DNA of 26,003 nt from a virus: IMG/VR virus record IMGVR_UViG_3300022925_000155, positions 1 to 26,003 of that record; one strand, given 5' to 3'. The translations under genes and the position numbers were made by a program. How positions within the stretch are numbered: position 1 is the stretch's first letter; each line of letters opens with the position of its first letter. Under the pieces are notes generated by a model. That model was not told the origin of the DNA and searched no databases. It was given only the letters and a program-made list of their open reading frames with translations. Positions 1-26,003 of this stretch are shown here, in pieces.

Positions 1-26
1 TTAACATTACTAAGAGGTAATTTAAA

Positions 27-1142
27 ATGGCACAAGCCGCTTCAAATCCGGCCTATAGCGTAAGCTTTCAAGGCCAGAATAACCTAACAGGTGACGTACG
101 TGACCTGTTTCTCAAGCTGTATGCAGGAGAAGTCCTAACAGCCTATGAGGAAAAGAAAGTCCTTATGGATAAAGTGCGTACTCGCACAATCTCAAAAGGT
201 AAGTCTGCTTCATTCCCAATGACAGGCCGTGCAACTGCTGAATACCTGACCCCTGGCAACGAAATCACAGGTGGTTCAATTCGTGCAGGTGAGCGTATCG
301 TCACAATTGACGACTTGCTTATCTCAAGCCAGTTCATTGCTAACATTGATGAAGCTATCAACCACTACGATGTACGTTCAATCTACTCAAAGGAAGCTGG
401 TATTGCACTAGCTAACGAAGCAGACCGTAACGTAGCTCGTATGCTTGTTAAAGCTGCGCTGTCAACTAACGCAACAGCCGCTGCTGGTCTTATTCAAGAC
501 TACAAAGCTTTCACTGAAGAAGACTTTACTTCAAATGTCACCATTGGTACAGCTACTGCTGACTCTCTTGATCCAGCAAAGCTTGCTAAGGCAGTCTTTG
601 ATGCCAAGAAAACAATGGACATTGCTAACGTACCATCAGACAACGCTGTAGTTGTCCTTCCACCAGCACAGTACTATGCACTGATGGATGTAACTGATGG
701 CTCAAAGCTGACATACATGAACCAAGACTTTGGTGGTAACGGTTCAATTGCTTCAGGTATGGTTCCGTCAATTGCAGGTATTCCTGTAATCATGTCAAAC
801 CATGCTGATGTAACTAACCTGTATCAGAACTTTACCACAGGTAATGCTGATGAAGGTAAGACAAACGACAACCAGCCACTAGCAAACACTGCTGGTTCTG
901 GACGCACTACTCACTATGACCTTCCAACTGCTGCTGTAGATGGACGCGACATGGTTGCAGAAGCTGCTAAGTTACGTGGCTTTGTCTTTACACCAGAAGC
1001 TGTTGCTACTGTCAAGCTTCTTGACTTGGGCATGGAGTCTGAGTACCAGATCAACCGTCAAGGCACACTCATGGTTGCTAAGTACGCAATGGGACACAAC
1101 GTCCTGCGTCCTGCATCATGTATTGGTCTTGTAGAGGTCTAA
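27..1142 (+). CDS. Major capsid protein, T7 gp10-like
   Basis: This is the shell-forming major head protein. Its 371 residues compare with 345 for the T7 capsid protein 10A. The N-terminal half, with GQNNLTGDVRDLFLKLYAGE near residues 16-35 and the FPMTGRATAEYLTPGNEI region near 63-80, is typical of T7-type capsid proteins, and the C-terminal third (MESEYQINRQGTLMVAKYAMGH) is the conserved end. A purine-rich ribosome site (agagg at 13-17) precedes the ATG. Codon use is cleaner than in the neighbours, with many C-ending and GGT/GCT codons, as expected for the most abundant virion protein. A strong terminator follows directly. I see no slippery heptamer near the stop that would support a frameshifted 10B form. 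The identification rests on protein similarity recalled from the family plus perfect synteny with the tail genes that follow. Confidence 0.95.
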   Translation: MAQAASNPAYSVSFQGQNNLTGDVRDLFLKLYAGEVLTAYEEKKVLMDKVRTRTISKGKSASFPMTGRATAEYLTPGNEITGGSIRAGERIVTIDDLLISSQFIANIDEAINHYDVRSIYSKEAGIALANEADRNVARMLVKAALSTNATAAAGLIQDYKAFTEEDFTSNVTIGTATADSLDPAKLAKAVFDAKKTMDIANVPSDNAVVVLPPAQYYALMDVTDGSKLTYMNQDFGGNGSIASGMVPSIAGIPVIMSNHADVTNLYQNFTTGNADEGKTNDNQPLANTAGSGRTTHYDLPTAAVDGRDMVAEAAKLRGFVFTPEAVATVKLLDLGMESEYQINRQGTLMVAKYAMGHNVLRPASCIGLVEV

Positions 1143-1149
1143 GAATATT

Positions 1150-1179
1150 GGGGGTAGCTTAACGGCTACTCCCTTTTTT
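1150..1179 (+). terminator. Rho-independent terminator after the capsid gene
   Basis: A 9-bp stem (1150-1158 with 1165-1173, one G-U pair) closes a six-base loop (TTAACG) and is followed at once by six T residues (1174-1179). It begins 8 bases after the capsid stop codon. T7 has its late terminator Tphi in the same place, after gene 10, where partial read-through keeps capsid transcripts more abundant than those of the genes downstream. The same role is inferred here. Confidence 0.88.
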
Positions 1180-1194
1180 ACTTTGGAGAATAGT

Positions 1195-1491
1195 ATGGCT
1201 ATTACACACGCAGGAGAAACCTTTAAGGGTTTGCGGATACCTAAAAGAACGCCCAATGCCTCTAAGTCTCATGCGGTGTTAATAGGTACTAAAGATAAGC
1301 CTAAGATGATTAGGTATGGACAAAAGGGTGTTAAGACTAATCAAACAGTAGGTCAACGCCAAGCATTTGAGAATCGCCATAAAAAGAATATTGCTAAAGG
1401 CGAAACGAGTGCAGCATATTGGGCTGCAAAAACTAAATGGGACCCAGCTAAAACAAAATCATCGTCTAAGAAATGGGTAAAGGGTAGTTAA
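1195..1491 (+). CDS. Small basic protein of unknown function after capsid
   Basis: This is a 98-residue lysine-rich protein (about one residue in five is Lys or Arg), with an acidic-poor C-terminus ending KSSSKKWVKGS. I do not recognise a domain. A TTG four codons upstream (1183) extends the frame, but the ATG at 1195 is preferred because ggag at 1185-1188 sits seven bases before it. It lies just after the capsid terminator, so it would be expressed by read-through, and its stop codon touches the next start (stop 1489-1491, ATG at 1492). T7 has no gene between 10 and 11. Marine T7-like phages often carry a small gene here. A nucleic-acid-binding or minor structural role is possible, but nothing in the sequence shows it. 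Confidence 0.8.
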   Translation: MAITHAGETFKGLRIPKRTPNASKSHAVLIGTKDKPKMIRYGQKGVKTNQTVGQRQAFENRHKKNIAKGETSAAYWAAKTKWDPAKTKSSSKKWVKGS

Positions 1492-2076
1492 ATGGCAGGA
1501 ACAAGTAAATTAGATGCAGTCAATACAATGCTATCTGCCATTGGTGAGGCACCAGTTAGTAGTTTATCATCAGGACTAGTTGAAGCTGAGATTGCAGAAA
1601 GTATTTTAAATACTATTGACAGAGAAGTACAGTCTATGGGCTGGCACTTTAACACAGAATTAAACAAAAGTTTTGCTAAGACAGTGGCAGGTGAGATAAT
1701 TTTACCTGCTGATATTCTTAGAGCAGATGCCACACTAAAAGCTAACGCGCCTAATCTTGTGCAGCGTGGCTTAAAAATGTACGACAGAGTTAATCACACT
1801 TTTATTATTAGTACGGATGTTGCCCTTGATGTGGTAATACAGTTAATATTTGATGATTTACCAGAAGTAGCAAAGCGTTATATTGTACTACGCGCTACTC
1901 GTATATTTCAAGATCGTGTAGTAGGTTCTAACACATTGCACACTTTCCAAGAAAAAGATGAAGAACAGGCTTTAGTACAATTAAAAGATTTTGATAAAGC
2001 TGCTGATGATCATAACATCTTTGACAACTATGATACCTTTAGCATTATTGATAGGCAGGGACGGAGAACAATCTAA
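1492..2076 (+). CDS. Tail tubular protein A, T7 gp11-like (adaptor/gatekeeper)
   Basis: This 194-residue protein (T7 gp11 is 196) forms the adaptor ring linking portal and nozzle in T7-type tails. The N-terminus is diagnostic of the family: KLDAVNTMLSAIGEAPVSSL at residues 6-25, followed by AEIAESILNTIDREVQSMGW and HFNTE. The middle contains the LPADILRAD and LRATRIFQDRVVGS segments also seen in this family. The stop codon overlaps the start of the gp12-like gene by one base (TAATG at 2074-2078), which suggests coupled translation of the two tail-tube proteins. The start is fixed by its abutment to the preceding stop. Confidence 0.92.
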   Translation: MAGTSKLDAVNTMLSAIGEAPVSSLSSGLVEAEIAESILNTIDREVQSMGWHFNTELNKSFAKTVAGEIILPADILRADATLKANAPNLVQRGLKMYDRVNHTFIISTDVALDVVIQLIFDDLPEVAKRYIVLRATRIFQDRVVGSNTLHTFQEKDEEQALVQLKDFDKAADDHNIFDNYDTFSIIDRQGRRTI

Positions 2077-4415
2077 TGGCACTCATCAGTCAATCTATCC
2101 CTAACCTTATTAATGGTGTATCACAACAGCCACCATCACTACGTCTAGCTACACAAGCAGAACTACAAGAGAACGCTCTGTCTAGCGTGGTAACAGGATT
2201 GTCTAAGCGTCCTAGTTCTGAGCATGTTGCTGATCTAGGTACTATTTCTGATCTGGATAAAGCTTTTATCCATACTATCCGTAGGGATGAGAATGAGTTC
2301 TACTCTATGGTGGTAGATACGGCTGGTACTATCAGGGTGTTTGACAAAGATGGTGTATCTAAGACTGTTACCAATAACGCTGCTAGTTATTTATCAGGAT
2401 TGACTAACCCTAGCTTAGAGCTAGCTGCTGTATCTATTGCAGATACAACCTTTATTGTAAACAAGAATACAACAGTAGCCCAAGGCACTGCCACAAGTCC
2501 TACACGTAACCCTGAGGCATTAGTATATGTACGTCAGGCTGACTATTCTTCTACATATCGTTTAAAGATTACTAAAAGTGGAACAACAGAAACAGTAGAA
2601 TTTGCTACAAAGTCCTCAACACAAGACACTACTCCTGAGACACAAAATGCAGAACGTGGTGCATCTACTGACTTGATTGCTGAAAACTTAGATACTTTTT
2701 CAGCTACTGCTGTAGACACTAATCTTTATGAAAACATTACTGATGCTAGTGCTATTTCAGGTATTACAATTACTCGTTATGGCTCAGTATTACACATTCA
2801 GTCAACTGATGCCACAGACTTCCAAGTAGAAGTAGGTGACTCACATGGTAACGAACACCTTCTTGTATTCAAGGATGAAACACCAGACTTTAAAAAGCTT
2901 CCTGTTGAGGGACCAAATGATTTTGTTATTGAGGTATCAGGCGATAACCAAAAAGCACAAGATGATTACTATGTTAAATTTAATGACGGTGTGTGGAAAG
3001 AAACAACAGAACCTAATACCCTTATTGACTTAGATGCTACTACCCTTCCACATAAGTTATCAAAATTAGTTAGTGGTGACTTTCAGTTTGATGAAGTTAG
3101 CTATGCTGACCGTCAAGTAGGTAACGATGATACAAACCCCTTCCCCTCTTTTGTAGGTTATACTATTGCTGATATTTTCTTTCATCGTAACAGACTAGGT
3201 TTACTAGCTGATGAAAATGTTATCTTTGCTAGAGCAGGTGAGTTTGTAGATTTTGATTTCTTCCGTAAGTCAGTACTTGCGCTTGTAGATAGTGACCCTA
3301 TTGACGTAGCAGTGTCTTCTAACAAAGTTAGTATCCTTAAACATGCTGTACCTTTTAACGAGTCACTATTACTTTTCTCTGATCTAACACAGTTCAAAGT
3401 TACTGCTGATCCTATCCTTACCCCTGAAACTATTAATGTAGCTAGTACTACTGAGTTTGAAGCTAGTCTTGTAGCCAAGCCATCACAGGCTGGTAAGTAT
3501 GTATACTTCTCTTCTAATCGTGGTGCCTTTTCAGGTATGTGGGAATACTTTGTAGACACTGATACTGATGTCAATGATGCTACAGAAATTACAGCGCATG
3601 TACCTCAGTATCTTAAAGGTGTTGTAACAAATATACAAACATCCTCTAATGAAGATATGCTTATTGCACAGTCTACTGATGATCCTAAAGCTATTTATGT
3701 TTATCGTTATTACTGGAGTGGTAGAGAAAAACTACAGTCTTCATGGTCACGTTGGGTATTTGATGGTGATGTAATAGGTGTATCTTTTAACAGAGCAGAT
3801 ATCTTTTTGTTAATTAGACGTAGTAACAACTTGTTCTTAGAAAAGATTAATTTGTCTGTTGATAGTGCTACAGTTCATACTACAGGTAACTTTTCTATTC
3901 ATTTAGATAGACGAGTAATGTTAGAAACAGGTGGACTTACTACTATACCTTATGTAGACTCTAATGTAATATATGTAGATCAAACAGGAAAAACTATTTT
4001 ACTTAGTGAGGTAGCTGCAAAGTTAGCTAACTCTGAGAAAGTCTTTGCTGGTATTCCGTTTACCTTTAAATACCAATTCTCTGAGCCTGTACTAAAGCAA
4101 GATAACAAACCTATTACTACTGGACAATTACAATTAAGAAACTATGCTGTTGTTTATAATGATACAGCCTTTTTTAATGTAACTGTAACGCCTCTTAAAC
4201 GTACACCATATGTGCGTACCTTTACAGGCCGTGTGGTAGGTAGTGGTGCTAACATACTTAATCGTGCTGCTATTGAGTCTGGTACATACCGTTTTGGTGT
4301 GTTAGGTAAATCTAGTTCAGTAAGTATTGTATTAGAAAGTGATAACCCTCTACCCTGCATCTTCCAATCAGCAGAGTGGGAAGGGTTCTACGTCCTACGT
4401 TCAAGGAGACTATAA
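2076..4415 (+). CDS. Tail tubular protein B, T7 gp12-like (tail nozzle)
   Basis: At 779 residues this matches T7 gp12 (794), which forms the six-subunit tail nozzle. The start, ALISQSIPNLINGVSQQPPS at residues 2-21, is the signature of the family. Other typical stretches are KLVSGDFQFDEVSYADRQVG near residue 329 and FFHRNRLGLLADENVIFARA near 368, and the remainder is beta-rich. The gene begins one base inside the gp11-like stop and ends one base into the start of the gp13-like gene, so three tail and core genes form a tight overlapping set. No truncation or unusual insertion is visible. Confidence 0.93.
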   Translation: MALISQSIPNLINGVSQQPPSLRLATQAELQENALSSVVTGLSKRPSSEHVADLGTISDLDKAFIHTIRRDENEFYSMVVDTAGTIRVFDKDGVSKTVTNNAASYLSGLTNPSLELAAVSIADTTFIVNKNTTVAQGTATSPTRNPEALVYVRQADYSSTYRLKITKSGTTETVEFATKSSTQDTTPETQNAERGASTDLIAENLDTFSATAVDTNLYENITDASAISGITITRYGSVLHIQSTDATDFQVEVGDSHGNEHLLVFKDETPDFKKLPVEGPNDFVIEVSGDNQKAQDDYYVKFNDGVWKETTEPNTLIDLDATTLPHKLSKLVSGDFQFDEVSYADRQVGNDDTNPFPSFVGYTIADIFFHRNRLGLLADENVIFARAGEFVDFDFFRKSVLALVDSDPIDVAVSSNKVSILKHAVPFNESLLLFSDLTQFKVTADPILTPETINVASTTEFEASLVAKPSQAGKYVYFSSNRGAFSGMWEYFVDTDTDVNDATEITAHVPQYLKGVVTNIQTSSNEDMLIAQSTDDPKAIYVYRYYWSGREKLQSSWSRWVFDGDVIGVSFNRADIFLLIRRSNNLFLEKINLSVDSATVHTTGNFSIHLDRRVMLETGGLTTIPYVDSNVIYVDQTGKTILLSEVAAKLANSEKVFAGIPFTFKYQFSEPVLKQDNKPITTGQLQLRNYAVVYNDTAFFNVTVTPLKRTPYVRTFTGRVVGSGANILNRAAIESGTYRFGVLGKSSSVSIVLESDNPLPCIFQSAEWEGFYVLRSRRL

Positions 4416-4870
4416 TGACACTACATGTGAGAGCAAGTGTACAGGCTGATGTAGATCATCTGGCAACAAACCTAAGACCAGAAGATACACAGGAAGTACT
4501 AGCCTCACATGGTAGTGTTAAGGTAGCATTACAAGAAGGCTTTGATCACTCAGAAGAATGTTGGACTATTGTAGTAACAGAAACAAATGAACTAGCTGGT
4601 ATGTATGGTATAGTTGGTATAGACGATATGACAGGTATGCCTTGGCTACTTACAGCCCCTCCACTAAAAAAAGGTTGGCGTCAATTTGCACGTGAATCTC
4701 TGCCATGGATTAACAGGCTAAACAAGAAGTATCCAGTATTAACCAATGCTTGTGACGCTGAGTATACAGAAGCAGTGAATTGGTTAAAGTATATAGGATG
4801 CGTATTCATTAAGAGACATGACACGTGGGGTGTTGGTAACAAGACCTTTTTAGAATTTGTGAGGATATAA
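4415..4870 (+). CDS. Internal virion protein A, T7 gp13-like (GNAT-fold family)
   Basis: The chosen start is the ATG at 4415, which overlaps the preceding stop (TAATG) and has a strong aaggaga site at 4403-4409. An upstream in-frame start at 4376 lies inside the gp12-like gene and is not preferred. The 151-residue product resembles T7 gp13 (138 residues), a core protein needed for particle assembly and related to acetyltransferase folds. Matching features are the N-terminal RASVQADVDHLATNL stretch, a central GMYGIVGIDDMTGMPWLLT strand pair, and the C-terminal pattern of an aromatic-glycine turn (VNWLKYIGCVFIKRHDTWG). T7 gp13 has a closely similar FLKTIGAVFHEE segment in this position. Enzymatic activity is not implied. 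The identification is supported by its order, gp12-13-14. Confidence 0.82.
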   Translation: MTLHVRASVQADVDHLATNLRPEDTQEVLASHGSVKVALQEGFDHSEECWTIVVTETNELAGMYGIVGIDDMTGMPWLLTAPPLKKGWRQFARESLPWINRLNKKYPVLTNACDAEYTEAVNWLKYIGCVFIKRHDTWGVGNKTFLEFVRI

Positions 4871-4871
4871 T

Positions 4872-5498
4872 ATGGGTATTATGACAGCACTATCAATCGC
4901 TAAAGGAATAGGCGGTTTTATAGACGCTTCTAATAAAGCTAAACAACAAGAAGCTTACTACTTACAAAACAGAATTAATTCAGCACAGGCTAGAGACCTG
5001 CAAATACAAGGTTTACAAAAACGTGCTGTTCAAATTAGCGATCAATATTCACAGAAAAAGCAAGACCTAGTTATAGCTGCTTTAAAACGTGAAGGTACTA
5101 TGATAACGGCTAGTGGTGAGTCTGGTTTAGCAGGTCAAACAGAAGCTATAAAACTTTCGCAAGCTGAGTCTGATAAACTCAAGGGACTTGATATCTACAC
5201 TCGACAAGTTAATGCTATCTTTGATGACATAGAAGTACAGAAGCTAGGATTAAACGCTCAGATGTTACAAAGAATTAGAAGTGTTCAACGTGGTGTACAA
5301 CCAAGTCTAGGTATGGCTATATTAGGAGCAGCTTCTTCTGCTATTTCATCAGAGATAGAAATAGGTGATCAAGCAGACAGTATTTTTAGCAATATTTTTG
5401 GTGGTGGTGATAAGCTTGGTAGTCAGACTGCAGCGTTTACCCCTGTTACATATAATCCTTCATCAGTATGGCTAAACGCTGGCTCAAGTGTACTATAG
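4872..5498 (+). CDS. Internal virion protein B, T7 gp14-like
   Basis: The 208-residue product (T7 gp14 is 196) is the smallest ejection protein, expected to form the outer-membrane pore or channel when the core is ejected. It shows the family layout: a short hydrophobic start (MTALSIAKGIGGFIDASN), a long Gln/Ala-rich alpha-helical middle (residues about 20-150, with KQQEAYYLQNRINSAQARDL) and a small Ala/Ser-rich hydrophobic stretch (MAILGAASSAISS, about 149-161). The start lies one base after the gp13-like stop, with gagg at 4860-4863. Its last codons read through a TACTATAGGGG sequence that resembles a T7-class promoter core. Confidence 0.85.
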   Translation: MGIMTALSIAKGIGGFIDASNKAKQQEAYYLQNRINSAQARDLQIQGLQKRAVQISDQYSQKKQDLVIAALKREGTMITASGESGLAGQTEAIKLSQAESDKLKGLDIYTRQVNAIFDDIEVQKLGLNAQMLQRIRSVQRGVQPSLGMAILGAASSAISSEIEIGDQADSIFSNIFGGGDKLGSQTAAFTPVTYNPSSVWLNAGSSVL

Positions 5499-5507
5499 GG
5501 GAAACAA

Positions 5508-8294
5508 ATGGCTAAACAAAGAGTACTAGTAGGTGAGCTTAATGCTCCCACAGAAGTCACGCCAACAGCACGTGCTGTAGATACCTATGTATCCCCTGAA
5601 AAACCTATAGTTCAAGCCTCACCTTTATCTCAATTTCTTGATGCTATCTCACCACTAACTAATTTAATGCAAGAAGAAGCAAAGAAAGCAAAAGCACTAC
5701 AAGAACGTGATGAGTTAAATGGTAAGAGAGCTAATGAACAGCATCAAGCTGAGATGGCTGCAATTAATTTAACAGCTAGATTAAAAGAAGACTGGATTAC
5801 TAACCAAAATAATTGGTTGTCCTTGACTACTGAAGAAGCAGCCGAAAGAGTATCAAGGCATTATTCTGACTATAGAATGAACTTAGATGAAGCACAGATT
5901 AATCCTCTTGCTTTACAAACCTTTGATCAAAAAGTTGACCAAGATAAACTTCTATTTATGTTTAATAACTTTGGTCCTGAAAAGCGTAAGCGTAACATAG
6001 AGCAACAGGATCAACAATTTAACGATACAATCAGAAGAGCAGGTAGTGTAGCAGAGGATGACCAAATTGTTCCTGCCATGGTTGATGCTTTTAATCAGCA
6101 CGTAGTAGTGACTGGTGGTGACTATCGTAGAGCTAATGATCTAGTAATAGCTACTGCCCTAGTGGAATCTAAAAGAGGCAGAACAAATTATCTTAAATTT
6201 GTAGATGCTATTCAAACTAGAGATGGTAAGTCTCTTAGAAGTATTGATAGGTACGCTGAAGACTTTAATACAATTGATGCTAACGTAGCAGCTTCTATTA
6301 AAGCAACAATTAAAGTTAATAAACCGCTTATTAAGGAAGCTGCTGTAGATAAACTAGTAGCTGACTCTATTGCTACAGGTAATCCTACAGGTGCAAAGGT
6401 AGGGGAAAAAGTCATAGTACCTGATGGTATTGGCGGTACAATTGAATTTACTGTTACTAAAGAAATGGCAGGAAATTCAGCAGATAAACAATTCTTTATC
6501 GCTGATCAATTTTTAAAAGATGAAATAGAAGCTCTTGAAATAGCTAATTCTCAAGGACGTAGTGATTTAGCTACTTTTAATACGGTGATGGAAAACTTTA
6601 AACAACAGCGAGTTGATTTAGAAGCACGTTTTTTTAACACACATTACAATCCACATGACATTGTACCAGCTAGATATAAGCTACCTATCACTGCAGGACT
6701 ACCCTTTTTACAGGGTGGGGATGTAAGCGAAGGTAGCCAAGGAATAGATGCTTTAGGTAATGGACTAAAAGCTATTAGAGATTTTAAGTCTATGGGTGGC
6801 AGCATGTCTACCTTGAAACTTTCTAAAGAACAAGAGTTTAAAGTAAATGCTCTAAATGGTTTGTTGGAATCAGGTAGAGAACTAAGAGACATTGCTCCCT
6901 TTGCATCTAAACCTATTCCCCAAGATTTTGGGAGAGTGGAGACATTAGTAACTGAGGAAAGAGTTAAGGACACAATTGATACAAGTTATTTCTTTGATGG
7001 TACTAACATAGATGAAGCTCAGATTGGATACCCCTCGTTATTGATGGATGTTCAGAAACAAGCTAAAGCTATTATGTTTATGTCAGAGGTACCTATGTCA
7101 GCAGAAGAAGCTGTTGCCTTAGCTATACCACAAGTTAGAGATAATTACCTTACACTTAAAACTAGTCAATGGGATGCGTTTGCTTTAGGCGATCCTAGAC
7201 ACTTCTCAGTGGTAAAGAAAGTATCTGGGCAACTTAATTCAGAAGCTAATGAGGAAATACTTGATGATATACTTACACGCACGTTTGATAATGACCGTGT
7301 AAAAGAAATCATAGCCCCTCGTTTAGCAGCCATAGGATCGTCTACTACAGGTTTCTTTGATCCTGATATGGCTTTTGCTTGGCAGCAAGACTCACGCAAT
7401 ACTAACATGTTAAATCTTATGGCATACGCAGAGGGTGACTACAGCCGCATGGTACGAGTAGGCACTGTTAATCTACAGACTTTAACATCAACTAGTTCAG
7501 TAGCGTTTGCTAACGAGTTAGCTGAGGAATTAAATAAATCTGTAGAGCAAGATGATACAGCGGAACTAATGTCTATTGAGGCACAGAGACTTGCAGAAGA
7601 CTCTGGTATTACTATAGCACCTGCACCTACTGGTTACATTAGTGATCCAGTGAGTAGAGCTTATGACGCCCTTAATCAAACTATGGACATGAGTAGTTCT
7701 ACACTACCTTCTCTTATTACTTCTGCTGGTGCATCAGAACTATTACCTGAAAATAAACCCACAGAGTTAACAAGGGCAGTAGATACAGTTTTATCAACAA
7801 AAAACATTTCTGCTGAAAATGTAACTAAGATTATGCAAACCATAGTCCAACACGAAACTGGTGGTACTATGGACCCTAAGACTATACAAAAGTCTGATAA
7901 AACTACAGATGGTACAGGACCAGCAAGAGGCTTACTACAATATGAACCTGCTAGATTTCTTACCTCAATAACAAGGGCAGAAGAATGGCATAAAAAAACA
8001 GGTAAAAAATTACCTTCTTGGATTACTAAGTTAGGGCCAAAAGTTAGAGGCAAAACATTTAAACAAGTGCAAGATGCTATTCTTAATCTTTCAGGTGAAC
8101 AACAAATTGCTTTAGCTATTTATGATTTACTTGAAGCCCCTAATGCTGATTTTAGTAAAGTAAATCCTAGTGATCTTCAGTCAATTGCAGAGTTTTGGGT
8201 AGAAAACTGGTGGATTGGACCTAAAGGTACAACACAAAAAACTAAAGATGAAATGAAAGAGAAATTTATTGCTTCAGTTAAATCATCTTTCTAA
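5508..8294 (+). CDS. Internal virion protein C, gp15-like, with C-terminal lytic-transglycosylase-like domain
   Basis: At 928 residues this is much longer than T7 gp15 (747). The first ~770 residues are helical, polar and Gln/Lys/Glu-rich, as expected for the periplasmic tunnel component of the ejectosome, and the gene sits between the gp14-like and gp16-like genes. The last ~155 residues look like a separate lysozyme-fold domain: a helix KIMQTIVQHETGG places a probable catalytic glutamate at E783, followed by GPARGLLQYE (804-813), reminiscent of the Glu then Gly-x-x-Gln pattern of soluble lytic transglycosylases, and a Trp-rich end (EFWVENWWIGPKG). In T7 the cell-wall-cutting domain is instead at the N-terminus of gp16. 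The start has a clear aggggaaac site. The core-protein assignment is secure by order; the enzyme domain is inferred from motifs. Confidence 0.85.
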   Translation: MAKQRVLVGELNAPTEVTPTARAVDTYVSPEKPIVQASPLSQFLDAISPLTNLMQEEAKKAKALQERDELNGKRANEQHQAEMAAINLTARLKEDWITNQNNWLSLTTEEAAERVSRHYSDYRMNLDEAQINPLALQTFDQKVDQDKLLFMFNNFGPEKRKRNIEQQDQQFNDTIRRAGSVAEDDQIVPAMVDAFNQHVVVTGGDYRRANDLVIATALVESKRGRTNYLKFVDAIQTRDGKSLRSIDRYAEDFNTIDANVAASIKATIKVNKPLIKEAAVDKLVADSIATGNPTGAKVGEKVIVPDGIGGTIEFTVTKEMAGNSADKQFFIADQFLKDEIEALEIANSQGRSDLATFNTVMENFKQQRVDLEARFFNTHYNPHDIVPARYKLPITAGLPFLQGGDVSEGSQGIDALGNGLKAIRDFKSMGGSMSTLKLSKEQEFKVNALNGLLESGRELRDIAPFASKPIPQDFGRVETLVTEERVKDTIDTSYFFDGTNIDEAQIGYPSLLMDVQKQAKAIMFMSEVPMSAEEAVALAIPQVRDNYLTLKTSQWDAFALGDPRHFSVVKKVSGQLNSEANEEILDDILTRTFDNDRVKEIIAPRLAAIGSSTTGFFDPDMAFAWQQDSRNTNMLNLMAYAEGDYSRMVRVGTVNLQTLTSTSSVAFANELAEELNKSVEQDDTAELMSIEAQRLAEDSGITIAPAPTGYISDPVSRAYDALNQTMDMSSSTLPSLITSAGASELLPENKPTELTRAVDTVLSTKNISAENVTKIMQTIVQHETGGTMDPKTIQKSDKTTDGTGPARGLLQYEPARFLTSITRAEEWHKKTGKKLPSWITKLGPKVRGKTFKQVQDAILNLSGEQQIALAIYDLLEAPNADFSKVNPSDLQSIAEFWVENWWIGPKGTTQKTKDEMKEKFIASVKSSF

Positions 8295-8316
8295 CGTATA
8301 ACTAGGAGTACTATTT

Positions 8317-11300
8317 ATGGCTGACGAAAATCAAGAGTTTCTAAAAAGCCTTGGGTTTAACACAAGTGTTGCTTCTCCTAAAGTTGACTTTGTTAGTGAC
8401 TACACTATGTACAAGGCACAGAAGGAAGCAGAAGAAGAAGTAGCAGACCTTGGATTTTGGGACTTAGTTGGTAAGCGTCAGGCTACTCAAGGTACATTTA
8501 TGAATGTAATGGGTGAGATTGACCGCCCTGATTCAGCAGGTGCTACTGTACTTACTGCACAGGATGTAACCAACCTAACAAGTGGCTTTAGTGACAGAAA
8601 TGCAATTGAGCGTATTCTTGAAGAAGCTTCTGAGAATGGTATTGAACGTGCAAGATATCTAGCCAATGAGTTTAAAAAGACTAAAGAAGCCAATCGGCTC
8701 CTTGGTCTGGCTGGTGTTAAGGGTATAGCTGCACAGGCTGTATCTGATGTATTTGATCCTGCTGACATAGCAGTTATGATAGGCAGTGGTGCTGCTTTAT
8801 CTTGGGCTGGTCCTCTAGGGGCTGGCTTGGGAGCAACTGCTGCTAAGACAGGTAGTCTACTTAGTAAATTTCGTAAGGGAAAAAACTATGCGGCTTTGTT
8901 TGGTGGAGTTACAGCAGCAGAAACATTAGCACTTGAGCGTCTAAGACAACAAAGTAACTACGAGACTACTAATGAAGACTTGTTACTTATGTCAGCTATT
9001 AGTGGTACTGTAGGTGCTGGTATTGGTGGTTTTATCAATCAAAGTGCCAAGCGTCTAGCTATCCAAACAGCACGGCGTAAGTTTGTAGATGAAGAAGACC
9101 TTACTCCTGATGAACTAAATCTTATTTTTAGTAACAGCGATGAGGTACTTGGTCCAAAGTATGTACAAGAAGCAATAGCACGTGATGATTTTAAAAACCG
9201 TTCAGATATAACCAGCGGAACAGAGGCTGATGCTAGGACTTTTGAACAACTAAGCCCTGAACAGCAAGCTGAAGTAGCAGTAGCACGTGGTGGTTTCCAA
9301 AAGTCACGTGGTTTAATCTCTGCTATGGCTAATCTATCAGGTAAGGACACTGTAGCTGAGGTACGTTTCTTAGGTGGTAAGCTGGGAACAGCCTTTGCTG
9401 GTTTCTTACCCAATGCAGATGGTAGTGTAAATGTAGCTAAAGCAGGTGCGTTAGAAGCACGTGACTTTATGCAAGCACGTTTTCGTGGTTTACCTGCCCC
9501 TGCTATTGAAAGAGCTGTTAAGCAGTATAAAAAGCGTGTACGTAAAGAGGGTATATTAGATAACAGAGAGAATGATTTATTTGAGGAAGCTTATGATGCT
9601 TTACGTTTTAACAAGCAAGTAAGTCCAGAAGCACAGATGATAGCAGACGCTATGCGTCCTAACATTGAGGCTTTAGGTAAACAAGCTGTAGAAGCAAACG
9701 TAGCAGGTTTCTTTCCTGATACTCTTTTAGATATTAAAGACTACGGTTTACCTCGCCTACGCAGTCAAGTTAAGATTAGTAAACTAGAAGATATGCTAGA
9801 TGCAGATAACTCTGTGTTTGATGAGCTAGCTGAAGCAGCTATCCGTAGAGGACAACCTGAAATTGAAAGAAAAGTGGCTGCTAAGTTATCTGCTAAGAAG
9901 GGTAAGGCAGCTACTAAGCAAGAAATTGATACCTTTATTAAGCGTTTGGCTTCTGGCTACATGACAAAGTTTAGAGACTTTGAGGGTAAGCTAGGCATGA
10001 AGATGGGTAGCAATGACTTAGATGTAGATGACTTTAAGGAAATCTTACGTCAAGCTGGCGTACCTGAGGATGAGCTTGATTTTATAGCTGAACTTGTATT
10101 ACACAAAGGTAAGGATGTAAAGGGTATTGGAAGAGCAAGACCTCGCATGGTACTTGATGAAGATGCTAGTGTAGATGTAACCATTCGTAATGGACCTCGC
10201 AAGGGTGAAATTATGACACTTAAATTCTCTGATTTAGTAGAAAAGAATGTTCAGAACATTTATGATACCTATGTCTTCCAGATGTCAGGTGCTATTGCAC
10301 TAGCTCAAAGAGGTATTGACACTAATGACATTGGGTCTACTTTTGCTACTCAGTTAAACAAAGCTATTACTGCTGGTGCTACTGAGCAAAACAGGCGTGG
10401 TCTTGAGTATATGTATGATATGGTCAAGGGTACACACATCTATCGTTCTGACATGGGTGCTACAACGCTTAGGATGATGAACAGAGCTAGAGAGGTTAGC
10501 TATAGTGTAAGTATGGGTATGGCTGGTATGGCGGCTCTTATGGAGCTTCCTATGGTCATGGTTCCTAACTCTATTGAGATACTTACAAAGACTATGCCTC
10601 GCTACAAGCAACTTTTACGTGATGCACGTAGTGGCGAGATTAAGGATAGCTTAGGCAGAGAAATGGCAGCAGCAACTGGTATTGGCTCTGATGGTTTAGT
10701 ATCTAAGTTCACTCGCGCACAAAGTAGATTTGAAGGTGAAATCTTTGAGTCACGTAAGACTGCTGGACAATTCACACAGTTAGACGAAGTGTTAGGTAAA
10801 AGTAGAGTATTTGTCTCTATGATGTCTGGCTTAACTGGTGTTACTGATATGTTACGTAGAATAGCAAGTCTTAACTACGCAGTAACATGGGAAGTAGCAG
10901 CACGTAAGGGTGATGTACCATTTTCAGATATTAAGCTAGAACAGCTTGGTATCACTAAAGAAATGGCTTTGAATATAAATAAGCAGATTGTTAAACATGC
11001 TACATATTTGGATAAAGATAAAAAGATACTGGACGCTGTAAACCTTGATAGGTGGACAGACAAAACCGCCGCTGATATATTCGCTATGTCAGCACGTAGG
11101 GATGCTACAACTAGTGTACAAGAAATGAACGCTGGGTCAGTCAATACTTGGCTACGTAGTCCTATCGGTATGACTGTGTTTCAGTTTTTGTCTTTTCCAT
11201 TAGCCTCACTAGAGCAACAAGCAGTTCGTATGGGTGTTCGTGCAGCTAACGGAGATGCAGCAGAGATAGCTCGTACAATGCTTGTCACTACTTTTATGGG

Positions 11301-11676
11301 TAGCATGATGTACTACAGTCGTTCTTGGATGAACTCTGTTGGACGAAGTGATCAAGCAGACTATATGAAAGAACGAGTAAAAGCTGGTAACTGGCTAGTT
11401 GGTACTATGAACCAAGTTGGTCCTGCTTCTTTGTTTAGTTATCTTTATCAAGTAGCTACTGGTACTATGGATGGTAGCACAAGAGCTATTACCCCTGCAT
11501 CTGTCTCAATGGGACTAGGTGTATCTAAAGGTTTAAAGGATTTATTTTCGTCACTTGGACCTGATACAGAATTATCTGAAGGTCAACTTAGAAGTATGTT
11601 AAGGGTTCTTCCTTTTTCATCCCTCTATGGGGCTAGGCAAATTCTAAATTCTTTAGCATCACTAAAAGAAAGTTAA
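8317..11676 (+). CDS. Internal virion protein D, T7 gp16-like, lacking an N-terminal transglycosylase motif
   Basis: The product is 1119 residues, against 1318 for T7 gp16, the largest ejection protein, which forms the inner-membrane part of the DNA channel. The N-terminus shows no Glu-Ser/Thr-Gly plus Gly-Leu-Met/Phe-Gln pattern of a transglycosylase; the shortfall of ~200 residues is about the size of that domain. Hydrophobic Gly/Ala stretches occur near residues 147-175 (IAVMIGSGAALSWAGPLGAG) and 221-240 (AISGTVGAGIGGFIN), and again in the C-terminal third (MGMAGMAALMELPMVMVP, MLVTTFMGSMMYYSRSWMN). These could insert in the membrane. An aggag site at 8304-8308 lies eight bases before the ATG. 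The identity rests on size, position and these features. Confidence 0.85.
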   Translation: MADENQEFLKSLGFNTSVASPKVDFVSDYTMYKAQKEAEEEVADLGFWDLVGKRQATQGTFMNVMGEIDRPDSAGATVLTAQDVTNLTSGFSDRNAIERILEEASENGIERARYLANEFKKTKEANRLLGLAGVKGIAAQAVSDVFDPADIAVMIGSGAALSWAGPLGAGLGATAAKTGSLLSKFRKGKNYAALFGGVTAAETLALERLRQQSNYETTNEDLLLMSAISGTVGAGIGGFINQSAKRLAIQTARRKFVDEEDLTPDELNLIFSNSDEVLGPKYVQEAIARDDFKNRSDITSGTEADARTFEQLSPEQQAEVAVARGGFQKSRGLISAMANLSGKDTVAEVRFLGGKLGTAFAGFLPNADGSVNVAKAGALEARDFMQARFRGLPAPAIERAVKQYKKRVRKEGILDNRENDLFEEAYDALRFNKQVSPEAQMIADAMRPNIEALGKQAVEANVAGFFPDTLLDIKDYGLPRLRSQVKISKLEDMLDADNSVFDELAEAAIRRGQPEIERKVAAKLSAKKGKAATKQEIDTFIKRLASGYMTKFRDFEGKLGMKMGSNDLDVDDFKEILRQAGVPEDELDFIAELVLHKGKDVKGIGRARPRMVLDEDASVDVTIRNGPRKGEIMTLKFSDLVEKNVQNIYDTYVFQMSGAIALAQRGIDTNDIGSTFATQLNKAITAGATEQNRRGLEYMYDMVKGTHIYRSDMGATTLRMMNRAREVSYSVSMGMAGMAALMELPMVMVPNSIEILTKTMPRYKQLLRDARSGEIKDSLGREMAAATGIGSDGLVSKFTRAQSRFEGEIFESRKTAGQFTQLDEVLGKSRVFVSMMSGLTGVTDMLRRIASLNYAVTWEVAARKGDVPFSDIKLEQLGITKEMALNINKQIVKHATYLDKDKKILDAVNLDRWTDKTAADIFAMSARRDATTSVQEMNAGSVNTWLRSPIGMTVFQFLSFPLASLEQQAVRMGVRAANGDAAEIARTMLVTTFMGSMMYYSRSWMNSVGRSDQADYMKERVKAGNWLVGTMNQVGPASLFSYLYQVATGTMDGSTRAITPASVSMGLGVSKGLKDLFSSLGPDTELSEGQLRSMLRVLPFSSLYGARQILNSLASLKES

Positions 11677-11688
11677 TAAGGAAAACAA

Positions 11689-14600
11689 ATGCCTTTATCA
11701 TATGAAAATTATACAGGGGATAATGCGACTACGCAGTTCTCAATCCCCTTTACATATCAGAACACTACTGAAATTAGTGTAACCGTTGACGGTGTGGCTG
11801 AGACAGGTTTAACTTTTCCTTCTAGCTCTACTGTACAACTAACCTCAGCACCTGCTACTGGTGCAATTGTACAGGTTCGCCGTACTACAGACCTTTCAGC
11901 ACGTGCGGTTGACTTTGCGTCAGGCTCAGTGTTGACTGAAGAAGACTTGGATGATTCAGCTATTCAGACCTTCCACGCAGCACAAGAAGCTAAAGACGTA
12001 GTTAATGATACTATTACACTTGATACTGACTTAAAGTGGGATGCAGATAACAAAGTAATTAAGGATGTAGCAAATCCTGTAAACTTACAAGATGCTGCTA
12101 CAAAGAACTATATCGAAAACACTTGGCTAACTACCAGTGACAAAGCTCAACTTAATTCTTTAAACATTGCAAACCTAAATTCTGTTGCTACTAATCTTAC
12201 TGATGTAAATACAGTTGCTACAAACATCTCAGATGTTAATGCGTTTGCTCAAGTGTACCGTAGTGGAGCAACAGACCCAACAACAAGTCTTGATGTAGGA
12301 GATTTGTTCTACAACACTACCAGTAACCTTCTCAAGATTTGGAACGGTAGTTCTTGGGAAACAGGTGTAGCTGGTGCTTCTGGATTGCTTCCTTTAGCTG
12401 GCGGTACGATGACAGGAAACATTGCTTTCTCTGGAAGTCAAACTGTAGATGGGCGTGATGTTTCGGCTGATGGTAACAAGTTAGATAACATTGAAGCCAA
12501 TGCGGATGTAACAGATGCAGTTAATGTAAACCCTCTGGTTGACGCACACCTAAACACAAGTACAGCTACAGTTGATCAAGTGTTAGGATGGACTGGTAGT
12601 GATTACGATTGGGTAGATAATGATAGTGGTTCTGGCGATTTGCTAGCAGCTAACAACCTGTCTGATCTTACTAATACTACAACAGCAAGAACTAATCTAG
12701 GCGTAGCCATTGGGTCTGATGTACAAGCACATTCTTCTGTTTTAGATGGTACTACAGCTTCATTTACTACAGCAGAAGAAAGCAAACTAGCTGGTATTGA
12801 AGCCAGTGCCACTGCTGACCAAACTGGAGCAGAGATTAAAGCAGCTTATGAGGCTGAAGCTAACACTAACGCCTTTACAGACGCTGAAAAAACTAAGCTG
12901 ACTGGTATAGAAGTCGGTGCTACTGCTGACCAAACTGATGCTGAGATTAGAGCAGCCGTTGAAGCAGCAACAGACAGCAACGTGTTTACAGATGCAGACC
13001 ATAGCAAGTTAAATGCTATTGAGGCTGGAGCTACAGCAGACCAAACTGGTGCAGAGATTAAAACTGCTTATGAGGCTGAAGCTAACACTAACGCCTTTAC
13101 AGATGCTGAAAAAACTAAACTGACAGGCATTGAGGCTGGAGCTACAGCAGACCAAACAGCTTCAGAAATCCGTGCGTTGGTTGAAAGTGCTACAGATAGT
13201 AATGTATTTACAGACGCGGATCACACTAAACTCAACGGTATCGAAGCTAGTGCAGATGTAACTGATGTTACTAATGTAACTGCTGCTGGTGCGTTAATGG
13301 ATAGTGAGGTCACTAACCTTGCTCAAGTCAAGTCATTTGATAGCTCTGATTACGCTACAGCCGCGCAAGGTACCACGGCTGATGCAGCATTGCCACGAAC
13401 CGGCGGTGCAATGACTGGGGCTATCACAACCAACTCGACTTTTGATGGGCGTGATGTGGCTACAGACGGAGCCAAGCTTGATGGTATTGAGGCCGGAGCT
13501 ACTGCTGATCAAACTGGTGCAGAGATTAAAACCGCTTATGAGGCTGAAGCTAACACTAATGCTTTTACTGATGCTGAAAAGACTAAACTAACAGGCATAG
13601 AAGCATCAGCTACTGCTGACCAAACAGCCGCAGAAATACGGACATTGGTTGAGAGTGCTACAGATAGTAATGTTTTTACAGACGCTGATCACACAAAACT
13701 AAATGACATTTCTGTAGAGCTTTATGGTGAAAATCCTGTCAGTGCTACAGCACCAACTACTACTGGAAATAACGATTTAGCAATTGGTAGCGGTGCAGAA
13801 GCAATAGCAGGTGTTGTTGGTTCTGGTGATGCAATAGCCATTGGCACAAGTGCTTCTGCTGAGAGAGCTGCCGTTGCAATAGGTAAGAATACTGATGCTG
13901 GTGAATACGGTGTGGCTATTGGCTCAGACGATTTAGGTGTTGGCGCAGTAGCAGATAGACGCAATATAGCTATAGGTGGCGGTGATGGTGCTGCATCAGC
14001 AACAGGTGGGTCTGGTCAAATTGCCATTGGAGAAAACGCTGCTTCTACAAACAATTTCTATGGAACAGCACTTGGACAGGACTCACTTGCATTAGGCAAT
14101 GGTGCTTTTGCTGTGAATAGGTCTAGGGTAGGTTCTGGTGAGTTTGGTACTGCAATCAACATAGGTAGTAATACAGCAACCTATGGTGCATTAGGGAATT
14201 TTACATTTGCCGTAGGTTATCAAGCAAAAGCTTTAAATGCAAAAGGTGTTGCTATAGGTTATCAAGCAATCAGTACTGCAGCTAATGAAATTGCTCTTGG
14301 TGACACATCTGCTACTGTGCGGATTAGTGGTGCTTATACTCTGCCAACAGCAGATGGAACTAATGGTCAAGTAATGACTACAGATGGTTCTGGTACTGTT
14401 AGCTTCACTACTGTATCTGGCGGCGGTGGCGGTGGTGCAAGCACCGAAATCCCAATACTAGCAAAAACAGCAAGTTACACTGTAGTAGCTGGAGATGCTG
14501 GTAAAATAGTTAGTTTTTCTGGTGGTGCATATACTGCTACGCTAACAGCGGCAGCTACGCTAGGGTCTGGTTTCTTTTGTTATATAGAAAACAATGCAGC

Positions 14601-15762
14601 AACTGGTCAACAAACACATACTGTAACGATTGACCCAAATGGAAGTGAAACCATTGATGGTCGAACAACCTTCATTGTACGTCAAGGTGAGCGTGTCCAA
14701 CTTGTTTGCGATGGTAGCAACTTTAGATTAATATCTTCATTCCATCGTGGCATTGCAACAAATATGAGGACTGATTTTTTCAATCCTCCACAAGCACTTG
14801 GGGACGAATCAGTAGCAATTGGTCTAGGGACTATAGCTGGAGTTGGCAACACTAGTAATGCAATTGCAATAGGTACTAACGCTCAAGCTGGCAGTGCTGC
14901 TACAGCAATTGGTGGCAGTACTAATGCTGGTAGTAGTAGTTCAACTGCTTTAGGTAAAAATAGCGGCGGTGGTGGTTCTGTTACTGCTACTGGTTCAGGA
15001 GCAATGGCTCTTGGTGGTTCTCGTGCTTCCGGCACAAACAGTTTAGCCGCAGCAATTACTAACAACACAGCTAGCTATGGTGCGACTGGTACTGTCAGCA
15101 TTGCTATAGGAAGATTAGCAAAAGCAACAGCTCAAGATGCAGTAGCAATAGGTGATACACCACAAGCCACTGGTAATAGTGCGATTGCTTTGGGCAATTT
15201 GGGGGTTGCTAGTGGAACAAAATCCGGTGTTTTTGGCGGCGATGGAAATGCTGCTTCTGGCAGTAAATCAGTAGCAATAGGTGGGTATTACGCAGAAGCA
15301 AGAGAAGAATCTAAAATTGCCTTTGGCGGCGGTTATATTGGAACAGGGCCGGGAACCAACGCTTATCAAGCTGGTTTGTTATGTATGGGTGCCGACACAA
15401 CTGATGCAACAGCAACTATTTTAAGGTCTAGCAACACTGCTGCTGGAACTACCAACCAAGTTATCCTTCCAAACAATTCGGCGTTTTCTTTCCACGGCAC
15501 TATTGTAGCCCGTGAAAGCGCAGCATCTGGAACAGATTGTGCAGCTTGGAAAGTTGAAGGCTTAATCCGCAGAGAAGGTTCTGCTGGCACAACTGTGTTG
15601 GTCAACTCAGCAACAACTGTCCTTGATAATACTCCAAGCTGGGGGATGGCATTATCGGCTGACACCACTAACGGTGGATTGAAGATTGAAGTCACCGGAG
15701 CAGCAGCAACCAACATTAGATGGGTTGGAACAATTCACACATCTGAAGTCACATACGCTTAG
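11689..15762 (+). CDS. Tail fibre with T7 gp17-type N-terminus, 37-residue repeats and YadA-like head blocks
   Basis: This 1357-residue fibre is more than twice the length of T7 gp17 (553). Residues 1 to ~130 form the T7-type fibre attachment domain (MPLSYENYTGDNATTQFSIP, then VRRTTDLSARAVDFASGSVL and LTEEDLDDSAIQ). Two GGTMTG/GGAMTG motifs (near 237 and 566) each precede a VDGRDV or FDGRDV segment. Six 37-residue repeats follow. Two blocks rich in AIGxxAxAxG-type units, resembling the head repeats of trimeric YadA-like adhesins, occupy roughly 690-880 and 1040-1215. Between them is a LPTADGTNGQVMTTDGSGTV linker and a poly-Gly run. The last ~120 residues (VILPNNSAFSFHGT, AAWKVEGLIRR, NIRWVGTIHTSEVTYA) are a C-terminal domain common in marine phage fibres. 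An aaggaaaac site precedes the ATG. Confidence 0.93.
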   Translation: MPLSYENYTGDNATTQFSIPFTYQNTTEISVTVDGVAETGLTFPSSSTVQLTSAPATGAIVQVRRTTDLSARAVDFASGSVLTEEDLDDSAIQTFHAAQEAKDVVNDTITLDTDLKWDADNKVIKDVANPVNLQDAATKNYIENTWLTTSDKAQLNSLNIANLNSVATNLTDVNTVATNISDVNAFAQVYRSGATDPTTSLDVGDLFYNTTSNLLKIWNGSSWETGVAGASGLLPLAGGTMTGNIAFSGSQTVDGRDVSADGNKLDNIEANADVTDAVNVNPLVDAHLNTSTATVDQVLGWTGSDYDWVDNDSGSGDLLAANNLSDLTNTTTARTNLGVAIGSDVQAHSSVLDGTTASFTTAEESKLAGIEASATADQTGAEIKAAYEAEANTNAFTDAEKTKLTGIEVGATADQTDAEIRAAVEAATDSNVFTDADHSKLNAIEAGATADQTGAEIKTAYEAEANTNAFTDAEKTKLTGIEAGATADQTASEIRALVESATDSNVFTDADHTKLNGIEASADVTDVTNVTAAGALMDSEVTNLAQVKSFDSSDYATAAQGTTADAALPRTGGAMTGAITTNSTFDGRDVATDGAKLDGIEAGATADQTGAEIKTAYEAEANTNAFTDAEKTKLTGIEASATADQTAAEIRTLVESATDSNVFTDADHTKLNDISVELYGENPVSATAPTTTGNNDLAIGSGAEAIAGVVGSGDAIAIGTSASAERAAVAIGKNTDAGEYGVAIGSDDLGVGAVADRRNIAIGGGDGAASATGGSGQIAIGENAASTNNFYGTALGQDSLALGNGAFAVNRSRVGSGEFGTAINIGSNTATYGALGNFTFAVGYQAKALNAKGVAIGYQAISTAANEIALGDTSATVRISGAYTLPTADGTNGQVMTTDGSGTVSFTTVSGGGGGGASTEIPILAKTASYTVVAGDAGKIVSFSGGAYTATLTAAATLGSGFFCYIENNAATGQQTHTVTIDPNGSETIDGRTTFIVRQGERVQLVCDGSNFRLISSFHRGIATNMRTDFFNPPQALGDESVAIGLGTIAGVGNTSNAIAIGTNAQAGSAATAIGGSTNAGSSSSTALGKNSGGGGSVTATGSGAMALGGSRASGTNSLAAAITNNTASYGATGTVSIAIGRLAKATAQDAVAIGDTPQATGNSAIALGNLGVASGTKSGVFGGDGNAASGSKSVAIGGYYAEAREESKIAFGGGYIGTGPGTNAYQAGLLCMGADTTDATATILRSSNTAAGTTNQVILPNNSAFSFHGTIVARESAASGTDCAAWKVEGLIRREGSAGTTVLVNSATTVLDNTPSWGMALSADTTNGGLKIEVTGAAATNIRWVGTIHTSEVTYA
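12793..13704 (+). repeat. Six 111-bp (37-residue) repeats within the tail fibre gene
   Basis: Units begin at 12793, 12904, 13015, 13126, 13483 and 13594, each exactly 111 bases. They alternate between type A (core QTGAEIKxAYEAEANTNAF) and type B (core EIRxxVExATDSNVFTDAD). The order is A-B-A-B, then a spacer containing a second GGAMTG...DGRDV segment (13237-13482), then A-B. The DNA copies of type A are nearly identical, so recombination could change the copy number and hence the fibre length. The repeats probably form trimeric coiled or beta-structured shaft segments. Confidence 0.9.
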
Positions 15763-15777
15763 AAGGAGCAAACTAAA

Positions 15778-16083
15778 ATGGCTATTCAAAATAATATCGC
15801 AGAAGGCAACAGCCAATACGGCATTGCTTTCAACAACGCATACTACCGTATCGTAACTGCAGCAATCTCTCGCCAACGTGGAACAGACCCAAAGTTCGAG
15901 GTAATGATTGACCTGTCGGCTTACGCAACGTCATCACCAACGGATGACACTCGCGAGGTAGACTTTAAACGCTATCACGCAACCCTAGATGACATTAACG
16001 CAAGCAGCGGTGATGCCTTTTTGGACAAGTGCTATAGCTGGGTAATGACGCAAGATGATATGGCTGGCTCTACAGCCGTTTAA
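15778..16083 (+). CDS. Small fibre-module protein of unknown function
   Basis: This is a 101-residue acidic protein without membrane segments or cysteine motifs apart from one Cys (KCYSWVMTQ). I do not recognise a named domain. It follows the fibre gene by 15 bases, with a good aaggag site (15763-15768), and is followed 10 bases later by another small beta-type protein. Position and co-direction suggest that it belongs to the receptor-binding module, as a fibre accessory or assembly factor. Codon use is richer in C-ending codons (AAC, GGC, TAC, ATC) than the gp15/gp16-like genes, in keeping with separate acquisition of the fibre module. Confidence 0.75.
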   Translation: MAIQNNIAEGNSQYGIAFNNAYYRIVTAAISRQRGTDPKFEVMIDLSAYATSSPTDDTREVDFKRYHATLDDINASSGDAFLDKCYSWVMTQDDMAGSTAV

Positions 16084-16093
16084 GGAGTAGACG

Positions 16094-16453
16094 ATGGGAA
16101 TTGTAATAGATTATTCCAGCGGCTTTTTTGAGGCGTCACCGGCTGGCGAAAATGTTGGAACTATTTCCAGCGGCACCTTAGACCTGTCTACCGGCAACGT
16201 GTTCTCTGATGCGCCATCAGCCAACGTCACTTACGTCTTTAACAACCCACCAGCTAGCGGCACTGCCTATGGCTTTACGCTCAAAGTAACTCCATCAGCG
16301 ACAGTAACTGTGACTTGGCCTGCGTCTGTGGATTGGGCTGGCGGCACTGCGCCGACTGCACCAGCAAGCGGTGAGACAGATGTCTTTACGTTTTACACGC
16401 AAGACGGTGGGACAACCTATTACGGCTTTCAGGCTGGGGATGCAATGGGATGA
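16094..16453 (+). CDS. Small beta-rich tail/fibre-associated protein
   Basis: The 119-residue product is Gly/Thr/Ala/Ser-rich with alternating hydrophobic residues, as in a beta-sandwich. Its C-terminus, FTFYTQDGGTTYYGFQAGDA, resembles ends seen in many phage fibre or tip proteins, where a short beta-hairpin closes the chain. An aaggag site lies at 16082-16087. The stop codon overlaps the next start (ATGA at 16450-16453), which suggests coupled translation with the large repeat protein. The DNA is visibly more G+C-rich than its neighbours. The function is inferred only from location and style: fibre or receptor-binding accessory. Confidence 0.75.
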   Translation: MGIVIDYSSGFFEASPAGENVGTISSGTLDLSTGNVFSDAPSANVTYVFNNPPASGTAYGFTLKVTPSATVTVTWPASVDWAGGTAPTAPASGETDVFTFYTQDGGTTYYGFQAGDAMG

Positions 16454-18075
16454 GTGTAGCTAGGCTAATACAGATGGGTACGGCTGGCGTGTCTGCTGGT
16501 GGTGGTGAAATCGTGTGGAATGACCCTGACATAGCTATTGCGAGTTATGATAGTGTAAGTCTTAGTTTAAGCCCTTATACCGCTATTAGGGGTCTTTTTC
16601 TAAAAGACGATGGAACTAAGCTTTACGCTCTTTCTGCTGGTGACACTGATGTAAAGGAATATAATTTAAGTACCGCTTGGGATGTATCAAGTGGAACCTA
16701 TAATCAAGCCTTTGATGTAGGTAATGAAGAAGGAAATCCTAACACTATCTTTTTCAAAGATGATGGCACCAAGATGTATATCTTGGGCAGGAATGGAGAT
16801 GATGTAAATGAGTATAATTTAAGTACCGCTTGGGATATAAGCAGTGCTTCTTATAGTCAAGTTTTTAGTGTTGCTTCACAAGAAACTAATCCATTCGGTA
16901 TGTTTTTTAAACCTGACGGTTTGAAGCTGTACATTATTGGATTAATAAATACCACTGTTTTTGAATATACTCTGACAACCGCTTGGGATGTATCAACCGC
17001 GTCCTACAGTTCAAATTCTTTTAGCATAAGCAGTCAAGACACAGCCCCACGAGAAATTAATTTTAACGATGATGGCACAAAAATGTGGATGCTTGGAGCT
17101 ACAAATGATGCTGTATTTGAATATGATTTGAGTACAGCTTGGGATGTAAGCAGTGCATCTTACAATTCAGTTTCATTTTCTGTTTCCAGTCAAGAAACTT
17201 CCCCAACAGCATTTCGTTTTAAATCTGACGGTTCAAAAATGTATGTCGTTGGAGCCTTGAACACAGTCTATCAATACACAACACCAGCCGCAATAACTTG
17301 GAGTGACCCTGACATAGCAAATTTAAGCTATGACAGTGTGAGCCTTGATTTAAATTTAGCTGCCAATCTCAGGGGTATGGTTTTCAAACCTGATGGTACC
17401 AAACTTTATCTTGCACACGATACAGGGTTTGACAGTATAAAAGAATATACTATGTCTTCTGCTTGGGATATTTCTACTTTATCCCTTAATAACAGTTTAG
17501 ACCTTACTGGTGTCATAAATGCTACTTTTGGAATTTATATTAAACCTGATGGTTCAGCTTTATATGTTGTTAACGGCGGTTCTGATAGAATTGAGAGGTT
17601 CAACTTTTCAACAAACTGGGATATATCAACAATATCTACTCCAGCATCACAGACTTTTAGCATAACAACGAATAACAATAATCCAAAAGGTATGTTTTTC
17701 AAACCAGATGGAACCAAAATGTACGTTTGTGGAATGGGTGCAGATGGTGTGGTAGAATATACACTTTCAACGGCTTGGGATATTACAACAGCAAGTTATC
17801 AAAGCCTATTCTCTACAGCAACGCAGTCTGTTTATCCCTCGTGCGTTACATTTAACGAGGATGGCACAAGGATGTACATTACAACATTTTCTTCTTCATC
17901 TGATATTTTTGAATATTCTCTTTCGACTGGGTGGGATGTATCTACTGCTAGTTATAATTCAGTGTCTTACAATGACAGTGTACTTGTTGACCCCTATATT
18001 CACGCATTTAAAAGCGATGGTAGCAAAGCATATTTTATTGATGACACAGATATAATTTACCAATACACAACATAA
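16450..18075 (+). CDS. Propeller-like repeat protein with ten repeats, probable receptor-binding or tail protein
   Basis: The 541 residues contain about ten repeats of ~50 residues with the pattern [FY]-x-x-DGTK[ML]Yxxx...[DV]-x-EYxLSTAWD[VI]S[ST]ASY. These resemble the blades of a beta-propeller. They fall into two sets of five: each set opens with W-N/S-DPDIA...SYDSVSL (Trp23 and Trp284) and closes with YQYTT, so the protein is an internal duplication with an offset of 261 residues. No signal peptide or membrane segment is seen. It lies between a small fibre protein and a tail assembly chaperone-like gene, so a role as a second receptor-binding or fibre-tip protein is reasonable. Similar repeat proteins of unknown function are known from marine phages and bacteria. 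The start overlaps the preceding stop by four bases. Confidence 0.82.
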   Translation: MSVARLIQMGTAGVSAGGGEIVWNDPDIAIASYDSVSLSLSPYTAIRGLFLKDDGTKLYALSAGDTDVKEYNLSTAWDVSSGTYNQAFDVGNEEGNPNTIFFKDDGTKMYILGRNGDDVNEYNLSTAWDISSASYSQVFSVASQETNPFGMFFKPDGLKLYIIGLINTTVFEYTLTTAWDVSTASYSSNSFSISSQDTAPREINFNDDGTKMWMLGATNDAVFEYDLSTAWDVSSASYNSVSFSVSSQETSPTAFRFKSDGSKMYVVGALNTVYQYTTPAAITWSDPDIANLSYDSVSLDLNLAANLRGMVFKPDGTKLYLAHDTGFDSIKEYTMSSAWDISTLSLNNSLDLTGVINATFGIYIKPDGSALYVVNGGSDRIERFNFSTNWDISTISTPASQTFSITTNNNNPKGMFFKPDGTKMYVCGMGADGVVEYTLSTAWDITTASYQSLFSTATQSVYPSCVTFNEDGTRMYITTFSSSSDIFEYSLSTGWDVSTASYNSVSYNDSVLVDPYIHAFKSDGSKAYFIDDTDIIYQYTT

Positions 18076-18086
18076 AAGGAGCAGTT

Positions 18087-18587
18087 ATGCTTTTAGTTAA
18101 AACATCAAACGGAGAGGTAGATCAATTTCCATACACGATCGGAAACCTACGCCGTGACAATCCTCAGACCAGCTTTCCTAAAAAAATTGGCGGTGCAATT
18201 TTAGCCAGCTATGGCATATATCACGTTATGCCGAACGCAGAGCCGGACTATGACGCTCTGGTTCAGACCTTGGTTCGTGATGCCCAGCCGCAAAAAGAAA
18301 CACGCATACGTCAGGCAGACGATGAAGAACCTGCCGATGTAGCTGTTGGTGATAGCTATGAAACAGGGCGTTGGGTTATTGGCTACACTGTATCAAACAA
18401 GACACAAGCCGATGCTGAGAAAGCGGTGCGTAACCGGCGTGACACATTGCTAGCTGAAACAGACTGGATGGCTTTGTCAGACGTTACGATGTCTGATACA
18501 ATGACCGCCTATCGCCAAGCCCTGCGTGATATTCCAGCACAAGCTGGGTTTCCCTTAAGCGTAACTTGGCCGACAAAGCCGGAGTAA
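18087..18587 (+). CDS. Phage tail assembly chaperone-like protein
   Basis: The C-terminal third carries the pattern of the phage tail assembly chaperone / tail fibre assembly family: AVRNRRDTLLAETDWMALSD, then YRQALRDIPAQAGFPLSVTW and a final Pro-x-Lys-Pro-Glu. In that family the motif reads R-x-x-RD-x-LL-x-x-TDW...YRQALRD-I...P-x-x-x-W-P. The N-terminal part is variable, as usual. The product is 166 residues and soluble. It is encoded 11 bases after the repeat protein with a strong aaggag site (18076-18081). Such proteins help fold or attach the distal fibre encoded just upstream, so the likely clients are the fibre, the two small beta proteins and the repeat protein. The DNA is more G+C-rich than the genes that follow. 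Confidence 0.85.
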   Translation: MLLVKTSNGEVDQFPYTIGNLRRDNPQTSFPKKIGGAILASYGIYHVMPNAEPDYDALVQTLVRDAQPQKETRIRQADDEEPADVAVGDSYETGRWVIGYTVSNKTQADAEKAVRNRRDTLLAETDWMALSDVTMSDTMTAYRQALRDIPAQAGFPLSVTWPTKPE

Positions 18588-18591
18588 ATAA

Positions 18592-18795
18592 ATGAAAATG
18601 ACGCAGGAAGTTACACCAGAACTACGTGTTGCTATAGAATTAGAAGCACACGAAAAGGAATGTGCAGTACGCTATGCGTCTGTTGAAGATAAACTATCAG
18701 GTCTCGACAAAAGATTGTGGAGACTTGAAGCAATGATAATGGGGTCAACGGTTATTATAGTTGGTCTTGCAGCCTCTTTGATGATGAAACTGTAA
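18592..18795 (+). CDS. Small single-membrane-segment protein, holin-like candidate
   Basis: The 67-residue protein has an acidic helical N-terminus (residues 1-45, containing VEDKLSGLDKRLWRLEAM) and one C-terminal membrane helix (about 47-65, MIMGSTVIIVGLAASLMMKL). This layout resembles XhlA-type and other small phage membrane proteins. T7 places its 67-residue holin gp17.5 in the same position, between the fibre gene and the small terminase, so a role in holin-type lysis is the best guess; there is no clear sequence match to gp17.5. A ggag site at 18581-18584 supports the ATG at 18592, and a second ATG occurs at 18598. No endolysin is recognised in the window. Confidence 0.75.
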   Translation: MKMTQEVTPELRVAIELEAHEKECAVRYASVEDKLSGLDKRLWRLEAMIMGSTVIIVGLAASLMMKL

Positions 18796-18806
18796 GGAAT
18801 ACTAAT

Positions 18807-19307
18807 ATGGAACCAATCAGTACTGCCCTAGCTGGGATTGCACTTGTTAAACAAAGTGTAGACTTTATCAAGACACACATTAACACTGTTCAAGATATTG
18901 GACAAATAGCAAGCCAGATTGATGACTTGTTCACAGGCGAAAAGCAAATACAACAAGCCAGAAACAAAAAGTCTGGCGGTGGACTTGGGGATCAATTTGG
19001 GGTAGATACTGTAGCTAAGGAAGTCATAGATGCTAAACTCGCAGCAGAAAAGTTGCAGGAAGTAGCTAATATGATTGACTTGCGGTTTGGTCACGGTACT
19101 TGGAAAGGTATTGTAGCGGAACGTGCTAAAAGATTACAAGAACAACGTGAAGCTCAAGCTCAAGCTAGACGTGAAGCTATACAAAAAGCTCAGGAGTTTG
19201 AGGAAACAATGAAGACTATTGGTATTACTGTTGCTATACTAGCAGTATCTATAGGTCTTTTTATAACCGCTATGGTTTCTATAGCAAAGGCGGCTAATTA
19301 TGTTTAA
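18807..19307 (+). CDS. Coiled-coil protein with C-terminal membrane helix, unknown function
   Basis: The 166-residue product has a weakly hydrophobic N-terminus (MEPISTALAGIALVKQSVDF), a Gly-rich linker near residue 56 (SGGGLGDQFG), a long Gln/Arg/Ala-rich helical stretch (about 103-134, with QEQREAQAQARREAIQKAQE) and a membrane helix at about 136-160 (GITVAILAVSIGLFITAMVS). I know similar hypothetical proteins from marine phages but no assigned function. It sits among other membrane proteins between fibre and terminase genes, so a part in lysis or a membrane-linked accessory role is possible. Its end overlaps the next gene by eight bases. An aaggaa site precedes the start. Confidence 0.8.
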   Translation: MEPISTALAGIALVKQSVDFIKTHINTVQDIGQIASQIDDLFTGEKQIQQARNKKSGGGLGDQFGVDTVAKEVIDAKLAAEKLQEVANMIDLRFGHGTWKGIVAERAKRLQEQREAQAQARREAIQKAQEFEETMKTIGITVAILAVSIGLFITAMVSIAKAANYV

Positions 19308-19503
19308 AACATTTGTACTAGCTTGTAGCTTGTCTGTTCCAACAGATTGCTGGGAATTTAGGGACGCACGTGGTCCTTATAAAACATACGAGCAATGTAA
19401 GTCAAGAGCCTATGAGATGGGTAACGACATTATGTTAATGCCTAATAATGATTTACAACCTAAAATGTTTAAGTGTATTTCATTAAAAGGACAACAATTA
19501 TGA
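19300..19503 (+). CDS. Small cysteine-containing, possibly exported protein
   Basis: This is a 67-residue protein with a short hydrophobic N-terminus (MFKTFVLACSLSVPTDCWEF) and four cysteines (9, 17, 33, 59). This suggests a periplasmic or membrane-exposed protein with disulfides, though the signal-like segment is short. Aromatic and charged residues follow (RDARGPYKTYEQCKSRAYEM). I do not recognise the family. It is embedded between two membrane-anchored genes: it starts eight bases inside the previous gene and its stop overlaps the next start (ATGA at 19500-19503). The tight overlaps argue that it is a real gene and that it is made together with the putative spanin-like lipoprotein. Confidence 0.72.
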   Translation: MFKTFVLACSLSVPTDCWEFRDARGPYKTYEQCKSRAYEMGNDIMLMPNNDLQPKMFKCISLKGQQL

Positions 19504-19946
19504 AAACTTGGAGTAAACTAAAATGCACCTTCATACTCTTATCTACACTTGGATTATTTGGTTGCGAAAACATAAGTATGTCAGATATGTTTACGGCAAG
19601 TGGAGCCTCTGGTGGGGCGGCTGTTGCAAGCATTGTAACTGCGAATCCTGCAATCATTGCTGGAGCAACAGGAGCAGGTGCGCTTGTGGGAGCAAGTCTG
19701 ATTGAAGAAGACAAAAGTCTTAGTGTAGAACAGATAGCCGAAGTACAAAATCCTTGGCAAGCTTTATTAGTAGCTTTAGATCAAATACTAGCTAATGCTT
19801 TTGAACTTGTTATAGGTATTAGTATAGCTGTCTTTGGTATCCCTATGCTTATTACTTACCTTGTAGGTAGAATGAAACAGCGTCCTGAAGATGCTAAAGC
19901 TATTAATGAACTTGTGCATAAAGTAGCAAAGATGAAGGAAGAGTAA
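19500..19946 (+). CDS. Lipoprotein with C-terminal membrane helix, unimolecular spanin-like candidate
   Basis: The start at 19500 (ATG overlapping the previous stop) is preferred over a GTG at 19473; agg at 19488-19490 lies nine bases upstream. The 148-residue product begins with a basic then hydrophobic signal segment ending in a lipobox (LFGC, Cys22). It contains a Gly/Ala-rich hydrophobic stretch (about 38-68), a short acidic region, then a membrane helix at about 101-123 (FELVIGISIAVFGIPMLITY) and a basic/charged tail. A lipid anchor at one end and an inner-membrane helix near the other is the architecture of unimolecular spanins such as phage T1 gp11, which join and disrupt the outer membrane at lysis. 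The location in the T7 lysis-gene zone fits. The Gly/Ala stretch is atypical, so other membrane roles remain possible. Confidence 0.78.
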   Translation: MKTWSKLKCTFILLSTLGLFGCENISMSDMFTASGASGGAAVASIVTANPAIIAGATGAGALVGASLIEEDKSLSVEQIAEVQNPWQALLVALDQILANAFELVIGISIAVFGIPMLITYLVGRMKQRPEDAKAINELVHKVAKMKEE

Positions 19947-19949
19947 AAC

Positions 19950-20090
19950 ATGAGCCTATATGAAAACATAAACAAACGTAAAAAAGCTGGTACTAGTAGA
20001 CCTAAGAGTAAGTCTACTGTAAGTCCTAAAGCCTACGCTAACATGAAAGCTGGCTTTCCTAAGACAGACAAGTACAAGAAGAAAAAGTAA
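19950..20090 (+). CDS. Very small, highly basic conserved phage protein
   Basis: This 46-codon gene encodes a protein made almost entirely of Lys, Ser, Ala, Gly and Tyr, with a start MSLYENINKRKKAG, a middle RPKSKSTVSPKAYANMKAGF and an ending YKKKK. An aaggaag site at 19935-19940 lies about nine bases upstream, and the stop overlaps the small terminase start by one base (TAATG). Short Lys-rich proteins of this type (LYxNIN...RKK) precede packaging genes in many marine phages. The function is unknown. The charge suggests DNA or RNA contact, perhaps as a packaging accessory, but that is inference. Confidence 0.8.
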   Translation: MSLYENINKRKKAGTSRPKSKSTVSPKAYANMKAGFPKTDKYKKKK

Positions 20091-20305
20091 TGACAGAAAA
20101 ACAACTGATAGACAGCTTGCATGAGGCTGTCACCCAAGAACTGCTACTACGTGTACGCAGTGGGGAAGCTACAGCTAGTGAACTATCAGTGGCTGTTAAG
20201 TTTCTTAAAGACAACGGCGCGTCTTTGGATGTCATCATGGCAGAAAGTCCTATGGCTAACTTGCTGCAGGACTTGCCCTTTGATGTAGGGGAGCAACTGC
20301 AATGA
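20090..20305 (+). CDS. Terminase small subunit, T7 gp18-like
   Basis: The product is a 71-residue helical acidic protein; T7 gp18 is 89 residues. The pattern of an N-terminal helix with QELLLRVRSGEATASELSVA followed by VKFLKDNGASLDVI is typical of short T7-like or podophage small terminases, in which the second helix reads 'lyNaiikfLkdn'. It would recognise DNA and regulate the large terminase ATPase. The start overlaps the preceding stop by one base, and the stop overlaps the next start (ATGA at 20302-20305). Unlike T7, where only spanin genes separate 18 and 19, a 330-residue structural-type gene lies between the two terminase genes here. Confidence 0.82.
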   Translation: MTEKQLIDSLHEAVTQELLLRVRSGEATASELSVAVKFLKDNGASLDVIMAESPMANLLQDLPFDVGEQLQ

Positions 20306-21294
20306 GAGAAGGTCCAAATGCAACATTACTTACTACAGAAGCAACATTAAACAATAGTACATGGACTAAATTAGTTAATACTAATGTTAATCGTACTTAC
20401 ATGTCTATACTTAACAATGCCTCAACTTATCCTATACGTATAGGTTTTGGACAAGATACCGTAGAACCTACATCAAGTTATCAAATCTTAGGTGGACTGG
20501 CTACTACTAGTAGTTCTTCTTTATCTAATATCGGTGTTTTTAAATTTGGTATACATGACTCAGTACAAAATGTTGAACAAACAGTATGGGAATATGGTGG
20601 TATCTATACATACCCTACTACTGCTGTAGTTATGACTGTAACCAGTTCTGCTGGTGCTGCTGATAATGGGTGTGAAATAGCTGTTAACGGTTTAGATGAA
20701 AACTATAATGAAGTTACAGAAGTCCTTACACTTTCTGGTGCAGGAACTGCAACAACTACGACAACCTTTATTAGAGTTTTTCGTGGTTATGTAGCAGGTA
20801 GTCAGGATACTACAGGCAATGTAACTATTGGTAATGGTGCTAACGTATATAGTTACGTTAATGCTGATAATCAAACACTACAAGCTTTTTATACAATACC
20901 TGCTGGTTATACAGCACAATTGTTACAAACAGACCATACAATTAGTACAGAGCAAAACAATAAGTTTGGACAGATACGTATTATAGTACGTAGACCAAAC
21001 GGTGTGTTTAGAACTCAAGAAAGTTTTACTATAGATAATGGTTCTGTCAGTCGTATTTACAGTACACCTATTTATATTCCAGAAAAATCTGATATTGAAG
21101 TAAGGGCTATAGCTTCAGGAGCTAATGCTTTTTTACACATTTCTTCCACAATAGAACTAGGTCTTACTAGTACTGCAGTAGATTTTTCTAATAGTTCAAA
21201 CCAGTATGAATTTAAAGTAGCTCCTATTAATACTGTGTGGGCTAAGACTACATCACCTGATCCACATACTATCAAAGTAGTACATGATGACTGA
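20302..21294 (+). CDS. Beta-rich virion-type protein between the terminase genes, unknown
   Basis: The 330-residue product is rich in Thr, Ser, Asn, Gly and Val, has no membrane segment or signal peptide, and alternates short hydrophobic strands, as in head-decoration or tail-surface proteins. Segments such as GGIYTYPTTAVVMTVTSSAG and YTIPAGYTAQLLQTDHTIST look like beta-sandwich strands; the latter resembles stretches in other phage structural proteins. I do not recognise a named family. It is translationally coupled to both neighbours: a four-base overlap with the small terminase and an 11-base overlap with the large terminase, with ggggag at 20288-20293. A virion role (head decoration, or tail or fibre accessory) is inferred from composition only. 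Confidence 0.8.
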   Translation: MREGPNATLLTTEATLNNSTWTKLVNTNVNRTYMSILNNASTYPIRIGFGQDTVEPTSSYQILGGLATTSSSSLSNIGVFKFGIHDSVQNVEQTVWEYGGIYTYPTTAVVMTVTSSAGAADNGCEIAVNGLDENYNEVTEVLTLSGAGTATTTTTFIRVFRGYVAGSQDTTGNVTIGNGANVYSYVNADNQTLQAFYTIPAGYTAQLLQTDHTISTEQNNKFGQIRIIVRRPNGVFRTQESFTIDNGSVSRIYSTPIYIPEKSDIEVRAIASGANAFLHISSTIELGLTSTAVDFSNSSNQYEFKVAPINTVWAKTTSPDPHTIKVVHDD

Positions 21295-22963
21295 TGTTCC
21301 AGAGCAACTTAAAGACTTCAGGAACTTTACATACCTTGTATGGCAACATTTAGGACTACCAGAGCCTACTCCTATTCAGTACGATATAGCACACTATCTA
21401 CAGCACAGTCCTAAGCGTTGTATTATTGAGGCTTTTCGTGGTGTAGGTAAATCTTACATTACTGCTGCTTACGTAGTACATCAGCTACTCCTTGATCCAC
21501 AACTAAAGTTTATGGTGGTGTCAGCTAGTAAAGCAAGAGCAGATGACTTCTCTACCTTTACTCAGCGTATTATTATGGAATTACCTATATGTCAACATCT
21601 AGTAGCTAAAGATGGACAACGGTGGTCTAAGATAGCCTTTGATGTAGCTCCTGCTAAGGCTTCTGGTTCACCCTCAGTAAAGTCTGTAGGTGTTACAGGT
21701 CAGCTTACAGGTAGCCGTGCAGACATTATCATTGCTGACGATGTGGAAGTACCTAACAACTCCATGACCCATATGATGAGAGAGAAGCTTGGAGAAACAG
21801 TAAAAGAATTTGATGCTGTTCTCAAGCCCTCAGGTAAGATTATATACCTTGGTACACCACAGAACGAGATGTCTCTCTATAATACACTGCTAGCACGTGG
21901 CTATGAGATGAGAGTATGGCCTGCTAGATACCCTACCCTAGAACGCTCAGAGAAGGCGTATGGGGGCAGGTTAGCTCCTTTGCTGTATGATTCTCTACAA
22001 ACTAACCTAGAGGCCGTGTATGGGCTTCCTACAGACCCTAAACGGTTTGACGATACAGACTTACTAGAAAGAGAACTAAGTTATGGTAGAAGTGGTTTTG
22101 CTTTGCAATTTATGTTGGATACTTCACTATCTGATGCAAACAAATACCCCCTTAAACTAAGTGACTTAATGATTTACTCATGTGACAAGGATACTGCACC
22201 TGAGAAACTAGTCTATGGTATCTTCAAACCACTACCAGAGCTACCCAATGTAGGTCTTGCAGGAGACAAGTTCTACGCCCCTGAGGACACTATAGGACGC
22301 TCTGAGTACACAGGTAGCATACTTGCAGTTGACCCCTCTGGTAGAGGCTCTGACGAGACTGCATACGCTGTTGTAAAGATGCTTAACGGTTTCCTACACG
22401 TAGTTGACTGTGGTGGCATTGAAGGTGGCTATTCTGAGAAGACATTACAACACCTCACTGACCTCGCTAAGATACACAAAGTCAACATGGTGTTGGTTGA
22501 GAGTAACTTTGGTGACGGAATGTTTACTGAGTTACTGAAGCCTTACTTAGTTAATACTTATCCAGTAACGATAGAAGAAGTAAGACATAGTAAACAAAAG
22601 GAACAAAGGATCATTGATACCCTTGAGCCTGTAATGAACCAACATAGACTTGTAGTAGACCCTAAGGTCATACAAAAAGACTACGATAGTGTACAGCATA
22701 TGCCACCAGACAAAGCTGCTAAGTACATGCTGACCTACCAGATGACTAGGATTACTAAACAAAGAGGGGCATTGGCTCATGACGATAGACTTGACGTTCT
22801 TGCTATGGCAGTGCAGTACTGGACAGACCAGATGGCTGCTGACGCAGATACACAAATACAATCAAGAAAAGAAGAACTACTAGATAATGAACTAGATAAG
22901 TTTATGTCTCACCTTAATCTAGGTACTAAAGATACAGGTGAGTCTGGTTGGCTGTCACTATAG
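21284..22963 (+). CDS. Terminase large subunit, T7 gp19-like ATPase/nuclease
   Basis: This packaging motor of 559 residues (T7 gp19 is 586) pumps DNA into the prohead and cuts concatemers. The ATPase domain shows Walker A FRGVGKS at 51-57, a Walker B IIIADDVE at 148-155 with the acidic pair 152/153 and catalytic-type Glu155, and a coupling motif YLGTPQ near 188-193. The RNase-H-type nuclease domain has ILAVDPSGRGSDETAYAV with the first metal-binding Asp at 350, a VLVESNFGDG strand near 405, and HDDRLDVLAMAV with Asp500, 501 and 504. All key residues are present. Two consecutive ATGs (21284, 21287) are possible starts. The last codons contain CACTATAGG, close to a T7-class promoter core, where T7 has a promoter (phiOR) near its right end. 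Confidence 0.96.
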   Translation: MMTDVPEQLKDFRNFTYLVWQHLGLPEPTPIQYDIAHYLQHSPKRCIIEAFRGVGKSYITAAYVVHQLLLDPQLKFMVVSASKARADDFSTFTQRIIMELPICQHLVAKDGQRWSKIAFDVAPAKASGSPSVKSVGVTGQLTGSRADIIIADDVEVPNNSMTHMMREKLGETVKEFDAVLKPSGKIIYLGTPQNEMSLYNTLLARGYEMRVWPARYPTLERSEKAYGGRLAPLLYDSLQTNLEAVYGLPTDPKRFDDTDLLERELSYGRSGFALQFMLDTSLSDANKYPLKLSDLMIYSCDKDTAPEKLVYGIFKPLPELPNVGLAGDKFYAPEDTIGRSEYTGSILAVDPSGRGSDETAYAVVKMLNGFLHVVDCGGIEGGYSEKTLQHLTDLAKIHKVNMVLVESNFGDGMFTELLKPYLVNTYPVTIEEVRHSKQKEQRIIDTLEPVMNQHRLVVDPKVIQKDYDSVQHMPPDKAAKYMLTYQMTRITKQRGALAHDDRLDVLAMAVQYWTDQMAADADTQIQSRKEELLDNELDKFMSHLNLGTKDTGESGWLSL

Positions 22964-22998
22964 GTTTTTCTAAACTGTACCTATAAGGAAGACCCCCT

Positions 22999-23055
22999 GT
23001 TACCTATAGTATAGGATATGTAGTAAGTAGGAGTAGACTTAAGGTTACTTATAGT
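22999..23055 (+). repeat. Two copies of GTTACYTATAGT, possible phage promoter elements
   Basis: The 12-base sequences at 22999-23010 (GTTACCTATAGT) and 23044-23055 (GTTACTTATAGT) differ at one base. Both carry TATAG, the initiation core of T7-class promoters, and both lie just after the large terminase in the otherwise gene-free spacer. The second copy is in the loop of the long hairpin described separately. They could be promoters for a phage RNA polymerase near the genome end, or end-processing signals. The upstream recognition part does not match T7, and no polymerase gene is in view, so the call is tentative. Confidence 0.35.
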
Positions 23056-23085
23056 GGACTTAGAGTTTATACTTCTACTTACTAC
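23020..23085. repeat. Long inverted repeat (16-bp arms, 34-base loop) downstream of large terminase
   Basis: The arms at 23020-23035 and 23070-23085 pair over 16 positions with one G-U wobble; the outer 11 bases (GTAGTAAGTAG with CTACTTACTAC) pair perfectly. The loop is 34 bases and contains one of the TATAG repeats. No T-run follows directly, so it is a poor simple terminator. In T7 a hairpin end near the right terminus has been proposed as an intermediate in concatemer processing, which makes this element a candidate for the same step. Confidence 0.75.
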
Positions 23086-23125
23086 TTTCTAGTTTATAAC
23101 TAGGTCATTAGAATAAGGCAGTATT

Positions 23126-23263
23126 ATGTTCATATATGATATAGTGTTGAAGATATGTTATACTTTACTGGTACTCTGGTTGATCTATATGTTCTCTATG
23201 GCACTCGCTAATGACATATGTGACTGTGTGAAAGACTTTGATGGTTGGTGGAAGGTGTCTTAA
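23126..23263 (+). CDS. Tiny membrane protein in the post-terminase spacer
   Basis: The 45-residue frame starts at an ATG preceded by aagg at 23115-23118 with seven-base spacing. The product has a hydrophobic helix from about residue 10 to 28 (ICYTLLVLWLIYMFSMALAN), then a Cys-x-Cys segment and an acidic/aromatic tail (KDFDGWWKVS). It stands alone between the hairpin region and a sigma70-like promoter. T7 has a small gene (19.5) of unknown role after its large terminase in the same place. The good ribosome site and membrane helix support it; the isolated position and small size leave doubt. Confidence 0.5.
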   Translation: MFIYDIVLKICYTLLVLWLIYMFSMALANDICDCVKDFDGWWKVS

Positions 23264-23265
23264 TT

Positions 23266-23295
23266 TTGGTAAAAAAATCTGAGGGGGTATATAAT
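23266..23295 (+). promoter_or_regulatory. Sigma70-like promoter upstream of the early genes
   Basis: A perfect TATAAT (-10) lies at 23290-23295, with TTGGTA (four of six matches to TTGACA) at 23266-23271 and an 18-base spacer. It reads toward the early-type genes. The -10 box lies within the loop of an inverted repeat (GGGGGTAT 23283-23290 with GTACCCCC 23311-23318), partly sharing bases with its left arm. Host-polymerase promoters at the left end are expected for early transcription in T7-like phages. Confidence 0.5.
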
Positions 23296-23318
23296 AGTCA
23301 TAAGGTGTGCGTACCCCC
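23283..23318. repeat. G5/C5 inverted repeat around the -10 box
   Basis: GGGGGTAT at 23283-23290 pairs with GTACCCCC at 23311-23318 (one G-U pair), leaving a 20-base loop that holds the rest of the TATAAT box. No T-run follows, so it is not a standard terminator. It could mark a control site on the promoter or the start of the early transcript. Confidence 0.55.
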
Positions 23319-23326
23319 CATGCCGC

Positions 23327-23340
23327 GTCAAACATTTGAC
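23327..23340. promoter_or_regulatory. Operator-like palindrome GTCAAA-CA-TTTGAC
   Basis: Two perfect six-base arms are separated by two bases, the geometry of a binding site for a dimeric DNA-binding protein and too tight for an RNA hairpin. It lies about 32 bases downstream of the TATAAT box, and its right arm overlaps a TTGACA (23336-23341) for which I find no -10 box at normal spacing. No candidate regulator is encoded in the window. Confidence 0.4.
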
Positions 23341-23352
23341 ACTTTTAGTCTA

Positions 23353-23453
23353 CCCTAAGTTTCTATGGTTACTCTAAGTAGTCAATAAGTTGACGAAGTT
23401 AGGCACCACTAAGACTTTAAGTAGACTTTAAGTAGATTATGAGTGGCTTAAAG
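23353..23453. repeat. Short repeat array, CTAAG / CTTTAAG type
   Basis: Related short words recur: CCCTAAG (23353-23359), TCTAAG (23373-23378), ACTAAG (23408-23413), CTTTAAG (23415-23421 and 23426-23432) and CTTAAAG (23447-23453). The two CTTTAAG copies belong to a perfect tandem 11-base repeat, GACTTTAAGTA (23413-23423 and 23424-23434). T7 carries arrays of CCTAAAG-type repeats next to its terminal redundancy, and the resemblance in sequence and place is notable. Confidence 0.6.
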
Positions 23454-23543
23454 TGTTTGGCGTGTCTGTCTTTCTCTATCTATTTTTTTGCTTATATATA
23501 TACTCTCTCTCGCTGCATTTATTTTTATTTGTTTTTTTCTCAT

Positions 23544-23565
23544 TGTGCCTTATTTGTGCCTTATT
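23544..23565. repeat. Tandem 11-base repeat TGTGCCTTATT
   Basis: Two perfect adjoining copies (23544-23554 and 23555-23565) follow a long T-rich tract. They are non-coding and may be part of the end-region repeat structure or a promoter region. No convincing -35/-10 pair is formed. Confidence 0.7.
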
Positions 23566-23601
23566 CTTATTCTAGTCTATTGAGACTGAAGGAACACAAG
23601 A

Positions 23602-23647
23602 AGCTTAACCAGCGACAGACTACTTGTTAGATGATACAAGGTTAAGC
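23602..23647 (+). other. Structured leader: inverted repeat upstream of the first early gene
   Basis: GCTTAACC (23602-23609) pairs with GGTTAAGC (23640-23647), and inside it TTGT pairs with ACAA abutting the right arm, giving a bulged stem of about 12 pairs. A 10-base palindrome TGGCTAGCCA (23658-23667) follows. It lies about 70 bases before the ATG at 23717 and is probably transcribed. It lacks a T-run and tRNA features. An RNase III site or translational control element is possible. Confidence 0.45.
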
Positions 23648-23716
23648 AACGGAAAGGTGGCTAGCCAGCATAACTTCAGTAACTTTTAGAAACGCAAAGA
23701 AACCAAAGAGGTTAAC

Positions 23717-23923
23717 ATGCTAAACATTATCAGAGATTATCTAGTCGGTACACCAAAGGCAACCTTGCAAATGGTGCAACCAATACCAGTCTTAACTACT
23801 GATCTAGTACAGTTTAGACGCACGACTAAGCGATACGGTAAGATTGGGACATTTAGTAATAATCAAGGTTATCTTATGTCCAACCGTAACCCTATCAATG
23901 GTCAATTTGCTAAGGTTAAATAG
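23717..23923 (+). CDS. First small early-type protein, unknown function
   Basis: This 68-residue basic protein is preceded by an agagg site (23706-23710). The N-terminus has a short amphipathic helix (MLNIIRDYLVGTPKA) and the C-terminal half is basic and Asn/Gly-rich (RRTTKRYGKIGTFSNNQGYL). I do not recognise a family. It is the first gene after the spacer and leader, so it is likely among the first expressed. T7 early genes include small inhibitors of host restriction and polymerase, but no such match is claimed. A hairpin separates it from the next gene. Confidence 0.68.
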   Translation: MLNIIRDYLVGTPKATLQMVQPIPVLTTDLVQFRRTTKRYGKIGTFSNNQGYLMSNRNPINGQFAKVK

Positions 23924-23925
23924 AT

Positions 23926-23969
23926 GATTGACAAGCTAGGCTAGTCTATGGCAGGCTAGTCTAGCAATC
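23926..23969 (+). other. Intergenic hairpin with 11-base direct repeat between early genes
   Basis: GCTAGGCTAG (23935-23944) pairs with CTAGTCTAGC (23956-23965) over 10 bp with one G-U pair and an 11-base loop. Flanking GATT and AATC can extend it past a bulge. The same stretch contains a direct repeat AGGCTAGTCTA (23938-23948 and 23953-23963). There is no T-run. T7 early messages are cut by RNase III at hairpins between genes, and this element is placed like one. Confidence 0.6.
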
Positions 23970-23987
23970 AACAAAGGAGCTAAGACA

Positions 23988-24212
23988 ATGGCTAAGGATT
24001 ATAATGGTTATCCATCATGGAACGCATGGAACGTGTCGCTTTGGATTAACAACGATGAAGACTTGTATAATTTTGCAAGAGATACAGTTATTGAGAAGGG
24101 CTATGTGCGAGGTCTTAAGGTATTGACTAAGCATTGGCAGGGTGCTAGGACTATGGATGGCGCTGAGTTCAATAGGCGTTCAATCAAGTTAGCTATAAGG
24201 GACATAGTATAA
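23988..24212 (+). CDS. Conserved small phage protein, unknown function
   Basis: The 74-residue product begins MAKDYNGYPSWNAWNVSLWI followed by NNDEDLY. The pattern NGY-x-S-x-x-x-WNVSLW-x-x-NDE-x-LY recurs in small early proteins of many tailed phages, though no function is known to me. A strong aaggag site lies at 23974-23979. The stop overlaps the next start by one base (TAATG at 24210-24214). The high Trp content (five residues in 74) is unusual for so small a protein and suggests a compact fold. Confidence 0.82.
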   Translation: MAKDYNGYPSWNAWNVSLWINNDEDLYNFARDTVIEKGYVRGLKVLTKHWQGARTMDGAEFNRRSIKLAIRDIV

Positions 24213-24664
24213 TGAGACAAATTAGCAAGTATTCAGCTTTTGCCTTTCTTGATAGGATTGTCAAAAGAACAGGCAACAACACAGAGATCACACGCACTGG
24301 CTTTGTTGAGACTGACAACAAAACAGGAGAGACAACGACAAGCGAAGCCTACTTCATGAAGCTTCACGGTAATGACATAGCATGTCTGCAACCAACTGAT
24401 GGTGGCTATAATGTCAAACGATCTAAGGCTGTCCATATAAGCTTGGCAGGATGGAACACAGTAACGACAAGAGAAAGGCTCAACACACTGTTACGCGTAA
24501 TGGGTAAGAGTAACTTGCACATCGTCCAACATAAACACAAGCCATGCCTTGCCACCTTTGTAGGTAACAAGAGACTAGTCTTACCTATTAATGATCAGCG
24601 TTGGTATGATGTAACAGAACTAGAACACATGGCTCACCTATTAAAAGTTAAGGATAAGGGGTAA
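24212..24664 (+). CDS. Conserved phage protein of about 150 residues, unknown function
   Basis: The N-terminal half is beta-type and threonine-rich (TGNNTEITRTGFVETDNKTG), followed by a YFMKLHGNDIACL strand and a VHISLAGWNTVTTRERLNTL segment that resembles a motif (LHGN-x-IA ... S-x-x-GW-x-T-x-TT-x-ERLN) in small early proteins of other marine phages. The C-terminal part is basic. There is no enzyme motif. It is coupled to the preceding gene by TAATG, and the next gene starts four bases after its stop. A nucleic-acid-related early role is a guess only. Confidence 0.78.
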   Translation: MRQISKYSAFAFLDRIVKRTGNNTEITRTGFVETDNKTGETTTSEAYFMKLHGNDIACLQPTDGGYNVKRSKAVHISLAGWNTVTTRERLNTLLRVMGKSNLHIVQHKHKPCLATFVGNKRLVLPINDQRWYDVTELEHMAHLLKVKDKG

Positions 24665-24668
24665 GACA

Positions 24669-24956
24669 ATGGATAAACAATTACACCTATACCTAATGGA
24701 TGATGGTAAGGAATACATGCTATCACTAGCTTGCACTGATGGTCAACATTCCATCACCTTGTTGGAAAGCATACCATCAAAGGGTAAGGGCTATGTAACG
24801 GTAGGTCAGCCATACTATACTGATGATCTCGCTGAGTTCTTTGAGATACTCACTGATGCCTATAATGGTGAGTTATCTATCTTTACGAATTATTATGAAG
24901 TAGAGTTTGAGAGTAGCAACGACAACAAGCTAGTACTAGCAGTAGACAATGACTAG
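24669..24956 (+). CDS. Small acidic early protein, unknown function
   Basis: This 95-residue acidic protein (many Asp, Glu and Tyr) begins MDKQLHLYLMDDGKEYMLSL and ends LAVDND. Alternating strands and a helix (DDLAEFFEILTDAYNGE) suggest a small alpha/beta fold, possibly a DNA-mimic by charge, but nothing specific shows that. A gggg site precedes the start. The end of the gene overlaps the start of a tiny membrane protein gene by eight bases. Confidence 0.75.
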   Translation: MDKQLHLYLMDDGKEYMLSLACTDGQHSITLLESIPSKGKGYVTVGQPYYTDDLAEFFEILTDAYNGELSIFTNYYEVEFESSNDNKLVLAVDND

Positions 24957-25086
24957 CTGTAATACATTAGCCTGTGTTTACAATCAGTTACAAGTACTAG
25001 AACCTCAAGACTATTTTGTGGGTTGTGTTCTGTTACTGTATGTGATAGGAATAGTGGTAGTTTTAATCGTAGCAGTGAAGGGGTAG
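24949..25086 (+). CDS. Tiny membrane protein overlapping the preceding gene
   Basis: The 45-residue frame starts at an ATG inside the last codons of the preceding gene (stop at 24954-24956) and ends at TAG 25084-25086, four bases before the next start. The C-terminal half is a strong membrane helix (about 23-43, FVGCVLLLYVIGIVVVLIVA) ending in Lys-Gly. The N-terminus is polar with two cysteines. It exactly fills an otherwise empty 134-base gap, which supports it as a real gene. Small single-helix proteins made early could act on the host membrane; the function is unknown. Confidence 0.65.
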   Translation: MTSCNTLACVYNQLQVLEPQDYFVGCVLLLYVIGIVVVLIVAVKG

Positions 25087-25090
25087 AGTA

Positions 25091-25276
25091 ATGGTATGGG
25101 GTGATCCAGATATGAAAGTGAATAAAGTAGTGACACATGAAGACTATAGATTGATGGCAGAGTTTGATATAAACATGTCAAGAAACGAAGCTGAACTATC
25201 AATCAAGCTTTCCGATATATATCGTAGGGCTGGTGTACAGAAAAGTGATTATCCAATGGACTTGTTTGAAACATGA
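25091..25276 (+). CDS. Small early protein, unknown function
   Basis: This 61-residue product (MVWGDPDMKVNKVVTHEDYR at the start) is acidic overall and probably helical (residues about 15-48), without cysteines or membrane segments. A purine-rich ggggtagag stretch precedes the ATG, four bases after the upstream stop. I do not recognise a family. Position within the run of compact, co-directed small genes is the main support. Confidence 0.65.
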   Translation: MVWGDPDMKVNKVVTHEDYRLMAEFDINMSRNEAELSIKLSDIYRRAGVQKSDYPMDLFET

Positions 25277-25327
25277 GAGTAACACCAGTACATAGAGCAG
25301 TAATGCAATCAAGAAGGAGGCAAAGCA

Positions 25328-25555
25328 ATGAGCAGCTTAAAGGTAAGACTAAAGATGCTAGAAGTACACAACAAACTACAAGATGTGACCAACACCTTTG
25401 CAGAAACTCAAGACATATGGATGTCGGACTTATGGAAACTAAGCGAACTTAAGCATGAACTAGCAAAAGAGTTTAAGTTCAAGGCACCAAGGGATAGTGA
25501 GGGTAGGGTCATGCTGCATCGTGCTGACTGGATACTAAAGGAGAAGGGAGATTGA
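25328..25555 (+). CDS. Small helical early protein, unknown function
   Basis: The ATG at 25328 follows a very strong ribosome site (aaggaggc at 25314-25321). The 75-residue product is almost wholly helical and heptad-like in its first half (VRLKMLEVHNKLQDVTNTFA, SDLWKLSELKHELAKEFKFK), with a polar C-terminus (APRDSEGRVMLHRADWILKE). A small coiled-coil or helical-bundle protein is likely, with partner unknown. The stop lies just before the TGATGATG start region of the next gene. Confidence 0.75.
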   Translation: MSSLKVRLKMLEVHNKLQDVTNTFAETQDIWMSDLWKLSELKHELAKEFKFKAPRDSEGRVMLHRADWILKEKGD

Positions 25556-25557
25556 TG

Positions 25558-25728
25558 ATGGAAGAACTACCACTTGACCATGAGCCTAGCCTTGACCATT
25601 GGGCAAAATGTATTGCTGATGATGACATAGCCACAGGCTATCATACTAATTGGGATTATGCCTATGAACAGGCGTGGCATCAGCTTGATGCTGAGTACAA
25701 TTATGATTATGAATACCAATGGTATTAA
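25558..25728 (+). CDS. Small Tyr/Trp/Asp-rich early protein
   Basis: The 56-residue product (57 if the ATG at 25555, overlapping the previous stop, is used) is unusually rich in Tyr, Trp, Asp, Glu and His: DHWAKCIADDDIATGYHTNW and DAEYNYDYEYQWY. The start at 25558 is preferred because ggag at 25547-25550 has seven-base spacing. The start region GGAGATTGATGATG is repeated base for base before the next gene, and both products contain a DxxxxGYHxx-type segment, so the two may be diverged tandem copies. No function is recognised. Confidence 0.65.
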   Translation: MEELPLDHEPSLDHWAKCIADDDIATGYHTNWDYAYEQAWHQLDAEYNYDYEYQWY

Positions 25729-25740
25729 AGGAGATTGATG

Positions 25741-25935
25741 ATGCCTAACTACAAGCACCAGCTATCGCGTAACAAGTACGATGATGCCTATATCATGGGA
25801 TATCACAACGGCTATCACGCTGTTAAGTATGACAACCAGTATGATCCAGAAGAACATAGTAATTATCACATCAAGTTTAAGATGGGGTATACAGAGGGGA
25901 AGTTACTGCGTGTAAAGGAGGAGAGAGAGTCATGA
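25741..25935 (+). CDS. Small Tyr/Gly-rich early protein
   Basis: The chosen ATG at 25741 has aaaggag at 25727-25733 with seven-base spacing; an ATG at 25738 and a TTG at 25735 are also in frame. The 64-residue product contains DDAYIMGYHNGYHAVKYDNQ and later FKMGYTEGKLLRVKEERES. The repeated Y/M-GY-x-x-G pattern is seen in other tiny phage proteins of unknown function. The stop overlaps the next start (ATGA at 25932-25935), and it may be related to the gene just upstream. Confidence 0.68.
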   Translation: MPNYKHQLSRNKYDDAYIMGYHNGYHAVKYDNQYDPEEHSNYHIKFKMGYTEGKLLRVKEERES

Positions 25936-26003
25936 GCATGGGGTACACTAAGTGTCCATACTGTAATAACACAGGGGCTGAAGCCCTGTACGCAGTAGAT
26001 GAG
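25932..26003 (+). CDS. Partial CDS with N-terminal CxxC zinc-ribbon motif, cut by the window edge
   Basis: Only 24 residues are visible: MSMGYTKCPYCNNTGAEALY followed by AVDE. Lys-Cys-Pro-x-Cys followed by Asn-x-x-Gly is the first half of a zinc ribbon. Such starts occur in primase-helicases of the T7 gp4 type and in several small phage zinc-binding proteins. The start overlaps the preceding stop (ATGA) and aaaggagg lies upstream. The window stops before the second metal-binding pair or any catalytic domain can be seen. Confidence 0.6.
   Translation, partial: MSMGYTKCPYCNNTGAEALYAVDE

Follow-up and report, generated by a model that had tools for sequence, protein, structure and literature searches.

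Gene content of the locus

The window analysed here is the whole 26,003-nucleotide stretch of DNA of the IMG/VR virus record IMGVR_UViG_3300022925_000155, and both the window and the relatives used for comparison are metagenomic contigs. It encodes, in this order, a major capsid protein, tail tube and nozzle proteins, an internal virion protein matching PHROG 308, the gp14-like, gp15-like and gp16-like ejection proteins and a T7-type tail fibre (Table 1). The gp15-like gene, enclosed by the gp14-like and gp16-like genes, occupies the expected gp15 position. Elsewhere in the window, a 330-aa protein encoded directly upstream of the large terminase (20302-21294) matched PHROG 8198, which is of unknown function (4.1e-49).

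Table 1. Ejection genes of the window and features of the gp15-like gene (positions in the window)
Feature	Position	Strand	Description
gp14-like ejection protein	4872..5498	+	208 aa; Pfam T7_gp14 3.4e-12; PHROG 805
gp15-like ejection (tunnel) protein with putative C-terminal enzyme	5508..8294	+	928 aa; between gp14-like and gp16-like genes
Predicted disordered linker, residues 657-751 of the gp15-like protein	7476..7760	+	pLDDT <50 in the full-length model
Exchanged cassette	7736..8300	+	without DNA match to L001 (blastn, pairwise alignment)
Predicted SLT-like lysozyme-superfamily domain, residues 745-928	7740..8291	+	model; VIA-align; hhalign to T7-type SLT profile
Glu783 codon, presumed catalytic acid	7854..7856	+	invariant in 15 homologues; aligned on T7 gp16 Glu37
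GPARGLLQYE, residues 804-813	7917..7946	+	counterpart of the SLT G-L-M-Q motif; on T7 GP-LGMMQF
gp16-like ejection protein without N-terminal enzyme	8317..11676	+	1119 aa; PHROG 342, E 1.9e-71

An earlier note on this DNA had proposed that the gp15-like protein exceeds T7 gp15 by about 180 residues and that the gp16-like protein falls short of T7 gp16 by about 200. Both estimates agree with the actual lengths (928 vs 747 aa, +181; 1119 vs 1318 aa, -199). The identification of residues 1-740 as a gp15 is supported by gene order and, more weakly, by the predicted fold. Similarity of this region to T7 gp15 was undetectable by sequence, and a tunnel-region profile showed no convincing homology to the gp15 profiles of T7, SP6/K1-5 and phiKMV, a result that says little since the accepted gp15s of SP6 and phiKMV likewise mostly miss T7 gp15 in the same comparison. 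Searches of PDB sequences with protein and alignment queries returned nothing relevant for gp15 or for the C-terminal domain. The full-length model (pLDDT 62) found the PhiM1 structure 8vb2 as its first-ranked Foldseek match at a non-significant E of 0.073, and aligned to the T7 gp15 structures 6yt5, 7k5c and 9jyy with Z 7.1-7.3 over 442-450 residues at large rmsd; both kinds of structure stand among the top rows, and neither match is significant by itself.

A separate domain at the C-terminus of the gp15-like protein

Residues 745-928 form a separate C-terminal domain. It starts near residue 743-745 (nt about 7736-7740) and thus upstream of nt 7821 (residue 772), where the earlier note had placed its beginning. 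The probable catalytic Glu783 and the motif GPARGLLQYE were found where they had been described, Glu783 within an IVQHET motif that starts at residue 779. Fifteen homologues were aligned, of which 14 come from other virus contigs, and H782, E783, G808, Q811, E813 and two later tryptophans are invariant in all of them. HET followed by GPARGLLQYE corresponds to the SLT pattern of a catalytic Glu and a subsequent G-L-M-Q motif, and the two elements fall on E37 and GMMQF of T7 gp16, of which Glu37 is the catalytic residue (PMC8954989). We also considered whether the apparent fusion is really a separate endolysin gene, and this was ruled out, as the domain lies in frame on a single 928-aa ORF.

The AlphaFold model of the domain (pLDDT 87.1, pTM 0.85) places Glu783 at a helix end. 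Out of 43 matches listed by VIA-align, the best 40 (Z 4.4-7.8) were lytic transglycosylases, lysozymes, chitinases and a few similar enzymes, and the row after these falls to Z 2.4. The list is led by the phage lytic transglycosylases 9udh (Z 7.8) and phiKZ gp144 (7.6) and further contains MltE, Slt70, GH19 chitinases, lambda lysozyme and phi29 gp13. Since all Z values are below 8 and a Foldseek search of the domain model against the PDB gave no significant match, the weight of the fold evidence lies in the uniformity of this list. The modelling supports a lysozyme/lytic-transglycosylase-like fold for residues 745-928.

Exchange of the domain between closely related phages

Comparison with the sister contig L001 revealed that the domain coincides with an exchanged stretch of DNA. 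By blastn and pairwise alignment the two sequences are 91.7% identical over 1195-7735 and 86.2% identical over 8301-11996 with nothing aligning in between, and this gap comprises exactly the C-terminal domain and the stop codon of the gp15-like gene. At the same slot L001 encodes a Pfam Phage_lysozyme domain (PF00959, E 2e-10). A fusion created by chimeric assembly from two metagenomic sequences would also fit, given that the window is a linear virus fragment of 26 kb and that its sister contig differs exactly at the domain. However, the domain is fused in frame and runs to the end of the gene, and the same domain is found on gp15 in L019-L027, L086 and L096. We therefore give a chimeric origin hardly any weight.

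A search of viral contigs with the domain as a single query gave no match; relatives were found with an alignment query. Domains of the window type occur on the gp15 C-terminus in L005-L007, L013, L019-L027, L086 and L096, GH24 types occur at this slot in L001, L004, L008, L015, L016, L083 and others, and L085, L090 and L094 encode a GH24/pesticin-like domain followed by CHAP. Judged from these sequences, the C-terminus of gp15 resembles a slot that receives domains from different sources. A more general proposal, which we put forward tentatively and at somewhat less than even confidence, is that environmental T7-like phages swap SLT-like, T4-lysozyme-like and T4-lysozyme-like plus CHAP enzymes at this slot between near-identical genomes, plausibly matching the host wall and independently of the tunnel that carries them.

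The gp15-like proteins with CHAP (L085:757-4128, L090:5953-9336, L094:780-4382) measure 1124-1201 aa and appear to hold a pair of wall enzymes, first a pesticin/T4-lysozyme-like domain with a weak Pfam match and then CHAP (1.2e-6 to 2.3e-6). About 200 extra residues of no known family follow the pesticin-like region in L080:6001-9375 and L095:764-4417. The 989-aa gp15-like protein of L092 (126-3092) has no recognisable C-terminal enzyme, and in the same contig the gp16-like match is split across two ORFs (3117-3764 and 3803-6451).

Assignment to an enzyme family

Alignment of the domain by hhalign to a T7-type SLT profile of 30 gp16 N-termini gave a probability of 92.1% (P 6.4e-7), with E783 again on the catalytic Glu of T7, compared to 0.2% for the reversed SLT profile used as a control. 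The match spans only about the first 60-80 residues of the domain, so that the second half of the SLT active site is unmatched by sequence.

A diverged T4-lysozyme-like (GH24) lysozyme might be expected at this position, because SP6, K1-5 and phiKMV carry such an enzyme on their gp15-equivalents and the closest tunnel relatives, L001 and L004, have GH24 at the slot. The domain, however, scored 1.3% against a GH24 profile of T4-lysozyme-like gp15 C-termini and 0.3% against phiKMV gp36C, though the same GH24 profile finds phiKMV gp36C at 97%. In Smith-Waterman alignment it scores 34 with the L001 domain, at the level of shuffled sequences (31.6 +/- 5.1), compared to 289 with the domain of the distant L019. 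A GH24 identity is thus very unlikely. Given 92% for SLT vs 1.3% for GH24 and 0.2% for the reversed profile, the domain is, by profile comparison, SLT-like rather than T4-lysozyme-like and related to the SLT domain of T7 gp16.

Pfam searches of the window domain gave no match at the curated cut-off (Phage_lysozyme2 with E 0.033) and no match to PF00959. Pfam SLT (PF01464) was not listed for it, and the best SLT score in its family is 5.3e-5. As these scores stay short of the Pfam SLT gathering cut-off, we use the term SLT-like and do not imply membership in PF01464. A weak match to PHROG 167 (tail tape measure, E 1.4e-4) was also obtained, and two 1553-aa proteins (L054:1027-5685 and L056:1921-6579) contain a domain-like region around residues 1361-1413; these similarities suggest that related enzymes may occur in tape measure proteins.

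The gp16-like protein and the origin of the domain

Residues 35-1115 of the gp16-like protein align to positions 213-1224 of the PHROG 342 profile, and a profile of its relatives meets T7 gp16 only from T7 residue 272, so the N-terminal enzyme of T7 has no counterpart here. The same profile of relatives matches K1-5 gp36 at 99.9% (hhalign). No SLT domain was found in the gp16-like protein by Pfam, whereas the same search detects it in T7 gp16 at residues 15-127 (E 1.7e-31). The gp16-like protein is accordingly not a complete T7-type gp16 with an N-terminal transglycosylase, as the earlier note had recognised, and a T7-type SLT N-terminus was absent from gp16 in the window and in all relatives examined. 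With no lysozyme-type domain detected on the gp16-like N-terminus and a lysozyme-like fold predicted for the gp15-like C-terminus, the suggestion that a lysozyme- or transglycosylase-type enzyme sits on the tunnel component is borne out, in so far as an SLT-like domain is fused to the protein at the gp15 position.

Alternatively, the domain might have kept the lysozyme fold but lost catalysis, and contribute to the tunnel structurally or by binding peptidoglycan, which would fit with the later half of the SLT motifs being unmatched by sequence. The presumed catalytic Glu and its surrounding motif are nevertheless invariant in 15 divergent homologues, an enzyme family takes the same slot in sister phages, and gp16 offers no other recognisable enzyme candidate. 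We regard an inactive domain as improbable and favour a wall-cutting enzyme.

The same note had explained the arrangement by a move of the enzyme from gp16 to gp15. Such a literal transfer within this lineage would account for the matching size changes and for the broad enzyme family shared with the N-terminus of T7 gp16. The closest relatives of the domain by sequence, however, are the gp15 C-termini of other phages (46% identity for L019) and free-standing phage genes (about 32% for MEP301 gp41, which has relatives of the same form), and not gp16 N-termini, with T7-type sequences reaching about 18-20% identity over 54-62 columns. Furthermore, the move is left unsupported because the near-identical L001 has an unrelated lysozyme in exactly this stretch, and none of the relatives examined has a gp16 with the T7-type enzyme at its N-terminus. 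A literal transfer is therefore unlikely, and we prefer the exchangeable slot as the explanation.

As for other sources, no relative turned up when the domain alignment was run against 84,980 bacterial and archaeal genomes, so a host origin of the domain is unsupported. The trees disagree on the placement of the window, the domain being nearest to the distant L019/L086 group and the tunnel grouping with L006/L013. This conflict is suggestive of a cross-lineage transfer of the domain, which we do not claim since agreement of the tunnel and domain trees was not rejected by the AU test (p 0.175). The free-standing MEP301 gene (L017:6152-6724) lies between the genes for terminase and portal. At another place this phage also encodes a pair of holin and peptidase M15A, and because of that pair the product of the free-standing gene may be a separate virion lysozyme.

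Proposed function

Taken together, we consider it likely (roughly 85%) that the gp15-equivalent tunnel protein ends in a virion-associated SLT-like lytic transglycosylase (or lysozyme) domain, residues 745-928, attached through a linker, and that this domain cuts the wall in place of the N-terminus of T7 gp16 and occupies an exchangeable slot; we infer its activity, timing and copy number as well as the role of Glu783. By analogy with T7 and PhiM1 (PMC8954989, PMC11440229), the gp15-like protein would be packed in the capsid, ejected via the tail and would then build the periplasmic tunnel. The flexible linker would tether the domains, one per gp15 subunit, and peptidoglycan would be cut locally beside the tunnel with Glu783 as the catalytic acid, so that the tethered domain would do the job that T7 assigns to gp16. 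Related phages have SLT-like, T4-lysozyme-like or T4-lysozyme-like plus CHAP domains at this position.

The wall enzyme of the T7-type ejection machine would then be a plug-in part, T7's enzyme type being present in the window while L001, which is 92% identical, has an unrelated lysozyme. Together, the window and L001 may serve as a natural experiment on the roles of enzyme chemistry, position and copy number in DNA entry, and on a possible influence of the wall enzyme on host choice.

Comparison with known systems

According to a review, swapping can place the hydrolase domain of gp16 on gp15 instead (Swanson et al. 2022), and a lysozyme on the gp15-equivalent is already published for SP6 gp36, its K1-5 homologue, phiKMV gp36 and PhiM1. 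New here are the type of enzyme on gp15 and the direct evidence of exchange; no published account of this exchange was found in the open-access literature, outside of which most subscription journals lie.

SP6 gp36 and K1-5 gp38 (gp35-type; 978 and 982 aa) resemble the window in being gp15-equivalents with a C-terminal muralytic domain, and their gp16 matches likewise start past the enzyme region of the profile. Their domain is a PF00959 GH24 enzyme, however, to which the window domain is unrelated in sequence by the tests run. A C-terminal lysozyme domain on the gp15-equivalent is also shared with phiKMV gp36, where it is GH24-type, and with the OEP of PhiM1, in which it is visible by cryo-EM at residues 718-903 (PMC11440229). 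In the PhiM1 capsid the gp15-type protein is octameric and the gp16-type protein tetrameric, and the gp16-equivalent has an additional inserted endolysin-like domain, of which there is no sign in the window.

Methylophilales phage MEP301 gp41 (190 aa, 32.5% identity) belongs to the domain family of the window but is a free-standing gene between terminase and portal, annotated as hypothetical. The N-terminal lytic transglycosylase of T7 gp16 (PF01464) is related to the window domain by profile, with Glu37 and GPLGMMQF corresponding to Glu783 and GPARGLLQYE. Identity between the two is low and the similarity does not extend beyond the domain's first part, and the enzyme that T7 carries on the N-terminus of gp16 has its counterpart in the window on gp15.

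Follow-up and report, generated by a model that had tools for sequence, protein, structure and literature searches.

The window analysed here is the whole of an IMG/VR virus record, 26,003 bases long. At 19500-19946 (+ strand) it contains a gene, which we call U, for a 148-residue predicted lipoprotein with a C-terminal transmembrane helix (TM) and a layout like that of the unimolecular spanins (u-spanins). From its sequence and setting, U is predicted to have a u-spanin layout and a lysis address, yet it stands in for a 3TM 'holin' gene and not for Rz/Rz1. Its slot, as shown through sister phages, makes U a predicted lysis gene. That U acts as a u-spanin-type lysis protein is our preferred reading, at no better than even odds. 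Its layout, the lack of any further cysteine and a precedent in cobaviruses favour u-spanin action; a holin-like or double role is favoured by its exchange with 3TM holin-type genes, by the better conservation of its inner-membrane half and by the Asp that follows the lipid Cys in 8 of 24 family members. A function other than these two seems to us improbable.

No genes for RNA polymerase, primase or DNA polymerase were seen by eye in the ORF list of the 26-kb record, which therefore evidently covers part of the genome of a T7-like marine phage. The large terminase (TerL, 21284-22963, +) is up to 61% identical to that of Roseobacter phage CRP-361 and similar phages. X, M1, C and U form a block of four genes that overlap or follow closely on one another, with U at its end. 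The block stands between a gene for a tail fibre assembly chaperone (PF16778; 18087-18587, +), which precedes the cassette, and the genes for a 46-residue basic protein (19950-20090, +) and the small terminase (TerS, PF11123; 20090-20305, +). The 46-residue protein also adjoins lysozyme in the sister cassettes L086 and L111. X (18592-18795, +) encodes 67 residues with a C-terminal TM, recurs in the module and is by inference a candidate holin or antiholin. M1 (18807-19307, +) encodes 166 residues, also with a C-terminal TM. Gene C (19300-19503, +) encodes a Cys-containing protein of 67 residues and overlaps both M1 and U, and these overlaps make translational coupling of the three likely. The U reading frame starts with an ATG at 19500, just downstream of AAAAGGA and overlapping the stop codon of gene C, and ends with a stop codon at 19944-19946. 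The 148-residue frame read at this place from the sequence alone is thus a real one.

The signal segment of U (residues 1-21) has a Lys-containing start and a hydrophobic core and runs into an LFGC box, with Cys22 as the predicted lipidated residue. This is followed by a Ser/Asp-containing segment, a Gly/Ala-rich hydrophobic stretch (38-68), an acidic segment, NPWQALLVALDQILANAFELVI leading into a strong membrane helix, and a basic tail. We place a juxtamembrane helix at 84-102, the TM at about 103-122 and the cytoplasmic tail at 123-148. The looser PROSITE-style lipobox pattern was applied, and LFGC fits it. LFGC does not fit the strict rule [LVI][ASTVI][GAS]C, as quoted in excerpts of PMC6139136, because position -2 is Phe. 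Given the fit to the loose pattern and a cysteine that is invariant in all 24 aligned members of the family (see below), the signal segment with lipobox LFGC and Cys22 proposed in the sequence-only reading stands, as a predicted type II signal.

The best 19-residue hydropathy window of U is 104-122 (Kyte-Doolittle mean 2.32). It is the sole strong membrane segment of the protein and agrees with the helix expected at about 101-123. Residues R124, K126 and R128 come directly after it, and under the positive-inside rule this places the C-terminus in the cytoplasm. The AlphaFold2 model consists of helices only and is of low confidence (mean pLDDT 55.3), giving a hint at most. The Gly/Ala stretch, which it had been suggested might form a second membrane segment, does exist; it is weakly hydrophobic (best window 50-68, mean 1.65). 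As a second full TM it was rejected, on the basis of this weak hydropathy, a near-neutral crude pN/pS and the low-confidence model; it may form a hairpin.

Relatives of U were found on 39 IMG/VR contigs. With the window sequence this gives 40 sequences, of which 24 form the alignment A2 after exclusion of 14 identical or near-identical sequences and two cut ones (L013 and L048); its members are 54-99% identical to U. The strict lipobox rule describes 17 of the 24 and the loose one all 24, the boxes being LSGC (7), LTAC (3), FTAC (3), LFGC (2) and nine others occurring once each. In every member the C-terminal TM window scores 2.20-2.58 and is followed by basic residues, and no cysteine occurs after the lipid Cys. 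The residue after the lipid Cys (+2) is Glu in 11 members, among them the window protein, Asp in 8, Ser in 2, Gly in 2 and Phe in 1. In E. coli, an Asp at this position retains lipoproteins in the inner membrane, a rule that may not be that of the hosts concerned here.

Conservation is strongest in the inner-membrane half of U, made up of the juxtamembrane, TM and cytoplasmic parts. Invariant columns in A2 number 0/31 in the Gly/Ala stretch, 11/17 in residues 84-100, 7/23 in 101-123 and 13/25 in the tail. Crude pN/pS values from six close relatives are 0.36 for residues 1-21, 0.09 for 22-37, 0.83 for 38-68, 0.23 for 69-83, 0.12 for 84-123 and 0.23 for 124-145. We conclude from both measures that U keeps its lipid end and its end in the inner membrane, and that the Gly/Ala stretch keeps its composition and not its sequence.

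Profile searches gave no clear name to the family. Spanin profiles of the PHROG collection matched at noise level only (phrog_1026, E 0.24, in 2 of 24 members), and the better matches carry no function label: phrog_14537 in 13/24 (best E 2.4e-4) and phrog_19883 in 7/24 (best 2.5e-4). The best Pfam match had an E value of 0.018, with unrelated names, and a profile search of the PDB gave three chance matches (best E 3.9). Tblastn with U at E values up to 10 found no match in 50,697 GenBank phage records, and the distant member L016 used as query gave four chance matches only. One pattern scan of genome contigs produced no confirmed U relative. A family with no tblastn relative in so many phage records, yet present on 39 viral contigs and in two phage backgrounds, may represent an unannotated host-opening step. 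No description of the U family or of the exchange reported below was found in an open-access literature search, and the available portions of PMC11092137, PMC9038755 and PMC12596118 contain nothing on the U gene.

The slot before TerS was then compared among related loci. Loci were collected by scans with the window M1 (best 80 of 122) and with TerS (best 80 of 482), and those sharing an identical 400-base stretch were merged, giving 97 groups. Two 3TM types were distinguished: H3a, of the PF11351 'GTA holin 3TM' type, and H3b, a second 3TM-type protein (phrog_2524). The H3 counts rest on separate H3a and H3b models; rows used to build the models (U, M1, H3a, H3b and others) are themselves included in the counts. 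Among the loci listed, the 97 groups comprise 22 with U, 28 with H3a and 28 with H3b, and none with two of the three together; either 3TM type was found in 0 of the 22 U groups, and one 3TM type in 56 of the 97. The T7-like slot before TerS is fully visible in 45 groups, where it holds U in 6, H3a in 17 and H3b in 22, and is never empty and never doubly occupied. The 109 single loci in which TerS and either M1 or gene C are visible, some contigs being counted more than once, have U in 32, H3a in 25 and H3b in 50, again with no case of two. The remaining two (L227 and L233) have none of the three; there a 119-residue hydrophobic protein, missed by the 3TM models, fills the slot (L227 1621-1980; L233 2195-2554), and in the group counts both loci are merged with H3 groups.

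The exchange can be followed between close relatives. In near relatives whose M1 is 86-89% identical, the place of U is held by a PF11351 protein (5.6e-21 in L086, 4.7e-25 in L091), followed downstream in L086 by a phage lysozyme gene (PF00959, 3.6e-21); in other near relatives an H3b-type protein is found in place of U, with or without lysozyme. Gene order is X, M1, C, 3TM, TerS, 104-residue gene, TerL in L102, and X, M1, C, U, TerS, 104-residue gene, TerL in L011. When the U/H3 label is traced on an M1 tree (108 rows, 85 labelled), 10 changes are required, and well-supported branches force at least 5 of these; the tree of TerL from the T7-like loci (56 rows) requires 2. Such repeated changes on both trees indicate that the mutual exclusion is not one inherited accident. 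The tree counts, made by a quick method on trees with many weak branches, are a safer measure than the Fisher value for exclusion of 7e-11, which overstates the evidence since the groups are not independent.

We considered U as a diverged 3TM holin and rejected this: profile similarity is lacking (hhalign probability 0.4 against H3a and 1.2 against H3b), and PF11351 did not appear for U above the curated cut-off, in the list of families matched by the 24 members (E ≤ 1) or in six U-bearing records. The PF11351 proteins examined have neither a signal peptide nor a lipobox, and they occur in the slot of U in near relatives and never together with it.

The exchange bears directly on two other readings of U. 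In one, U would be a non-lytic envelope lipoprotein, for example for superinfection exclusion or membrane stress, in a variable slot. Some outer-membrane lipoproteins of bacteria, OsmB and SlyB among them, contain glycine-rich hydrophobic hairpins, U is without a functional label in Pfam or PHROGs, and the crude pN/pS of its Gly/Ala stretch is near 0.8. Against this, no visible T7-like slot is empty or contains two of the three genes, in the 45 groups as in the 109 loci, and a slot that is never empty and never double is expected for one needed function rather than for an accessory gene. The alternatives found at the slot are, moreover, holin-type and lysozyme genes. We consider a non-lytic role to be distinctly unlikely.

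The other reading takes the exchange at face value: U would be a holin-type inner-membrane protein, with a lipid anchor, a glycine-rich hairpin and a C-terminal TM, that opens or depolarises the membrane and so takes over the task of the 3TM holin in whose place it stands. The mutual exclusion with the 3TM genes is what would be expected of such a protein, as are the stronger conservation of the inner-membrane half, the Asp after the lipid Cys in 8/24 and, at its low confidence, the helical model. There are also weak holin profile matches near noise, in PHROGs (phrog_2609, E 0.026, in 5/24; phrog_443, E 0.034, in 2/24) and in Pfam (PF16945, E 0.15, and PF16082, E 0.78, in one member each). However, U has no similarity to H3a or H3b, and an invariant lipobox is not known as a trait of holins. 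The TM proteins X and M1 remain in the phages that have U, and either could be the holin. In addition, cobaviruses have a published u-spanin in a slot of this kind. On balance, we see a holin-type U as possible but less probable than a u-spanin.

A u-spanin is defined by its layout and function, not by its sequence. The prototype is T1 gp11, which complements Rz/Rz1, and Kongari et al. sorted 58 u-spanins into 13 families, with periplasmic Cys absent from all 58 (excerpts of PMC6139136). As far as those excerpts describe gp11, U shares with it the single gene, the N-terminal lipobox, the C-terminal TM, the lack of periplasmic Cys and the predicted place in a lysis cassette, but the periplasmic part of gp11 is predicted to be β-rich, whereas that of U is Gly/Ala-rich and modelled as helical at low confidence. 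At the level of sequence, the comparison covers the tblastn search of the phage collection, in which U has no match. The same excerpts state that the membrane-localisation parts of spanins serve anchoring only. The u-spanin topology suggested by analogy to gp11 is thus retained as a layout, with its lipobox, its C-terminal TM and no Cys; the low-confidence helical model and the conservation pattern differ from what is reported for gp11. Also against a u-spanin are the replacement of a gene called holin and not spanin, the want of a spanin profile above noise and of a lysozyme near U.

A parallel to U was found in the cobaviruses. The excerpted text of PMC6775973 describes, for ICBM1 and ICBM2, spanins whose N-terminus is that of a lipoprotein and whose C-terminal part is a TM, and it mentions the SIO1 spanin. 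We identified the SIO1 spanin gene as gp22 (113 residues), with matches in 15 phage records, duplicates included; a hydrophobic protein of CRP-5 at the corresponding position is matched in 26 records, and no record is common to both sets. Compared gene by gene, ICBM1 and CRP-4 have an endolysin (69% identical), a 257/259-residue protein (52.5%), the slot gene and an 86/82-residue protein (52.6%), where the slot gene is the spanin in ICBM1 and a 147-residue hydrophobic protein in CRP-4. The latter has three hydrophobic segments and no holin label (phrog_38283, without function label), and the CRP-4/CRP-5 protein is neither H3a nor H3b. A recognised u-spanin thus behaves in cobaviruses as U does here, with unrelated sequence. 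The two cases have in common marine phages of roseobacters, a lipobox with a C-terminal TM, and a slot that is also taken by a three-segment hydrophobic gene; the cobavirus u-spanin differs in its length of 113 residues, its short tail after the TM and its sequence. U as a relative of the SIO1 spanin was rejected, because the hhalign probability is 6.6 and the signal peptide alone aligns.

Predicted u-spanins also occur in lysis cassettes of Autographiviridae, namely the KP34 group (PMC4411677) and Phimunavirus (PMC6115819), in the order spanin, holin, SAR endolysin as given in excerpts of these papers, while no holin or endolysin was recognised next to U. Their sequences were compared with U through the phage-wide tblastn search only. 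Judged from layout and gene order, U appears to differ from known u-spanins in its glycine-rich, helical-looking middle and in its slot. The clean exchange with holin-labelled genes, matched in the cobaviruses, raises the question whether 3TM 'GTA holins' and u-spanin-like lipoproteins are functional equivalents. That the two are interchangeable solutions to one lysis step of marine phages is an idea that we put forward tentatively and think rather unlikely. If true, the role of the 3TM proteins would extend beyond, or differ from, hole formation in the inner membrane; alternatively, U-type lipoproteins would act on both membranes, permeabilising the inner and disrupting the outer, and a single small protein would serve as holin and spanin.

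If U acts as a u-spanin, it would be exported, and Cys22 would be lipidated and carried to the outer membrane while the C-terminus stayed in the inner membrane. About 80 residues, with a glycine-rich and probably helical middle, would then span the periplasm. After cleavage of the cell wall, U molecules might cluster and pull or fuse both membranes, which is the action proposed for u-spanins. Oligomerisation, or contact with a partner such as M1, would probably take place in the inner-membrane half (84-135).

M1 adjoins U in every U locus except the cut ones (L013 and L048), and the pairing occurs in two phage backgrounds, the T7-like one and other phages with a different terminase and portal. 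The M1 relatives in other phages match phrog_32327, which has no function label. We considered a two-part envelope bridge, with M1 as the inner-membrane partner and U as the bridging lipoprotein, for which the constant adjacency in uncut loci would speak. M1 is, however, equally present with the 3TM genes, and with neither in other phages, and so is not specific to U; as read from the charges in its sequence, the bulk of M1 lies on the cytoplasmic side. Such a bridge seems to us very improbable. In Limnohabitans phage DC31, the genes directly after the X-like and M1 genes encode a membrane protein of 112 residues, a protein resembling Rz (phrog_2466, 4e-7; the top match, phrog_5777, is unlabelled) and an M15 endolysin, so that the X/M1 module there borders a plain lysis cassette. 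M1 or TerS occurs without U and without H3a or H3b in 19 of the 97 groups. In three of these 19 (L122, L131 and L139), M1 lies among other genes, with no lysis gene recognised there, and M1 alone is thus not a lysis marker. We note that M1 in L034 (7046-7744) has a Cys-containing extension after the TM, and that next to it in L040 (6987-7747) lies a separate protein that contains Cys and starts with a hydrophobic segment. The two look like fused or split forms, which suggests a periplasmic partner domain for M1.

In the slot-visible groups, a lysozyme gene lies nearby in 26 of 39 H3 groups and in none of 6 U groups; over all U groups the count near U is 0 of 22. A Phage_lysozyme search of 12 U-bearing records gave two matches: one in G001, located in a second phage segment without U, and a weaker one in G002 that stayed below the cut-off. 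Among 10 selected ORFs of a U-bearing 43.5-kb record, a virion-type lysozyme domain was found in a 1058-residue protein, and no free endolysin. A search for a T7-type amidase in records of 13 relatives, made without a positive control, found none. Within the 26-kb window, our own scan found two lipobox ORFs of at least 40 residues, U and an antisense ORF of 55 residues within M1; no further spanin candidate and no Rz/Rz1 partner was recognised. A first-order Markov control of 60 sequences gave a mean of 0.5 lipobox ORFs, and none with a length of at least 120 residues and a C-terminal helix. At 5508-8294 of the window, the protein in the T7 gp15 position has a C-terminal part that by eye resembles a lytic transglycosylase, with no meaningful Pfam match.

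In T7, the spanin genes 18.5/18.7 lie between the terminase genes, and the sequence-only reading held that here another gene takes this position and U replaces the pair. The first part is correct, as a 330-residue protein (20302-21294, +; phrog_8198, no function label) is found there. The second part is not supported: the genes with which U is exchanged are of the 3TM holin type and lie upstream of TerS, while the TerS-TerL gap varies on its own among relatives, with a 104-residue gene, a 96-residue gene, or both. For this reason the gene between TerS and TerL was also rejected as a spanin slot here. Rz/Rz1 of lambda and 18.5/18.7 of T7 consist of two genes, with a coiled-coil i-spanin that has an N-terminal TM, whereas U is a single gene with a C-terminal TM, upstream of TerS; what they would share is the proposed end result, disruption of the outer membrane. 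The 330-residue protein of the window and its 104-residue counterpart in relatives have similar ends, by eye, and the middle is longer in the former.

The 96-residue protein of the gap (L111 6254-6544; L119 3561-3851) has an N-terminal TM and a coiled-coil-like remainder (phrog_20984). In its T7 18.5 position it looks like an unannotated i-spanin. Among slot-visible groups it occurs in 0 of 6 with U and 12 of 39 others, numbers too few to conclude from, and in 0 of all 22 U groups. A 40,223-base IMG/VR record (L235-L237) has a 3TM gene together with the 96-residue coiled-coil-like gene; M1 is split over both ends of this record, which is thus probably a complete, circularly assembled genome. 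No free endolysin was seen by eye in its ORF list, and the T7-type amidase search gave none.

A 64,029-base IMG/VR record (L051-L054, the source of L014) seemingly holds two related phage segments in tandem, with several structural genes occurring twice in its ORF list; the first segment has the U gene, and the second has M1, M2, a 3TM gene and lysozyme. In L088 (1929-3674) and L091 (5601-7349), a gene that by eye is ribonucleotide-reductase-like comes directly after lysozyme, where others have TerS.
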